Positions 1-64,000 of a stretch of 64,000 nucleotides of DNA are shown piece by piece. A program made the translations under genes and the position numbers. Under the pieces are notes generated by a model that was given only the letters and a program-made list of their open reading frames with translations, made no database searches and was not told the DNA's origin. Location: NCBI GenBank assembly GCA_028716975.1, contig JAQUOU010000019.1, positions 1 through 64,000 of the forward strand. Direction: 5' to 3'. Position 1 is the stretch's first letter, and each line of letters begins with the position of its first letter. This DNA comes from Methylobacter sp. (lineage in GTDB: Bacteria; Pseudomonadota; Gammaproteobacteria; Methylococcales; Methylomonadaceae).

Positions 1-99
1 TGAAGGCGGTCGATGATTAGCCGCTGAGGCTCTTCAAGCCGGGCAGTATCAATTACCCCTCCTCACGGATGAACCTGCCTCCTCTCTGAATGGATTCTG

Positions 100-124
100 C
101 CCTCGCCTGACGAGGGTTTTTTTT
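100..124 (+). terminator. Rho-independent terminator
   Basis: A six-base-pair G+C-rich stem (CCCTCG/CGAGGG) with a five-base loop is followed by eight T residues on the + strand. It probably ends a + strand transcript entering from the left edge. Bases 1-99 hold no complete gene; a stop codon at about position 18 could be the end of that upstream gene. The rest, up to 375, shows nothing recognisable. Confidence 0.85.
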
Positions 125-375
125 GAGGTTTTCGCGCTGGGAAAGATTCATGATGAACAATACTGAGAGCTTAGGTTACGTATAAAACAGAAGCCTGCCG
201 GGTGGCCAACCGAGATCAAGAGACAAAATCAAAACACCTTCACAGAAGAAGTTTTATTCTGAAATAAGTTTGTTCTTTTACAGGAGGCGTGACCACAAAC
301 GCTTATTTAACTTGTAACGAACCCATTTATTTGGCAGTGGCCGGTAGAAGTTATGTCATATCCATTAAACAAACT

Positions 376-834
376 TTATGGCCGAGCTCTCGTGTTTGTG
401 AAAGAAGAAGCGGGTGTTACCGTGTCGGTAGACGGCTGACGGTAAGGATCAGGCTCTGATTCGGTTGCCTTTGTTGTTTGGCTTGTAGGACTCAATATCG
501 AACTTAATAACAATGGCCAAGCGGTGGAAACAGTCTGTGCCAGAGTTGCAAAGTTCAGCATTTGTTCCAGAGATGTAGGTGTGTTGGCGGCAGCCTTTGG
601 CTTGTCTGCTTTGGGCTGGACTTGTTGAGACCGGGTCAGCTCGCCAATAATAAAGCCGATCCCGGCCCCGAACAGCAAGGTAGAGGGCTGCCTTATCTCG
701 CCCCTCAGCTTATTAGCCAAGGCCGATGTATGTAAACGCAACACCTGCTCCCGCTCATCCAAACGCTGCTCGGTATAACGAATGTGCGCCGATAGAGACC
801 GGAACTCCGAGGGTTTTTGTAACTTACCGGCCAT
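376..834 (-). CDS. Hypothetical protein of the DUF883/holin-like operon
   Basis: A 152-residue protein. The first 50 residues are charged and helical (RYTEQRLDEREQVLRL), then comes a short glycine-rich hydrophobic stretch at about 53-66 and a second at about 95-113. The C-terminal third is Ser/Thr/Pro rich and probably disordered. Its start codon overlaps the stop of the upstream holin-like gene (TAATG), so the two are translationally coupled. By position it matches the third gene of E. coli yqjD-yqjE-yqjK, but the sequence is not clearly YqjK. It is likely an inner-membrane-associated accessory protein; the function is unknown. Confidence 0.75.
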   Translation of the reverse strand: MAGKLQKPSEFRSLSAHIRYTEQRLDEREQVLRLHTSALANKLRGEIRQPSTLLFGAGIGFIIGELTRSQQVQPKADKPKAAANTPTSLEQMLNFATLAQTVSTAWPLLLSSILSPTSQTTKATESEPDPYRQPSTDTVTPASSFTNTRARP

Positions 835-1277
835 TAATGTGTCTCCCTAAGCCGTGACGACAGTCCGCGCAAGCTGCGGCGTGTTGCAGGGAACTGTAAA
901 TACCGGCTTTGGTAGCGGATGAGCCCGTAAATGATTAACGCCGCTACCAAGTTGACAATTACCCCAAGCAATAGGGAGCCGCTGAGCGGCAGACCTTGTT
1001 CCACTAACCAAGCGATGCCTGCCGCCCAAAGCCCCAGCCAGACCCCCAGTGCTAAAATGGCAAGCAGCACGGCAGCTATGACTACGGTTATCAGGCTTTT
1101 GCCGGCGCGTTGGGTTTCCAGTGCAGCCAAATGCACCTGCTCCTGGGTCAATGCCGTCAATTCGCGCCACAAAGAACCGATTTCACTGAGCAGGTCAGAA
1201 GCACCTTCTGAATGCTCAAATCCGGATTCCGGCACGGTATCTTCTACGCTGACAGGATGGGCAATAGAGCGCTTCAT
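834..1277 (-). CDS. Phage holin family protein (YqjE-like)
   Basis: A 147-residue membrane protein. An acidic N-terminal region (to about residue 55) precedes two closely spaced hydrophobic segments at about 60-85 and 92-117, the layout of the YqjE / holin-X superfamily (PF07332). Despite the family name, these chromosomal proteins are not lysis holins. In E. coli YqjE is co-expressed with the membrane-anchored ribosome-associated YqjD in stationary phase. Here it lies 14 bp downstream of a DUF883 gene and overlaps the next gene by one base, so an operon of three is well supported. A stress or stationary-phase role is inferred. Confidence 0.85.
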   Translation of the reverse strand: MKRSIAHPVSVEDTVPESGFEHSEGASDLLSEIGSLWRELTALTQEQVHLAALETQRAGKSLITVVIAAVLLAILALGVWLGLWAAGIAWLVEQGLPLSGSLLLGVIVNLVAALIIYGLIRYQSRYLQFPATRRSLRGLSSRLRETH

Positions 1278-1291
1278 AACTAAACGCGACG

Positions 1292-1558
1292 TTAGCGCGA
1301 ACTGACGAGGCGGCTTAGCAGAAATCCCACCGCCACGGCGATGCCTAATGAAGTCACCGGTTTGTCATGCACATAGGTGCGGCAATTTTCGATAAATTGC
1401 TCTTCCAGATGTTTCACTTGTTCGCCTTTTTCACCCAAATTTTTAGCGGCCTGACGGGAGAGATCTGCGGCTTTTTCAACCGCTTCATGAGCGCCGGTTT
1501 TGACGCGTTCAACGGTGTCGCTGGCAGTTTGGGAAAGGGCTTCTGCGCTTCGATTCAT
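1292..1558 (-). CDS. DUF883 family protein (YqjD/ElaB-like)
   Basis: An 88-residue protein with a long amphipathic helix rich in Ala, Glu and Lys (residues 1-60) and one C-terminal transmembrane segment (about 68-84, GIAVAVGFLLSRLVSS). This is the DUF883 pattern of E. coli YqjD, ElaB and YgaM, tail-anchored inner-membrane proteins that bind ribosomes in stationary phase. The motif HDKPVTSLGIAVAVGFLLS is typical. The ribosome binding site TGAGGAAA lies just upstream of the ATG. It is the first gene of the three-gene minus-strand operon. Confidence 0.9.
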   Translation of the reverse strand: MNRSAEALSQTASDTVERVKTGAHEAVEKAADLSRQAAKNLGEKGEQVKHLEEQFIENCRTYVHDKPVTSLGIAVAVGFLLSRLVSSR

Positions 1559-1802
1559 GGTTGTTTCCTCATAATAATAGGGGTAGCAAAAAATTAGGCG
1601 CTGTTTATATTGGTGTAACAGGCCAATTTAAAAATTCATCATATTTTTCCTCTTAATTTCATCAATATTAAGGAAAAATTATTAATGATTCAAAAACAGA
1701 TTAATAGATAAAGCACTCTCATTCAGTACGTTAACGCACATATTGGGGCAATTTATTGAAACTGAGCATGAGTATCAAAGATTGGTTTATTCTTGAAGCA
1801 GA

Positions 1803-3116
1803 TTATGGGGCGTTTCTTTGGGCGTATAGATTCATTAACGGAGTTACCGATATTCCATGCAGAATGATTGATGCTGTTACCGTTGTAATGGTCAGGGAAG
1901 TAATTTGCGAGGCCAACGCCGGAGATAAGCCATGATTAATAGAATACATTAAGTAATAAATTGAGCCGATTCCGCGAATACCAAACCATGACATCAGGAT
2001 CTGTTGATTACGGGACACGGATTCACCGCGTAGTCCGATCCATACTGAAACGGGGCGTATAATCAGGAAAAATACTGCCAGGAACCATACAGCGCCGGCC
2101 GGGATGGCAATAAACGGTAACATGGCGCCTACTACCAGCACAATTGCTACTTCAGCAATGCGCTCCAGGCGCGCATTGAAACCTTGCATTTCATGCATCA
2201 TATAAATGCCTGCATATTCCGAATGGGTTGCCAAATCCTCCTGAACTTGTTTACTTGGTAAATCGGATATCTCAATGGGTGAGGGCGCTGAAGGATTGTT
2301 TTTCCTGGGTTGTTGCGTTATCCGCTGCAGGGAGAAGCCGGCCGCGAAAACTGCCAGAAAACCATAGGTATAACTAAGTACCGCTACTCCATAGGTGAAG
2401 GCGATAAGACCCAGGGTCAGGAATTCGTCGAGCCCCACCGATTCTTTATGTTGGCTGCGCATGTAAATTACCAGCTTCCCGATCAAAGACCCCGTTACGC
2501 TTCCTATCAGCAGGCCGCCTGCGGTTGCCCAAAGTACATCAAGCAATAACCACCGCCATCCTCCCGTTCCCAAATCGTGTAAACCCAGTATGCCCAGGCC
2601 CAGCATCACAAATGGAAAAGCGGAACTGTCATTCAAGCCGCCTTCGCCGGTCAGGCTTATGCGCAGCCGGTCATGATCCGTGGCTTCTTCAACTTGGACG
2701 TCAGAGGCCAGAACCGGGTCTGTGGGCGCCAGGATGGCTCCGAGCAGTATCGCCGCGCCTAAAGGAAGATTGAAGCCTAATATCCCGATTACCGCTATTA
2801 ACGCTACTGTCAATGCCATCGAAATAACGGCTAACCGAACCGGCAAGCGCCAAGCCTTGTGCGATAGAGGAATACCAAGTTTCAGGCCAACCGCGAACAG
2901 GGAGATGAGCACTGCAGCTTCCGCCATCCTTTCCAGAAGTACTGAGTAGGTGAGCGGGTTGGGCTCCATGAGTCCTAGCCCCGCCGGGCCCAGGCCATAA
3001 CCGGCTGCCAGGTAAACCATAGCAGTACTTAATGGAAGTCTTTTGAGTAAAGTACCCGACAATGCTGCGATAATAAGCAATGCGCCGATAATAAGAGCCC
3101 AAATCGCGAATGACAT
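1803..3116 (-). CDS. Cation:proton antiporter, CPA1 family
   Basis: A 437-residue inner-membrane protein with about 12 hydrophobic segments. CPA1 (Na+/H+ exchanger, PF00999) hallmarks are visible: PTDPVLASDV at 131-140, which holds the ion-binding acidic residue, and GEGGLNDSSAFP at 157-168 with the ND pair typical of electroneutral CPA1 exchangers. A hydrophilic loop at about 270-320 separates the N- and C-terminal membrane halves. It would exchange Na+ or K+ for H+ and help with pH and salt balance. A good Shine-Dalgarno (GGAAA) precedes the ATG. It stands alone; the ion specificity cannot be read from the sequence. Confidence 0.9.
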   Translation of the reverse strand: MSFAIWALIIGALLIIAALSGTLLKRLPLSTAMVYLAAGYGLGPAGLGLMEPNPLTYSVLLERMAEAAVLISLFAVGLKLGIPLSHKAWRLPVRLAVISMALTVALIAVIGILGFNLPLGAAILLGAILAPTDPVLASDVQVEEATDHDRLRISLTGEGGLNDSSAFPFVMLGLGILGLHDLGTGGWRWLLLDVLWATAGGLLIGSVTGSLIGKLVIYMRSQHKESVGLDEFLTLGLIAFTYGVAVLSYTYGFLAVFAAGFSLQRITQQPRKNNPSAPSPIEISDLPSKQVQEDLATHSEYAGIYMMHEMQGFNARLERIAEVAIVLVVGAMLPFIAIPAGAVWFLAVFFLIIRPVSVWIGLRGESVSRNQQILMSWFGIRGIGSIYYLMYSINHGLSPALASQITSLTITTVTASIILHGISVTPLMNLYAQRNAP

Positions 3117-3283
3117 AGTGTTTCCTGATTACGTATAAGCTTCAGCCAAAATAGAAATAGGGGTGAACATTGATATTCTAAACGTAGTTCCAGCCAGGCA
3201 TGGATGCGAGCCCAGCCATTTTATCAGGCGGTTGAGTATATCTCTTATAAATTGGATTGCTCACTGTCTTCCTGCGGTTCAGG

Positions 3284-3433
3284 CTTCGCTCTATGCGGCA
3301 CCCATCAAAATTCGCTTCTGGCGAATTAATCCTGCACCAATTCATCCGGAACCGATTGGCATTGACCCCAAAGGCGTCAGGCAAGGGAACCTGACGGAAC
3401 TATATATCGGTATGACAGTTACTTGAAGTAACT
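3284..3433. repeat. R3a: decayed dispersed repeat and hairpin
   Basis: This stretch lies in the 373-bp gap between katE and the antiporter. It carries phrases shared with the better preserved copies at 32552-32844 and 35252-35416: the word GATTGGCATTGACCCC and blocks in which short words are repeated in inverted form around rare sites. It ends with a near-palindrome, CAGTTACTT followed by GAAGTAACTG, at 3415-3433. It looks like an old eroded copy of repeat family R3. I see no gene in 3117-3489. Confidence 0.5.
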
Positions 3434-3489
3434 GCCAGTTTAACTGAAAGTCGTACGTAATCAGGTAGTATTTTAAAGTCCAGCCTTAT

Positions 3490-5649
3490 TTAATCATCTC
3501 GCTGGAGCGCGGCTCGAATTGAATTTGGCGAACCCTGCAATGTAGCAAGCACAGGCCGATCCCAGTGCCGATGCGAGGCAATTGCCGTGATAAAATCTTC
3601 AGCAACACTAGATAGCGCCCCGGTCTCGTCGGCTATAATAACGCCTGGCGGTATAGACGTTTTCTCCGTGTTGATACCCAGCTTCAGTAGAAATTCCTGG
3701 CCTTCTGCCGTGGTTGCAATCGCCTTGCCGTGTTTGTAAGCGTCAGAGACAAATTGCAGCGCGTCATCAGAAGCCATCAGCAGATCTACACTATGCTTGC
3801 TGCCGGGAATAAACACGGCATCGAATACGGCTGAAGGCATGCTGACCAGTGTGTGGTCAACGGCAATAGTCTTGCTTCCATCTGATAAAGTACCGAGGTT
3901 TGAGCCAATTACTTTCGTTTTTGCCCCGGCATTTTCCAATGCAGACTTCATGTTTAAAACTGCTTCTGCATCCACGGATTCAGCCGCTAGAATTGCGATT
4001 TTACGCGTCTTGATTTCATTCTTGACAATATGCGCCATGGACAGCGCAGGTGAGGCTTCCATGCTGCCTTTTTTCTTGGCTACCGCCGGCTCCATGGGGG
4101 CAATGGTTTTTATTCCCAGGCCTGCCGCCACCTGGGCAGCGAGTTGCTCATCTACTTCGTTTAGCATAGATACGAGGCGTTCGCGAATCAGGGGTTCTTC
4201 AACTTTTCCCAATTCAAACTGCAAAGCCGAAACGATATGTTTTTTTTCAGGTTCTGATTGGCTGTTCCAGAACAGCGTGGCTTGTGAATAATGATCTCCA
4301 AATGATTCGCTTCGTATACGGATTTTAGAGTCATTGATTTTTTCAGGATAGCTCGCAAAACCGCCGCGTTCCGGAGGAACTTCCTTGGGGAAACCATCAG
4401 CCAGGGTATTCGGTTCATAAGCCACACGGCCCCGGACGATGGTTTGCCTGCCGAAGCCGTCGCGTTGATTATTATGGAATGGGCAGATGGGCCTATTAAT
4501 GGGCAACTCATGAAAGTTGGGGCCGCCCAGCCGGATCAATTGCGTATCCAGATAAGAGAATAGCCGTCCTTGCAATAACGGGTCATTGCTAAAATCAATG
4601 CCCGGCACCAGATGGCCCGGATGGAACGCCACCTGTTCAGTTTCCGCGAAAAAATTATCCGGGTTGCGATTTAGGGTAAGCTTGCCTATGCGTTTGACGG
4701 GAACCAACTCTTCCGGAATCAGTTTGGTGGCATCGAGGATATCAAAATCAAACTTGAATTCATCGGCTTCATCTATAATCTGTACGCCTAATTCCCATTC
4801 CGGATAATCGCCTGCTTCAATTGCTTCCCATAAATCGCGGCGATGAAAATCGGCATCTTTTCCGGCCAGTTGCTGGGCTTCTTCCCAGACCAGTGAATGA
4901 ACGCCAAGCAACGGCTTCCAGTGAAACTTTACAAAGCTGGCTTTGCCGTCGGCATTAATAAGGCGGAACGTATTCACCCCAAACCCTTCCATCATTCTAT
5001 GAGAGCGCGGAATTGCCCGGTCGGACATGATCCACATGATCATATGCATGGCTTCCGGGGTTTTTGATATAAAATCCCAAAAAGTGTCGTGAGCTGTAGC
5101 GGCCTGGGGGATTTCATTATTCGGCTCCGGTTTTGCGGCATGAATCAAGTCAGGAAACTTGATGGCGTCCTGAATAAAAAATACCGGAATATTATTGCCG
5201 ACCAAATCATAATTACCTTCTTCCGTGTAAAATTTGACGGCAAATCCCCTGACATCCCGCGCAGTATCCGCCGAGCCGCGCGAACCTGCGACTGTAGAAA
5301 AGCGCACGAACACGGGCGTTTTGATAGCGGGATCTTGCAAAAATTTAGCCTTCGTATATTGAGCCATTGGTTCATAGACCTGGAAGTATCCATGCGCTGC
5401 TTCGCCACGCGCATGCACAACCCGTTCGGGGATGCGTTCGTGGTCGAAGTGGGTTATTTTTTCCCGGAGAATAAAGTCTTCCAGCAGAGTCGGGCCACGC
5501 GTTCCGCCTTTCAGGGAGTTTTGGTTATCGGCTATGCGTACTCCTTGATTGGTAGTAAGAGATTCACCTATCTGTGAGCGGAAAGGTTCCAGGCTTTCGA
5601 TCTTGTTAAGCGCACCTTTAAGGCTGTTGTTGCCATTTTTAGTATTCAT
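3490..5649 (-). CDS. katE: Large-subunit catalase HPII
   Basis: A 719-residue heme catalase that disproportionates H2O2 in the cytoplasm. The N-terminal extension (1-50) is followed by the catalase core: the distal active-site His is H79 in RVVHARGEAAHGYF, the active-site Asn lies in DLVGNNIPVFFIQDA, and the heme-ligand Tyr lies in LFSYLDTQLIRLGG. Residues from about 560 to 710 form the extra DJ-1/PfpI-like domain typical of large-subunit (clade 2) catalases such as E. coli HPII (753 aa), which are often induced in stationary phase. Length and domain order are complete. It is monocistronic. Confidence 0.97.
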   Translation of the reverse strand: MNTKNGNNSLKGALNKIESLEPFRSQIGESLTTNQGVRIADNQNSLKGGTRGPTLLEDFILREKITHFDHERIPERVVHARGEAAHGYFQVYEPMAQYTKAKFLQDPAIKTPVFVRFSTVAGSRGSADTARDVRGFAVKFYTEEGNYDLVGNNIPVFFIQDAIKFPDLIHAAKPEPNNEIPQAATAHDTFWDFISKTPEAMHMIMWIMSDRAIPRSHRMMEGFGVNTFRLINADGKASFVKFHWKPLLGVHSLVWEEAQQLAGKDADFHRRDLWEAIEAGDYPEWELGVQIIDEADEFKFDFDILDATKLIPEELVPVKRIGKLTLNRNPDNFFAETEQVAFHPGHLVPGIDFSNDPLLQGRLFSYLDTQLIRLGGPNFHELPINRPICPFHNNQRDGFGRQTIVRGRVAYEPNTLADGFPKEVPPERGGFASYPEKINDSKIRIRSESFGDHYSQATLFWNSQSEPEKKHIVSALQFELGKVEEPLIRERLVSMLNEVDEQLAAQVAAGLGIKTIAPMEPAVAKKKGSMEASPALSMAHIVKNEIKTRKIAILAAESVDAEAVLNMKSALENAGAKTKVIGSNLGTLSDGSKTIAVDHTLVSMPSAVFDAVFIPGSKHSVDLLMASDDALQFVSDAYKHGKAIATTAEGQEFLLKLGINTEKTSIPPGVIIADETGALSSVAEDFITAIASHRHWDRPVLATLQGSPNSIRAALQRDD

Positions 5650-5838
5650 GGTTATTCTCTCATCAAAATGCTTATTAAAAGCGGTTCATAATTAACATCC
5701 ACTTCCTCATCAATCGTTTAATGTATATCGCGACTGTGAGAAGATGATCGGCTTTGCTCTTGTCAGGGCATTGCCTAAAAGGTACCTGAATCTTTACAAT
5801 TCTGGGCGCAATCCAATCTCGTACTAATTAAGCTGGCT

Positions 5839-6819
5839 TTACGGAATTTCTGCTTCCCGTTTGGTTTCCATTTCCAAATTTTGATATTCATGTTGCTCCA
5901 GCTTGCCATCTTTGCCAGCGTCGACTTTGTCAAATGTTTGCAGCATGTAAGGGAAATTCTCTAATTCCTCCTTAGTGACGAAGTGATCGCCATTTTTATC
6001 TGCCTGGGTAAAGGTGGGCAATTTCCCTTTATCTTCAGCAGGTTTTTTAACAGATTCAATTTCTTTAGCGATTTGGGCGTTTTGCTCGCCTGAAGTTGGT
6101 TTTGCAGGTGTAGCAGATGATGTTTTTGATTCTTGTCCAACCTTTTCAACGGAGCTGGAATTGCCTGCGGAAGTGGTATTTTGAGTGCCTGAAGCTTGCT
6201 TTTCAGCCCCGGCACACTTTTCCCGCGAAGATTCTTTAGGAGTTAAATTAGAAGCGGCTGAGCCGGTATTACCCGCATTAGTATTTGGATTTTTGGCCTG
6301 TTCATCCGGAGTTATATTCTTAGCCCCCTCATCTTTTTTACCTGAAGATTCTTTTACTGCCTGACCGGCATTTTCCATAGTTCCGCTTTTGCCTGAATTA
6401 GCGGCCGGTTGTTCCTGGCTTGATTTTTTAACTTCTTCATCCTTTTTACCGGAAGATTCTTGGGTTGTCTGATTAGCTTTTCCTGTAGAGCCGCTTGGGC
6501 CGGAAGTAGTAGTCTGATCTCCTTGTTTTGTTTTTTTAGCCCCGGTTTCCTTTACTGTGGAAGATTCTTTCGTGCCTTGGCTGGAGCTTCCGGCTTTATT
6601 CTCTACACCTTCAGGTTTGATATACCGGTAATTCCTATGGACATCTTCAGAGCCGGTATTTTGCGCGTTTACAGATTTGGCAAAGCCAAGACCGATACTT
6701 ATAGCAATAGCCAACCACACAGGCAGGGTTGAAATTTTAAAAAATTGATGATTTGTTGCATCTAATCGTTTCATATTTATAGCGATAGATACCTCATGTG
6801 TGTCTTTTTTAGTTTTCAT
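5839..6819 (-). CDS. Secreted repeat-rich EF-hand protein
   Basis: A 326-residue protein with an N-terminal signal-like hydrophobic segment (about 31-52, ending SVNAQN), preceded by an unusually long 30-residue polar N-region. Residues 60-260 are a low-complexity Ser/Thr/Lys/Gln/Gly tract with four degenerate repeats starting ESS at 85, 121, 157 and 196 (spacing 36, 36, 39); the clearest is ESSGKKDE. The C-terminus holds two EF-hand loops, D274-E285 (DKNGDHFVTKEE) and D300-E311 (DAGKDGKLEQHE), so Ca2+ binding is likely. The ribosome binding site AAAGGAAA supports the start. It is probably periplasmic or extracellular; its partner and function are unknown. Confidence 0.85.
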   Translation of the reverse strand: MKTKKDTHEVSIAINMKRLDATNHQFFKISTLPVWLAIAISIGLGFAKSVNAQNTGSEDVHRNYRYIKPEGVENKAGSSSQGTKESSTVKETGAKKTKQGDQTTTSGPSGSTGKANQTTQESSGKKDEEVKKSSQEQPAANSGKSGTMENAGQAVKESSGKKDEGAKNITPDEQAKNPNTNAGNTGSAASNLTPKESSREKCAGAEKQASGTQNTTSAGNSSSVEKVGQESKTSSATPAKPTSGEQNAQIAKEIESVKKPAEDKGKLPTFTQADKNGDHFVTKEELENFPYMLQTFDKVDAGKDGKLEQHEYQNLEMETKREAEIP

Positions 6820-7580
6820 AATGATTTCCTTTGTTGATAGGGTTAAGTAGGATCAGTTTTCTCTTGAAAATAGAACCAAGAGCAATACCTAGTTATTGCC
6901 TATTTTGGGATGAGTGTTAATACTCGCCCAAAGCTTTTGGATACCTAACGATGAAACAACAAACATAATCTATGTGGATAGTCCGCATCTTCGGCTTGAT
7001 GCTGCTATCGTTTTTGCTTCATCACTTCAATCGTCGATAAGTCTGAAAATGATTCTATCGTCATGTTCAGTTGAATTCCGCTCAAGCACGAATCCAAAAA
7101 CAGATGAATTCAAGCTAAATTAATATTAAATAATAGGGGGTATTTTAGTCGGTGCGTTGTCACACATACCGTGGGAGTAGTGTTTTTAGAGAAACATAGA
7201 GAAATGCAAAATATTTCTCTTGGGATAAACGGCAGGAAAGGAAATATGTTTTATACCGGTCTGATTTCAAGATGCCGGAGTTTAAGTAATCAGATAGCTT
7301 GCTGGATTTATGTGTAGCTACGAAAGGAGGCTGCTGATATTTTACGTAATTCTTTCAGGAGATAATTATTCTGAATTAGTCTAAATACTCCTACTAGACG
7401 CGTTAGAAGCTAAAAATAAAGGACAGGAAGGATGAAATGTTCAGTCCACAACCTATTAGAAAGTGTTATGAGCCGCTGATGAGCAACAGGGGAGAAAGTA
7501 AATTTATGGGACGGAAGAGGGGGCTTTTATTTAGGCGGCGGTTAGCTAAAAAGCACACCCATTAATTGCAAAGAAGATAA
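6820..7580. other. Long intergenic region, no gene seen
   Basis: A 761-bp A+T-rich gap. No ORF has convincing composition and a ribosome binding site. One perfect short hairpin (AGAGAAAT/ATTTCTCT, 7198-7220) is present without a T run. It probably contains the promoter of the EF-hand gene at its left end. Nothing else can be supported. Confidence 0.5.
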
Positions 7581-7889
7581 TTAGATTTTCAATCGGTCTA
7601 CGATGCGTCCATGTTGCAGATGTTCTTCGATAATTTCATCTATGTCGGCTTTACCGGCATAGGTGTACCATACTCCTTCCGGATAAACCGCCAGTACCGG
7701 CCCTTGATTGCACCGATCCATGCAGCCTGCGGTATTAATGCGGCATTTACCCCGGCCACTCAGTTTCAATTTTTTAACTTGATCCTTGGCGTAATCGCGC
7801 AGCTCCTGGGCATCATGATTTGCACAACAAGCTGATCCGTCTTGACGCAGGTTGGTGCAGAAGAACAGGTGATATTTATAATAACTCAT
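7581..7889 (-). CDS. Thioredoxin-like [2Fe-2S] ferredoxin
   Basis: A 102-residue protein of the thioredoxin-fold [2Fe-2S] ferredoxin family (Shethna/Fd2-like and NuoE-like). The first ligand region is FFCTNLRQDGSACCANHD and the second is INTAGCMDRCNQGP; the first Cys plus C..C in the second region give the four cluster ligands. The ending after GPVLAVYPEGVWYTYAG is the usual family pattern. It is a soluble electron carrier of unknown partner, and none of its neighbours is an obvious redox partner. I see no strong Shine-Dalgarno before the ATG. Confidence 0.9.
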   Translation of the reverse strand: MSYYKYHLFFCTNLRQDGSACCANHDAQELRDYAKDQVKKLKLSGRGKCRINTAGCMDRCNQGPVLAVYPEGVWYTYAGKADIDEIIEEHLQHGRIVDRLKI

Positions 7890-8095
7890 GATATTTACAT
7901 TAAAAATGATACTTATGGATATTATACTGCATCACTTCATAAAAATTTCAATTGCTCTTTAAGCAGAAGCCGGATGCCGGTGAGCTATTCGTTGATCAAG
8001 ATTTTTCCTTAGAGCAAAAATTTTCCGATCAATTGCATGGAAACGCCCTGGTTGAACAGGAATCCCTGAATTTCGCAGCATAAGAAAAATTTTTT

Positions 8096-10195
8096 TCACG
8101 GTTTGCGGGTATTAATCCGCTGGGCCACCCCGGTAACGGCATCACAATTAGCGGCATAATTGATCCATTTTTCTTTTTCGGTATGATCCAGGGAAAATGA
8201 AATATCCTTTGCCATTTCGGCCAACAGCGCCATTTCCTCCTTGTTGAAAACATCTATTTCCGATGAATAAAAAACAAAGGCGCCGACCGGCCGCTTTCCC
8301 AGAGTCAGGGGGAGCGCCGCCACCGCCCGGTAACCCCGCTTTAATGCAGGACTGCGCCAGGTTTGTGCACATTCATCTGTGGCAATATTATTGCAAGTAA
8401 ATGGCATTGCCTTTGCAATTGCCTCGGCTATAGACCGGCAATTGCTCGAGTCATCGGCTGTAGCGGTAAAATTTATTTGCGCTAAATAGCCATCGTCATT
8501 GCCTGCTTTTGCAATCGAAGTAATCTTTAAGGTTTTCTCGTCAAATATCCCAATCCATGCAAATATAAATTTACCTAATTCAATGGCAATGCGGCATGCT
8601 TCAATGAAAAATTCATCCAGCTTGAGTGCATGGACAATTGCCGTATTGATCCCGCTGAGTAAACTGTAGAGCCGGTTTAGACGGATAATCCTGGCTTTGT
8701 CCGCTTTAAGCTGGGTAATGTCACGTCCGATGGTGGACAAATATTGTACCGATCCGTCCGGGTTCTTATGGGCAATGATCACTTGAAGAAAAGGTATCTC
8801 ACGGCCATCGTAACTTAAGACAGTCGATTCTCCGCTCCAGACTCCATACCGAATCGCATGCGGAATACCTTCATCCATCACGCGCTTGCCCATCCATTCA
8901 GGAAAACTGCCATGCAGGGACTTGCGGGACAGGTCATCATCTTTTTTCAGTCCCAGTATATGCAGGCCCGTTTGATTGGCATAGAGCATGCCGCCATCCG
9001 GGGTAATGGTAACTACCAGATCGGGCGTTGTCTCAATAATAGCAACAAGACGCGCCTGAACTCCCTGGATGCGCTTGCGTTCCTTTACCTCAAGCGTGAG
9101 CGCAAGGGTTCTTTCTTTGGCCAATTGTTCCAAATGTCCGTGTAACCTGGCGCGTTCAAGCGCCACGGCCACCTGATTGCCTACAGTGTGCAGAACTTTC
9201 AGTTCCTCTTCATTGTACAAGCGGTTTCTTGAACCAGCCAGGTTCATTAATCCTATCATGCAGTCACCCATCCATAGCGGCATACGGGCATGGCTGTGCA
9301 ATTTGTTTGTGTCACGTTCGCCCAACCGCCCGCATGTCTCACAGGTAAAGGCATTGGCCGCTTCTTTTATCCGTTCTGAGGTAAGCCGGCGGCAACAATT
9401 GCAATTTTCATTCAATATTTCAGGTATTAACAGTGTAACGGGTAGATTACGAGTAGCGGCAAGGCGGAAATTAGTATCGCCTTTTCGCAAATAAATCCAG
9501 CCATACTCTACGCCAGGTATTTCCATTACTCTTTCCAAAGCTATTTCCACCACTTCCTGTTCACTTAAAGCCTGGTTGAGGCCCTCTGCAATACGGTGGA
9601 GCCCATTGAGAATCAGGTTTGACTTGGCAAGTTCATACTCACGTTGCCGGAGCTTGCTATTAATATGAGTAGCCTGTTCGTAGGTAGAAATAAGCAGATC
9701 CAGGATTTGCTGGCGCTCGGCAGTCATGAAATGCTTCTGGCCGCCAAGGTCAATTTCCATCTCGATCTGCATTTTCTGGTTTTTGCGCATTTGCCCGTTT
9801 ATCAATAAATAGTCTATACGCGAGAGCAAATAGCAATCCTCATACGGTTTACAGATAAAATTATCTGCGCCGCACTCAAGGCCGCTAATAACATCCTGAG
9901 GATCAGACAGTGTGGTCACCAGAATAATTGGGATATGCTTCAGGGCTTTATCGGATTTGATCGCCTTGCACAGCTCGTAGCCGTTCATCTCAGGCATTAC
10001 AATATCGCTGATGATTAACCAGGGCATTTGCGCCTGTGCCGCTTCCAGAGCTTGCTTGCCGTTAGCTGTGGCGGTTACTTTATAGCCGTGTTCTTCAAGC
10101 AGTAAACGGAGTTGTTCGGCTTGCGTTCTGTTGTTTTCGGCAATAAGAATTTCGATGCAATTATTCGCAGTATCTCTTTCTGTCAGATTATCCAT
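8096..10195 (-). CDS. REC-GAF-PAS-GAF sensor with truncated GGDEF
   Basis: A 699-residue cytosolic signalling protein. Residues 15-130 are a response-regulator receiver with phospho-acceptor D64 (ISDIVMPEMNG) and a conserved Lys in ICKPYED. A GAF domain follows at about 210-355 with a Cys-rich insert (CNCCRR and CETCG), then a PAS domain at about 375-495 and a second GAF at about 510-665. The last 20 residues (YAANCDAVTGV) match the conserved beginning of a GGDEF diguanylate cyclase domain (normally YDALTGLPNR), then stop, so no cyclase active site exists. It probably derives from a c-di-GMP enzyme and may now act only as a receiver/sensor. No membrane segment is present. Confidence 0.9.
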   Translation of the reverse strand: MDNLTERDTANNCIEILIAENNRTQAEQLRLLLEEHGYKVTATANGKQALEAAQAQMPWLIISDIVMPEMNGYELCKAIKSDKALKHIPIILVTTLSDPQDVISGLECGADNFICKPYEDCYLLSRIDYLLINGQMRKNQKMQIEMEIDLGGQKHFMTAERQQILDLLISTYEQATHINSKLRQREYELAKSNLILNGLHRIAEGLNQALSEQEVVEIALERVMEIPGVEYGWIYLRKGDTNFRLAATRNLPVTLLIPEILNENCNCCRRLTSERIKEAANAFTCETCGRLGERDTNKLHSHARMPLWMGDCMIGLMNLAGSRNRLYNEEELKVLHTVGNQVAVALERARLHGHLEQLAKERTLALTLEVKERKRIQGVQARLVAIIETTPDLVVTITPDGGMLYANQTGLHILGLKKDDDLSRKSLHGSFPEWMGKRVMDEGIPHAIRYGVWSGESTVLSYDGREIPFLQVIIAHKNPDGSVQYLSTIGRDITQLKADKARIIRLNRLYSLLSGINTAIVHALKLDEFFIEACRIAIELGKFIFAWIGIFDEKTLKITSIAKAGNDDGYLAQINFTATADDSSNCRSIAEAIAKAMPFTCNNIATDECAQTWRSPALKRGYRAVAALPLTLGKRPVGAFVFYSSEIDVFNKEEMALLAEMAKDISFSLDHTEKEKWINYAANCDAVTGVAQRINTRKP

Positions 10196-10214
10196 TCCTC
10201 AACCTCAATTATCC

Positions 10215-10445
10215 TCAATAGTCATAGGGGCAGGGCAATTCAATATGGGGATGCCCAAACAGTCTTAAGGATTTTTCAGATTGAAACCCTGGATTAAAGC
10301 GATAACGGTATGCCACTGAATACGTCAATATCTGTTTAAATAAGGCTTTACGCTTACTGCCTCTTAGTTTAAGAGCTTGAAGCGTTTTTCTTTCACCCTC
10401 CTTCCGGGCTAAATCCTTTTTTAACTTTACCTGTTTTTTTGACAT
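10215..10445 (-). CDS. Small basic hypothetical protein
   Basis: A 76-residue ORF with a very basic N-terminus (MSKKQVKLKKDLARKEGERK) that could form a charged helix, and an aromatic C-terminal half. It lies 19 bp upstream of the REC-GAF-PAS gene on the same strand, so co-transcription is likely if it is real. A weak ribosome binding site (AAGG) precedes the ATG. I do not recognise the family, and a chance ORF is possible. Confidence 0.4.
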   Translation of the reverse strand: MSKKQVKLKKDLARKEGERKTLQALKLRGSKRKALFKQILTYSVAYRYRFNPGFQSEKSLRLFGHPHIELPCPYDY

Positions 10446-10835
10446 GACGCGGCCTTGTTAACAATGATTTTCTAAGTGTAGTCAAGTTACGCATAATATC
10501 CGGCGCCAGAATAGAGCAGGCTTGAATTCTGCCTGATGTCATTGTTTATAATGCTTTTTTAATTCAGGCTTTTTCTTGTTTTTTTGCCGACTTGGTTGGT
10601 GTCGCTCCTATTTTTCCGGCGGCAGAACAAACCTATTGCCGGACTAAGTTTAATCGCCTCGCCGGATAAGAGCTGCCCTACCGAACTTTCCTTATCCCGG
10701 GCAAGAGTTACTGCGCATTTTCTTTCAATAGCAGTAATTTTTCCGCGCCCTCACACCCCTTAAGGAAGCGGGTTTTGAGAACGAAAAAGAAAAACTTGAG
10801 CTACATCAACCTATTTAAGCAGCCGCAGCGATAAA

Positions 10836-10932
10836 CCTAAAAATCGCAGTTGGAGCGTATGAAAGCCGTTCGCCCTGAGCCGTAGGGCTCACTACGAACG
10901 GAATTTTGGTATGATCAATTGCGATTTTTAGG
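10836..10932. repeat. R1a: MITE-like element
   Basis: A 97-bp element in the 727-bp gap 10446-11172. Its ends are inverted repeats: CCTAAAAATCGCAGTTG at 10836-10852 and CAATTGCGATTTTTAGG at 10916-10932, matching at 16 of 17 bases. The interior contains an inverted GTTCG/CGAAC block around CTGAGCC. Longer copies with the same ends are at 41213-41402 and 55651-55881. No coding capacity. The rest of the gap shows no supported gene. Confidence 0.8.
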
Positions 10933-11172
10933 GTAAGAATCGCCAGCTGTCGTCGATGCTGAAATGAGTTATGCGTCTTATCATTTTGACGCCTTATTGA
11001 CTGATAAATACCGGTTAACACCGGTTTTTGTGCGTGAAGAAAAGGCGCGCCTGCGGCAACTTTTTAGGTTCGAGAAAAATCCGGCGCGCTTGAGCAGTGA
11101 ATTCAATCTATAATATTTCTTCTACTGTATCAGGATAGACCTGATTAAAATCTCGAATACGAAAGTAAAACC

Positions 11173-11331
11173 ATGCGTATCTTCTCTCTTCTCGTTCTGG
11201 TAGTACTCGCAATTTTTGAGATTGGCCCTATTCCTATCACCCCGATGTTTTTAATTTGGGTCGTTTTGTTTCGGCCGGTATGGTTTTATAAATGGGTGCT
11301 AAGGATATATGGAAATAGGGAGAGCCCATAA
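11173..11331 (+). CDS. Small membrane protein, 52 residues
   Basis: A short ORF (ATG 11173, TAA 11329-11331). The N-terminus is strongly hydrophobic (LLVLVVLAIFEIGPIPITP), followed by a second hydrophobic stretch (MFLIWVVLFRPVWFY) and a polar tail (KWVLRIYGNRESP). The two hydrophobic segments around a Pro-rich turn and the positive C-terminus suggest a small inner-membrane protein. It ends 5 bp before the convergent alcohol dehydrogenase gene. The family is not recognised, and there is no strong Shine-Dalgarno. Confidence 0.55.
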   Translation: MRIFSLLVLVVLAIFEIGPIPITPMFLIWVVLFRPVWFYKWVLRIYGNRESP

Positions 11332-11336
11332 TCCTT

Positions 11337-12401
11337 TTAATTGCTGGGTGTATTACTTTTCAGGCTTGCCAGATCGATAACGAAACGATATTTCACATCG
11401 CTTTTTAACATGCGGTCGTAAGCCTCGTTAATTTTTTGGATAGGGATGATCTCGATATCTGAAGTAATGTTGTGCTCAGCGCAGAAATCGAGCATCTCCT
11501 GGGTTTCCTTCAAGCCGCCGATTAAAGAACCGGCAATACTGCGCCGTTTAAAAATGAGGTTGGCTATGGCAGGCGAGGGATGGGGGTGGTCGGGTACGCC
11601 CACCAGGCACATAGTGCCGTCACGTTTTAATAAAGCAGTATAGGCATCAAGATTATGGGGTGCGGCTACAGTGTTCAGGATGAAATCAAAGCTTTTGGCA
11701 TGCTTATTCATTTCATCTGAATTTTTCGATATGACCACTTCATCGGCGCCCAGCCGTTTTGCATCTTCCGTTTTGCCTGCGGAGGTAGTGAACAATACGA
11801 TATGAGCGCCAAATGCATGAGCAAATTTTACCGCCATGTGGCCTAGCCCGCCCAAACCCACGACACCGACTTTATCGCCCTTTTTTACCTGCCAGTGCCG
11901 CAATGGCGAATAGGTGGTGATTCCCGCACAGAGCAGTGGCGCTGCCGCAGCAGGATCAAGCTTAGCTGAAATCTGCAAAACAAATTTTTGATCGACGACA
12001 ATCTGGTTGGAATAGCCGCCATAGGTGGTGCCGCCGGTATGCTTATCCGGGCTGTTATAAGTAAATACGGCATTGTCACAGAACTGCTCCAGATGCTCGC
12101 CGCAGTCGCTGCAAACGCCGCAGGAATCAACCATGCAACCTACAGCGGCCATATCGCCGGGCTTGAAACCTTTTACTTCACTGCCTACTGCTGTCACTTT
12201 GCCCACAATTTCATGACCCGGCACGATAGGGAATATCGTTCCGCCCCATTCATCGCGTACCTGGTGCAAATCGGAATGGCAAACTCCGCAGTAGAGAATT
12301 TCAATATGAACGTCAGTCGGCGTAAGCTCTCGCCGTTCAAAGTTAAAAGGTGTTAGGGAAGATTTTGAATCGTGGGCAGCGTAACCAATAGATTTTTGCA
12401 T
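11337..12401 (-). CDS. Zinc NAD(P)-dependent alcohol dehydrogenase
   Basis: A 354-residue medium-chain dehydrogenase of the cinnamyl-alcohol dehydrogenase / YahK type, which reduces aldehydes with NADPH. Catalytic zinc ligands are C41 (GVCHSDLH), H63 in PGHEIVG and C158 (PLLCAGITTYSPL). The structural zinc site is C94, C97, C100 and C108. The Rossmann motif GLGGLG is at 182-187. The Shine-Dalgarno AAGGAG precedes the start. It is monocistronic, with no neighbour that names the substrate. A role in aldehyde detoxification is an inference from the family. Confidence 0.93.
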   Translation of the reverse strand: MQKSIGYAAHDSKSSLTPFNFERRELTPTDVHIEILYCGVCHSDLHQVRDEWGGTIFPIVPGHEIVGKVTAVGSEVKGFKPGDMAAVGCMVDSCGVCSDCGEHLEQFCDNAVFTYNSPDKHTGGTTYGGYSNQIVVDQKFVLQISAKLDPAAAAPLLCAGITTYSPLRHWQVKKGDKVGVVGLGGLGHMAVKFAHAFGAHIVLFTTSAGKTEDAKRLGADEVVISKNSDEMNKHAKSFDFILNTVAAPHNLDAYTALLKRDGTMCLVGVPDHPHPSPAIANLIFKRRSIAGSLIGGLKETQEMLDFCAEHNITSDIEIIPIQKINEAYDRMLKSDVKYRFVIDLASLKSNTPSN

Positions 12402-12813
12402 GATAGGCTCCTTCAGTTAAGTATTTAACCCTAAAATAAGTCACTGTCTTGTCTTGTATCAACGTATTTGGTCAGGAAGCATAACCATACCAGATTTCTT
12501 TGAAAGCATCATTAAAGAAGAAAATCCGGTTTCAGCTTCATTAGGCAATAGACGGCTGCTTGGATCAGTTCTAGTTTGCCTTCTTTCTGAATTAACAGAT
12601 TTTACCGAACATGGCTAGACTAACTTGTTGAATAGGTAGATGATTAAGCTTCAGTCCATTGTATGAGCAGCTTCAGGGGTTGGCGAGATTAGTTAAAGCA
12701 TTATCTATTTCCCGGGAGGATCGAAAATCATCACTTAACCGATAGCGGGAGAGATTCACAATAATTATTCCGCAAAGAAAAATAATATTATTGGATATTG
12801 GAGGAGAACAAAA
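12402..12813. other. Intergenic region between divergent genes
   Basis: 412 bp between the alcohol dehydrogenase (minus) and patatin (plus) genes. It must contain both promoters, but I cannot assign boxes with confidence. The patatin ribosome binding site GGAGGAG is at its right end. No small ORF or hairpin of note. Confidence 0.5.
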
Positions 12814-15555
12814 ATGGTTGATCAAATTCAGCAAAAAAAAGAACAATATATTTCGGATGCCAAAGTTGTCCTGAACGGTGAGGTAAAAACGACGGAATAT
12901 CTTCTGGAGTTAGCCACAAAACTGCTGGATTTTGAAGAGTTCAGCTGGGCCAGAGGAATCCTGGAGCTAGCGGTAAAGCAAGATAATAATCAGCCAGGCG
13001 AAGAAATTTCACAAAAAATTGCCCAAAAAAGGGCGCTGGCAACTTATAAAGATCCTCAGCTCCATCGCGAAAAAGCGCTTGATCAGGCCATAGAAATTTT
13101 GCGTGAAGCTTTCGACCTGGTGACGACAACAAACCAGGAAACTCTTGGCCTTGCCGGCGCCATTTATAAGCGGCGGTGGGAGGTTCAAGGCAATAAAGTC
13201 AATCTGGAGCGAGCCCTGGCTTATTACGAGCGCGGGTTTAATGCGGGTGTAGAAGGCGATGATGGTTATACAGCCATTAATGCCGCCTTTATTCAGGATC
13301 TTCTTGTATATATCGCAGAAAAACAGGCTACTGATTATTTGGCTTTTCTCGAAGGGAAGCGCGATCAGAATGTAAGACTTCCAAAAGAGGAACTAACCGG
13401 CAATTTCGAAGTAATGGAAATTGCCCTGTCCGAGCGGCGAAAAAAGGCGGTAGAGATCAGATTATCTGTCATTAATTTTTTAAGCGAAAAACTCAAAAAT
13501 ATAAATACTGCCTCACTAGATACTAATGATTACTGGCCTGTTTCCACCCTCGCAGAAGCATATTTCGGCACAGGTAATTATCAAGAAGCCGGGAAATGGT
13601 TAAATCTGATAAAGCAAATCCCCCATCTTCCATCGTGGCAGCCGGTAAGTACTGCAAAACGGCTCGTTCAATTGGCGCGGTATCAGGCAAGGCCGGATAT
13701 TTCCGATCAAGATTTGGAAGAAAGCGAAGCCTGGAAGACGCTGCTTGATTATATAGGAGCCAAGGCTAATCCCAAGGCGTTATGTTCGATGTATCGCGGC
13801 AAACTCGGATTGGCGCTTTCAGGCGGCGGGTTTCGTGCCTCTTTATATCATATCGGCGTATTGGCCAAACTGGCTGAGTATGACCTGCTTCGGCATATCG
13901 AGGTAATCTCCAGCGTTTCCGGCGGTTCAATTATAGGTGCGCATTATTATCTGGAACTGCGGCGTTTATTTAATGTAGAAAAAAAAGCCGATGCAGAAAT
14001 TACCCGGGAAGACTATATCAAACTGGTGGAAACTATAGCCGATGACTTTCTGGCCGGCGTACAGGAAAATCCCAGGGTAAGTTTGCTGGCAAATCCCTGG
14101 TACAACCTGAAGCTGGTTTTTTCACTGAGTTATTCGCGTACGCTGAGGCTAGGTGAGCTTTATGAAAAACTTATTTATAGCCGGATTAAAGATAATGAAG
14201 GCACTGCCAAACGCTGGTTAAACGAGTTATATATTTATCCGCCGGAAAATCCTCGGCAAGGCGGCGAAAAATTTCTGCCTAGGCGTGATAACTGGTCCCG
14301 GCTAGCCAAGATTCCTGAGCTGGTGCTTAACGCGACCACGTTAAATACCGGCCACAATTGGCAATATACGGCTTCATGGATGGGTGAGTCACCAGCCACG
14401 ATAGATACTGACGTCGACGGCAACGACCGCTACCGGCGCACTTATTATTATGAGGCTCCTGACGACTATAAAAATATGCGTTTAGGCAGTGCTGTGGGCG
14501 CTTCTTCCTGTGTTCCGGGTATATTTGAACCGTTAATTTTAAATGATCTTTATGAAGACTTTACAGTCAGGCTGGTTGACGGCGGCATTTTCGATAACCA
14601 GGGCATTGAAAGCCTATTAGAGCAAGACTGTGACATAATTATTTCCAGCGACGCATCCGGGCAATTGAATACAGAAAAAGATCCCGGCGGCGGTATCGTG
14701 AAACCTGTGCTGCGTTCTAATAACACGGTAATGCAGCGGGTGCGCAACAGCCAGTTTGAAGATCTCAAGGAGAGGGCGCGATCCGGAATAATCAAGGGCT
14801 TCGCGTTTGTGCATCTCAAACAAGGTCTTGAAGGAGACGATATCAATGTAGTCAATAGCACCGAACCGCCAAAAGTCCAGCCTGATCCCAATGCCCGGAC
14901 TACTTACGGGATTCGCAAGGATATCCAGAAATTGCTGGCCAATATAAGGACTGATCTTGACTCATTTTCGGACATTGAAGCTTATGCCTTAATGACCAGC
15001 GGTTATTGTGCAATGGAGCCTGCATTGAGCTATCTGAAGGATTTATTTCCTTTGGATCAGGATAGAAGACGAGATTGGAAATTCCTGCAACTGGAACCGG
15101 CCATGACACAAAGCGAAGGCAGTGGAGAAGCATTGGCAAGATTGAAAACCAACCTGAATGTTTCGCCAATGAAGTTCGGCAAAGTCTGGAAGCTCTATAA
15201 ACCATTACGGCTAACAGCAATGGTTTTAATAGCCGCCTTATTAATCGCCCTGATTGCGATTTGGCTTACCCACCCCGGCTGGAAACCGTTTAGCCCTGTT
15301 TTGAGCTGGCTTGGAAACAGCCTGACCATCAATATCATCCTCGGAACCCTTGTCATGCTGCTCATTTTTAATTTTATAATGGTGATGATTGGGGCAAAAA
15401 AAGCTAAATTCGCCAGTTTATTATTAAGTTTTCGAGATCTTCCGTGGCGAATTATTGCCGGATTAGGCATTGGACTGGTCGGATGGATATTTGCGTTTAT
15501 CCATTTAAAGGTATTCGATAAATGGTTTAAGGCGGTGGGAAAAGTGCCTTTATAG
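12814..15555 (+). CDS. Patatin-like phospholipase with TPR-like N-terminus and membrane C-terminus
   Basis: A 913-residue protein. Residues 1-320 are helical with TPR-like repeats (ALAYYERGFNAGVEG; LAEAYFGTGNYQEAGKWL). The patatin lipase core begins at about 330: oxyanion loop LSGGGFRAS (335-343), nucleophile S369 in ISSVSGGS, and dyad Asp D589 in LVDGGIFDNQG. The elbow reads S-V-S-G-G rather than the textbook G-X-S-X-G; the first Gly is Ser, a variant seen in some bacterial patatins. Three transmembrane segments lie at about 800-820, 836-862 and 880-903, anchoring it in the inner membrane. It is predicted to be an acyl hydrolase on phospholipids. It stands alone; a defence or membrane-remodelling role cannot be told from context. 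Confidence 0.9.
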   Translation: MVDQIQQKKEQYISDAKVVLNGEVKTTEYLLELATKLLDFEEFSWARGILELAVKQDNNQPGEEISQKIAQKRALATYKDPQLHREKALDQAIEILREAFDLVTTTNQETLGLAGAIYKRRWEVQGNKVNLERALAYYERGFNAGVEGDDGYTAINAAFIQDLLVYIAEKQATDYLAFLEGKRDQNVRLPKEELTGNFEVMEIALSERRKKAVEIRLSVINFLSEKLKNINTASLDTNDYWPVSTLAEAYFGTGNYQEAGKWLNLIKQIPHLPSWQPVSTAKRLVQLARYQARPDISDQDLEESEAWKTLLDYIGAKANPKALCSMYRGKLGLALSGGGFRASLYHIGVLAKLAEYDLLRHIEVISSVSGGSIIGAHYYLELRRLFNVEKKADAEITREDYIKLVETIADDFLAGVQENPRVSLLANPWYNLKLVFSLSYSRTLRLGELYEKLIYSRIKDNEGTAKRWLNELYIYPPENPRQGGEKFLPRRDNWSRLAKIPELVLNATTLNTGHNWQYTASWMGESPATIDTDVDGNDRYRRTYYYEAPDDYKNMRLGSAVGASSCVPGIFEPLILNDLYEDFTVRLVDGGIFDNQGIESLLEQDCDIIISSDASGQLNTEKDPGGGIVKPVLRSNNTVMQRVRNSQFEDLKERARSGIIKGFAFVHLKQGLEGDDINVVNSTEPPKVQPDPNARTTYGIRKDIQKLLANIRTDLDSFSDIEAYALMTSGYCAMEPALSYLKDLFPLDQDRRRDWKFLQLEPAMTQSEGSGEALARLKTNLNVSPMKFGKVWKLYKPLRLTAMVLIAALLIALIAIWLTHPGWKPFSPVLSWLGNSLTINIILGTLVMLLIFNFIMVMIGAKKAKFASLLLSFRDLPWRIIAGLGIGLVGWIFAFIHLKVFDKWFKAVGKVPL

Positions 15556-15683
15556 CTGCTGAATAAAAAAGCAGTTGGCGATAACAGGTTATGCTCTGGC
15601 ACGTCAATGTAATAGTGGCCTTTCTGACGGGCATCAGGTTTAACGGAATCTGATTGGCAAAATTCGTAATGCATGCTTTCTTC

Positions 15684-15714
15684 CGTCTTTCCGGCACTCC
15701 ATGCTGGAAAGACG
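15684..15714. repeat. Hairpin downstream of the patatin gene
   Basis: CGTCTTTCC at 15684-15692 pairs with GGAAAGACG at 15706-15714, with a short inner stem. It lies about 130 bp after the patatin stop and could slow or end its transcript, but no clear T run follows. Confidence 0.4.
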
Positions 15715-15736
15715 CTCTCTTAGTTTAGCTGAAGTT

Positions 15737-15992
15737 CCTTAGGGAAGCGCTGATTAAATCCTTCGACAGGCTTCCTTCGATAGGCTTCCTTCGACAAGCT
15801 TCCTTCGACAGGCTCAGGACGAACGGTAGACTATTGATTTCGTTAGTGGTGAGCCTCATTCGACAAGCTCATGACAGGCTTCGACGATGCTCGGAAGAGC
15901 TTTGTCGAATCCGTTCGTGGTGAGCCCTTCGACTACGCTCAGGAGAGCCTTGTCGAACCATGAGCGGAATCGATTTGTTCAGCACTTCCTTA
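15737..15992. repeat. R2a: MITE-like element
   Basis: A 256-bp element with imperfect terminal inverted repeats: AGGGAAGCGCTGATTAAATC at the left and GATTTGTTCAGCACTTCCTT at the right. The interior is a mosaic of short inverted words (TTCGACAGGCTC, GAACGG, GGTGAGCC). About 135 bp of it (15773-15911) recur almost unchanged in reverse orientation at about 38400-38527. It fills most of the 495-bp gap between the patatin gene and the deacetylase-like gene. No coding capacity. Confidence 0.8.
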
Positions 15993-16050
15993 GTAATCAG
16001 GTTACTAAAAGGCCCAGTATCCAGATAAAGCCTGTATTCTCTTGCTCCGG

Positions 16051-16977
16051 TTAATCTCCCATCAATGTTTTAATATGGATGGCGACACTGCTGGCCAGAG
16101 CATTGAGGTTATAGCCGCCTTCCAGGGCTGAAATAATCCTGCCGTTGCAATAGTTGTCAGCAATATCCATCAGTTCTTGAGTGATCCATTGAAAATCCTC
16201 TTCGACCAGCCGTATTGAAGCTAACGGATCATTCTTATGGGCGTCAAAACCGGCTGAAATAAGCAGTAATTCGGGCTTGAAGTTTCTCAGGGCCGGTAAA
16301 ATAATGTTGCGGAATTTTTGCCGGAAAGCAAGGCCCGATTCACCCTCTGACAGCGGCACATTAATAATATTGCCTAGCCCTGTTTCTGTTGGATAGCCGG
16401 TGCCGGGGTAATGCGGCATCTCATGGGTGGAAGCATAAAGAACATTCGGTTCATTATAAAAAGCCGCCTGCGTGCCATTGCCGTGATGAACATCAAAATC
16501 AACAATGGCGATGCGTTCCATCCCATAATGACGTCGCGCGTATTCCGCCGCAATCGCTATATTATTAAACAGGCAGAAACCCATAGGCAGGTCGGGTTTG
16601 GCATGATGGCCGGGAGGCCGTACTGCACAAAAAGCATTATCTGCCTGGCCGGCTAGAATTTTATCGACAGCATCACAGACGGCGCCGACCGCCCGGAATG
16701 CGGCTTGTTTCGATTCCGGCGACAGCACGGTATCATGATCAAGATAATGATGACCTTGTTCCGGAATGGCTTTAAGAATGGACTCGATATGAAATTGCGG
16801 ATGAATCAGTTGAATTTGCTGCTCTGTGCCTAGCGGCGGCTCTTCCCTGGTTAAGCTTGCGAACTCGGGTTGCTCAAGTGCTCTGGCAATGCTTCTAAGT
16901 CTATTCGCACATTCAGGATGCCCCTGCCCTGTATCATGATAAAGAAAATCAGGATGTCTATAATAAAGTGTCGTCAT
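16051..16977 (-). CDS. Histone deacetylase family hydrolase
   Basis: A 308-residue protein of the arginase/deacetylase superfamily (acetoin-utilisation AcuC / acetylpolyamine amidohydrolase type). Visible motifs are the catalytic His pair H124-H125 (RPPGHHAKP), zinc ligands D162 and H164 in VDFDVHHGNGT, and the third ligand D245 in SAGFDAH. An in-frame ATG 108 bp further upstream exists, but MTTLYYRHPDF at 16977 is chosen because AAGGGAGG lies directly before it and the family starts there. It probably removes acetyl groups from small amides or proteins. It is divergent from proA. Confidence 0.93.
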   Translation of the reverse strand: MTTLYYRHPDFLYHDTGQGHPECANRLRSIARALEQPEFASLTREEPPLGTEQQIQLIHPQFHIESILKAIPEQGHHYLDHDTVLSPESKQAAFRAVGAVCDAVDKILAGQADNAFCAVRPPGHHAKPDLPMGFCLFNNIAIAAEYARRHYGMERIAIVDFDVHHGNGTQAAFYNEPNVLYASTHEMPHYPGTGYPTETGLGNIINVPLSEGESGLAFRQKFRNIILPALRNFKPELLLISAGFDAHKNDPLASIRLVEEDFQWITQELMDIADNYCNGRIISALEGGYNLNALASSVAIHIKTLMGD

Positions 16978-17167
16978 AAAAACCTCCCTTAAATAATCCT
17001 GCACGACACTTTCTTTTACCCCTTTATAGACTGGATTACAAGAAGGGAACACGTTTCTGTCAAGACTTATGTTAAGGACGCCCATCTGAATTTACCGGAA
17101 ATCTGTTTAATATCCTATAGTTGATAAACTTTTTACCTGTTAAATACTGTTATTAACCGATATAATT

Positions 17168-18454
17168 ATGACTATGAATCCAGTTAGCGAGCAGACCGTG
17201 GATATTAAAGAATATATGACGAGCCTGGGCCGGCAGGCCAGAAAAGCCGGAAGGGAAATTAGCCGGACTGAAGCAGGTAAAAAAAATACGGCATTGCTGA
17301 AAATTGCAGAAGCAATTGAAAGCAACCAGGAAATGCTGATAACAGAAAATCAAAAGGATTTGGATGCCGGCAGAAAAAATGGCCTGGATGCCGCTTTACT
17401 GGATAGGCTGGCGTTAAATCCCAAAGCTATTCAGGCGATGGTTGAAGGTTTGAAGCAGGTTGCGGCTTTACCCGATCCGGTGGGTGAAATCATTGATTTA
17501 AGTTACCGGCCCAGCGGCATACAGGTCGGACAGATGCGCGTGCCCTTGGGCGTGATCGGCATTATTTATGAATCCCGCCCTAATGTAACAGTCGATGCCG
17601 CGGCGTTGTGTCTTAAATCCGGTAATGCCTGTATTTTAAGAGGCGGCTCGGAAGCCATCCATTCCAACCAGGCGATTGCAGCCTGTATTGGCAAGGGTCT
17701 GGAAGCTGCGGATTTGCCTCTGGAAATCGTGCAGATTGTGGCAACGGCAGACCGGGCTGCCGTAGGCGAACTTGTTACCATGAATCAATATGTGGATGTC
17801 ATTGTGCCTCGTGGCGGCAAGGGCTTGATTGAACGTATTTCCCGGGAAGCAACGATTCCTGTCATCAAGCATTTACATGGCATTTGCCATGTGTATATTG
17901 ATGATAAAGCCGATATTGAAAAGGCGGTCAAGATTGCCGTCAATGCCAAAACACAGCGCTATGGCGTTTGCAACGCGATGGAAACTTTATTGGTTGCTGA
18001 AGGCATTGCCAGTCGGGTGTTGCCGCTATTGGCTGAAGAATATGGGCAAAAAGGCGTTGAATTACGCGGCTGCCTTAAGACCTGTTCCCTGATTCCAGGC
18101 TGTATAAGAGCGACTGAAGAAGACTGGCATACTGAATACCTGGCGCCGATTTTATCCATCAGGATCGTTAGCAGCATGGACGAAGCTATGGATCATATCA
18201 GTGACTACGGTTCAGCACACACAGAAACTATTGTGACTGAAGATTACACACGGGCACGCCGCTTTTTACGCGAAGTCGATTCCAGCTCGGTGATGGTGAA
18301 CGCCTCAACCCGCTTTGCTGACGGCTTTGAATACGGGCTGGGCGCGGAAATCGGCATCAGTACCGATAAACTGCATGCGCGCGGCCCCGTGGGTTTAAAG
18401 GGCCTGACCTCATTAAAATACATCGTCCTGGGCGATGGCCATATCCGGCAATAA
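17168..18454 (+). CDS. proA: Glutamate-5-semialdehyde dehydrogenase
   Basis: A 428-residue gamma-glutamyl phosphate reductase, the second step of proline synthesis; it reduces gamma-glutamyl phosphate with NADPH. The aldehyde-dehydrogenase fold carries the active-site Cys C268 in [12 protein letters not shown], and the conserved block [15 protein letters not shown] is present. Length fits the family. The first gene of proA-nadD-rsfS; the nadD ATG follows the proA stop with no gap. proB is not in the window. Confidence 0.97.
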
Positions 18455-19078
18455 ATGATTGGAATTTTTGGCGGCACGTTTGACCCTGTTCATTACGGAC
18501 ATTTGCGTTCAGCTGTCGAAGTCAAGGATATTTTCGGCCTGGCGGAAATCCGCTTTATTCCCGGCGCTAACCCCCCTCATCGCGAACAGCCCGCTGCAAT
18601 GGCTATAATGCGCTTGCAGATGCTGGAATTGGCAATAAAAAATCAACCGGGGTTAACCTGTGATACAAGAGAACTGGAGAGGGAAGGGTATTCCTATACG
18701 GTCGATACCCTGAAATCTTTACGGCAGGAATTTCCCCGAAAATCATTGCTGTTATTTATAGGCAGCGATGCTTTCAATGGCTTAACGACCTGGCATCAAT
18801 GGCAGCGGTTATTTGATTATGCGCATATTGTAGTAATGACGCGGCCCTGTTTTGATGTACAGGAACTTGATGACTTTTATAAAGTTAGGCAAACTGAAGA
18901 AATAACAGAGTTGACGCAGCATACTTCGGGTAAATTATTTTTTCAGCGCATAACCCAGCTTGATATTTCGGCAACGGCTATCAGGCAGTTGATTTCAGAA
19001 AAAAAGAATCCGGGGTTTTTGCTACCCGATTCTGTCATAGAATATATTAAACAACACAGGCTTTACGAGAAACATTGA
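18455..19078 (+). CDS. nadD: Nicotinate-nucleotide adenylyltransferase
   Basis: A 207-residue enzyme that joins nicotinate mononucleotide and ATP to make deamido-NAD in NAD synthesis. The nucleotidyltransferase signature GIFGGTFDPVHYGH is at residues 3-16, and the second motif, ISATAIRQLI, sits near residue 170. It starts on the base after the proA stop codon, so it relies on coupled translation. proA, nadD and rsfS are adjacent in many gammaproteobacteria. Confidence 0.97.
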   Translation: MIGIFGGTFDPVHYGHLRSAVEVKDIFGLAEIRFIPGANPPHREQPAAMAIMRLQMLELAIKNQPGLTCDTRELEREGYSYTVDTLKSLRQEFPRKSLLLFIGSDAFNGLTTWHQWQRLFDYAHIVVMTRPCFDVQELDDFYKVRQTEEITELTQHTSGKLFFQRITQLDISATAIRQLISEKKNPGFLLPDSVIEYIKQHRLYEKH

Positions 19079-19104
19079 TCTCAATACAAACCATAGGAAT
19101 TTGA

Positions 19105-19458
19105 ATGCAAACAGAAAATTTATTGAAGATTGTCCAGGATGTTCTGGATGAACGCAAAGGACAACGTATAACGACATTGGATGTTAAGGATAAAACCAGT
19201 TTTACCGACTATATGGTGCTGGTAACAGGCACTTCTGATCGGCATCTTAAATCTTTATGTGATTATGTATCGGAAAAAGTTAAGGAAAACGGTTTTAAAC
19301 CTTTGGGAATTGAAGGTGCTTTGGGTTCAGACTGGGTATTGCTGGATTTGGGGGATGTGATTGTGCATGCGATGACTGCGCAAGCGCGGGAGTTTTATCA
19401 GCTTGAGAAATTATGGTCGGTAGATCGCCCTAAAGAAGCCGGACAGGTAGCAGGTTAA
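19105..19458 (+). CDS. rsfS: Ribosome silencing factor
   Basis: A 117-residue RsfS (YbeB/Iojap) protein. Family members bind ribosomal protein L14 and block subunit joining when nutrients run low. Typical blocks are DVKDKTSFTDYMVLVTGTS and EGALGSDWVLLDLGDVIVH, plus a terminal YQLEKLW. It is the third gene of the proA-nadD-rsfS operon, 26 bp after nadD. A strong terminator follows directly. Confidence 0.97.
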   Translation: MQTENLLKIVQDVLDERKGQRITTLDVKDKTSFTDYMVLVTGTSDRHLKSLCDYVSEKVKENGFKPLGIEGALGSDWVLLDLGDVIVHAMTAQAREFYQLEKLWSVDRPKEAGQVAG

Positions 19459-19494
19459 ATCGTAAAGACGCGACACTCGCGTCTTTACGATTTT
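19457..19494. terminator. Bidirectional terminator after rsfS and btuM
   Basis: A 17-bp perfect stem (AAATCGTAAAGACGCGA at 19457-19473, its complement at 19477-19493) with a three-base loop, A-rich on the left and T-rich on the right. It lies between convergent rsfS (+) and the btuM-like gene (-) and can end both transcripts. Confidence 0.9.
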
Positions 19495-19523
19495 GCGGAA
19501 GACGTGAAAATCATGTCTCTGCG

Positions 19524-20087
19524 TTAGCCTGTTTTATGCCGCGCTCCTAAAGCAGGTAGTGAATTAATAATCTTAATGATGGCAAAACCTGCGCCTGCAT
19601 AAATCAAAGCGGCGCTCATGTAAGAGGGGTAATACTGGGCTACCCGTGCAAAATAGTCTATAAGGGACAGGTCTTTAAAACGGCCTGAGAGCAAATAGAA
19701 GCTGCCGTTTGAAATAATAAAAGCGGCTGAAGTTGCCAGCGTGAGCAGACCTGCCGATAATGCCAATTCAGGAATTTTCAGTGATTTGAATGTGGCGCAG
19801 TAGCGGCCGGCCAGCCACATCACGGCATAGGTAGGAATCAGGAAAACATAGGCGGGCGATATGCAATAGTCGCTGGTGCCGTTCTTGATGGCGACATAAT
19901 CAATTAAAGCCGCCAAAGCCAGCAAGAACACGAAAAAGGCCTTTTTACGGTAAAAGCCGGCAAAGAAAAAAACCGCCAGCGATGCATCCGGCAGGTGTAA
20001 GACATCGCCAAAATGATGAAAGCGCGTCAGCACCATTAATCCCATTAGTGCAATAGGCAAAACCTGTTTTTTAATTAAAGTCGTCAT
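19524..20087 (-). CDS. btuM: BtuM-type cobalamin transporter
   Basis: A 187-residue protein with about six transmembrane segments. It has the BtuM look: TRFHHFGDVLHLPDASLAVFF near the N-terminus and SDYCISPAYVFLIPTYAVM around the single conserved Cys, C75. In the BtuM family (solitary ECF S-component relatives) this Cys binds cobalt and helps remove cyanide from cyanocobalamin. The gene lies 100 bp downstream of a TonB-dependent receptor gene on the same strand, under a cobalamin riboswitch, which supports B12 uptake across the inner membrane. The family call rests on motif recall and context; a search would settle it. Confidence 0.75.
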   Translation of the reverse strand: MTTLIKKQVLPIALMGLMVLTRFHHFGDVLHLPDASLAVFFFAGFYRKKAFFVFLLALAALIDYVAIKNGTSDYCISPAYVFLIPTYAVMWLAGRYCATFKSLKIPELALSAGLLTLATSAAFIISNGSFYLLSGRFKDLSLIDYFARVAQYYPSYMSAALIYAGAGFAIIKIINSLPALGARHKTG

Positions 20088-20188
20088 AAAGTCTCCTTAT
20101 ATTGTGCTTTATCATATCATTTTCCTTTGCTCGATAAACATGCTTAGTGAATGAATATGGTGTTTTTAAGTCTAATGATTTGTAAATC

Positions 20189-22264
20189 TCAAAAGCGGTA
20201 GCTGACCGCACCCTGGAATGTCCGCTGGTAATTGGTGGGATAAACAACAGGCTGGCTGGAGCCGAAATCAATAAATTGCCCATTCGCCACATCAAACAGA
20301 TTTTGGACAGAAAAATCTATTGTCCAGTGTTTGCGATCAGTTAGTTGATAATTTAAAGTGCTGGCGTTATAGGCCTGCTGTTTGCCCAGCGAATTGTCAA
20401 AATCATCCTGCGCATAACTATTGGATTGATATTTGTGGGAAAGACTAATTAAATGATAAGGCAAGGGTAAAATCAGACTGGTAAATTGTTTGCCGATAGT
20501 TGCCAGCACAATGTGCTTTGGCTGACCGCTGATTTGAAAGGTTTGCGAGCCTACCTTGGCGCTGGTCGCCGTGTAGACATAGTTGACGCTGCTATAAAAA
20601 TAGTTGAAATCCTTATAAACCGAGAGTTCTACGCCATGTTTGGAGGAAGCATCGAAATTGGTATTTCTGCCGAAGAAATCGTTGCCTGCCGGGATGCTGT
20701 TGAAGTAAATCTCATTGTCTAAATTCGCATAATAAAACTCTGCTTTAATTTTGAGATCATCCTCCAGGTGTTTGTAGCCGATGGAATAAGTATCCATTTT
20801 CATCGTATTGATGAAGCGGTTGAATATAGTCGTTTGTGTCGTGAAATCATCTGAAAATACGCTAGTAAAAAAACGGTCTATATCGGGTGACTGGAAAGCA
20901 TGAGCGTAACCGGCGAATAGGGCGTCAGTCCTGCTTAACGAATAATTGAGGGCGCCATTATAACTGTTGGGTTTTATTGCTTTCGATAAATGCGTATTCG
21001 CCCCATCATTATCATGTTTAAACGTAATAAAAGCCTGCCGAAAACCTGCATTTAAGGACAGGTTATCATTAATGAAATAATCAGCGGAAATGAACCCGGC
21101 AGTATTTTCTTTCGAGGTCACATCGCCGGACTCGGCCCTAAGGTTATTGTTCAGGTCGAAGCCCGCCAATACGGCAAAGTCATCCTGAATGGTTTGCAGG
21201 GTAAACCGGTGATCTTCTCCTTCGTAATGCGGCAAAAAGGGAAAAAAGGGATCGGGAAACTTCGAATCCCTGGTTTTGTTGTCGTAAGTGTAGGCCGCAT
21301 TGAAATGATCGTTGAATTTATATTTTAATGAGGTCACCCAGTCTTCTTTATGGATGATATTCATTCTGCCTGAGGTGACTGCGGCGTTGGGGTCTTGATT
21401 GAACGCCTCCACAGTCATATTTCCCGTATAGATAACGTTAGCATCATCCTTGATAAAGGAAGTGACGATTTCCAGATTATTTTTTTGGAAGCCCAGCGTG
21501 GCTTTGCCGTTCAAATCTTCTACTGTATCCTTGTGGCCGTCCGCTAAAACCTGTTTCTTGCCTTCGCTGTTCAGGTATGAAAAATTGCCGTCGGCCAATA
21601 CCTTAAAACCGTTGAAATCAGTCACTGAGCCCAAATTAATATGCTCAAGCTTGGTATTATAAGTGCCGAAACCGGATCTTAACGAGCCATAGAGTTGTTT
21701 TCTATCGAATGAACTGTTGGTGCGGATAATGATCGTGCCTGCGGCCGAATTGTCGCCATACAGCACTGAGCCGCTACTTTTAACCACTTCTATTTTTTCA
21801 ATCGAATTAACCGGCACTGAACCCAATTGCTGGGGAACCTGATCAATCTGGTTTAACGACACGCCATCGACAATCACATTAATATTCTGATAACCATCAC
21901 CGTTGCCGAATCCCCGCATTGAAAGCTGCGGATTCAGCACGTTGCCAAAACTGGGATCTGCCTGAATTTCGGTGTTGTATTTGAAAAAATCCAGCAAGCT
22001 GCTGACGCCGCTTCGGCTGATATCCTCCCGGGAATAAATTGTCACTGACTTGGGGGATAACAACTCATCGGCAATGGATGAGCTGGCGGTAACTATAATG
22101 GGAGAAAGCAGTGCCGTATCTTTTAAATCAATATTGTAGGCTTTGATGGCTTCTTTCGAAGAAGGTAGTTTATAGGAAGGCTTCAGATCTTTTTTACCTT
22201 CAGCAGCTAACTGTGCCGAAAAAACAAAGCTCAGGAATAAAAAATAAAGGGGAAGGTAGTTCAT
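20189..22264 (-). CDS. btuB: TonB-dependent cobalamin receptor (BtuB-like)
   Basis: A 691-residue outer-membrane receptor. A signal peptide (about 1-22, ending AQLAAEG) precedes a plug domain with ITVIVDG-like text (NINVIVDGVSLNQID) and KIEVVKSSGSVLYGDNSAAG, and a long beta-barrel ends in the terminal aromatic VSYRF typical of outer-membrane proteins. It imports a large ligand with TonB energy. The upstream cobalamin riboswitch and downstream btuM point to B12 or related corrinoids. The Shine-Dalgarno GAGG precedes the ATG. Sequence alone cannot separate true BtuB from other corrinoid receptors. Confidence 0.9.
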   Translation of the reverse strand: MNYLPLYFLFLSFVFSAQLAAEGKKDLKPSYKLPSSKEAIKAYNIDLKDTALLSPIIVTASSSIADELLSPKSVTIYSREDISRSGVSSLLDFFKYNTEIQADPSFGNVLNPQLSMRGFGNGDGYQNINVIVDGVSLNQIDQVPQQLGSVPVNSIEKIEVVKSSGSVLYGDNSAAGTIIIRTNSSFDRKQLYGSLRSGFGTYNTKLEHINLGSVTDFNGFKVLADGNFSYLNSEGKKQVLADGHKDTVEDLNGKATLGFQKNNLEIVTSFIKDDANVIYTGNMTVEAFNQDPNAAVTSGRMNIIHKEDWVTSLKYKFNDHFNAAYTYDNKTRDSKFPDPFFPFLPHYEGEDHRFTLQTIQDDFAVLAGFDLNNNLRAESGDVTSKENTAGFISADYFINDNLSLNAGFRQAFITFKHDNDGANTHLSKAIKPNSYNGALNYSLSRTDALFAGYAHAFQSPDIDRFFTSVFSDDFTTQTTIFNRFINTMKMDTYSIGYKHLEDDLKIKAEFYYANLDNEIYFNSIPAGNDFFGRNTNFDASSKHGVELSVYKDFNYFYSSVNYVYTATSAKVGSQTFQISGQPKHIVLATIGKQFTSLILPLPYHLISLSHKYQSNSYAQDDFDNSLGKQQAYNASTLNYQLTDRKHWTIDFSVQNLFDVANGQFIDFGSSQPVVYPTNYQRTFQGAVSYRF

Positions 22265-22384
22265 TTTGTCCTCTGCGCCGCCCGCGCAAGTAGTGATTTA
22301 CACGACGGAGGACAACAGAAGAAGAGAGATACGAAGGTGCACTGTCTTTTTCGCAGACAGCCCTCCGCTGTACCGAATTATACT

Positions 22385-22566
22385 TTCGGGCCGGTCTCCG
22401 GGCTTATAAGCGGCGTTAGCCTGAATCATCACCTTCCCATGCTGAATAACACAGTGGCGCAAGATGACTCTTTACTTATCTACCGTTGCGGGGGCAGCGT
22501 TGGAGTTGGCCGAAGCCTTACCAACTTCCCGTTTAACCATCAGGTGTAAATACCCTCTGGAACCTG
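22385..22566 (-). promoter_or_regulatory. Cobalamin riboswitch
   Basis: Read on the minus strand, the leader holds the standard cobalamin aptamer blocks in order: GGGAAGTTGGTAAGGC, then GCTGCCCCCGCAACGGTA, the B12 box core GCCACTG (22453-22459), GGGAAGGTGATG, and the closing GCCCGGAGACCGGCC stem (22388-22403). It lies 120 bp before the receptor start. The aptamer would bind adenosylcobalamin and switch off expression of the receptor and, if co-transcribed, btuM. The short + strand ORF overlapping it is not a gene. Confidence 0.95.
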
Positions 22567-22619
22567 AAAGCAGCAGGCATTATAAGTTGTTATGGCGGTT
22601 TAGCAAGTTAATCGGCTTT

Positions 22620-23474
22620 TTAATGCCGGTTATTGCCAAATTCCAGAATAACTGTGTCACCTTGGTTAAAAATGGTTATTTCCTTGTTTTGCCAGTCTTT
22701 TTGACTGTTTTGTTCAGTGTGTATAGCGGGCGGTTGCTGATCTTGTTCTACGGGTATTGTGCTGGTTAACGATTTTTGTTGCTCGGGCTTGATTATATTT
22801 GGCTTATATAGGGTTTTTATGCGGATGGCGGGAGTGAATGTTTCAATCTGATCTATCGGCTCTGCATTACTCATGGCTTTCGGCTTTATTTTTAACCGGC
22901 TTAGCAGGTTATGGCAGGTGGAGCCAATGTTTTCAGTATAAAACCGTTTAATTTTCTCTTGTTTTTCAGGATTGCTGGTTTCGATATTTTCCATATCGGT
23001 CGTAATGGATTTCAATTCTTTCAGGGATATCTGCTCGGCTGGATCTTGCAGGGATTTGATCGTACAGGTGATGGGAGCGGAAAGTGTTTTTTGAAAGTTT
23101 GTAGCGCGAGGGTCTGAGTTACCGAAATCAAAAGAAATTCCTACGGGTGTGGCAGTAAGTCTGGCATCTTCAACAACTGCTTCCATAACATGGGAATAGG
23201 TGGGCTGCTCATCGGGATTCACGTGTGGGTTAGAAGTGGAACTGTTCACGGGATAACCGGCTTTAGTAAATCGCTGGCTTATTTCATCGGCAATTTTTCC
23301 AAATAATTGCGGGCTGTCCTCGCTTTGCTTTTGTCTATTTCTGATAGTAAATTCGATTTTCTTGACACTTTTATAATCAAAATGGTCAGGCTGTATGAGG
23401 GGTTCAGGTGCGCAGCCGGTAAGCAAAAGCAGAAGTACTGGCGTGTATTTTCTCATAAAGTTATCCAAAGTCAT
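22620..23474 (-). CDS. Hypothetical lipoprotein
   Basis: A 284-residue protein with a lipoprotein signal: basic MRKYTP, a Leu run and the lipobox LLTGCAPE. The first in-frame ATG is six codons before MRKYTP; either could be used, as neither has a clear Shine-Dalgarno. The mature part is polar, with a mixed alpha/beta region (about 30-200) and a Gln/Pro-rich linker, then an ending with alternating hydrophobic residues (EITIFNQGDTVILEF). It stands upstream of the riboswitch, divergent from the porin gene. The family is not recognised. Confidence 0.8.
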   Translation of the reverse strand: MTLDNFMRKYTPVLLLLLTGCAPEPLIQPDHFDYKSVKKIEFTIRNRQKQSEDSPQLFGKIADEISQRFTKAGYPVNSSTSNPHVNPDEQPTYSHVMEAVVEDARLTATPVGISFDFGNSDPRATNFQKTLSAPITCTIKSLQDPAEQISLKELKSITTDMENIETSNPEKQEKIKRFYTENIGSTCHNLLSRLKIKPKAMSNAEPIDQIETFTPAIRIKTLYKPNIIKPEQQKSLTSTIPVEQDQQPPAIHTEQNSQKDWQNKEITIFNQGDTVILEFGNNRH

Positions 23475-23610
23475 TAAAGTTTAGCCCCGTCAATTATCGA
23501 TATTAATCATTATAAAGTGTTTTGGCTACGCACGATTCGAAAAGGCAGCAGGAACTGTGCCGCCTAAAAATGCAGGGTTTAAGTGATTTTATATCAATAC
23601 CTGACTATGT

Positions 23611-23649
23611 TGGTGCGAATTGCAGTTTTTCCTGGTTCATGGCGGTGCA
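23611..23649 (+). promoter_or_regulatory. Possible NtrC half-sites
   Basis: TGGTGCG at 23611-23617 and CGGTGCA at 23643-23649 resemble NtrC half-sites (TGGTGCA) about 100-130 bp upstream of a sigma-54 promoter, where enhancer sites usually lie. The match is partial and this is inference. Confidence 0.3.
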
Positions 23650-23744
23650 GTGGAATATTTATTAAGCAATCCGTCTACTTAACAAGTACGTATAAACCCT
23701 TATAACAAGGCATAAGCGCCGAGTAACTTCGAATTATTATTCCT

Positions 23745-23761
23745 TTGGCCTAATTGTTGCA
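23745..23761 (+). promoter_or_regulatory. Sigma-54 (-24/-12) promoter
   Basis: TTGGC at 23745-23749 and TTGCA at 23757-23761 have exactly ten bases between the conserved GG and GC, matching the sigma-54 consensus TGGC-N7-TTGC. It lies about 95 bp before the porin start and is well placed to drive the porin and urea transport genes under nitrogen control. Confidence 0.75.
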
Positions 23762-23853
23762 CTCCTCTAAGTTGTTTTTTGTCAACTCATGAACATGATT
23801 GTTGGTTAAAAACAACGTGAAATTACATCCATAGTAAAATTTAGGGGAATTTT

Positions 23854-25038
23854 ATGAATATAGCTGTAAAAGATAGGGCTATGTTGGGGGTAGCACTTTC
23901 TGCAGGGTTACTTGCTTTTAGCAATGCAAATGCGGGAGCTACATTTAAAATTGATGACACCAAGTGGTTAAGCGTTGGCGCCGGGCTGCGAACCAGCTTC
24001 GCTGCGCAAGATAGCGGCGCCGGGGCAACTTCCAATAAATGGTCTACAGATTTTCATATTGACAATATTCGTTTATATGTGAATGGGCAGGTGCACAAAT
24101 ATCTTAAAATTGAATTTAATACCGATTGCGGTGATTGTACAAATGGCGGTGACCTGATTGTCCTGGATGCCATTGGCAAAGTTGAAATAAACGATTACTT
24201 TAATCTTTGGGCCGGCCGGCAATTAGTACCTTCAGACCGCGCTGAACTTGATGGTCCTTTCTATCAAAATACTTATGAATTCAACAAAACACCTTTTTAT
24301 CCTTCGGACCAGGGCAGCTTTGATGCGGGTAAATTCGGTCGTGATGATGGGGTTAATATCTGGGGCGCACTAACGCCGGATAAAAAGCTCACCTATGTTG
24401 CCGGTGTGTTTAATGGCAGAAAGCATAATGCTTCGACTTCGAATGTGGATGGAAATCTGCTTTATGCCGGCCGTGTAAGCTATAACTTTTTAAATGTTGA
24501 GAAAAACCCCGGCTATTACACCAGCAGTACTTATTACGGTACCGGCGGAAATATTCTTACCGTAGCCGTTGCGACACAATATCAGGAAGATGGGGCCGGT
24601 TCAGTAGTTAATCCTGCTGACTTTTGGGGCTCAAGCGCAGATGTGTTGGGTGAATTTATTTTACCCAATGCGGCGGTCGGAACGTTTGAAGCGGAATATA
24701 AGCATTTTGAGTTAAATGGCGTTACTCCGAGTGATCCCGGTAATTTCGGGTTGTTTGAAGGGGATGCCTATACTGGGACTGCGCTGTATTTAATCCCGCA
24801 ACAAATCGGCATAGGCAAATTTCAGCCTTATGTGCGTTACACCTATAACGATCCCCAGGACAGCACTAACCGGAAAGAGTATGAAGCCGGGATAAACTAT
24901 GTGATCGCCAGCCACAATGCACGTGTTTCTTTAATGTATCAGTATGGTGATATTGCCACTAAAGGGCGGGATTATTCGCAATTGGTAACGGGCAATGAAG
25001 TTAGCGCCATCAAACTCGGTTTGCAGTTGCAAATCTAG
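23854..25038 (+). CDS. Outer-membrane porin of the urea locus
   Basis: A 394-residue beta-barrel porin. A signal peptide ends SNANAGA near residue 28. The barrel shows alternating strands and ends AIKLGLQLQI, a barrel-type C-terminus. The text DNIRLYVNGQVHKYLKIEFNT-like resembles phosphate-selective-porin superfamily members and the short-chain amide porin FmdC. Two Cys (DCGDC) near residues 89-92 could form a loop disulfide. It is the first gene behind the sigma-54 promoter, 39 bp before urtA, so it probably admits urea or short amides to the periplasm. Shine-Dalgarno AGGGGA. Confidence 0.85.
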   Translation: MNIAVKDRAMLGVALSAGLLAFSNANAGATFKIDDTKWLSVGAGLRTSFAAQDSGAGATSNKWSTDFHIDNIRLYVNGQVHKYLKIEFNTDCGDCTNGGDLIVLDAIGKVEINDYFNLWAGRQLVPSDRAELDGPFYQNTYEFNKTPFYPSDQGSFDAGKFGRDDGVNIWGALTPDKKLTYVAGVFNGRKHNASTSNVDGNLLYAGRVSYNFLNVEKNPGYYTSSTYYGTGGNILTVAVATQYQEDGAGSVVNPADFWGSSADVLGEFILPNAAVGTFEAEYKHFELNGVTPSDPGNFGLFEGDAYTGTALYLIPQQIGIGKFQPYVRYTYNDPQDSTNRKEYEAGINYVIASHNARVSLMYQYGDIATKGRDYSQLVTGNEVSAIKLGLQLQI

Positions 25039-25077
25039 CTCAGTCGAATTCAATAAAGTGCATGAAAGGAAACCAGA

Positions 25078-26379
25078 ATGAATAAAACTACTTTTTTTAA
25101 AACCATCAGATCATTTACGACTCTGCTGCTAATTGCAGGATTGGGCTTTAATGCGTCTGTCAGGGCGGAAGACACCATTAAGGTCGGCGTCCTGCATTCT
25201 TTATCCGGCACCATGGCGATCAGTGAAACGACATTAAAAGACACCATATTGATGCTGGTTGACGCGCAAAATAAAAAAGGCGGCTTGCTGGGCAAAAAGC
25301 TTGAAGCCGTCGTCGTTGACCCTGCATCCAACTGGCCGCTGTTCGCTGAAAAAGCCAGGGAATTATTGCAAAAAGATAAAGTGGCTGCCGTGTTCGGCTG
25401 TTGGACTTCAGTATCGCGCAAATCGGTTTTGCCGGTATTTGAGGAGCTGAACGGATTGCTGTTCTATCCAGTCCAGTATGAAGGCGAGGAATCGTCCAAA
25501 AATGTATTTTATACGGGTGCTGCGCCGAATCAGCAAGCTATTCCGGCGGTTGACTACCTGATGAATGATCTGGGTGTGAAACGCTGGGTATTGGCAGGTA
25601 CGGATTATGTTTACCCAAGAACAACCAATAAAATTCTTGAATCCTATCTAAAAATGAAAGGGGTTTCCGAGAAGGATATTATGATCAACTATACGCCGTT
25701 CGGCCATTCGGATTGGCAAAGTATTGTTGCCGATATCAAGAAATTTGGCTCTACAGGTCAGAAAACGGCTGTCGTTTCCACCATTAACGGCGATGCCAAT
25801 GTGCCTTTTTATAAGGAGTTGGGTAATCAGGGCATATCAGCGGAAAACATTCCGGTTGTCGCTTTTTCTGTGGGCGAAGAAGAACTTTCCGGCATCGATA
25901 CCAAACCGCTGGTTGGGCATCTGGCAGCCTGGAACTATTTTATGAGCATCGATACGCCTGAAAACACGGCGTTCATCAAACAGTGGCATGACTTTATTAA
26001 AGATCCGAAGCGCGTGACTAACGATCCAATGGAAGCTCATTATATTGGTTTCAATATGTGGGTGAAGGCAGTTGAAAAGGCCGGGACCATCGATACTGAC
26101 AAAGTTGAGCAGGCTATGCTGGGCATGACTTTCCCTAACTTGACGGGTGGTACGGCAAAAATGATAGTAAACCATCATTTATCAAAGCCTGTTTTCATTG
26201 GTGAAATCCAGGAAAATGGGCAGTTTGAAACAGTATGGAAAACCAAGGATTTGGTTGATGGCGATGCCTGGACTGATTACCTTCCTGAAAGTAAAAATAT
26301 CCTGGCTAATTGGGGTCCGGAATTACGCTGCGGCAATTACAACAAAAAGACCAAGAAGTGTTCAGGGCAAAATTTCTGA
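25078..26379 (+). CDS. urtA: Urea ABC transporter substrate-binding protein
   Basis: A 433-residue periplasmic binding protein of the branched-chain amino acid/urea type (Peripla_BP_5). The signal peptide covers about 1-30 (SVRAED), and the mature start DTIKVGVLHSLSGTMAISE is the UrtA signature. FGCWTSVSRKSVLPVFE and LLFYPVQYEGEE are typical urea-specific blocks. It captures urea for UrtBC. The Shine-Dalgarno GAAAGGA precedes the ATG. A dispersed repeat and a hairpin separate it from urtB by 313 bp, unusual within an urt operon. Confidence 0.96.
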   Translation: MNKTTFFKTIRSFTTLLLIAGLGFNASVRAEDTIKVGVLHSLSGTMAISETTLKDTILMLVDAQNKKGGLLGKKLEAVVVDPASNWPLFAEKARELLQKDKVAAVFGCWTSVSRKSVLPVFEELNGLLFYPVQYEGEESSKNVFYTGAAPNQQAIPAVDYLMNDLGVKRWVLAGTDYVYPRTTNKILESYLKMKGVSEKDIMINYTPFGHSDWQSIVADIKKFGSTGQKTAVVSTINGDANVPFYKELGNQGISAENIPVVAFSVGEEELSGIDTKPLVGHLAAWNYFMSIDTPENTAFIKQWHDFIKDPKRVTNDPMEAHYIGFNMWVKAVEKAGTIDTDKVEQAMLGMTFPNLTGGTAKMIVNHHLSKPVFIGEIQENGQFETVWKTKDLVDGDAWTDYLPESKNILANWGPELRCGNYNKKTKKCSGQNF

Positions 26380-26385
26380 CGATAA

Positions 26386-26600
26386 TTTAGGGAATCTTTT
26401 AACAAGTTGATTCCGCTCATGCCCTTAACCCGTGCTCAGGAGAACGTTCGACAGGACTCCCCTGGGTATAGATGAAGGGCTCAGCACGAATGGTTCGACA
26501 GGCTCGCCACGAACGGAATCAATACAAACCGTTCGTCCTGAGCCTGTCGAAGGAAGCTTGTCGAAGGAAGCTTGGCTAAGCACTTGGAAAGATTCTTTGG
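26386..26600. repeat. R2b: MITE-like element between urtA and urtB
   Basis: An element of the R2 family. The left end TTTAGGGAATCTTTTAACAA is imperfectly inverted at the right end (GGAAAGATTCTTTGG). Its interior carries the family words (TTCGACAGGCTC, GTTCGTCCTGAGCCTGTCGA). It begins 6 bp after the urtA stop, so it is transcribed with the operon and could fold strongly in mRNA. Confidence 0.7.
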
Positions 26601-26628
26601 AATGATAAGGCATACCCATACTCATTAC

Positions 26629-26658
26629 CTGATTCCCATGCAGGATCGTGGGAATCAG
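26629..26658 (+). repeat. Perfect hairpin upstream of urtB
   Basis: CTGATTCCCA (26629-26638) pairs perfectly with TGGGAATCAG (26649-26658) around a ten-base loop, 34 bp before the urtB start. No T run follows, so it is not a classical terminator. It could protect the 3' end of urtA mRNA or attenuate read-through; this is inference. Confidence 0.5.
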
Positions 26659-26692
26659 AATCCCGGCCTACACATTTTATTAAGTTAATATT

Positions 26693-28396
26693 ATGAAGAA
26701 AAAACGGTCTGTTCGGATTAGCTGTCTTCTCGCCAAACTATTCAGTTTGGTTATTTTTATTTCATCTGCAAGCTTCGCTGATAGTCAAATAAGCCAGGAG
26801 ATTAAAACCGGGAGTGAGGCCATAGCGCATGAAGAAGTGGCTTCTACCTTTGAAAATTTAGTTAATCAGTTTAAGGAAGGTGATTTTAATCAAAAGATGG
26901 AGGTAATAAACCAAATAACCCTGCTCAAGGATAAGCGAGCCAGACTGGTATTCCAGAGCCTGCTGAATGACCGGCTTTTTTATTCAAAAGATGTCAGTCA
27001 ACGGGTTTATTCAGGAGAGACTACTCCCAACGGCTATCGGATGATTGACGTTACTACGGGCCAGGTGATTGGCGAGGTCAATCAGGACAGCGTTACCAAG
27101 ATAAAGATTAATAATCGCCTGCGAAAAATGCTCAGGACCAGCCTGGCGCAATTGGATATGACTGTAAAAGATCCCGACATCCGTCTCAAGGCGGTTAAAA
27201 GCATCGGTAACGACTTGAACGAAGATACCGTGAAATTTTTAAGAACGGTTTTGCCGCTGGAAACAGATAATGAAGTCAGAACCGCCATCAAGGCCTCGCT
27301 GGCAATGGTCGATTTGCATGCGGATGACCTGAAGGTCCGCCTTGATGCAATAAAAAGCCTTTCAGTGACTATGGACTCGGAATATAACACTGAATTAAAA
27401 AAATTGGTTGATAAAGACAGCGCCGGCAATTACCTGGAACAAGATCAGCGAATCATCGAAGCTGCAACCAATGCCATTAAAAAAATTGAATCACGAGTCA
27501 GTTTTTATGAACATCTGCAAACCCTGTTTTTTGGCTTGAGCCTTGGCTCCGTGCTGGTTTTAGCCGCTATCGGCTTAGCCATTACCTTTGGCGTGATGGG
27601 TGTCATTAACATGGCGCACGGTGAATTGATCATGCTGGGTGCTTATACCACCTATGTGGTGCAATTGTTAATGCCCAATCATATCGATATCTCCTTATTT
27701 ATCGCTATTCCTGCGGCGTTTGCAGTGTCGGGGCTATTCGGAATTCTTATTGAGCGTGGCGTGATCCGTTTTTTATACGGACGCCCTCTGGAAACCTTAC
27801 TGGCGACTTTCGGCATCAGTCTGGTGCTTCAGCAGTTAGTACGAACGGTGTTCTCACCCTTAAATCGTTCGGTAACCACGCCTTCATGGATGAGCGGATC
27901 GCTGGAAATTAATAGTGTTTTAACCTTGACTCTAAACAGGCTATACATTGTCGGGTTTACTTTACTGGTATTTTTGATACTGCTTGCGGTATTGAAAAAA
28001 ACCCGCCTTGGCCTGGAAGTCAGAGCTGTTTCCCAAAATCGTGCTATGGCCAAAGCGATGGGCATCAAAACTGAATGGGTTGACGCCATGACCTTTGGCT
28101 TGGGTTCAGGCATTGCAGGCGTGGCAGGCGTGGCGTTAAGCCAGCTTACGAATGTCGGGCCGAACTTGGGTCAGACTTATATTATCGATTCTTTCATGGT
28201 GGTTGTTTTCGGGGGTGTAGGAAATCTTTGGGGAGCAATGATCAGCGGATTATCATTAGGCCTGGCGAATAAATTCCTGGAACCCTATGCAGGCGCGGTA
28301 TTGGCAAAAATCCTGGTGTTGATATTTATTATTTTGTTTATTCAAAAACGGCCGCGCGGATTATTTCCGCAGAAAGGGCGGGCGGCGGAGGGCTGA
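26693..28396 (+). CDS. urtB: Urea ABC transporter permease UrtB
   Basis: A 567-residue permease. A signal-like segment (about 8-30) is followed by a periplasmic helical-repeat region (about 40-270: KSIGNDLNEDTVKFLRTVLP, HEAT-like), typical of UrtB and absent from LivH. The LivH-type membrane domain (about 285-560) contains AAIGLAITFGVMGVINMAHGE and the EAA-like block ETLLATFGISLVLQQLVR. With UrtC it forms the inner-membrane urea channel. No good Shine-Dalgarno is visible, probably because of the upstream insertion. urtC starts 3 bp after the stop. Confidence 0.96.
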   Translation: MKKKRSVRISCLLAKLFSLVIFISSASFADSQISQEIKTGSEAIAHEEVASTFENLVNQFKEGDFNQKMEVINQITLLKDKRARLVFQSLLNDRLFYSKDVSQRVYSGETTPNGYRMIDVTTGQVIGEVNQDSVTKIKINNRLRKMLRTSLAQLDMTVKDPDIRLKAVKSIGNDLNEDTVKFLRTVLPLETDNEVRTAIKASLAMVDLHADDLKVRLDAIKSLSVTMDSEYNTELKKLVDKDSAGNYLEQDQRIIEAATNAIKKIESRVSFYEHLQTLFFGLSLGSVLVLAAIGLAITFGVMGVINMAHGELIMLGAYTTYVVQLLMPNHIDISLFIAIPAAFAVSGLFGILIERGVIRFLYGRPLETLLATFGISLVLQQLVRTVFSPLNRSVTTPSWMSGSLEINSVLTLTLNRLYIVGFTLLVFLILLAVLKKTRLGLEVRAVSQNRAMAKAMGIKTEWVDAMTFGLGSGIAGVAGVALSQLTNVGPNLGQTYIIDSFMVVVFGGVGNLWGAMISGLSLGLANKFLEPYAGAVLAKILVLIFIILFIQKRPRGLFPQKGRAAEG

Positions 28397-28398
28397 CG

Positions 28399-29487
28399 GT
28401 GTTTATTACTAAAATCCTTAGGGATGACTTGGGCGGGAAAATTTTTTTATCCCTGCTGGCGGCTGTTATTGTACTGGTTCCGCTGTTTAATTTGCTGGTT
28501 CCGGCATCCTCCCTGTTTCATCTGCCCACTTATACAGTCACCTTATTCGGTAAATATTTAAGCTATGCCTTGCTGGCGCTCGCCGTGGATCTGGTTTGGG
28601 GATATTGCGGAATATTAACCCTGGGACACGGCGCTTTTTTTGCACTGGGCGGTTATGCCATGAGTATGTACCTGATGCGGCAGATTGGCGGCCGCGGTGT
28701 ATACGGCAATCCGGTATTACCCGATTTTATGGTGTTTTTGGACTGGAAGGAATTGCCCTGGTATTGGCACGGTTTCGATGAATTCTGGTTTGCCATGATC
28801 ATGGTGGTGCTGGTGCCCGGCCTTTTAGCCTATATTTTTGGCTGGCTGGCCTTTAGATCCAGGGTCACCGGGGTTTATCTGTCCATTATTACCCAAGCCA
28901 TGACTTATGCCTTGCTATTGGCGTTTTTTCGTAATGAAATGGGCTTTGGCGGCAATAACGGCTTGACTGATTTTAAAGATATACTGGGTTTTAATCTGCA
29001 GTCTGATAGCGTCCGGGTCATTATTTTCATGATCTCGGCCTTCGCATTAGCTGCCGGATATTTAGCCTGCCGGTTTGTGGTCAGCTCAAAACTGGGCCGG
29101 GTCGTTATCGCGCTTCGAGATACGGAAAGCAGAACCCGTTTTATCGGTTATAAAGTGGAGTTATTTAAACTGTGGATCTTTGTTTTTTCAGCCGTTATGG
29201 CTGGCATAGCCGGAGCGCTTTATGTGCCTCAGGTGGGTATTATTAACCCCGGCGAGTTTTCGCCTTTAAACTCCATCGAACTGGTGATCTGGGTTGCGGT
29301 AGGCGGACGCTGTACCTTATACGGTGCGGTTGTGGGTGCGGTTTTGGTCAATTTCGGTAAATCATTTTTCACGGCCGCTTTACCGGAAGTCTGGCTATTC
29401 GCACTGGGCGCCTTATTTATTCTGGTCACGCTGTTTTTACCTTATGGTCTGGTTGGTTTATTACGTCGAAAAAGGAGGGCAGTCTGA
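28399..29487 (+). CDS. urtC: Urea ABC transporter permease UrtC
   Basis: A 362-residue LivM-type permease with about eight to ten transmembrane segments. The block DLVWGYCGILTLGHGAFFALG near residues 64-84 and ALRDTESRTRFIGY near 240 are typical of the family. It pairs with UrtB. The displayed start at 28399 is GTG. The stop overlaps the ATG of urtD by one base, indicating coupled translation. Confidence 0.95.
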   Translation: MFITKILRDDLGGKIFLSLLAAVIVLVPLFNLLVPASSLFHLPTYTVTLFGKYLSYALLALAVDLVWGYCGILTLGHGAFFALGGYAMSMYLMRQIGGRGVYGNPVLPDFMVFLDWKELPWYWHGFDEFWFAMIMVVLVPGLLAYIFGWLAFRSRVTGVYLSIITQAMTYALLLAFFRNEMGFGGNNGLTDFKDILGFNLQSDSVRVIIFMISAFALAAGYLACRFVVSSKLGRVVIALRDTESRTRFIGYKVELFKLWIFVFSAVMAGIAGALYVPQVGIINPGEFSPLNSIELVIWVAVGGRCTLYGAVVGAVLVNFGKSFFTAALPEVWLFALGALFILVTLFLPYGLVGLLRRKRRAV

Positions 29488-30323
29488 TGGCGCTATTAAC
29501 AAAAGCCCGCGACCTGATGCGGCGTGATAAGGCTTTTGAATTCTCTGTTCCTGAGCCCGTTCATGATTCCGCGTTAGATACAACCCACGGACCCATACTT
29601 TATCTGGAAGATATCAGTGTCAGTTTTGATGGTTTTCGTGCGCTGAACAAGTTGAATCTATACATTGATGATGGCGAATTGCGCTGTATCATTGGGGCCA
29701 ATGGAGCCGGTAAAACGACTATGATGGATGTGATTACGGGTAAAACAAAACCGGATACCGGAGCGGTATTCTTCGGTCAAAAAATTGATTTACTTAAACT
29801 GGATGAGCCGGCTATCGCACAGGCCGGAATCTGCCGAAAATTTCAAAAACCTACCGTATTTGAACAGTTGCCGGTGTTTAATAACCTTGAACTGGCTATG
29901 CGCACCGATAAACGGGTCTGGTCTACCTTGTTTGCTCAATTAACCGGTGAACAAAATGATTTCATTCATGAGACGCTTGAAACGATCGGTTTAAAAGAAT
30001 TAATTTATCAGGAAGCAGGGTCGTTATCTCATGGGCAAAAGCAGTGGCTGGAAATCGGCATGCTGTTAATGCAGCAGCCTAAAGTATTATTAGTTGATGA
30101 ACCGGTAGCGGGAATGACGCATCAGGAAACTGAACGTACGGCTGAATTGTTATTGGCTCTGGAAGGCAAGCATTCGGTAGTGGTAGTCGAGCATGATATG
30201 GAGTTTGTACGTTCTATTGCCAGAAAAGTGACGGTTTTACATGAAGGGTCGGTACTTGCGGAAGGCAGCATGAACGAAGTGCAAAATAATGCGCGGGTTA
30301 TTGAAGTTTATCTGGGAGGCTAG
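29487..30323 (+). CDS. urtD: Urea ABC transporter ATPase UrtD
   Basis: A 278-residue ABC ATPase (LivG type). Walker A is GANGAGKTT, the signature is SLSHGQKQWLEIG, and Walker B is VLLVDEPVAGM followed by VVEHDMEFV. A 30-residue N-terminal extension precedes the ATPase core, as is common in UrtD. It energises urea import with UrtE at the inner face of the membrane. urtE starts 4 bp after its stop. Confidence 0.96.
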   Translation: MALLTKARDLMRRDKAFEFSVPEPVHDSALDTTHGPILYLEDISVSFDGFRALNKLNLYIDDGELRCIIGANGAGKTTMMDVITGKTKPDTGAVFFGQKIDLLKLDEPAIAQAGICRKFQKPTVFEQLPVFNNLELAMRTDKRVWSTLFAQLTGEQNDFIHETLETIGLKELIYQEAGSLSHGQKQWLEIGMLLMQQPKVLLVDEPVAGMTHQETERTAELLLALEGKHSVVVVEHDMEFVRSIARKVTVLHEGSVLAEGSMNEVQNNARVIEVYLGG

Positions 30324-30326
30324 GGA

Positions 30327-31022
30327 ATGCTTAAAATACAAGGCTTAAACCAATTTTATAAGCAAAGCCATACCTTATGGGATGTAAACCTGGATATTCC
30401 CAAAGGCGCCTGCGTTTGTTTGATGGGTCGTAACGGCGTGGGTAAAACCACGCTTTTACAATGCATGATGGGGCTGTTGCCGGCAGCATCCGGTTCCATA
30501 CTGTTGAACGGGCAGGATATAACAAAATTTCCAGCTGAAACTCGCGCGTCATTGGGCGTGGGGTTTGTTCCGCAGGGGCGGGACATTTTTTCTCTTCTGA
30601 CAGTTGAAGAAAACTTAAAAACCGGACTGGGCGCTCGTAAGGATGGTTTAAAAGAAATACCCGAGCGAGTATTTAAAATTTTTCCGGTGCTGAAACAGAT
30701 GCTGCATCGGCGCGGCGGCGATTTATCGGGCGGTCAGCAGCAGCAATTGGCGATAGGGCGGGCATTGGTTATTGAGCCGACGCTGTTAATTCTTGATGAA
30801 CCCACGGAAGGCATTCAACCCAATATTGTCAAGGAAATCGGCGATATTATCATCCGTCTGAATAAAGAACATGGCTTGACTGTGCTCTTGGTTGAACAAA
30901 AGCTTCATTTTGCGAGACGCGTGACCGACAGTTTCAACATTATGGAAAAAGGCCGAATAGTTGCAGCTGGAAAAATAGAAGCGCTAAATGAAGATGTTGT
31001 TCAGCGCTATTTAACGGTATAA
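30327..31022 (+). CDS. urtE: Urea ABC transporter ATPase UrtE
   Basis: A 231-residue ABC ATPase (LivF type) with Walker A GRNGVGKTTLL, signature DLSGGQQQQLAIGRAL, Walker B LLILDEPTEGIQPN and switch His region VLLVEQKLHFAR. It forms a heterodimer with UrtD. It closes the transporter part of the locus; a HupE/UreJ gene follows after 62 bp. Confidence 0.96.
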   Translation: MLKIQGLNQFYKQSHTLWDVNLDIPKGACVCLMGRNGVGKTTLLQCMMGLLPAASGSILLNGQDITKFPAETRASLGVGFVPQGRDIFSLLTVEENLKTGLGARKDGLKEIPERVFKIFPVLKQMLHRRGGDLSGGQQQQLAIGRALVIEPTLLILDEPTEGIQPNIVKEIGDIIIRLNKEHGLTVLLVEQKLHFARRVTDSFNIMEKGRIVAAGKIEALNEDVVQRYLTV

Positions 31023-31084
31023 CTGCGTAGGAGCGGAGCTTTTGCCGCTACTACAGAAAGAAAATTTACTTTGAGAGGAATACT

Positions 31085-31651
31085 ATGAACTTTAAATATG
31101 GGTCAACTATAGTCTTGGGTTTTGCCTCGCCCTCGCTTTATGCGCATGCCGGAGGCGTTATTGATAACGGTTTCCTGAGCGGTTTACTGCATCCTTTAAC
31201 CGGCGTCGATCACTTGCTTGTATTAGTGGCGGTTGGAATATGCGCCGCTAAACAGGGCGGCAAAGCCTTCATTTTATTTCCGGGCATTTTTCTGGCGCTG
31301 ATGTCAGCCGGAGCGCTGATGAGTTCTTATGCGATAAAAATCCCTTTTATTGAACCGTTAATTACTCTATCAATGCTGGTGTTTGGCTTGCTGGCCAGTG
31401 TCAACCAGAAGCACCTTTCAAGCTCACTCTTTATTGCACTCTCATTTTTTGCCGTTTTTCATGGCTATGCGCATGCGGCGGAAATTCCGCAAAACACCGG
31501 TGTCATTGGCTATTTTTCAGCTTTATTGCTTATGAGTTTGATAATTTGCATGAGCGGCAGCTTATTAAGCTTAAGGATAGGGAAAAAAGCTAACTATTTA
31601 TTTTCATTGATTTGTCTGAGTAGCGGCTTATATTTTTTAGCGGCCGGTTAA
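31085..31651 (+). CDS. HupE/UreJ family membrane protein
   Basis: A 188-residue membrane protein with an N-terminal signal-like segment (about 1-21, LYAHAGG) and about six transmembrane segments. Family motifs are HPLTGVDHLLVLVAVG (about 37-52) and FHGYAHAAEIP (about 123-133), whose His residues are thought to bind nickel. HupE/UreJ proteins are secondary nickel permeases found beside hydrogenase or urease genes. Here it sits between urtE and ureD and would supply nickel for urease. Shine-Dalgarno GAGAGGA. Confidence 0.9.
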   Translation: MNFKYGSTIVLGFASPSLYAHAGGVIDNGFLSGLLHPLTGVDHLLVLVAVGICAAKQGGKAFILFPGIFLALMSAGALMSSYAIKIPFIEPLITLSMLVFGLLASVNQKHLSSSLFIALSFFAVFHGYAHAAEIPQNTGVIGYFSALLLMSLIICMSGSLLSLRIGKKANYLFSLICLSSGLYFLAAG

Positions 31652-31655
31652 ATAA

Positions 31656-32504
31656 GTGCCGGTTCCTTCGCTAACAGCTTCATCAGATACGGAACCACGT
31701 TTTAATGTCTGGCAAGCTAAATTATCCCTGGGATTTGAAAATCGGCAGGCAATAACCTATTTAACCGATCGCTACCATCATGGCCCTTTGCTGGTTCAAC
31801 GGCCTTTTTATCCTGAAGGCCCGGTTTGCCATGTCTATTTAATCCATCCTCCGGGCGGCGTAGTTGGCGGGGACGAACTGGCTATTGAAGTTGATTGCAG
31901 ACAGGATTCTGACGTATTAATCACGACGCCGGCAGCGGCTAAATTTTATCGCAGCAATGGTAAAACCGCGTCTCAGAATGTGCTGTTAAAAGTAGCTGAT
32001 GAGGCAATGCTCGAATGGATGCCGCAGGAAACACTCTTATTTAAAGGCGCTGAAGTGGCAAGTTCATTGCGCGTGGAATTGGCTGAAAAAGCCCGTTTTT
32101 TCGGATGGGAAATGGTCAGCTTCGGACGTCCGGCATGTGAGGAGATTTTTTCTACCGGCTCCGCGCAAATCTCTATTGAAATTTACCGTAACAATAAACC
32201 GCTGGTGATTGAACGTATTACAGTAACTATCGATATGCTTGATTCTCTTTGTGGTTTAGCTGGACAGGCATTAATGGCTTCATTATTTGTTTATCCGGCC
32301 GGTCAGTCCGAATTGGAAAAAGCCCGTGCAATCGCAAATCACCATCGATTTTTCGGCGCAACTTTAATCAATGGGGTATTGGTATGCCGAATGCTGGGAG
32401 AACAGGCCGAACCGGTACGGAAAGTATTTACAGCAATATGGGAAGCCATCAGGCCCGGACTTAATAATCGCCGTGCATGCATACCCAGAATCTGGGCCAC
32501 CTGA
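31656..32504 (+). CDS. ureD: Urease accessory protein UreD
   Basis: A 282-residue UreD (UreH) chaperone. With UreF and UreG it forms the complex that delivers nickel to apo-urease. Typical blocks are FYPEGPVCHVYLIHPPGGVVGGD and TTPAAAKFYRS near residue 85, with the C-terminal PRIWAT. The start is GTG at 31656, four bases after the preceding stop, with no clear Shine-Dalgarno; coupling is likely. It is separated from ureA by a 293-bp mobile-type repeat. Confidence 0.95.
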   Translation: MPVPSLTASSDTEPRFNVWQAKLSLGFENRQAITYLTDRYHHGPLLVQRPFYPEGPVCHVYLIHPPGGVVGGDELAIEVDCRQDSDVLITTPAAAKFYRSNGKTASQNVLLKVADEAMLEWMPQETLLFKGAEVASSLRVELAEKARFFGWEMVSFGRPACEEIFSTGSAQISIEIYRNNKPLVIERITVTIDMLDSLCGLAGQALMASLFVYPAGQSELEKARAIANHHRFFGATLINGVLVCRMLGEQAEPVRKVFTAIWEAIRPGLNNRRACIPRIWAT

Positions 32505-32551
32505 GATGGATTTACCGATTGAGGCTGCGTTATATTGATCTCGTGCGTTAC

Positions 32552-32844
32552 TTCTACTTTGTCAGATTCTACGAAAGCTCGTCATACCCGCCGGGAAGCG
32601 GGACCAATCTGTCTGGAACAGATTGGCATTGACCCCGTGGGGTGCGGGGCAGGAAAGCCCCGCATGAATCCAGTGCCAGGGATGGCAAGCTTAAACCCCA
32701 TCCGTGGGGCCTGGATCCCGGCACAAATTCGTCTGGAACGAATTTGCATTGACCCGACCGGCGGCAGGCGGGAGTGCCTGACGTGACTCCCTTCCGGAAT
32801 GACGATCTTGAAAATTACAGGACATGTAATCTGACAAAGTAGAA
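32552..32844. repeat. R3b: MITE-like element between ureD and ureA
   Basis: A 293-bp element with a perfect 17-bp terminal inverted repeat, TTCTACTTTGTCAGATT at 32552-32568 and its exact complement at 32828-32844. Inside are inner inverted words (GTCATACCCGCC near the left, GGAATGACG near the right) and repeated blocks ATTGGCATTGACCC / TTTGCATTGACCC. No gene. It lies in the urease operon, 47 bp after ureD and 40 bp before ureA. The interior relates to 35252-35416 and 3284-3433. Confidence 0.85.
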
Positions 32845-32884
32845 TTAAGTCATTGAATATATTTTAATTACCTGTAAACAGATT

Positions 32885-33187
32885 ATGGAATTAACACCCA
32901 GAGAAAAAGACAAGCTCATGCTTTTTACCGCAGCTCTTGTGGCTGAGCGGCGAAAAGCTAGAGGTGTAAAATTGAATTATCCCGAAGCTGTCGCCTTCAT
33001 CAGCGCGGCCATTGTCGAAGGCGCGCGCGATGGGCGCAGTGTTGCCGAATTAATGAATTACGGCCGAACTTTGCTGACCCGCGAGGAGGTCATGGAAGGC
33101 ATTGCCGAAATGATCCATGATGTTCAGGTCGAAGCCACTTTTCCGGACGGCACTAAACTGGTGACTGTTCATAACCCTATTGTGTAG
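32885..33187 (+). CDS. ureA: Urease gamma subunit
   Basis: A 100-residue UreA. The opening [20 protein letters not shown] and the blocks [21 protein letters not shown] and [22 protein letters not shown] are canonical. It joins UreB and UreC in the (UreABC)3 enzyme that hydrolyses urea to ammonia and CO2. Full family length. ureB follows after 3 bp. Confidence 0.98.
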
Positions 33188-33190
33188 GAG

Positions 33191-33505
33191 ATGGCAATGA
33201 TTCCAGGCGAACTATTTCCCGCCGACGGGGACATTGAACTGAATCAGGGCCGCGAAGTGCTTGAGCTCAGCGTTGCCAATACCGGGGACCGGCCTGTTCA
33301 AATAGGTTCTCATTACCATTTTTATGAAGTTAATTCGGCATTAACATTTGACCGCGAAGCCAGTAAAGGCTTTCGCCTTGATATTCCGGCAGGCACAGCC
33401 GTTCGTTTTGAACCGGGTCAGGCACGTAACGTGATGCTGGTAAGTTTCGCCGGCAAGCGGGAAATATACGGGTTTAACGGGAAAGTAATGGGGGTATTGC
33501 CATGA
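33191..33505 (+). CDS. ureB: Urease beta subunit
   Basis: A 104-residue UreB with [11 protein letters not shown] and the C-terminal [13 protein letters not shown], both typical. Two starts compete: ATG 33191 directly abuts the TAGGAG Shine-Dalgarno, while ATG 33197 (MIPGELFP) has proper spacing and matches the usual family start, so the true product is probably 102 residues. The stop overlaps the ureC start (ATGA). Confidence 0.97.
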
Positions 33506-35205
33506 GCCGCATAGAGCGCCGCGCTTATGCTGAAATGTATGGACCTACCACGGGCGACAGGCTTCGGCTGGCCGATACCGGCCTTGTTATTGAAGTTGAA
33601 GCGGACCATACGGTTTATGGCGATGAAGTCAAGTTTGGCGGCGGCAAGGTGATACGCGACGGTATGGGCCAGAGTCAATGCGGCTCGGCCGAAGCCGTCG
33701 ATACCGTTATTACCAATGCGCTGATTATCGATTATTGGGGTATTGTCAAAGCCGACATCGGTATTAAAGACGGTCGTATTGCCGCGATCGGTAAAGCGGG
33801 TAATCCCGATACCCAGGCCAACGTGAGCATTATTATTGGGCCGGGTACGGAAGTTATCGCGGGAGAAGGGCAAATAGTCACGGCCGGCGGCGTGGATTCG
33901 CATATTCATTTCATTTGCCCGCAACAGATTGAAGAAGCATTAATGTCGGGCGTGACCACCATGTTGGGCGGCGGCACAGGCCCTGCGACGGGAACCAATG
34001 CGACTACCTGCACTCCCGGCATTTGGAATATCCGTCGCATGTTGCAGGCGGCTGATTCATTCCCGATGAACCTGGGCTTTCTTGGCAAAGGCAATGCCAG
34101 TTTGCCGCTTGCGCTTGAAGAGCAGATAAAAGCCGGTGCAATCGGCTTGAAACTGCATGAGGACTGGGGCACGACGCCCGCCGCGATTGATAATTGCCTG
34201 AATGTGGCCGATCAATACGATGTGCAGGTCGCCATTCATACCGATACTTTAAATGAATCCGGTTTTGTCGAAGACACCGTGGCGGCAATAAAAGGCCGGG
34301 CCATACATACTTATCATACGGAAGGGGCGGGCGGCGGTCATTCGCCGGACATCATCAAGGCGTGCGGTGAAGCTAATATACTGCCGTCATCGACCAATCC
34401 GACGCGGCCTTTTACCGTCAATACCATAGACGAGCACCTGGATATGCTGATGGTCTGCCATCATCTTGATCCTAAAATCGCCGAGGACGTGGCTTTTGCC
34501 GAAAGCAGAATTCGGCGGGAAACCATTGCCGCGGAAGATATTCTGCATGATTTGGGCGCTTTCTCGATGATTTCATCGGATTCGCAGGCGATGGGTAGAG
34601 TCGGCGAAGTGATTTGCCGGACCTGGCAAACCGCGCACAAAATGAAAGTGCAGCGCGGCAGTTTGCAGGAAGATACCTCACGAAATGATAATTTCAGGGT
34701 TAAACGTTATATCGCAAAATATACGATTAATCCTGCGATCACGCATGGCATCAGTCATCAGGTCGGTTCGGTTGAAGTCGGCAAACTGGCCGATCTGGTG
34801 TTATGGAAACCGGCTTTTTTTGGCGCCAAGCCCAGTTTAATTATTAAAGCCGGTTTTATTGCCGCAGCGCCTATGGGTGATCCCAATGCCTCTATTCCAA
34901 CGCCGCAACCTGTTCATTACCGTCCCATGTTTGCAGCTTTCGGCAAAGCGCGAGCGGCTAGCTGTATAACGTTTCTTTCTAAAGCGGCTTACGATAATGG
35001 CGTAGCTGATTCGCTGAAGTTAGATAGTATGATCAGTCCTGTGGTCAATACCCGCAATATCAGCAAGGCGGATTTGATCCATAACACTTATCTGCCAAAA
35101 ATTGAAGTTGATCCGCAAACGTATGAAGTACGGGCAGACGGCCAGTTACTGGTGTGTGAACCTATGTCGGTATTGCCACTGGCGCAACGATATTTTTTGT
35201 TTTAA
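33502..35205 (+). CDS. ureC: Urease alpha (catalytic) subunit
   Basis: A 567-residue UreC with all active-site residues in place and in standard numbering: nickel ligands H134 and H136 (DSHIHF), carbamylated K217 (GLKLHEDWG), His in [10 protein letters not shown] and [12 protein letters not shown], flap His region MVCHHLD, and the Asp ligand in [10 protein letters not shown]. Full length, no damage. The start overlaps the end of ureB by four bases. A repeat element separates it from ureE by 287 bp. Confidence 0.99.
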
Positions 35206-35219
35206 AGCCGCTCACACTA

Positions 35220-35244
35220 TAAGTATCTTGATTATAAGATACTT
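35220..35244. repeat. Hairpin after ureC
   Basis: AAGTATCTT pairs perfectly with AAGATACTT around a short loop, 15 bp after the ureC stop. There is no T run. It may stabilise the ureABC message or weaken read-through to ureEFG; this is inference. Confidence 0.5.
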
Positions 35245-35251
35245 CAGCTAA

Positions 35252-35416
35252 GCCGTCATACCGGCATGGAGTCACGTCAGGCTATCCTGCCTGACACCCT
35301 TCGGGTCAATGCAACTCCGTTCCAGACGGATTTGTGCCGGTATCCAGTTCACAGGGATGTGTTTGGGTTGCCATCCCTGGCATTTGGGTTTCGGCATTCC
35401 CTGCCGGAACGACGGT
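35252..35416. repeat. R3c: dispersed repeat between ureC and ureE
   Basis: A 165-bp element bounded by GCCGTCATACCGGCA (35252-35266) and the imperfect inverse TGCCGGAACGACGGT (35402-35416). The interior words (GTCACGTCAGGC, CTGCCTGACACCCTTCGGGT, GGATTTGTGCCGG) match R3b. It is the second R3 element inside the urease cluster. Confidence 0.75.
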
Positions 35417-35492
35417 TTTGGGGTTGGGTGAAGTTTCTTGCTTCAGAATAAATTTTTAAACAACACGGCATATTCTTACGGGAACCGCCCTA

Positions 35493-35957
35493 ATGATTAG
35501 CATTAATGAAAGAACATGGCCTACCAAAAAGCCTGCGGCATCTTTGACATTGCCTTTCGAACGCAGACAAAAAAGCCGTTTACGAGTCACGCTGGATAAT
35601 GGCGAAGAAGCCGGTCTTTTTTTGCCCCGGGGAACATTACTGCGGGGCGGCGATTGCCTGCTTGCCGATGATGGCCGCGTCATTTTGGTTAAAGCCGCTG
35701 CGGAATCCACTTCTACTGCTTATTCAAGCGATCCTTTGCTTCTTATGAAAGCCTGTTATCATCTGGGTAACCGTCATATTCCCGTGCAAATAGGCGAAAA
35801 TTTTGTGCGTTACCAGCATGACCATGTGCTTGACGACATGATAGCTGCTTTTGGTTTGGTGATTAAGCCCGAGCGGGCGCCTTTTGAACCGGAATCCGGC
35901 GCATACCATTCCCATACTCATGGCGGACGTTACCACAGCCACAGTCATGACCATTAA
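35493..35957 (+). CDS. ureE: Urease accessory protein UreE
   Basis: A 154-residue nickel metallochaperone that hands nickel to UreG. The N-terminal domain includes RQKSRLRVTLDNGEEAGLF; the metal-binding domain has ACYHLGNRHIPVQIG. The C-terminus is a His-rich tail (YHSHTHGG, HSHSHDH) that can store several Ni2+ ions, as in Klebsiella. The final 11 bases overlap the ureF start. Confidence 0.96.
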   Translation: MISINERTWPTKKPAASLTLPFERRQKSRLRVTLDNGEEAGLFLPRGTLLRGGDCLLADDGRVILVKAAAESTSTAYSSDPLLLMKACYHLGNRHIPVQIGENFVRYQHDHVLDDMIAAFGLVIKPERAPFEPESGAYHSHTHGGRYHSHSHDH

Positions 35958-36624
35958 TGCAATATTACCTTTATTGCGGTTGTTCCAATTGGTGAGTCCG
36001 GCCTTGCCGGTAGGTGCTTACAGTTACTCTCAAGGCCTGGAATGGGCGGTTGAAGATCGCCTGGTTTCCGATGAAATATCTGCACGAGGCTGGATTGCCG
36101 GTAATCTGAAACATTCGGTAATTAAATTGGATGGCCCAGTTTTGGTCAGGATGTACGAAGGCTGGCAAGCCGATAATTTACAGTTAGTCAGGCACTGGAA
36201 TGACATTATTTTGGCTTGCCGCGAAACCATGGAGTTACAGGCGCAAGACCAGCATCTCGGCATGGCATTGGGTAAAGTGCTGGAAGGACTGGAGATTAAT
36301 TGGCTGCAACGCTGGGGCGCTACGGAATCGGCTTTTGTAGCGACTTACAGTCTGGCGACTGTCGAATGGAACTTATCAATGGATATGATGTTAAGCGGCT
36401 ATCTTTGGGGATGGCTGGAAAATCAGGTGTTAAGCGCCATGAAATTAGTGCCGCTGGGGCAGATGGCGGGACAGCGCATGTTATTTGAATTGGCAACATG
36501 CATTCCTGCCTACATAGAAAAAATATGCCTGATACAAGACCATGAAATCGGCGGTTCCTTACCGCTGCTGGCTATTGCCAGCAGCAGGCATGAAACCCAA
36601 TATTCAAGATTATTTCGCTCGTGA
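35947..36624 (+). CDS. ureF: Urease accessory protein UreF
   Basis: A 225-residue all-helical UreF that binds UreD and UreG during nickel insertion. The opening [19 protein letters not shown] is the family hallmark. ATG 35947 is chosen rather than an upstream in-frame ATG because the hallmark follows within ten residues and only an 11-bp overlap with ureE results. The stop lies 7 bp before ureG. Confidence 0.95.
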
Positions 36625-36631
36625 GAAGATA

Positions 36632-37252
36632 ATGAAAAAAAATCGTGATGTGCTTAGAATCGGAGTCGGAGGTCCTGTTGGGTCAGGAAAAACAGCCTTG
36701 CTGGATGTGTTGTGCAAACAACTGCGCGACCAGTTTCATATTGCTGTAGTCACTAATGATATTTATACCCAGGAAGATGCCAAATTCCTATGCCGCAGTA
36801 ATGCCTTGCCGGAAGATCATATTATAGGCGTGGAAACCGGCGGTTGCCCGCATACGGCCATCAGGGAGGATGCCTCCATGAATCTGGTGGCCGTGGAAAA
36901 AATGATAGCAAAATTCGGCGATCTTGATTTTGTTTTAATCGAGAGCGGCGGCGACAATCTGAGCGCATCATTTAGCCCGGAATTGGCCGATTTAACGATT
37001 TACGTCATTGATGTCGCCGCCGGTGAAAAAATTCCGCGTAAAGGCGGCCCCGGCATTACCAAGTCAGATTTACTGGTAATCAATAAAATTGACTTGGCTC
37101 CTTACGTCGGCGCTTCGCTTGCTGTCATGGAAAGCGATTCTCTCAGGATGCGCGGTGACCGCCCTTTTGTCTTTACCAACCTTAAAACCGGCCAAGGAGT
37201 GAACGAAGTCATTAATTTTATCGTGACTAAAGGAATGCTGGAGTATGCCTGA
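36632..37252 (+). CDS. ureG: Urease accessory GTPase UreG
   Basis: A 206-residue SIMIBI-class GTPase that couples GTP hydrolysis to nickel delivery. The P-loop is [14 protein letters not shown], followed by [12 protein letters not shown], the nickel-binding CPH in [11 protein letters not shown], and the base motif VINKID. ATG 36632, with GAGAAG upstream, is chosen over an in-frame ATG inside ureF. It is the last gene of the locus, convergent with mutM. Confidence 0.98.
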
Positions 37253-37286
37253 GGGCATCTGCGGATATTTTATTGGCGCATTTTAG

Positions 37287-38102
37287 CTATCGCTGGCAAT
37301 CGGTACAAAATACGGTTGAGCGGTTAGCCAGCCTTATTTCTTTTAAGGGTTGTTGACAATGGACACAAGGTAATCCGGCGCGGCCGTAGACGTTGAGTTG
37401 TTGCTTGAAATAGCCGGGTTTTCCGTTTTCATTGACAAAGTTTCGCAGCGTCGTGCCGCCTTCCTGGATGGCGTGTTGCAGAATGATACGAATACAGTCA
37501 GCCAGTTTTTGATAGCGCAGTAAAGAAATTCTTCCTGCCATGCGAGAGGGCTGTATGCCGGCCATAAACAAGGCTTCATTTGCATAGATATTGCCGACGC
37601 CCACGACTATGTGGCTATCCATGATAAAAGACTTTACCGGCATTTTCCGGTGTCTGGATAACGAATAAAGCAGGCCGCCGTTAAAATCCGCTAATAAGGG
37701 TTCAGGGCCTAAATCCTTGAGCAGTTGATGGTCTGATGCGGGCGCTGTCGTCCATAATACGGCGCCGAATCGCCGTGGATCATTAAACCGCAGCACCACA
37801 TCGTCTTCAAAAATAAAATCAATATGATCGTGTTTGCCGGCGGCTTGTGCTGTCGACATGATTCTTAAACTGCCTGACATGCCCAAATGTAACAGCAGCG
37901 TACCTTTACTGGTATTGAATAACAGGTATTTGGCTCTTCGTGAGACCGATTGAATGCTGACGCCTGTCAAGGTTTGATTGAGAATTTCAGGCACAGGCCA
38001 GCGCAGTTTAGGCTGGCGGATAATGACCTGTTGAATGGTTTGCCCTTCAATATAGGGCGCGATGCCGCGCCGGGTTGTTTCAACTTCGGGTAATTCAGGC
38101 AT
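37287..38102 (-). CDS. mutM: Formamidopyrimidine-DNA glycosylase
   Basis: A 271-residue base-excision repair enzyme that removes 8-oxoguanine and cuts the strand. The N-terminus PELPEVETTRRG provides the catalytic Pro and Glu after Met removal; the conserved Lys lies in the LHLGMSGSLR region. The H2TH domain includes GVGNIYANEALF and NFVNENGKPGYF. The C-terminal zinc finger CVHC...CTDC is intact. Full length; it stands alone. Confidence 0.97.
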   Translation of the reverse strand: MPELPEVETTRRGIAPYIEGQTIQQVIIRQPKLRWPVPEILNQTLTGVSIQSVSRRAKYLLFNTSKGTLLLHLGMSGSLRIMSTAQAAGKHDHIDFIFEDDVVLRFNDPRRFGAVLWTTAPASDHQLLKDLGPEPLLADFNGGLLYSLSRHRKMPVKSFIMDSHIVVGVGNIYANEALFMAGIQPSRMAGRISLLRYQKLADCIRIILQHAIQEGGTTLRNFVNENGKPGYFKQQLNVYGRAGLPCVHCQQPLKEIRLANRSTVFCTDCQR

Positions 38103-38272
38103 GGAGTCAACGTTATAATATGTTGGTTTGGATGGCTGAAAAGTTTAACACGAAAGCGGCCTTCACCCTGAGAGGCAGGGTTTTGCATGGTGCTTTTGCA
38201 TTCAGATGATGGTCGTACTACGAACGTCCAGCCCACTACAAATGACCTCCAGATGGTAATTCATTGTCTTAC

Positions 38273-38557
38273 TTAAGGAATCTCTGAACAGGTTGATTAC
38301 CATGGTTCGACAAGCTCACCACGAATGGATTCGACACCGCTCTCCTGAGTGTAGTCGAAGGGGCTCTCCTGAGCGTAGACTAAGGGCTCACGACGAACGG
38401 ATTCGACAAAGCTCTTCCGAGCATCGTCGAAGCCTGTCATGAGCTTGTCGAATGAGGCTCACCACTAACGAAATCAATAGCCTACCGTTCGTCCTGAGCT
38501 TGTCGAAGGAAGCTTGTCGAAGGAAGCCTGGCTAAGGACTGTGCAGTGATTTCTTAA
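38273..38557. repeat. R2c: MITE-like element
   Basis: A 285-bp element filling most of the gap between mutM and the CMD-family gene. Ends: TTAAGGAATCTCTGAACAGG at left, and GTGCAGTGATTTCTTAA (38541-38557) as the imperfect inverse. In reverse complement, about 38400-38527 is nearly identical to R2a at 15773-15911. No gene. Confidence 0.8.
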
Positions 38558-38563
38558 GAGTAC

Positions 38564-38884
38564 CTATTCTTTGGATAAAATATCTTGAGCCCAGCTCACT
38601 GCCGCCGAAACCGTGGGAAACCCGATAGTATTCGTTAGCAGGATAATGGCATGATAAATCTCTTCAGGCGTCGCGCCGCTTTCGATAGCTCTTCTTACAT
38701 GGCTGTGGACAGCGCCCTCCGAATGTATTGCTATAGCGGCGGCAAGTTGAATAAGATGTGCTGTTTTAGCATCCAGGGGACCTTGTGTCCTAACCACCTT
38801 ACCCAAGGCTTCCACAGCCTCAATAAATTCTTCATGCTGTTTTTTCTGAAATAAATAATGGCTGGGAAGTTTTTTCTTCGACAT
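38564..38884 (-). CDS. Carboxymuconolactone decarboxylase family protein
   Basis: A 106-residue AhpD/CMD-fold protein. The conserved helix reads AIAIHSEGAVHSHVRRAIESG followed by ATPEEIYHAIILL. The CxxC pair of peroxidase-type members is replaced by Ser and Ala; the protein has no Cys at all, so thiol peroxidase activity is excluded. The retained Glu and His fit the Cys-less subgroup. The Shine-Dalgarno GGAGG is excellent. It lies 28 bp downstream of an FMN reductase gene and is likely co-transcribed with it. Substrate unknown. Confidence 0.9.
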   Translation of the reverse strand: MSKKKLPSHYLFQKKQHEEFIEAVEALGKVVRTQGPLDAKTAHLIQLAAAIAIHSEGAVHSHVRRAIESGATPEEIYHAIILLTNTIGFPTVSAAVSWAQDILSKE

Positions 38885-38912
38885 AAATCCTCCAAGATCA
38901 GGTTCTAAAAAT

Positions 38913-39515
38913 TCACTCTGCAGGAAGCTCGTGATATTTTGAAGGAAGATTTTCTCGTCCCCATTTAAGCACCCGGCTCATCCAGATCAGCTCGTCTAAA
39001 AAATCACCCGCTCTCCGCGTGTAAGCTTGATCCAGAAGCGCACCGTGCTGGTCAAACTTGTCCTGCACAGATGGAAAGTTAAGATCGGTAAACGTCGCCG
39101 ATAAGCCTAATTCCCGCACCATTTGCACCATCGCCTCTATAACCCGTGTTCCTCCCCAGGGACCTGCGGATACGCCGACAAAAGCTACGCTCTTATGGAT
39201 GTATTCTTTCAGGAGCAAATCGAGAACGCTTTTTAAGATGCCGGGATAGCCGTGGTTATACTCAGGCGAGACCACCACTAAGCCATCTGCCCGAATAACG
39301 GCATCCCTCCATTCCGGGAATTGATCTTTAATTGCCGTACCATAGCCTTCCTGCGGCAATACGAAATCCCTGGCGTCGAATACTCTTGTTTCTATCTCGG
39401 ATCGTTTTTCCATTTCTTCCAGCAGCCACTTCGCGGCAAAAACGCTTTTTCTGTCTTTACGATTGGTGCCTAAAATAATTGGCAGAAACAGTTTGCTTTC
39501 TAAATAATTTTTCAT
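38913..39515 (-). CDS. NADPH-dependent FMN reductase
   Basis: A 200-residue flavodoxin-fold reductase (FMN_red, PF03358). LGTNRKDRKS near the N-terminus binds the FMN phosphate, and VVVSPEYNHGYPGILKSVLD is the family signature. It may reduce quinones, azo compounds or metals. ATG 39515 (MKNYLESK) with GAGG at proper spacing is preferred over a TTG four codons upstream. It probably forms a two-gene unit with the CMD-family gene. Confidence 0.92.
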   Translation of the reverse strand: MKNYLESKLFLPIILGTNRKDRKSVFAAKWLLEEMEKRSEIETRVFDARDFVLPQEGYGTAIKDQFPEWRDAVIRADGLVVVSPEYNHGYPGILKSVLDLLLKEYIHKSVAFVGVSAGPWGGTRVIEAMVQMVRELGLSATFTDLNFPSVQDKFDQHGALLDQAYTRRAGDFLDELIWMSRVLKWGRENLPSKYHELPAE

Positions 39516-39566
39516 ATCAGGCCTCAATCAGTAAGTTAATCGATTTCCTTTAATATTCTTATGCTC

Positions 39567-40235
39567 TTATCTTTCCGGGTAAACGCCGAGCTCATCCAGT
39601 GATTGATGCAAGTCTGCCGGATCGCGGTAAACCCGGAATGCGCCGGCGCGGCTTAACTCATCTTCGCCGTATCCGCCGCTTAGCAAACCGATACTCAACA
39701 TGCCCGCCCGCCGCGCGGCCAGAATATCCCAGACCGCATCGCCAACTACGTAGCAATCAGTTACGGCGATACCCAGGCGCTGTTGGCAAGCCAGGAAAAG
39801 ATCGGGTTCGGGTTTGGCGTGGGTGACATTGCCCCGCTCGATCACTACTGTCTCCTGGCCCAAGCCAAGCGCCTCCAGCGAAGCATTAATTTCCGGCCGT
39901 TTACCTGAAGTAGCGATGCCAAAGGGAATCTTGCTCAAGCGCAGGAAGCGCACCAGTTCCATTGCTCCCGGCAAAGGTCTGCGATCAGGAAGAAGCTGGG
40001 TAAACAATTCGCCATGACGGTGCTGAAGCGCATCCGCTTCCGGCGCACTAATGTCCCGGCCAAGTTCGCGAGCTACAGCTCGTGTGAACAAACCGCCACT
40101 CATGCCGATGCGACGGTGAATACACCAGCCCTCGATATCCATACCCGCTTCCGCTAATGCGCGTTGCCAGGCAAATATATGGGCATAGACGGTATCAACG
40201 AGTGTGCCGTCCAGGTCAAAGATGAGGGCCTGCAT
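39567..40235 (-). CDS. HAD-superfamily hydrolase, phosphoglycolate phosphatase-like
   Basis: A 222-residue HAD phosphatase (subfamily IA). Motif I is IFDLDGTLVDT with nucleophile and general-acid Asp; motif II is GIATSGKR; the Lys lies in NVTHAKPEPDLFL; motif III is CYVVGDAVWD. A helical cap (about 15-85) covers the site. ATG 40235, preceded by GGAGGAG, is preferred over an upstream in-frame start. Likely substrates are small phosphosugars, as in Gph or beta-phosphoglucomutase relatives. Confidence 0.93.
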   Translation of the reverse strand: MQALIFDLDGTLVDTVYAHIFAWQRALAEAGMDIEGWCIHRRIGMSGGLFTRAVARELGRDISAPEADALQHRHGELFTQLLPDRRPLPGAMELVRFLRLSKIPFGIATSGKRPEINASLEALGLGQETVVIERGNVTHAKPEPDLFLACQQRLGIAVTDCYVVGDAVWDILAARRAGMLSIGLLSGGYGEDELSRAGAFRVYRDPADLHQSLDELGVYPER

Positions 40236-40389
40236 ATGCTCCTCCGGTGATAACTTCGTTACAGAACAATAAAACAAAGAGAAGGCTGTTTACTTAAATT
40301 TACCTGCCTTGGACACTCTTGTCCACTTAAGTTGCAAGTCTCCCGGCATTAAAATAACTTTCCGCTAAATCGCCGGCCGAGCGGCTGCA

Positions 40390-41097
40390 TCAAGCCGAAA
40401 AATAATTTTCGTGAAACCGGTCAGTAAATTCAACCAGGTTTTTATAGGATTTTGCCTTGTCGAATATCGGCGCGGTGAAACTCGCCATACGGATCATTTG
40501 AACCAACATGCCATAAGCAACTGCATCCAGGGTAGTGGGTTGATCACCGAAGAAATAGGGCTTGCCGTCCAGAAAATCCGCCAGTGCTTTCAAGTCGCGG
40601 TTACCGATTTCAACAATTTCTTCATCGGAATGACGCCCAATTCCCTGCGCGTAAAGCTTTTTAATTACATTTTTGCGCATTATGAAGACGACGATTTTAT
40701 TAAGGGGGAACGGAATGCCGCCAAAAAATAATTTCTTTAGAGCCTCCGAGTTATGGTCCAGCTTCCAGCGGGCATGAACCAGAATCCAATACATATTTTC
40801 GTCGATCATTTTGATAAATGCATGTGCGATGGCCTTGTCCGCATCACTCAATTCAGCATCAAGCGTATCGCCATAGGTTTCTTTTAAATATTCCAGTATG
40901 AAACTCGAATCGGCTATGATTTTGCCGTTGTCTTCTATATAAGGCAGTTTGCCTTTTGGGGCTTTGCGCAAATAATGCGTCCCGCTCAACGCTTCATACG
41001 GCAATTTGGCCAGCCGAAGATAAGCTTCGACCTTGACGCAAAACGGACTGGCATCGCAAACATCATCGATAGAGCCGAATTTATAGAGTTTAATCAT
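40390..41097 (-). CDS. Glutathione S-transferase family protein
   Basis: A 235-residue GST of the Fax/metaxin-like type. The N-terminal thioredoxin domain reads KLYKFGSIDDVCDASPFCVKV with KGKLPYIEDNG and the SS glutathione-binding pair in IADSSFILEYL. The C-terminal domain is helical, with ARWKLDHNSEALKK and FFGDQPTTLDAVAYGML. Substrate unknown; it stands between repeat R1b and the HAD gene. Confidence 0.92.
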   Translation of the reverse strand: MIKLYKFGSIDDVCDASPFCVKVEAYLRLAKLPYEALSGTHYLRKAPKGKLPYIEDNGKIIADSSFILEYLKETYGDTLDAELSDADKAIAHAFIKMIDENMYWILVHARWKLDHNSEALKKLFFGGIPFPLNKIVVFIMRKNVIKKLYAQGIGRHSDEEIVEIGNRDLKALADFLDGKPYFFGDQPTTLDAVAYGMLVQMIRMASFTAPIFDKAKSYKNLVEFTDRFHENYFSA

Positions 41098-41212
41098 GGG
41101 GCTTTCCTCCGTTGAAGATACTTATGTCTTAATCTTCGTCTGCTTTTCGACCTAAACCTGCGGGTGAAATTAATTTTAAATTAACTGATAGCCTATGCTC
41201 GCGATGGATAAT

Positions 41213-41402
41213 TCTAAAAACCGCAGTTGGAACATGAGAAAGCCGTTCGTGCTGAGCCCTTCGGCTATGCTCAGGAGAGCCCGGTCGAAGCATGAACGGC
41301 TTTCTCACGCTCACCCATTGGGTGAGCATTCCAAAACCCTGCTCACCCTTCAACAGGCTCAGGGCGAACGGGGTTTTGAAATGCTCAACTGCGGATTTTA
41401 GG
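41213..41402. repeat. R1b: MITE-like element
   Basis: A 190-bp element with ends TCTAAAAACCGCAGTTG (41213-41229) and CAACTGCGGATTTTAGG (41386-41402), inverted at 15 of 17 bases. Interior words include GAGAAAGCCGTTCGTGCTGAGCC and an inverted copy of AACGGCTTTCTC. Same family as 10836-10932 and 55651-55881. Confidence 0.85.
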
Positions 41403-41519
41403 ATAATCTTGCCTGCAGTTGAGCGCTGCTCCCCTATAAAAAGTTGCATCAGAGCCATAAAATTCATGCTCGCTTATGCGTTATTTTGTGCTTTTGCAAG
41501 GTTAAAAATGAAATAATTT

Positions 41520-42161
41520 TTACTTTTCCATCGTTTTAATAAAGGCATTGGCTTCATTGATGGATTTTTCCATGGACGCAATTAAAGATGAAACATCCGA
41601 CTTTATTGAGCCCAGTTCCTCTTTCAAGGAAGAAATGGCGTGGGCGTTGAGATTGTGCTTCATAAACATCACCTGGTCTTTAAAAACTGCCAGAATAGGT
41701 TCGATTTTTGCTTCAGCATTCTTCATTGCCGTAATTAATTGCCGGTATTGGACTTTCGTTGCGCTGAGCTTGTTTTGACTGCTGCGCTTTAGTGAAGGAT
41801 TGCTGTATTGTTGAATTTCATTTTCCCATTCATTAAATAATGCTTCCGAGACATCTTCAATATCGCTGATGCGCTTTTTAACTTCATCGGCTTTATTAAC
41901 GCTGGCCTCATACTCGCTGTTTAGCTTGTTATAGGTAGCCTCAAGGTCGCCGCCTTTAAAATTAGTGACCGCTGTAAATTGCGCCAATGCAGATTTGAAT
42001 TGCTCTTTAGTTTCTTCCTGTGTGTCCCGTGCTTTTTCAACCCGATGTACCATGACATCCCGTTTAGGTATCCCTATTTTTTCCAGACCGCTATAGTACA
42101 TGCTGGAACAGGCGCTTACGCTGAAAATGAACGATAAAAAAATTATCTGTATATAGCCCAT
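41520..42161 (-). CDS. DUF2959 family lipoprotein
   Basis: A 213-residue protein with a lipoprotein signal (FLSFIFSVSACSSMYY) and the DUF2959 hallmark YYSGLEKIGIPKRDVMVHRV. The rest is one long coiled-coil helical region (about 40-210) with many Lys, Glu and Gln. ATG 42161 with AAGGAAA is preferred over an in-frame ATG 21 codons upstream. It is probably anchored in the outer or inner membrane facing the periplasm. The function of the family is unknown. Confidence 0.9.
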   Translation of the reverse strand: MGYIQIIFLSFIFSVSACSSMYYSGLEKIGIPKRDVMVHRVEKARDTQEETKEQFKSALAQFTAVTNFKGGDLEATYNKLNSEYEASVNKADEVKKRISDIEDVSEALFNEWENEIQQYSNPSLKRSSQNKLSATKVQYRQLITAMKNAEAKIEPILAVFKDQVMFMKHNLNAHAISSLKEELGSIKSDVSSLIASMEKSINEANAFIKTMEK

Positions 42162-42213
42162 AGAAATTTCCTTTGCTGATTTGGAATTATTATAAGTAAC
42201 CCTAATAATACAA

Positions 42214-42330
42214 TGCTTCGACAAGGCTCTCCTGAGCGTAGACTAAGGGCTCAGCATGAACGGCTATAACATTATCAATAAGTTAAATTCGTGCTGAGGC
42301 GTGAGCTTGTCGAGCGGTCGAAGCATGAGT
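42214..42330. repeat. R2-type repeat fragment
   Basis: An inverted array of the R2 words (ATGCTTCGACAAGGCTC at the left, GTCGAAGCATGAG at the right) without the R2 terminal sequence. It is part of the 635-bp gap 42162-42796, whose remainder holds only an unconvincing 85-codon minus-strand ORF at 42449-42706 with a TTG start. Confidence 0.6.
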
Positions 42331-42796
42331 GTAACTTATTTTTAGAGCTTCCCTAAATTGAATAAAATACCCTATGGATAATGCCTGGAAATAAAAGGAT
42401 AGGATTTTGATTCATTCGGAAAAAGAGCTCTCCCACCGAATGGCGGATCTATAGGTTTTTGAATATGAAAGCCACGTAATAATGACAGTTAGCCATTTTG
42501 CCAATATTTTGAAATCGGCAACACGTATTTTTCCGGCTCACTATGGATTTCCGGGTCTTAGGATAGGAGCGGTTGTAACCCTGCAACAATAATGATCTAC
42601 CACGCTTCGTCGTGTTATGCACTAACTCGAAAAAACCAATATAAATGGGCAGTTTTTCTTCGGAAATACCCGGGGCAGTCGTAACCAGGATCGCAGCAAA
42701 GACCAAACCCCCTCCATTATGTTGGCATGAACTTCATGAAAGCCATCGCCGTCCTAGTCGACCGCCTCTTCTCTTTGCCCCGGTTAACCGCGACTA

Positions 42797-43402
42797 TCAA
42801 TCCTCAACAAATCGTTCGTAATCGGCAAGCATATCAATATCGAAAGCAGCTTCGGGCATTGAGACTTCTGTGAGCTGGGCAGCGTGGGCTAGAATGATGC
42901 TTTTCGCCCCTTGCGAACCTGTAAGCGCGAGCAGTGCCGGATAAAATTGTCGAGCGAAAAGCGCAGGGACGCCGTGAGTGCCATTGTATTTCGCTGCTAC
43001 GATCGGTGCATTTGTCGTGCGATAAGCAATGACCAATTTGTTGATGGCTTCTACGTCCACACCAGGTTGATCGCAGAGCATTACGACAACGGCGCCTATC
43101 TCATCCTGTAAGATGAGATGTTCTATCCCGATACGAATCGATGACGCCATACCGGTCGGCCAAATGCCATTGAAGACCGTGATCACCGGCAAGTCCTTAA
43201 GTTCGGCTTGCATTTTTTCCGCCTGCGCGCCCAAAACGACGATGATCGGATGACAAAGGGAAGCAAGCACTATCCGCGCTGCCCGGCGCAGTAAAGTCTC
43301 TGCCTGGTACATCAGCAATTGCTTAGGCCTGCCCAAACGCTGCGAATTGCCTGCCGCGAGCAAAAGCAAACTAGCCTGCCGTTCGCTATCCCTGCCTTGC
43401 AT
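42797..43402 (-). CDS. mocA: MocA-like nucleotidyltransferase
   Basis: A 201-residue MobA-like NTP transferase. The nucleotide-binding loop is LLLAAGNSQRLGRPKQLL and the metal-binding Asp is in VVMLCDQPGVD. Family members such as E. coli MocA attach CMP to molybdopterin to form the cytosine dinucleotide cofactor of the xanthine oxidase family. ATG 43402 (MQGRDSERQ) leaves a 17-bp overlap with xdhC; an upstream ATG would overlap by 71 bp. Its place after paoABC-xdhC supports cofactor supply for that enzyme. Confidence 0.85.
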   Translation of the reverse strand: MQGRDSERQASLLLLAAGNSQRLGRPKQLLMYQAETLLRRAARIVLASLCHPIIVVLGAQAEKMQAELKDLPVITVFNGIWPTGMASSIRIGIEHLILQDEIGAVVVMLCDQPGVDVEAINKLVIAYRTTNAPIVAAKYNGTHGVPALFARQFYPALLALTGSQGAKSIILAHAAQLTEVSMPEAAFDIDMLADYERFVED

Positions 43403-44585
43403 AGAATTGAGTGTTTTTCGTGCCTGAACCGTCCAATATCGTATCGTATGCATCATGAATAGGAGCCTGCCGGTAACATAAATGCCCGCCTTTACGCTTG
43501 GCTACGATAGCGCGCATCTCTGCGATAATTGATAAAGCAATTTCCTGAGGCGAGTTCGCCCCGATATCTAAACCTATCGGCGCATAAAGACGTGCGCAGT
43601 CGGCTTCTTTAAGTTTGAATCGGCTATCTTTTTCCGCCAACTCAATCCGCATGCGTTCGGTACGTTTTCGCGGCCCCATCACGCCGATATAGCGCGACGC
43701 CGACATCAGCAAAAATTTGAGCAGCGCCTGATCGTGCGCGTAATTGTGCGTCATCAGCAGAGTCAGGGTGCGAGGCGTGATCGTAAGGTGTTCACTTATA
43801 GTTTCAGTACGCGCTAGAGTAACCTTGTCAGCTGCCGCAAAGAGCGCGCGGCTGGCTGGACGCGCCTGCACATCAATGATTTCCGTGTGCCAGCCCAGCC
43901 CATTGGCTAACTCAATAACGGGTAAGGCGTCATGACCAGCGCCAAACACAACAAGCTGCACCGGCGGCGTGATTGTTTCAATAAAAACCTTGGTTGTATT
44001 TCCGTTTCGCTCATAAACACGAACACCTGATTGTTCTGCTAACAGAGCCTCGTAAGTATCCTGCACTATCAGGGCTGCCAGATCACTCTTTAAAAGGCCG
44101 CAATTAATCTCTTTGTTATCGTTAACGATTACGCGTGAGCCGATTGTAGGCATTGACCATGAGATCGAGTGCTGAAATACAGTTGCAACAGCAAGAGGCG
44201 AACTATTCGAATCCGCTGCAAACAGCCGGCGCAATGCTTTTATATAGCTGGATTGCGGTTCGAGCGGCTCAACAAGTACGCGTACTACGCCATTGCAGCC
44301 TAACCCCAAGCCCCAGACGATCTCTTCATTAGTCGATCCGGCGTCATACTCGATCAGTTCCGTTGAAGGGGTATTGATGATGCGCTGTGCGTGTTCAATG
44401 ACATCATTTTCCAGGCAACCGGCGCTAATCGTCCCAGTGCTTTTTCCACTTTCACATACCAGCATGCGCGCGCCGGGACGCCTATATGCCGAACCTTCGA
44501 CGTCCACCACTGTCGCTAAGGCGCAACGTTCGCCTTTTGCCTGGGATTGATCAAACGCTTGAATTATTGCCCGCGTTTCATTCAT
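43386..44585 (-). CDS. xdhC: XdhC/PaoD-type molybdenum cofactor chaperone
   Basis: A 399-residue XdhC/CoxI family protein. The N-terminal domain has VDVEGSAYRRPGARMLV and SAGCLENDVIEH; the C-terminal Rossmann domain has VVFGAGHDALPV and the block YIGVMGPRKRTERM. These proteins bind the mature molybdenum cofactor, promote its sulfuration and insert it into the partner dehydrogenase. It lies 180 bp after the molybdenum subunit gene and overlaps mocA. It looks intact. Confidence 0.92.
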   Translation of the reverse strand: MNETRAIIQAFDQSQAKGERCALATVVDVEGSAYRRPGARMLVCESGKSTGTISAGCLENDVIEHAQRIINTPSTELIEYDAGSTNEEIVWGLGLGCNGVVRVLVEPLEPQSSYIKALRRLFAADSNSSPLAVATVFQHSISWSMPTIGSRVIVNDNKEINCGLLKSDLAALIVQDTYEALLAEQSGVRVYERNGNTTKVFIETITPPVQLVVFGAGHDALPVIELANGLGWHTEIIDVQARPASRALFAAADKVTLARTETISEHLTITPRTLTLLMTHNYAHDQALLKFLLMSASRYIGVMGPRKRTERMRIELAEKDSRFKLKEADCARLYAPIGLDIGANSPQEIALSIIAEMRAIVAKRKGGHLCYRQAPIHDAYDTILDGSGTKNTQFYARQG

Positions 44586-44764
44586 GGGAATCTCTAAAAC
44601 TTATTCGTTCATACTTTGATATGCTCAGTATGAAAGGATAAGTTACTGATTTAAAATAGTAAATGTTAGGGCTGAGTTTATCGAAGTGCATTTTTAGAGG
44701 TTGCCTTATTGTATTTATGCCCACTGGAACGCCGATAGCTGATGATTTTTCGAGGAATCCTGCA

Positions 44765-47062
44765 TCAGAGCAATTTGTCGAGAGTAATAGGCAGATCACG
44801 CACTCGTTTACCGGTTGCGTTAAACACGGCATTAGCGATTGCCGCCGCCACGCCTGTGATGCCGATTTCGCCGATTCCGTGCGCTCCTATCGGTGTGTGA
44901 GCATCAGGGATATTGTTGTAAATGATATCTATATATGGCACGTCCAGATTAACCGGAATGTGATACTCGGCGAGGGAAGGATTCATAATACGTCCCTTAC
45001 GTTCGTCAAACAGCGTTTCTTCGGTCAAAGCCATGCCAATGCCCATAATTATGCCGCCCCGAAACTGGCTGATAGCGGTTTTCGGGTTCAGGATTATGCC
45101 GCAGTCAAACGACCCTAACCAGCGCGAAACCCGCGTTTCACCCGTTTCTTCGTTGACGCGAACTTCGCAGAACTGGGCGCCGTAAGAATGCATGGAGTAT
45201 TGCTTCAATTCCGTCGGCATTTCCGAAGACGCGTTGACTTTTATATGATCTTTCCCAGCATGCTTTAAAATGGACATATACGTTTCGCCTTCCGGAGCAT
45301 CGGTTTTGCTGAACAAACCGTTATTGCGCGCTTCGATTTGCTCATAGGTCAGGTTCGATAGCGGCGAATCGGCATTGCGACCTGCCAGCGCGAGCAATTC
45401 TTTATGAATCTTTTCGGCGGCCGCTGTGACGGAAGCGACGATGCTGACAGTTTGATTTGAACCGCCTGCGATAGGCGATTCAGGCAGATCGGAATCCCCG
45501 TATTGAAACGAGACCTTATCAAGCGGCAGGCCTAATTTTTCTGCGGCGTGTTGAATCTGCACCGTCGCTGTTCCCATGCCCATTTCGTGCGCCGCCGCCT
45601 TTACAAACGCAGTACCGTCTGCGTTAATGCGAATACCAGCCGTTGCCGGCAACCGCAGAACAGGATAATAAGCCGTCGCAACCCCTTGTCCGACCAGCCA
45701 TTTGCCGTCACGTTGACCGCGCGGTTCGGCATGGCGTTTTTGCCAATTAAATTTTTCAGCGCCGAGCGTGTAAGCTTCTATTAAATGGCGGCTTGAAAAT
45801 GCCGTATTTTTTGCCGGATCCGTTTTGGGTTCATTGATTCGGCGTAGCTCAATGGGATCCATTTTTAAGCTATAGGCGAGTTCATCCATCGCCAACTCTA
45901 AAGCGAACGCGCCTATGGATTCACCGGGAGCTCGCATGAAGGTATTGGCAATAGTATCGAGCTTTACAACCTTTTGCCCGGCGAAAATGTTTTTCGGCGA
46001 GTAGAGATGCCGCGCTGGAAACGTAAACTGTTCGGGAAAGTTGTTATGCTTTGACATGGCGGTTATCCCGCTGTGGATCAGCGCAGTTAACCGGCCGTCT
46101 TTTTTCGCGCCCAGCGCGACGCGTTGTTCGGAAAGCGTGCGTCCGCCGGCCAGGCGAAAAACGCCTGCACGGGATATAACTAATTTAATCGGGCGTTTTA
46201 CAGTTTTTGCCGCTATGACGCATAGCATCGTATTGTCCCAGAGCGTGCCTTTGCCGCCGAAACCGCCGCCTACAAACGGCGATACAACGCGGACTTTTTC
46301 AGGCGCCAGGCCGAACAGTATGGCGAGGGTGTGTTTAACGCCGTAAAGGTTCTGCGGCGGGTCATAAACCAGCAGACTGTCGTCTTCATTCCATACGGCA
46401 ATGGTCGCGTGCGGTTCAATGGCGTTATGGTTATAACGCGGCGTTCGATAAATGTTATCTGTCGTCGCTTCGGCCTCTGAAAAAGCTGTTCCGGCATTAC
46501 CGATTTTTACTTCCGGCTCTTCGCCCAGCACATCGGAAGGCGTAACGGCTTCAGGTTTACAGGCAGCAAATGATACTGTTGCGATTTCGGTTTCATAGTC
46601 GACTTTTACGAGCGTTCCGGCATATTCTGCCTGGTCAAGCGTTGCGGCAATAACAATTGCAATCGGCTGACTGTCCCGGTAAATGCGGTTATCCTGTAAA
46701 ACCGGACTATCGCTTGCCGCCGTTCCTTTGCTTTCGCCGGTCGGGTCAAACACAGGAGGAGTAGGGATTTTAGGCGCATTCTCATGCGTGATCACGGCTA
46801 AAACGCCGCTTGAGCTTGCCGCTTCGCTAGTATCAATTGTGGTGATTCTGCCTTTGGTAATCGTGCTGTAAACCAGCGCGGCGAAAGCCGGATTTTCAAC
46901 CTTGAAGTCGGCACTGAAAAGAGCTTCACCTTTGACTTTCAAGTTAGCATCGACGCGGCTGAATGGTTTGCCGGCATAACCGGGCTTGTGCATTAAAGAA
47001 TCGTGGTCTTTGCCGGGCGCAAACCGAACGACCGTTTCCTGAATTGTCCTGACATTATTCAT
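44765..47062 (-). CDS. paoC: Molybdenum-binding subunit of aldehyde/xanthine dehydrogenase
   Basis: A 765-residue large subunit of the xanthine oxidase family, most like PaoC (periplasmic aldehyde oxidase). An N-terminal aldehyde-oxidase a/b hammerhead domain (about 28-145) is followed by two molybdopterin-binding domains. FVGGGFGGKG near residue 250 binds the cofactor, and ANTFMRAPGESIGAFALE and GIGEIGITGVAAAIANAVFNA carry conserved active-site text, with Glu in the C-terminal block. Full length and intact. Its start overlaps the end of the FAD subunit gene by four bases. Substrate not known. Confidence 0.92.
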   Translation of the reverse strand: MNNVRTIQETVVRFAPGKDHDSLMHKPGYAGKPFSRVDANLKVKGEALFSADFKVENPAFAALVYSTITKGRITTIDTSEAASSSGVLAVITHENAPKIPTPPVFDPTGESKGTAASDSPVLQDNRIYRDSQPIAIVIAATLDQAEYAGTLVKVDYETEIATVSFAACKPEAVTPSDVLGEEPEVKIGNAGTAFSEAEATTDNIYRTPRYNHNAIEPHATIAVWNEDDSLLVYDPPQNLYGVKHTLAILFGLAPEKVRVVSPFVGGGFGGKGTLWDNTMLCVIAAKTVKRPIKLVISRAGVFRLAGGRTLSEQRVALGAKKDGRLTALIHSGITAMSKHNNFPEQFTFPARHLYSPKNIFAGQKVVKLDTIANTFMRAPGESIGAFALELAMDELAYSLKMDPIELRRINEPKTDPAKNTAFSSRHLIEAYTLGAEKFNWQKRHAEPRGQRDGKWLVGQGVATAYYPVLRLPATAGIRINADGTAFVKAAAHEMGMGTATVQIQHAAEKLGLPLDKVSFQYGDSDLPESPIAGGSNQTVSIVASVTAAAEKIHKELLALAGRNADSPLSNLTYEQIEARNNGLFSKTDAPEGETYMSILKHAGKDHIKVNASSEMPTELKQYSMHSYGAQFCEVRVNEETGETRVSRWLGSFDCGIILNPKTAISQFRGGIIMGIGMALTEETLFDERKGRIMNPSLAEYHIPVNLDVPYIDIIYNNIPDAHTPIGAHGIGEIGITGVAAAIANAVFNATGKRVRDLPITLDKLL

Positions 47063-48053
47063 CGCGCACCTCCACTTTCGGCTAAGTTATTCAATGCGCT
47101 GACAATGGTTCGTTTCGCCAGTTCGATTTTGAACATGTTATGGGCAAAACCTTTTGCCTGTTTCAATTCTTGATCAGCCGCGCGGCTGAAATTTTCTTTG
47201 GTGGCCGCTGCGCCAATTAACGCACGCTCCGCCTCAAAAGCTCGCCAGGGTTTATGCGCTACGCTGCCGAGCGCGATGCGAATATTTACAATTTTTCCGT
47301 TTTGAATTTCCAAAGCTGCTGCGATGCTGACCAACGCGAAAGCGTAGCTCGATCTATCCCGGACTTTCCGGTAAAGCGAATTGGCGACAAACTCGGTTTG
47401 CGGAATTTCGATTGCCATAATCAATTCATCCGCCTGCAGATCGGTTTCAATCTGCGGCGTATTTCCGGGCAGGCGGTGAAAATCATTAAAAGCAATTTCG
47501 CGGGCGCCGTTTTTACCTTCAACACAGACCCTCGCATCAAGCGCAGCGAGCGCTACGCACATATCGGATGGGTGCGTCGCTATGCACGCATCGGAAGCTC
47601 CTAAAATCGCGTGAATCCGATTGAAGCCATCGATAGCGTCACAACCCGAATTAGCGTGCCGTTTATTGCAGCCCGCCGCTTCGTCGTAAAAGTAATAGCA
47701 CCGCGTACGCTGCAAAAGATTTCCGCCGACAGTCGCCATATTGCGAATCTGCCCCGATGCGCCGGACAAAATCGCCTGTGCTAAAACCGGGTAACGTTCA
47801 CGAATAATGCGGTGATTCGCCACCTCGGTATTTTTAACCGTCGCGCCGATGTAAATGCTCCCGTTAGAAAGCTCTTCGATTTGAGTAAAGGGCAAGCCCG
47901 TGACGTCAACCAGCGCCTCGGGCTGCTCAATATTTTCGCGCATTAAGTCAACCAGATTCGTGCCGCCGCCAGAAATTTTGCGTTCGCATTTTGCGAAATT
48001 TGATCGATTGCCGTTTGTGCGCTATCCGCCCTGGAATAAGCAAAGTTTTTCAT
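47059..48053 (-). pseudogene. paoB: FAD-binding subunit (PaoB-like), frameshifted
   Basis: The long reading frame (47059-47943) covers a PaoB-type CO-dehydrogenase flavoprotein from LMRENIEQPEALVDV onward, including ATVGGNLLQRTRC with the FAD site and an extra Cys-rich stretch (CYYFYDEAAGCNKRHANSGC) of the PaoB type, which can hold a [4Fe-4S] cluster. The true start is ATG 48053 (MKNFAYSRADSAQTAI), in another frame; it overlaps the preceding stop (ATGA). The frames join at 47962-47970, where GCGGCGGC stands for an expected GCGGGCGGC encoding FLAGGTNL: one base is missing. Either a real mutation or a sequencing error. Confidence 0.85.
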
Positions 48054-48656
48054 TCCCTCACCTCCGTATCCAAAGCCTCGCGGACGGCTTCGCAAATACC
48101 GACATAAGCTCCGCAACGGCAGAGATTACCGCTCATGCGCTCTTTTATCTCTTCATTCGAAAATTCGAATGCCGCGGCGGAAATATCTTTCGTGACAGCG
48201 CTCGGCAAGCCGTTTTGGAATTCAGTAATCATTCCAATGGCCGAACAAATTTGTCCCGGCGTGCAGTAGCCGCATTGAAAACCGTCGTGCTCGATAAAGG
48301 CGGCCTGCAGAGGATGAAGCTCGTCATTTTCAGACAACCCTTCAGTTGTTGTGATGTCTCTCCTTCGTATTGAACGGCAAATGCCATACATGAAACAATT
48401 CGAACGCCGTCGACCAAAACGGTACAGGCCCCGCACGCGCCTTGATCGCAACCTTTTTTCGGCCCCGTTAGGCCGATATGCTCGCGCAGAGCGTCAAGCA
48501 ATGAAACACGCGGCTCAATCTGCAGGCTGTAAGTTGTCTTGTTTATTATTAGCTCAATTGAAGCAGTGATTGGCCGCGAAACCGTGCCGCTTCCGCCCGC
48601 TTCGCCGTTAGCTTATGTTGATCAAAAACTACTTGCATGGGTGATTTAATCTGCAT
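48050..48656 (-). pseudogene. paoA: [2Fe-2S] subunit (PaoA-like), frameshifted
   Basis: Two frames together encode the iron-sulfur subunit. The first part has the plant-type cluster motif CDQGACGACTVLVDG; the second has GFQCGYCTPGQI and MSGNLCRCGAYVGI for the second cluster. They join near 48356-48362, where one base is missing (YEG, then DITTTEGLSEND). A further shift lies between 48549 and 48612: the likely ATG 48656, with an excellent GAGGAAAG, opens a frame that stops after 35 codons, while the frame of SIELIINKTTYSLQIEPRVS has no start. Two lesions, so no normal protein is expected unless these are sequence errors. Confidence 0.85.
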
Positions 48657-48802
48657 AAGTCTTTCCTCATTAAGCTAATCATCACGGCATTTTCTTTTAG
48701 GGAAGGGTAGAAATTCGCTTGCCGGTGCCAATTATTTTCCAGGATAAAACGACCAACTTGGTATGGTTGATTTAATATTGAATTAGGTTGATTTAACCAA
48801 TT

Positions 48803-48898
48803 AGACCTATTTGTAGCCGTCTTTTTCCAGAGTTTTGCAGGTGATCAATTATTAATTCATCGATTGATTGTCTGATAAAGATGGCTACAAATAGGTCT
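48803..48898. repeat. Long inverted repeat upstream of paoA
   Basis: AGACCTATTTGTAGCCGTC at 48803-48821 is inverted at about 48880-48898 (GATGGCTACAAATAGGTCT) with one mismatch, around a loop of about 58 bases. It lies between the divergent paoA remnant and the hsdR remnant. It could be a small palindromic element or a structured regulatory site. The rest of 48657-49119 shows nothing clear. Confidence 0.7.
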
Positions 48899-49119
48899 GA
48901 GTTTAGCTACAGAAATACGAAAGCCAACGCCTCCTTTTAAATAATGCCAAAAGGCTAATTAATTTTGCTATAAAAATTAATGGAATAATTAACGAGTGTC
49001 GGTTCGGTATCTAACAAATGCCATAAGGAAAATATTAAATATGGCTGCGGTCTTCTATTCTAAAAAAGAATGAGCTCATTTTTAACCAACGGAGCAGTAA
49101 TTTAAGCTTTTAGAGATTT

Positions 49120-50885
49120 ATGGACGACAAGAGCAATTTCGACTTTTTAAAAGAGCACGACCCCGTATTTTTTCAACTGGCCTTTGCTGCTGAACAGTTA
49201 TTTTCATCTGATCCTAATACTCCCTTAATTAAACTGCGCCAATTGGGTGAAGCACTAGCGCAAGATATGGCAGGTCGTTGCGGTATTGAATTCGACGAAA
49301 AAACATCACAAGCTGATTTGCTGTTTAAATTGAGACGCGTGCGGGAATTGAACACGCAGATTGAACAATTTAAAGCAAAACTGCTGGATACCTATCCTGA
49401 TCGATCAACACCTTATTTCCGCTGGCTGGGAAGACGATACCGAACAGCTGACCTATCAAAAAGGCGCACGTCCCGAAAAGGGCAAAAACAAGGCTATCGC
49501 CGAATGGCCAACACAAGGGAAACAAACCGCCGATGATGTCCTGTTTGGCGGTTTAACGCCGCTTGCAGTCGGGGAAGCCAAGCGGAAAAAACTCAATATT
49601 GCCGGTAAAATTACGCAAGCCGAACGCTATTCGCTCGGTTTTAAACAAAGCGGCCAAAGCGCTGTACGAGGATGATTACAACAAAACGGCCGTGCGTAAA
49701 ATCACCGGGTAGAACGATAAAGTGCAGCAACTTATCCGCCAATACAAAAACGAAAAATATCCGTCTATCGCCATTAAAGTTGATTTACCCACGACCTGTA
49801 TTGACGTACCGGAAATCTGTAATCTGGTGTTTTTGCGTCGCGTCCGTTCCCGTATTCTATTTGAACAAATGCTGGAACGCGCCACCCGGCGCTGCGATGA
49901 CATCGGCAAAACTGTCTTCAAAATCTACGATTCGGTCGATATTTACGCTGCTCTGCAGGAAGTCAGCTCGATGAAGCCATTGGTCAATGGGCCCAATATC
50001 TCATTGGAACAACTGCTGCAAGAGCTGAACGATACCCGCAGCTTGGCTGCTCCTGGCAATAAAGCAGACACCAGCCACGCCCATGATGTGCTGGATGCCG
50101 TCAGCCCAAAAATTATGCGGATATTACGTAAAGTGGTCAAAACTGCCGAAAAGAAGCCGCCGCTCAAACAAAAGCTTGAAGAGCTGGAAATGCTTTGGGG
50201 CGTAGAAGCCGGCAAATTGCATCAGCATTTGCATCAACTCGGTCTCCGACAAGCGGCTGATTTTGTCCAAAACCACAGCGGCCTACTCAAGCAATTAAAT
50301 GAAGTCAACGACTTGCTGGGTTCCGATCGGTTGCCGGTTATTTACGAAGGGGAAGATGAATTTAAAAGCCGTGCCCAAACATACGGCCTCAATGAAAAGC
50401 CTGCCGATTATTTGGACAGCTTTAACCAGTTTATTCGCGACCATCTAAATCAATCCGTTGCATTGGGAGTGATAGTCAATAAACCCAAGACCTGATCCGC
50501 GATCAAATGCGGGCAGTGCGTGTGCTGCTGGATGAACACGGCTACAGCGAGGCTAAATTGCAAAGCGCCTGGGGTAGCCAAACCCATCAGGAAATCGCCG
50601 CCAGCATTGTCGGTTATATACGCCAAGCCGCCTTGGGTGAAGCCTTGCTGCCCTTTGAACAGCGGGTCACACAGGCTATGCAAAAAATCTACCTGTTACA
50701 TAGTTGGACGTGGGTACAACGCAAATGGCTGGCTCGACTGGCCAAACAACTGACTCATGAAGTCGTCATCGACCAGCACTTTATCAACCGCGCCTTTGCT
50801 CAGGCTGGCGGAGCTTAAAAGGCTGGATTCAATGCTCGATGGTGACCTGGAAGATCTATGGGACACGCTCAGCACGAACGGATAA
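49120..50885 (+). pseudogene. hsdR: Type I restriction enzyme R subunit, decayed
   Basis: Fragments of one HsdR protein lie in order but in different frames. 49120-49330: the N-terminus (NFDFLKEHDPVFFQLAFAAEQ). About 49390-49675: the nuclease region (LTYQKGARPEKGKNKAI; LTPLAVGEAKRK, containing the EAK motif). 49722-50495: the helicase C half and C-terminal region (DVPEICNLVFLRRVRSRIL; LDSFNQFIRDHLNQSVALG). 50507-50818 and 50815-50885: the end. The helicase N half with its P-loop is deleted near 49675-49722. Motif residues are also changed (TGID to TCID; GRATR to ERATR). At least four frame breaks; no hsdM or hsdS is present. Confidence 0.9.
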
Positions 50886-50940
50886 GTCACTGATTTTAAT
50901 GAACTACCGTTCGCACTGAGCTTGTCGTTCCCATGCTCCG
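50866..50940. repeat. R2-type repeat fragment
   Basis: The end of the hsdR remnant runs into R2 words (CTCAGCACGAACGG, then CCGTTCGCACTGAGCTTGTCG in inverted order). It is a short fragment without terminal repeats. Confidence 0.5.
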
Positions 50941-50994
50941 GCGTAGGAGCTATAAAAACTTTCTCATCTATAGCGAACCCAATGACCCAGGCAT

Positions 50995-51022
50995 AAAAAA
51001 GGCCTACTTGCGTGTAGGCCTT
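50995..51022 (-). terminator. Terminator of the gltX-tRNA transcript
   Basis: On the minus strand a perfect nine-base stem (AAGGCCTAC/GTAGGCCTT) with a six-base loop is followed by a T run (A at 50995-51000 on the + strand). It ends the gltX / tRNA-Ala / tRNA-Glu transcript. Confidence 0.9.
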
Positions 51023-51029
51023 ATAATAT

Positions 51030-51105
51030 TGGCGTCCCCAAGGGGGTTCGAACCCCTGTTACCGCCGTGAAAGGGCAGTGTCCTAGGCCACTAGACGATG
51101 GGGAC
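51030..51105 (-). tRNA. tRNA-Glu (anticodon TTC)
   Basis: The minus strand gives a full cloverleaf: the acceptor stem starts GTCCCCA and pairs with the TGGGGAC before G-CCA, the anticodon loop is CTTTCAC with anticodon TTC, and the T arm contains GGTTCGAACCC. CCA is encoded (51030-51032). 76 bases. Confidence 0.96.
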
Positions 51106-51133
51106 TAAACTTGTTAGTCAGCTTTAGCTTTTT

Positions 51134-51209
51134 TGGTGGAGCCAGGCGGGATCGAACCGCCGACCTCAACACTGCCAGTGTTGCGCTCTCCCAATTGAGC
51201 TATGGCCCC
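51134..51209 (-). tRNA. tRNA-Ala (anticodon GGC)
   Basis: The minus strand gives a complete cloverleaf: the acceptor stem GGGGCCA pairs with TGGCTCC allowing one G-U pair, the D arm is AGCTCAATTGGGAGAGC, the anticodon is GGC in CTGGCAG, and the T arm contains GGTTCGATCCC. CCA is encoded (51134-51136). It is 28 bp upstream of tRNA-Glu and 47 bp downstream of gltX. Confidence 0.96.
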
Positions 51210-51256
51210 TCAGTTGAGAACGCGCATTTTACAGGATTTCCCAGTCAAGTCCAGCA

Positions 51257-52660
51257 CTAATTTAAGCTTCTTATATAATTTATGGCTCGCTGGATCCTGT
51301 CTAAAGTTTTTTCTTTTCCCAGCAGTGGCAGTGTTATATCAATTGCAGGTGAAACTGATGTTCCCACTACGGCAACGCGCAATGGCTGGGCAACTTTACC
51401 CAGCGCAACGCCGTTTGTTTCGGCAAGATCCAGAACAATCCGGTGCAACTCTTCACCACTCCATTCGGTTACTGCTGCAAATTTTTCATGCAGCTGTTTT
51501 AAAATTTCATCCGAACCGTGAGTGAAATTCTTTTTAGCTGCTTTTTCATCGTATGAATCAAAATCCTTATAGAAATAAATGCTCGCAGCCGCCATTTCAA
51601 CCAGGGTTTTACAGCGTTCTCTCTGTGCTTTTACAATATCAATAAGAGCAGGGCCTTGTGCAGGATCAATGCCCTGTGCACCCATATGCCAGCTTAGGTG
51701 ACGCGCTACATAACCTGGATCACTATTCATAATATACTGATGATTAAGCCATAACAGTTTTTCAGTGTTAAATGCAGACGCAGAGACATTGACCTTTTCT
51801 AATTCGAAATACTCAATCATCTCATTTCTTGTGAATATTTCCTGGTCACCATGCGCCCATCCCAAACGAACAAGATAATTCAGCAATGCAGCCGGTAAAT
51901 AGCCATCATCGCGATATTGCATCACACTCACTGCGCCGTGCCGTTTCGATAAACGCGCGCCATCCGCACCCAGTATCATAGGCAAATGCGCATATTTAGG
52001 CAGTTCAGCGCCCAATGCCTTCAGGATATTCATTTGCCTGGGCGTATTATTTATATGATCATCGCCGCGAATAACATGCGTAACTCCCATATCCATATCA
52101 TCAACAACAACCGTTAAATTGTACGTTGGCGTTCCATCCGCTCTGGCAATAATCAAATCATCGAGCTCTTTATTGGCAACAACGATTTCACCTTTAACCA
52201 AATCAGGAATGGTTACTATCCCGGCTAGCGGGTTTTTAAACCGAATGACAGGCTCTACACCCAGCCTTGGCTCGCCAGCTTCCCTGCATTTGCCGTTATA
52301 TCGCGGCTTTTGTTTATTGGCCATTTGTTCAGTTCGAAGCTGTTCCAACTCTTCCTTGCTGCAATAACAATAATAGGCATCACCTTGCGCTAACAGCTGC
52401 CGGATAATTTCCATGTAACGCTCAAAGCGCTGGGTTTGATAAAAAGGGCCTTCGTCATATTCCAACCCTAACCAGGTCATTCCCTCAAGAATTGCATTAA
52501 CGGATTCCTGGGTTGAACGCTCCAGATCCGTATCTTCAATTCTTAAAATAAACTTCCCCCCATGTTTGCGCGCATAAAGCCAGGAAAACAGGGCCGTACG
52601 TGCGCCGCCTACGTGCAAATAACCTGTTGGGCTTGGGGCAAATCGTGTCGTTATACTCAT
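51257..52660 (-). CDS. gltX: Glutamyl-tRNA synthetase
   Basis: A 467-residue class I aminoacyl-tRNA synthetase that charges tRNA-Glu. The HIGH-like motif is [12 protein letters not shown] (residues 10-21) and the KMSKS-like motif is [12 protein letters not shown]. The C-terminal anticodon-binding helical domain is complete. Its own substrate gene, tRNA-Glu, is encoded downstream on the same strand, an arrangement common in gammaproteobacteria. Confidence 0.98.
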
Positions 52661-52956
52661 TTGATATTATTTTCTTTAATAAAATTCTTATTGTTAATAG
52701 GCAGCTAAATATACTGTTCTTATCCATTAATACTTACACACTAATGCCATGTATTATTAAAAAATATTATACCCATATTTAATATTATAAATATTAAGGT
52801 AACTTATATTATCCCACTTAAAATACCGGATTATTGCAGCAGGGAATAACTATAAATTTGCTATACAACTTAAATTAAGATAGTGCTAGAATCAAAAGCC
52901 GATTGATACTGCATAACATTACGTTATTTCAAACGATTGTTAACAAGGAGATTTAA

Positions 52957-54129
52957 ATGAAAAAAATACTTGTAATTGCTGCATCTATTACCAGCCTAAT
53001 TATATTAGGCTGCGCCTCCCAACCCATTAGCACTTTTCCAGCATACGTACCCAAAGACTTAAATGCCTTGGTTTCTTCCGGTCAGTATCAACAAAAAATC
53101 GATAATTTCTTTGTCATAAATGATTCTTCATCATCCATGACAAAAGATTATCTTGGCGTGGGCTTCCCAGGGCAGCCTGCTCCCACAAAATTTTCCGTTG
53201 AAAAAGAAATCCTGAACAGAATAAACCAAACTATTCCTGAATTGAATTTGACTGCAAGCATCCGCAGTTTTGGTTTCGGTCATTGTTTATCATTCAATTT
53301 TACCCAGCTTAATCTGCCGCCTGTTACCTATTCTAAATCATCTTTCGGCACCGGCATAGATACGTTGATCTGTGGCAGCGGAGGATCGCCTCTCGATGCC
53401 GCTATGGAAGGAACAACCGCAGACTTATCGGCAACTGCCGGTAACATTGCTGTCCTGATACTCAGCGATGGCCATTATCTGGACTCAGATCCTGTGGAGT
53501 CGGTTAAGTCCCTGAAACAAAAATACGGCGACAGAGTTTGCGTTTATACCATTTGGGTAGGTAACGAAGAGGAAAATTCCGGCATAACCTCATTAAATCA
53601 ACTCTCAGACATTGCCGGTTGCGGCTTTAGCACAACTGCTGAAAAAGTTGCAAGCGCGAGCGACATGGCAAATTTTGTGCAGCATGTTTTCTTAAAAACC
53701 GGCATGCCGGTTGATGGAGATGATGATGGCGATGGGGTTCTTAACAGCAAGGATACCTGTCCTAATACACTGAAAGGCGCTCACGTTAACCAGTTTGGCT
53801 GCTGGATTGTCGAGATAAAATTTGATAATGATAAAAGCGCTATCAAGCCCGAGTATTATGATGAACTTGAGAATGTCGTGACAGTGATTAACAATAACCC
53901 AGGTTTGACGATTGAAGTACAAGGTCACACCAGCAGGACAGGAGCAGCCGAACATAATCAGAAACTGTCTGAGTATCGCGCGCAAGAAGTTAAGGATTAC
54001 TTATTAAGCCATGGCGCAAACGCTGCATTAGAGGCTCGCGGGTATGGCTGGAGACGGCCACTGGATACCAATGAGACTGAAGAGGGTCGTGCAAATAACC
54101 GGCGTGTAGAGTTTAAATTTCTTCAATAG
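52957..54129 (+). CDS. VWA-OmpA lipoprotein
   Basis: A 390-residue lipoprotein: the signal ends in the lipobox LIILGCASQ. Residues about 45-245 form a von Willebrand A domain with the metal site motif NDSSSSM near residue 55 and a later ILSDGHY. A thrombospondin-3-like Ca2+ linker, DGDDDGDGVLNSKDTCPNT, follows at about 250-275. The C-terminal OmpA domain (about 285-388) carries EVQGHTSRTGAAEHNQKLS and RANNRRVEF, which bind peptidoglycan. It probably sits in the outer membrane and tethers to the cell wall, with a ligand-binding VWA part. Shine-Dalgarno AAGGAG. Confidence 0.9.
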   Translation: MKKILVIAASITSLIILGCASQPISTFPAYVPKDLNALVSSGQYQQKIDNFFVINDSSSSMTKDYLGVGFPGQPAPTKFSVEKEILNRINQTIPELNLTASIRSFGFGHCLSFNFTQLNLPPVTYSKSSFGTGIDTLICGSGGSPLDAAMEGTTADLSATAGNIAVLILSDGHYLDSDPVESVKSLKQKYGDRVCVYTIWVGNEEENSGITSLNQLSDIAGCGFSTTAEKVASASDMANFVQHVFLKTGMPVDGDDDGDGVLNSKDTCPNTLKGAHVNQFGCWIVEIKFDNDKSAIKPEYYDELENVVTVINNNPGLTIEVQGHTSRTGAAEHNQKLSEYRAQEVKDYLLSHGANAALEARGYGWRRPLDTNETEEGRANNRRVEFKFLQ

Positions 54130-54177
54130 CTTCAATTGCTGCGACACAGGAGTCGACTAGTCCCCAGCGATAGCGCA

Positions 54178-54217
54178 TGCATTTTCACGCAGCGTGTTTT
54201 TGGGGTGTGAAAATGCA
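54178..54217. terminator. Hairpin after the VWA-OmpA gene
   Basis: TGCATTTTCAC (54178-54188) pairs perfectly with GTGAAAATGCA (54207-54217) around an 18-base loop. It lies about 50 bp after the stop codon. No clear T run, so it may be a weak terminator or an edge of the neighbouring element. Confidence 0.4.
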
Positions 54218-54330
54218 GGCTTTCCTTTCATCAAGCCTTTTCCAATGACACATGAGCCTGAGCGAGGTGATGTATTTCCAACGTGAGATGAGCCTGGAAG
54301 CGAAAAAGTTGAGATCATGGAGGCATGATC

Positions 54331-55404
54331 GTGACTATACATACCCAAGGACTACAAACGCTGGCACAGGTGCAAGCGTTTGTTTCCAGCAACGCGGCTA
54401 TTTCGTTTACGCTGACGGATCGGGTGCCGCTTACGGCTGGATGACTGATACGCTCAAACAGTTTCATTATGCCGGCTGCAAGCGCGGGGATAAAGGCGTA
54501 CTAGCCAGTATTTGCGCAAGGTGACTGGCTTCTCCCGTGCGCAGGTAGCGCGCTGTATTAGGCAGTTTACCCAGGAGGGTGCTATCAATGATCGGCGGCC
54601 TGCGCCTGCCATGCCGTTTGTCAGGCATACACAACGGAAGACATTCGCTTGCTGGCCGAAATGGATGCTTTGCATGGCACAGTTTCCGGCACCACCACGC
54701 GCAAACTGTGCGAACGAGCGTTCAATGGGTATGAAGATGTTCGCTTTGAGCGGCTGCCGGGCATTTCCAATGCCCATCTGTACAACCTGCGGCCGCATAA
54801 AACCTATCAGTCCAAACGCGGCTCATTCGACCCAACCCGTCCGACCAAAGTCACTATTGGCGAGCGTCGCAAACCCGCGCCGGATGGCTGCCCCGGCTAT
54901 TTGCGCGTGGACAGCGTGCATCAGGGGGATTTAGACGGTATCAAAGGTGTTTACCTGATCAATGCAGTGGACGAGGTCACTCAATTTCAGGCGGTCTTTG
55001 CCGTGGAACGCATTAGCGAGGCGTATTTGTTGCCGGTACTGGAAGCCATGATGGATGCGTTTCCGTTTGTGATTCGCAGCTTCCATTCGAATAACGGCTC
55101 GGGGTATCTCAATCACAAGGTGGGAAAACTGCTAGAGAAATTGCGCATCGATCAGACCCAATCGCGTTCTCGCCAGACCCATAATAATGCGCTGTCGGAG
55201 AGCAAGAATGCTTCAACCATCCGTAAATATCTCGGTTACAGCCATATTCCTCAACACTTTGCTAGCCAGGTGAATACTTTCACCGTCGAGGTGCTATCAC
55301 CTTATCTGAACTTCCATCGCCCCTGTCACTTTCCAACAGAATATACCGATAAGAAAGGTAAAATACGCAAGCACTACCGGTCAAAACATGATGATATCTT
55401 ATGA
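54331..55404 (+). pseudogene. Integrase-core transposase, decayed
   Basis: Fragments of one transposase in several frames: the N-terminus from GTG 54340 (GLQTLAQVQAFVSSNAAI), then a shift near 54420 to YGWMTDTLKQFHYAGCKR, another near 54505 to RKVTGFSRAQVARCIRQFT, and a last one near 54630 into the long frame ending 55404. That frame holds a DDE integrase core: first Asp in YLRVDSVHQGD, the second position in FHSNNGSGYLN where Asp is replaced by Asn, and Glu in ALSESKN. Both the frameshifts and the lost catalytic Asp show it is dead. The element's ends were not found. Confidence 0.85.
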
Positions 55405-55461
55405 GAAATACCGTTCATTGCCCGCGTCAGAAAGTTTTCTCAAACCGCTGCCAGGTTTTAT

Positions 55462-55492
55462 CTCTACGCACTTCCCAAAGTAGAGGGTTTTT
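55462..55492 (+). terminator. Possible terminator after the transposase remnant
   Basis: CTCTAC (55462-55467) pairs with GTAGAG (55480-55485) and is followed by GGTTTTTC. It is a weak six-base stem. Confidence 0.4.
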
Positions 55493-55650
55493 CAAGTCAG
55501 AAAATTGGTGAGAGTGTGCTGCTAATTGGCAGGCCGTTACAACACGTAGCCGATACCGTTGATCACGCGCCGCAGGCTAACGGTGCGGGGCCGACCGTCA
55601 AATTTGGCGACTGAGGAGGCTTGATAAGACTCCACGCATTTTGACTTTAA

Positions 55651-55881
55651 CCTAAAAACCTTGGAGTGTGAGAAAACCGTTCGTGCTGAGCCAGTCGAAG
55701 CATGACCGGTTTTCTCATGTTCACCTATGGGGTGAGCATTCCAACATTCCGCCACCCATTCGACAAGGCTCTCCTGAGCATAGTTGAAGGGCTCATGACA
55801 GGCTTAGCCAGGACTCTCCTGAGCGTAGTCGAAAGGCTCAGTGCGAACGGGATTTGGGAAGGCTCAGCTGCGGATTTTAGG
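55651..55881. repeat. R1c: MITE-like element
   Basis: A 231-bp element with ends CCTAAAAACCTTGGAG (left) and CAGCTGCGGATTTTAGG (right), the R1 terminal sequence in inverted orientation. The interior carries GAGAAAACCGTTCGTGCTGAGCC as in R1b, plus R2-type words. It lies in the 1180-bp gene-free stretch 55405-56584. Confidence 0.8.
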
Positions 55882-56098
55882 TTAATTGGTACTCCTGCTC
55901 GACTACAGGTTTCAAATAGTTGACCCGGCAGATTGATCAAATCCGCTAACATTTACTCATTAGAGCAATTATCCGTTAAGTATGATCAAGCTTATTGTTT
56001 AAATAGATAAATATAGTCCTCACCGAAGATGTCCCGTCCTTGACTTTGAACTATCCTTTAACAAAAGGATCTAATGAAAAATAATCCTTTGATTAGCT

Positions 56099-56333
56099 CA
56101 GGAAGCGCTGATTAAATCCTTCGATAAGGCTCTCCTGAGTTTATCGAAGGGCTCAGGATGAACGGTAATCCTTCGTCTATGCTCAGGAGAGCCTTATTGA
56201 TTTATTTTGTGATTAGCCCTTGGCCAACGCTCAGGAGAGTCTTGTCGATGCCATTCGTGGTGAGCCCTTCGATAAACTCAGGAGAGCCTTGTCGAACCAT
56301 GAGCGAAATCGATTTGTTCAGCGCTTCCCTAAG
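56099..56333. repeat. R2d: MITE-like element
   Basis: A 235-bp element with good terminal inverted repeats: AGGAAGCGCTGATTAAATCC at the left and GATTTGTTCAGCGCTTCCCT at the right. The right half (GCCTTGTCGAACCATGAGC) matches R2a. No gene. 56334-56584 before the kinase gene shows nothing else recognisable. Confidence 0.85.
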
Positions 56334-56584
56334 AGATCTCATAAAAAAATCAAGCATACCTTTCAAAAAATATTTTAAGTAATTGAATTTATTAAACTCT
56401 ACATGACTTGCCGGACTTTTATGAAATGTTCGAGCTAGGTGTGACTGATGAAAAATGGTGTTCATGTCGGCGATTATATTTGTTGTTATAATTATCTATT
56501 AACCCTCGTTGTTAGACATATAGTCAAATTAAATGCCAAGTGGAAACTGACCCGTTAGATCATGCCCAGGGATGAGAGAGGATA

Positions 56585-59440
56585 ATGTGTATCCTTTTCT
56601 TCGGGTTAGTGTACTTCGCCTCTGCCGAATTGGGCCATGCGCTGTCATTACCAGGCCCATTTGCCAGCATATGGCCGCCAAGCGGGTTGTATATTGCAGG
56701 GCTTCTTCTCTCCGAGCAGCGCCGCTGGCCGTTGCTGGTTGCTGCCGCACTCGTCGCTAACGCCGCTTCAGGCGTATTATTACATGGGCAATGGCTCCCG
56801 ATCAGTCTCGGATTTTGGCTGTCGGGCACGGCCGAGGCACTTGCCGGCACATTCCTGATTCGCCGTTTCAGCGGCCTCTCGGTCACGATTTCCAGTCTGC
56901 GCAATGTACTGGCCATTACGGTTTTCTCGGCACTGTTTAGTGCAGCGCTAGGAAGCACGTTGGCGACGTCGGTAATTACTGTAACGAGCAAAGAAGTATT
57001 GTGGGTACCGGTTTGGCAGACATGGTGGCTTGCCGACGCATTGGGTATGCTGATCGTGGCTCCGCTCGTACTGGTGGTTGCGACCGATAAGCAAATACTG
57101 CTCAGGATGGCATCTGTCCGGCGCAGCCGCCTTTTCGAAGTGATTACTCTCGGGAGCACATTCGTTGCTGCAGCACAATTGCTGTTTGGCAGTGATGAGC
57201 CGTATCATCGCGCTTTCTTACTGCTCCCATTCCGGTTATGGGCGACATTGCGTTTTGAGATTCCCGGGACAATTATCGCCAACTTCGTATTGGCAATGAT
57301 CATTGTGATTAATACGTTACGGGGCGACGGTCCATTCGCCGCTTTTCCGGTGATCGCCGAAAGAACGCTCATAATGCAGGCGTTTCTTTACCTCTCCAGC
57401 GTATTTTTCCTCGTCCTCGCCGCCCTTCTGCGCGAACGGCGACAGGCGGCAAAAATAGTGCAAGACCGCGAGCAACGACTGCGCTTGGCGATGGAGGTGT
57501 CGGCAACGGGGCTATTGGATTGGAACATAAATACCGGTGTTATGACTTGGTCGCCTGAGTGCTACCTGATCTTCGGCCTGCGTAAGGAAGAGTTTGACGG
57601 AACAGCAGCCGGGCTCGACCGGCTGCTCCAGCAGGAAGACCGGAGCCGGGTCTGGGCGGCTGTGCATACCGCCATCGAGCAGAGAACCAAGTATGAGTGC
57701 GAGTTTCGCATCATTCGTCCTGATGGAAATTTCCGCTGGGTGGTAAATCTGGGTCGGGCTGTCTATGATAAACAGGGACAAGCGCAGCAAATAATTGGCA
57801 CTCTTACTGATATTACCGAGAGCAAGCGAGCCGAAGATCGGATGCGGCTCTTGGGGGAAGTAGCAGGGGTGCTGCTCTCTACAGACGACTTAGACGCCAT
57901 GCTGCACAGCCTGCTTGCCAGGATCGGCCCTACTCTCAGCGTAGATGCCTATTTCAACTACATGGTGGAGGATACGGGTGATACCCTCCGGTTGATGTCA
58001 TACGCCGGCATTTCCCAAGAAACAGCTAGCTCCATTACTCGGCTGGAGTTCGGCCAAGACCTGTGTGGTACAGTAGCACTTCGACGCCAGCCTCTTGTAA
58101 TACCTTACCTGCAGCAAGTCGATCACCCGAAAGCCCAATGGGCCAGGGCGGCTGGTCTCCGCGTTTATACCGCCTATCCCTTGTTAAGCGGCGATCTGCT
58201 GCTCGGCACGCTCGCCTTCTCCAGCCGTTCGGTGGATCAGTTCGATAGCGAGGAACTGGCTATACTACAGGCCATCACCCAGTATGTCATCGTGTTCTGC
58301 GAGCGCTTAAGGTTACTGCACAAAGTGCAGGAGACGGCTCGGCGCAAGGACGAATTTCTAGCGACGCTGGCCCACGAACTGCGGAATCCCTTGGTTCCAG
58401 TCCGCAATGCCGTGCAACTTCTTAATATGAAAGCGCCGTCTATAAAGGAATTGCGATGGGCAACCGATGTCATTGACCGACAGGTGCAACAAATGGCCCG
58501 GCTAATCGACGACTTGATGGATGTAAGCCGCATCAATAGCAATAAGCTGGAACTCCGCAAAGAACGGATTGAACTGACAAGAGTGATAGAAGGGGCGTTA
58601 GACACCAGTCGGCCGCTCATCCAGCAGCGTGGCCACGAATTGATAGTGACGCTGCCGCCGGAACTGATAATTCTTGACGCCGACCTCACCCGGCTGGCAC
58701 AGGTGTTCTTAAACCTGTTGAATAATGCAGCCAAGTATATGGATAGCGGGGGGCGCATTGATCTCCATGCGGAGCAACAAGGAAATGAAGTGGTGGTGTC
58801 GGTAAAAGATACCGGCATCGGCATCGCCGCCGACCAGCTGCCGTCTTTATTTGAATTGTTTTCACAGGTCGAAGGTTCGTTGTCCCGGTCGCAAGGCGGA
58901 TTGGGCATCGGCTTGGCTCTGGTGAAGCAGATGGTCGAGATGCATGGCGGCTCCATTACAGTTTTCAGCGAAGGCTTAGGCAAGGGTAGTGAATTCGTGG
59001 CTAGGCTGCCAATTGTTATTGAACAGCAAAATACTCCTTATACCAGCGCTGATAACAAAGCAATGCCATCTTCAAAACTTCGAGTCCTGGTGGTGGACGA
59101 CAACTTCGACGCTGCGTCCAGCATGGCAATGTTGGTGGAGATGATGGGTAATGATGTCCGTATGGCCCATGATGGCGAAAAAGCCGTTGCAGCGGCAAAA
59201 GAGTTTCGGCCTCATGCGATGCTGCTCGATATCGGCTTACCTAAGATGAATGGCTATGATGTCGCACGCACTATCCGGCAAGAGTCCTGGGGCAAGAGCA
59301 TATTCCTCATTGCCGTGACCGGCTGGGGGCAAGAAGACGACAAGCGGAAGTCGAGAGAAGCAGGGTTTGACCTGCACATGATCAAGCCGGTGGATCCATT
59401 AGCGCTAATGGAACTGCTCGCTTCTCTCCCCTCTACGTAA
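56585..59440 (+). CDS. MASE1 hybrid sensor histidine kinase
   Basis: A 951-residue membrane sensor. The N-terminus (to about 290) is a MASE1 domain with about eight transmembrane segments (LPGPFASIWPPSGLYIAG is typical). A PAS/PAC domain (about 300-415) and a GAF domain (about 430-575) follow. The HisKA phospho-acceptor is H597 in TLAHELRNP; the HATPase domain (about 700-815) has N and G boxes in VFLNLLNNAAKY and VKDTGIGIA. The C-terminal receiver (about 832-945) has D882 in LLDIGLPKMNG. It looks richer in G+C than its neighbours, and repeats and a dead transposase precede it, so transfer is possible. The signal sensed is unknown. Confidence 0.93.
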   Translation: MCILFFGLVYFASAELGHALSLPGPFASIWPPSGLYIAGLLLSEQRRWPLLVAAALVANAASGVLLHGQWLPISLGFWLSGTAEALAGTFLIRRFSGLSVTISSLRNVLAITVFSALFSAALGSTLATSVITVTSKEVLWVPVWQTWWLADALGMLIVAPLVLVVATDKQILLRMASVRRSRLFEVITLGSTFVAAAQLLFGSDEPYHRAFLLLPFRLWATLRFEIPGTIIANFVLAMIIVINTLRGDGPFAAFPVIAERTLIMQAFLYLSSVFFLVLAALLRERRQAAKIVQDREQRLRLAMEVSATGLLDWNINTGVMTWSPECYLIFGLRKEEFDGTAAGLDRLLQQEDRSRVWAAVHTAIEQRTKYECEFRIIRPDGNFRWVVNLGRAVYDKQGQAQQIIGTLTDITESKRAEDRMRLLGEVAGVLLSTDDLDAMLHSLLARIGPTLSVDAYFNYMVEDTGDTLRLMSYAGISQETASSITRLEFGQDLCGTVALRRQPLVIPYLQQVDHPKAQWARAAGLRVYTAYPLLSGDLLLGTLAFSSRSVDQFDSEELAILQAITQYVIVFCERLRLLHKVQETARRKDEFLATLAHELRNPLVPVRNAVQLLNMKAPSIKELRWATDVIDRQVQQMARLIDDLMDVSRINSNKLELRKERIELTRVIEGALDTSRPLIQQRGHELIVTLPPELIILDADLTRLAQVFLNLLNNAAKYMDSGGRIDLHAEQQGNEVVVSVKDTGIGIAADQLPSLFELFSQVEGSLSRSQGGLGIGLALVKQMVEMHGGSITVFSEGLGKGSEFVARLPIVIEQQNTPYTSADNKAMPSSKLRVLVVDDNFDAASSMAMLVEMMGNDVRMAHDGEKAVAAAKEFRPHAMLLDIGLPKMNGYDVARTIRQESWGKSIFLIAVTGWGQEDDKRKSREAGFDLHMIKPVDPLALMELLASLPST

Positions 59441-59704
59441 ACTGGCCTGCTGGCGCCATTAAGAATTTTATCATATCCAGATGGGATGATGAACCATGCG
59501 ATCCCGGAAAGGAGCCGCTGAAATCCGCCGATGATAGGTGTAAAATTTCGAATGCTGATTGTGAAGCCAGGCCTGCGATTGGGTGTCGAGCTTAAACACT
59601 CGGGGCTTTCTATTAAAATCCGGCGTGATACCCTATTCAACTGTAGCATCTTTCGCGCATCATCATTTCAACTCGCTTTGAATACCTACAGATAGAGAGG
59701 CTCC

Positions 59705-60820
59705 ATGACTATCTTATTGTTACTTGCCGTGTGCTTCCTCGCCTATTCCAATGGCGCGAACGACAACTTCAAGGGCGTAGCCTCTTTATTTGGCAGCAAG
59801 ACGACCGGTTATCGAACGGCTATTGGCTGGGCTACGGTTTGCACATTGGCCGGTTCAGTGGCGGCTATCTTTCTTGCGCAGGCGCTGCTCATGAAGTTTT
59901 CAGGCAAGGGTCTGGTCCCGGATTCCTTGGCTGGCTCTGAGTATTTTCTTTTGGCGGTAGCGGTCGGCGCCGGAGTCACAGTGATTCTGGCTACGCTCAC
60001 CGGGTTCCCGATTTCCACTACGCATGCCCTGACGGGCGCGATGGCCGGCAGCGGTTGGGTGGCGGTTGGGTCACAAGTCAGTCTGGGCGTATTGGGTAAG
60101 GCTTTCTTTCTGCCGCTGTTGCTGAGTCCTGTGCTAGCGGTGGCGTTGGGTGCTTCGCTGTACCTGATATGCCGGTGGTCACGCTTGCAGCTGGGCATTA
60201 CGAAGGAGTGGTGTATTTGCATCGGGGAAGAGCAGCAGGTTGTGCCGATGCCGCAGCCATCGTCGATTCTGGGCTTGCAGGCTGCGGCTCCGACGATATC
60301 AGCATGCGTGGACCAGCAAAGCCGGTGCGAACCGCGTTACGCGGGAGGCTTTTTCGGTATCGGCTATCAGCAGATAATGGATGCGGCACATTTCCTGAGT
60401 GCGGGCGTTGTAAGTTTTGCTCGCGGCCTGAACGACACGCCAAAGATGGCGGCGTTGCTATTGGTATTGCCGGAACTGGGTGCGCGTTCGAGTTTGATAA
60501 CTGTGGCGGTCGCCATAGCGGTAGGCGGCTTGTTCAGTGCGCGGCGAGTAGCGGATACGATGAGCCACAAGATCACCAGCATGAACCACGGACAGGGCTT
60601 TTCAGCCAATCTTGCCACGGGGTTGCTGGTTATGGCGGCGAGTCTTTTCGGGTTGCCTGTGTCCACGACGCATGTTTCGGTCGGGGCACTCTTCGGCATC
60701 GGATTGACTAGCCGACAGGCCAATATAAGTGTAATCCGCAATATTTTGCTTTCTTGGTTGATCACGTTACCGTGCGCGGCAATGGTTGGCGCTTTGGTTT
60801 ATCGGTTCACGAAGCATTGA
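59705..60820 (+). CDS. PiT family inorganic phosphate transporter
   Basis: A 371-residue membrane protein with about ten hydrophobic segments and the duplicated PiT (PF01384) signature: NGANDNFKGVASLFGS near the N-terminus and GLNDTPKMAALL in the second half. ISTTHALTGAMAGSG and VSTTHVSVGALFGIG are the paired re-entrant motifs. It would bring in phosphate (often as metal-phosphate) with H+ or Na+. A hydrophilic central loop (about 165-215) contains four Cys. It lies 264 bp after the kinase gene; a functional link is possible but unproven. Confidence 0.92.
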   Translation: MTILLLLAVCFLAYSNGANDNFKGVASLFGSKTTGYRTAIGWATVCTLAGSVAAIFLAQALLMKFSGKGLVPDSLAGSEYFLLAVAVGAGVTVILATLTGFPISTTHALTGAMAGSGWVAVGSQVSLGVLGKAFFLPLLLSPVLAVALGASLYLICRWSRLQLGITKEWCICIGEEQQVVPMPQPSSILGLQAAAPTISACVDQQSRCEPRYAGGFFGIGYQQIMDAAHFLSAGVVSFARGLNDTPKMAALLLVLPELGARSSLITVAVAIAVGGLFSARRVADTMSHKITSMNHGQGFSANLATGLLVMAASLFGLPVSTTHVSVGALFGIGLTSRQANISVIRNILLSWLITLPCAAMVGALVYRFTKH

Positions 60821-61042
60821 AATAATAAACAAACCCTATAGAGCAAACGAAAAACACACGTTCACCTTTGATTCTAGAGGGGGAATCATTACTAAACGAT
60901 ACGGTCTCGAAGGTGCTGCCGATCCGATTGAGTGCTTCTTATCCCTTAATACCATCTTCGGAATAACAGAAAATGCGTTTAATGCCTCAACCGGATAAAC
61001 GAGCTCTAAAAATTGCTGATATTTTGCACATAGAACCTTACT

Positions 61043-61210
61043 TTACTCACGCTGGCATTCTGAATGCCCGCATGAGCATGCATCACTGTCCTGCTGCTTC
61101 TCGCAACTGTCACAACAGTATTTGTCGCCTGGCTTTACCTGGCAGTTACAACGTGGATTAGCGCAAGTTGAGTTGTCTTGATTCGCCGCGTTACTGGTTA
61201 CAGTAGCCAT
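61043..61210 (-). CDS. Bacterial metallothionein
   Basis: A 55-residue Cys-rich protein read on the minus strand (ATG 61210-61208, TAA 61045-61043). After an N-terminal polar stretch come CANPRCNCQVKPGDKYCCD, SCEKQQ and CSCGHSECQ. There are nine Cys (16, 21, 23, 32, 33, 36, 45, 47, 52) plus His49, the same count and a similar spacing to the cyanobacterial SmtA/BmtA family, which bind Zn2+ or Cd2+ in a four-metal cluster. The Shine-Dalgarno AGGAG is well placed. Cytosolic. No SmtB-type regulator gene is visible nearby. Confidence 0.9.
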   Translation of the reverse strand: MATVTSNAANQDNSTCANPRCNCQVKPGDKYCCDSCEKQQDSDACSCGHSECQRE

Positions 61211-61335
61211 ATCATTCTCCTGAGAAAAATTTTAAGGACTAACATCAGGTATCTAAATCTATTTTTAATCTAATCTGGGGGAGTTACTACAGTACCGTTA
61301 AATGCAACAAACCTTAACTTTACCTGCGTTACTCC

Positions 61336-61367
61336 ATTCGGCCAGTAGGGAATCAGGCCGAATTTTT
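61336..61367 (+). terminator. Terminator-like hairpin
   Basis: ATTCGGCC pairs perfectly with GGCCGAAT and is followed by TTTTG on the + strand. No + strand gene ends close by, so the transcript it serves is unclear. A second perfect hairpin, AATGGCTGAGA/TCTCAGCCATT at 61376-61401, stands 10 bases further and may end the minus-strand csbD-like transcript. Confidence 0.55.
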
Positions 61368-61434
61368 GAATACATAATGGCTGAGATAAATCTCAGCCAT
61401 TCAATCTTAATTATCGGGTTCAGCCGACTCGAGG

Positions 61435-61713
61435 TTATTTGTCTTCCTTAATATCCTGCTTGATATCACCGTAGCCCTTCTGGGTTTTGCCGACATTCTT
61501 CTGGACCTTACCTTCCATTTCCATTTGTTTGTCGCCTATCACTTTGCCGGTGACTTCCTTGACTTTACCTTTGCCTTCCTCAACCCGACCTTCTACTTGA
61601 TCTTTATTCATATTGGAGTCTTCCTTGCTCTCTTCGGCATAAACGCCAACTGAGGCAATCGCCAAAAGAATGAAAGCTAATAAACCGGTGAGCTTTATAG
61701 TGTTACTTTTCAT
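61435..61713 (-). CDS. CsbD family protein with signal peptide
   Basis: A 92-residue protein with a signal peptide (about 1-26, LLAFILLAIASVGVYAEE), then a CsbD-like domain (NMNKDQVEGRVEEGKGKVKE and YGDIKQDIKEDK). CsbD proteins are small, charged, probably disordered stress proteins induced in stationary phase. The signal means this copy acts outside the cytoplasm. A good Shine-Dalgarno (AGGAAA) precedes the ATG. It is followed by hairpins at 61336-61401. Confidence 0.9.
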   Translation of the reverse strand: MKSNTIKLTGLLAFILLAIASVGVYAEESKEDSNMNKDQVEGRVEEGKGKVKEVTGKVIGDKQMEMEGKVQKNVGKTQKGYGDIKQDIKEDK

Positions 61714-61753
61714 ATTAATTTCCTGAATAGTTATTTTTGGTATTTTGGCTACG

Positions 61754-61781
61754 CAAAAGGCAAGTCAGTTGAGACTTGCCT
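61754..61781 (-). terminator. Terminator after the cytosolic csbD-like gene
   Basis: On the minus strand AGGCAAGTC pairs perfectly with GACTTGCCT around a six-base loop and runs into TTTTG. It lies about 20 bp after the stop of the 62-residue CsbD gene, separating it from the second CsbD gene. Confidence 0.8.
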
Positions 61782-61799
61782 GCATAGTTCGGAAATTTT

Positions 61800-61988
61800 T
61801 TACTTGTTTTTCTTAATATTATCCTTAATGTCATCTTTAAGATCACCAAATCCTGTTTGGAGTTTACCGACATTTTTTTGGAGATTTCCTTCTATTTCCA
61901 ACGCATCGTCGTCCAAAATCACACCGGCTGCTTCCTTAATTTTACCCGTGACGGTTTCCATTTTGCCTTTTACTTGATCGGTATTCAT
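61800..61988 (-). CDS. CsbD family protein
   Basis: A 62-residue CsbD-like protein without a signal: MNTDQVKGKMETVTGKIKE, GNLQKNVGKLQTGFGDLKDD. It closely resembles the mature part of the neighbouring 92-residue protein, pointing to a tandem duplication in which one copy gained (or lost) a signal peptide. The Shine-Dalgarno CAGGAG is well placed. Confidence 0.93.
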   Translation of the reverse strand: MNTDQVKGKMETVTGKIKEAAGVILDDDALEIEGNLQKNVGKLQTGFGDLKDDIKDNIKKNK

Positions 61989-62775
61989 GTTTCGCTCCTG
62001 ATTATTAGGTAGTTATGACTCAATAGTCATAACCAAAGCCTGGAAACGATATACTCCCACGCTCAATTTTGATAATACCCTTAAGGTTAAATAAAGTTCG
62101 TTCGATAGCGAACATAGAGTAAGGATTTCTTAAAAGATTAAGAGGGGTCTGAGTTATAGAGGCACTGAACTGTTCTCTTACGCCTCACAGCTAGGAAATG
62201 GTTTAATTAACCAGGACAGGCTACCAAGGCTTGCTATGCCCGGACTGTTACAGCATATTAAATTTCAACTTAACCCGTCTTTTTCAACCCGTTTTACACT
62301 GGTGAAAACTTCACATCTTTCAAGTGTATCTCTTCACTGACATCCAGCTTAACTATCCGTACATTAAAGACAGTTTTAGTGTTTCGACTTAGCCGTCTAT
62401 AAACGAGGCTGGATTGCCCTTCATCGATTTGATTTTAAAGGGAATAACGCGAGATTTATTTCAGGTAAAGGGGAAGCAATGACTTGTAAAACAGCGTCCA
62501 ATATTTTCCACTCAGCTTTAGATTTGCCCGCCTAAGGAAACAAAATAAACCATTTAATAGGGATTTCCCCTGATAAATTTGGATGCTGTTAGCCGGCAAA
62601 AATTGACACTGATTGGTAATTCAGAAGGAGGGATGATTGATGTAATTTATGTTGAAAAATTAAATGACTATTCCCACCATTATTCGAGACGCTCTGGCGG
62701 TTTGGAATACAAGGTGTCCTTGGCAGTATACCGACGCAGAGCGAGGGAACGATAAAAACATTTTAGGAAACCCTT
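61989..62775. other. Long intergenic region, no gene seen
   Basis: A 787-bp A+T-rich gap between the divergent csbD-like gene and the heme-oxygenase-like gene. Both promoters should lie here. The ORF that overlaps its right part on the minus strand is antisense to the enzyme gene and not supported. I found no repeat or RNA motif. Confidence 0.45.
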
Positions 62776-63495
62776 ATGAAAACTAATTCGCCAAAAGCGG
62801 CATTTTCCGGATTCGATACAACGGGGCTTTATATTAAGCCAGAGTGGCTTCAGCAACTTGGCAATACCCGTTTTCTGACACGCTGTCAGAACGGCCGGAT
62901 CAGCAGGGACGAGTTGGCCACTTTTATTCAACAACACCAGATGTATTCGCGCTGTTTTACGCGCTTTCTTGCAGCATTGCTGGCTAATATCGAGGATGAT
63001 GACCATCGCCTGGCGCTGACTCAAAATTTGTTTGATGAAATGGGCTTGGGCGATGCCGGTAATCTGCCCCATTCCAAGCTTTACCGTCACATGATGGAAA
63101 GCATGAGGCTGATTCCCTGCATAATCCCCTTACCCTCGACCCAGCGTCTGGTAGATACGATGTGGGAGTGTTGTCACTCGCCCAATTACATGGTGGGGTT
63201 GGAGGCTTTGTGCCTGGGCGCAGAAGGGATAGTTCCCTATATTTATCAATGGATAGTCGATGGTTTCCTTGCGGCGGGCGACTCACTGGATAACTTGCAG
63301 TTTTTTACGCTGCATATTCAATGCGATGACGGGCATGCCGAAACCATGAAAGACATTATCGCCTGGGAACTCCAAAAAGCCCCCTCCGCATTGCTCGATT
63401 TAAATTACGGGGCCGAAAAAATGATTCAGGCGAGAGTCGGATTTTTTGAAGGTTTATCGGCTGGCTGCCCTGCTCCTAATCACTATGCGGTTTAA
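62776..63495 (+). CDS. Heme-oxygenase-like diiron (HDO/TenA-fold) protein
   Basis: A 239-residue all-helical protein of the iron-containing redox enzyme / HDO superfamily (PF14518-like, related to CADD and PqqC). Candidate metal ligands are H54 (QQHQMYSR), E88 (FDEMGLGD), H99 (LPHSKLYRH), E150 (LGAEGIVPYIY), H180, D184 and H187 (HIQCDDGHAE), the full set expected for a diiron oxidase. Reactions in this superfamily include C-C bond cleavage, N-oxygenation and alkene formation, so the substrate is open. The Shine-Dalgarno AGGAAA is good. An unknown gene follows after 109 bp and may be a partner. Confidence 0.85.
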   Translation: MKTNSPKAAFSGFDTTGLYIKPEWLQQLGNTRFLTRCQNGRISRDELATFIQQHQMYSRCFTRFLAALLANIEDDDHRLALTQNLFDEMGLGDAGNLPHSKLYRHMMESMRLIPCIIPLPSTQRLVDTMWECCHSPNYMVGLEALCLGAEGIVPYIYQWIVDGFLAAGDSLDNLQFFTLHIQCDDGHAETMKDIIAWELQKAPSALLDLNYGAEKMIQARVGFFEGLSAGCPAPNHYAV

Positions 63496-63604
63496 GCCAT
63501 GAAAACCCGCTTGAAAACGTGCCGATGCTGCAAAACAGGGGCAGATTGGCTCTTCGCGTGGAAGCGCAATAAAGCTGGGTATTTGCCAGGAAAGTAGCCC
63601 CGAG

Positions 63605-64000
63605 ATGACCATGCAGACTAACGATAACAAAACATCAGCAAGACTTTGGGTGCATCGGTTGTTTGAACAAAGCAGCGCCTCGTTAAAAGCTACTCCAGGT
63701 AACACCTCTTATGCAAAACGCTATCAAACGAGTCATGCTTTAGCAGGGCCAAGCCCTTTCAGCGCCTTGTTTGCGGGTGAAAATAAACACCAACCCGAGA
63801 GAGAAACCGATAAACACCAAGTTCAGCAGTGTTTTGAAGAAGATGTATCCTTACAAGAAATCAGTCCCCATACTAGCGAAATCTTTCACGCGAGTGAAGC
63901 CAATAATTTACAGGCAGCCGTTAACGGAATGGAGAAAAAGGGGACTGGAAGCTTAAACGCCCGGTTCACCGTACTTAACAGTTATGCCGAAACGCCTGAT
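63605..64000 (+). CDS. Unknown protein, cut by the window edge
   Basis: An open frame of 132 codons from ATG 63605 (or 63611) to the right edge without a stop. The visible part is hydrophilic, rich in Ser, Ala, His and Gln (KTSARLWVHRLFEQSSAS; EISPHTSEIFHASEANN), with no signal or membrane segment, and looks disordered. AGGAAAG lies ten bases upstream. It follows the heme-oxygenase-like gene on the same strand and may be co-transcribed. The family is not recognised. Confidence 0.6.
   Translation, partial: MTMQTNDNKTSARLWVHRLFEQSSASLKATPGNTSYAKRYQTSHALAGPSPFSALFAGENKHQPERETDKHQVQQCFEEDVSLQEISPHTSEIFHASEANNLQAAVNGMEKKGTGSLNARFTVLNSYAETPD

Follow-up and report, generated by a model that had tools for sequence, protein, structure and literature searches.

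The right edge of the analysed window, a stretch of 64,000 bases that makes up bases 1-64000 of the 71,214-base contig C19, carries a gene for a 239-residue heme-oxygenase-like protein. A second open reading frame begins 109 bp downstream, at position 63605, and runs off the window. A preliminary description of this DNA had recognised both genes, and the open reading frames corroborate it, as does a match of the first protein to PF14518 (Table 1). It had also remarked that no thiamin, PQQ or folate genes lie nearby, and indeed none is found among the genes scanned in 56,000-71,214. The source genome (G000) is a 4.28 Mb draft, available as a single assembly of 69 contigs with a completeness of 100 and a contamination of 0.28. 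The right-hand 7.2 kb of C19 beyond the window was examined as locus L002.

Extending the sequence rightwards, as had been suggested, changes the picture of the downstream gene, which had been described as unknown and hydrophilic. The window shows only its N-terminal head. In full, the gene on C19 codes for 473 residues: after a variable head of about 110 residues come FAD_binding_6 and NAD_binding_1 domains and, at the C-terminus, Fer2 ([2Fe-2S]), the make-up of an FAD/NAD(P)H/[2Fe-2S] reductase. Next to it lies a gene for a 337-residue protein, here called PPOX-globin, which has a PNPOx domain and matches bacterial globin slightly below cut-off. In longer homologues of the reductase the head looks FHA-like by eye.

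Further features flank these genes on both sides. A gene for a CsbD-like stress protein (PF05532) lies on the minus strand at window positions 61435-61713, and a second CsbD-like stretch, recognised by eye, stands beside it on the same strand at 61800-61989. At C19:66499-66719 (L002:5500-5720) short repeats can be made out by eye, where a motif around GACAAGCTCACCACGAACGG recurs in both direct and inverted orientation.

Table 1 Features at the right end of the window and just beyond it. HDO, heme-oxygenase-like dimetal oxidase; G194 and G643, genomes with the HDO loci L046 and L073, respectively.
Feature	Position	Strand	Basis
HDO (PF14518), 239 aa, predicted ligands E88, H99, E150, H180, D184 and H187	62776..63495	+	Open reading frame, Pfam, alignment, AlphaFold2 model
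Putative remnant of the cupin start, ATG AAA ACC (MKT, as in the G194 cupin)	63499..63507	+	Same place as the start of the L046 cupin
Putative remnant of the cupin's final 20 codons and stop, ENVPMLQNRGRLALRVEAQ-stop	63513..63572	+	Alignment to the G194 and G643 cupin ends
Reductase head (473-aa gene, running on to C19:65027)	63605..64000	+	Contig open reading frame, domain scan
PPOX-globin gene, 337 aa, outside the window	C19:65068-66081		Follows the reductase gene

Family, ligands and fold of the HDO

The first protein matches PF14518 with E=2e-20 and 73.8 bits, compared with a Pfam cut-off of 28.9, and lies barely above the cut-off of TENA_THI-4. Its best curated subfamily in NCBIfam is TIGR04305 (CADD; E=2e-13), where 50.4 bits fall far short of a cut-off of 200. 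TIGR04306 (TenA) and TIGR02111 (PqqC) reach 13.3 and 12.4 bits against cut-offs of 130 and 240, and the protein is likewise far under the cut-off for BesC. These sequence matches support the view that the gene encodes a true, uncharacterised HDO, which by curated cut-offs is not a TenA, PqqC or CADD enzyme. The proposal of an uncharacterised diiron oxidase had been coupled to a search with the PF14518 and CADD models, and a close match to TenA, PqqC or CADD was to speak against it. It holds: PF14518 is matched over its cut-off, TIGR04305 far below its own, and no close match to any of the three is seen by the curated cut-offs.

How many residues could bind the two metal ions? Seven diiron ligands had been put forward, of which six stand. 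E88, H99, E150, H180 and H187 are identical in all 24 aligned homologues, and D184 is so in 23, with a gap in the remaining one. The seventh, H54, is variable, its position being occupied by H in 14, Q in 9 and Y in 1 of the 24. As judged by the alignment, the HDO carries the canonical 3-His/3-carboxylate set: six ligands, not seven. In SznF-type HDO-cupin enzymes a seventh ligand is contributed by an extra glutamate on an auxiliary helix. In the alignment of the present HDO with its homologues only two glutamates are invariant and there is no third, but residue 87, a D in the window HDO, is E in 21 of the 23 others.

The AlphaFold2 model of the protein (pLDDT 88, pTM 0.85) matches solved structures over nearly its full length: CADD with a Z score of 25.0 (rmsd 2.4 over 205 residues), followed by HrmI (23.6), FlcD (22.0), UndA (21.2) and BesC (20.8). 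PqqC and TenA come close behind (Z 20.8), and since their scores are similar to those of HDOs, function is not decided by the fold alone. SznF is not among the 50 structure matches listed for the model, an absence that does not speak for another fold.

Relatives of the HDO and their neighbouring genes

A search of genome contigs with the single protein yields no relative of the HDO; an alignment-based search yields 23 loci. The named relatives comprise 23 genome contigs, plasmids and G643, and none was found in viral contigs or phages. Of the named relatives that share this HDO, the Methylococcales MAG STB_122 is nearest; it belongs to the same family and probably corresponds to G194. Among sampled genomes the HDO occurs in 3 of 251 from the order (E<=1e-10), 3 of 369 from the class (1e-15) and 3 of 237 from the family (1e-10), and in the phylum sample (1 of 398; 1e-12) only in the window genome itself.

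Which genes accompany the HDO? In 13 of the 30 HDO loci examined, a small cupin either follows it as a separate gene (L046, L073, L051, L053, L057 and L047, the last from a Bdellovibrionaceae MAG) or is fused to its C-terminus (L060, L063, L064, L065, L066, L044 and L045). The fusion is assigned by Pfam for L060, L064 and L066, and by a cupin match inside the HDO reading frame for the others. In eight loci, which include two from one species, a class II aldolase takes the place of the cupin (L008:8968-11464, L048, L050, L052, L054-L056 and L058), and an AurF-like diiron oxygenase is also present in L008, L048, L049, L052 and L056. A further five have a class III aminotransferase in the cupin's place, assigned by Pfam for L009 and L067 and by length and clade only for L061, L062 and L068. 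The aminotransferase is fused to the HDO in L009:8914-10914 and L067:1929-3098, and probably in the other three; hosts are a Pantoea plasmid and Xenorhabdus, along with Photorhabdus by length and clade. Gene calls in high-GC loci were scored by composition, and some start codons are uncertain.

Clusters from Burkholderia and Variovorax belong to the same HDO family, the protein WP_347469886.1 from B. stagnalis being 41% identical to the window HDO. There the HDO is followed by the class II aldolase and in Burkholderia also by the AurF-like diiron oxygenase. These clusters contain acyl-carrier/ketosynthase genes, and no cupin was found in them.

In an HDO tree of 29 rows, the window protein groups with those of G194, G643 and L047 (support 97/93), and in all three of these clade-mates a cupin stands directly after the HDO. 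The closest curated relatives of this cupin are 5-aminosalicylate and gentisate 1,2-dioxygenases, far under cut-off, and its best solved relative is a gentisate dioxygenase (1.5e-19). By tree and alignment, the window HDO thus belongs to a rare clade marked by a small gentisate-dioxygenase-like cupin behind the HDO. Behind the cupin lies a gene X, in G194 at L046:8220-9953 (577 aa) and in G643 at L073:2-385, where it is cut by the contig end. For gene X of G194, Pfam gives nothing notable (best E=0.056) and NCBIfam nothing at 1e-6. The C-terminal part of gene X, which only the G194 copy shows, bears a distant similarity to the PPOX portion of the PPOX-globin protein (E=2e-6 in a two-sequence comparison), a likeness that may be due to a functional link and not to chance. 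In titles and abstracts of open-licence papers on HDOs with class II aldolase, cupin, diazotase or 3-amino-4-hydroxybenzoic acid, nothing on this HDO-cupin group was found.

The gene content of the relatives' clusters weakly points to nitrogen-bearing aromatic or amino-acid substrates. L047 has genes for 3-dehydroquinate synthase II and 2-amino-3,7-dideoxyheptulosonate synthase of the 3-amino-4-hydroxybenzoate type, with matches to the product-specific models BagC/FevH and BagB/FevI below cut-off. A ligase resembling the 3-aminoavenalumate diazotase AvaA6 occurs in three of the 13 cupin-bearing loci, with AvaA6 as best match at 526 bits in L047 (cut-off 975), 272 in L060 and 364 in L063; one of the three, L047, also has the 3-amino-4-hydroxybenzoate-route genes. 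The row at L047:2-6362 reads 3-dehydroquinate synthase II, ADH synthase, amidohydrolase, two AMP-binding ligases (one of them AvaA6-like), HDO and cupin. L057 has the aldolase and a benzoate-CoA-ligase-like gene. Neither G000 nor G194 has a 3-dehydroquinate synthase II, and a close diazotase-like ligase is absent from both, the best match being a generic ligase of 26% identity in G000 only. With neither of the two in these genomes, the substrate must come from elsewhere.

The intergenic gap and the downstream gene pair

The 109-base gap after the HDO holds, at 63499, the ATGAAAACC with which the cupin of G194 starts, and positions 63513-63572 read ENVPMLQNRGRLALRVEAQ-stop, the corresponding ends being ENAPMLQNMGRLAIREEAK-stop for the G194 cupin and ENAPMLQNMGMLALREEVA-stop for that of G643. 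This stump is identical to the cupin end of G194 in 43 of 60 bases and to that of G643 in 45 of 60. The two intact ends agree with each other in 42 of 60, so the divergence of the stump is not above that between intact cupins. The stump has substitutions of its own against both (e.g. M to R, E to V). Its local scores of 38 (G194) and 60 (G643) exceed the maxima of 32 and 33 reached by 2000 dinucleotide shuffles per cupin (0 of 2000 in each case reach the score). A mononucleotide-shuffle test agrees, and 30 is the top score among 569 other 109-base pieces taken from the window. Elsewhere in G000 no cupin homologue is found at E<=0.01 by the same search that yields two in G194. As far as the alignments tell, most of a cupin gene is deleted here: an internal loss of about 125 codons has left the start codon and the final 20 codons. 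A 32-codon open reading frame in the gap was considered as a precursor peptide and rejected, as its start is the former start codon of the cupin, from which it runs on into the cupin tail in the wrong frame.

Does the reductase belong to the HDO? Together the two had been proposed to form a pathway, with the reservation that a neighbour mostly found without the oxidase would argue against it, and this is what the genomes reveal. Orthologues of the PPOX-globin protein, defined by an identity of at least 45% over about 280 residues or more, occur at full length in 18 of 201 genomes of the order, the window genome included; split or partial copies in G131, G052 and G111 were left out of the count. 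A reductase homologue adjoins the gene in 16 of the 17 other orthologue loci. With G131 and G052 added, 19 loci were examined, and none has an HDO match (0/17 among the orthologue loci). In turn, G194 and G643, which do bear the HDO, show matches of no more than 27-31% to PPOX-globin and 25-30% to the reductase, and no orthologues. Since the pair is kept without the HDO and HDO relatives do without the pair, these are two separate modules that meet, among the genomes searched, only here. The reductase gene is thus probably a neighbour of the HDO and not its partner, as far as gene distribution can tell.

The reductase and PPOX-globin genes lie together at C19:63605-66081 (L002:2606-5082); the loci compared in relatives, 16 of 17 with the pair, are L025-L041. 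In G131, of the same genus, the PPOX-globin gene is split into two overlapping frames (L042:3025-3962) with no reductase match beside it. Upstream of the reductase, no region beyond the gene's own start is conserved in relatives. No terminator-like site was found in the 109-bp gap, so HDO and reductase may be co-transcribed. The pair is perhaps related to O2 or NO; a search of open-licence papers found nothing on it.

Origin and possible role of the HDO

How did this arrangement come about? The HDO is probably the surviving half of an uncharacterised HDO-cupin module whose cupin was lost by internal deletion. We favour this reading because the predicted ligands and fold are intact and a cupin is adjacent in the three nearest relatives, because the stump lies in the right place, order and strand in a genome with no second cupin homologue, and because the downstream reductase pair is independent of the HDO.

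Alternatively, the reductase could be a dedicated redox partner of the HDO, as in the MboA-MboB pair, and feed it electrons for repeated turnovers. HDOs require reducing equivalents, and the two genes share a strand across a short gap with no terminator-like site. The reductase also has the cofactor architecture of MboB as described for mangotoxin alkyne formation (PMC13185094), where a 3-His/3-carboxylate HDO likewise stands beside an NAD(P)H/flavin/[2Fe-2S] reductase gene in what is presented as possibly the first dedicated HDO-redox partner pair. In contrast to MboB, however, this reductase is a neighbour conserved independently of the HDO, which accompanies PPOX-globin in 16 of 17 loci, none of them with an HDO; the nearest HDO relatives in the family, G194 and G643, have no orthologue of it, and no ATP-grasp ligase is seen among the flanking genes scanned. 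As the adjacency is found only in the window genome and is explained by a deletion, we regard such a pair as unlikely.

The stump itself could in principle stem from an assembly error or local misassembly, the living strain then having an intact HDO-cupin pair, and the genome is known from a single draft of 69 contigs. Yet the assembly is complete and barely contaminated by the above measures, no piece of the cupin lies elsewhere in it, and the stump's own substitutions are as expected of a decaying or already unselected end, which makes an artefact very improbable. Hardly credible at all is that the HDO is a CADD-type self-sacrificing para-aminobenzoate synthase. CADD is its closest fold and best curated match, and the para-aminobenzoate synthases CADD and NePabS have the fold and ligand set in common with it. 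The score is nevertheless far under the curated cut-off, and the sacrificed residues, Tyr27 and Lys152 in CADD according to a 2026 review (PMC13108848), are missing: they align with L34 and I160, in columns that are hydrophobic in all 24 homologues (L/I/F and I/V/L/F).

Under the favoured reading of a module reduced to its HDO, the enzyme would bind two irons, activate O2 as a peroxo-diiron species and oxidise a small substrate. The relatives' clusters faintly suggest an amine- or amino-acid-derived molecule as the most likely substrate, perhaps an aminohydroxybenzoate. In intact modules a mononuclear-iron cupin would then oxidise or rearrange the product of the HDO, a second step that should be absent from the window genome. 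The HDO may here make the intermediate only, act on another substrate, or be a young relic. More speculatively, HDO and gentisate-type cupin could form an unrecognised two-step nitrogen-oxidising module that delivers an N-oxidised product or nitrous acid to a diazotase-like ligase, a proposal we consider unlikely.

The HDO itself is, by sequence comparison, without sign of decay or relaxed selection and appears still constrained. With G643 as third sequence, lineage-specific residues number 14 in G000 and 13 in G194 over 229 sites, and the two HDOs differ by a dN of 0.152 and a dS of 0.814 (NG86). The protein departs from columns of at least 90% conservation at four places, none of them a ligand, and at three of the four G194 shares the residue of the window protein. 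With the HDO constrained and the stump no more diverged than intact cupins, the cupin was lost recently or the HDO is useful alone; in an orphan long dead, the absence of relaxed selection would be surprising.

The 2026 review counts only about a dozen HDOs whose reaction is known and sets SznF apart from the other characterised ones by its cupin domain (PMC13108848). As described, an HDO domain and a mononuclear-iron cupin domain act together in SznF-type enzymes (streptozotocin), ChmM included; relatives of the window HDO have the cupin either encoded directly behind the HDO or fused to its C-terminus. SznF homologues such as ChmM, as reported for chalkophomycin (PMC10849742), have kept the cupin and lost the HDO ligands. 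The window genome is the mirror image, with the HDO kept and its cupin partner deleted to a stump. Unlike the SznF type, the relatives' cupin resembles gentisate/aminosalicylate dioxygenases, and a search of solved structures with a fused relative brings up no chain of SznF at E<=10.

What could be learned from this locus? A gene beside an orphan enzyme may adjoin it owing to the loss of something in between, which calls for caution. If the nitrogen-oxidising reading were true, the strain would be a natural cupin-deletion mutant that reveals the product of the HDO by itself. Partnerships of HDO and cupin of a second kind, in separate and fused form, would define a group of clusters that could be searched for new chemistry.
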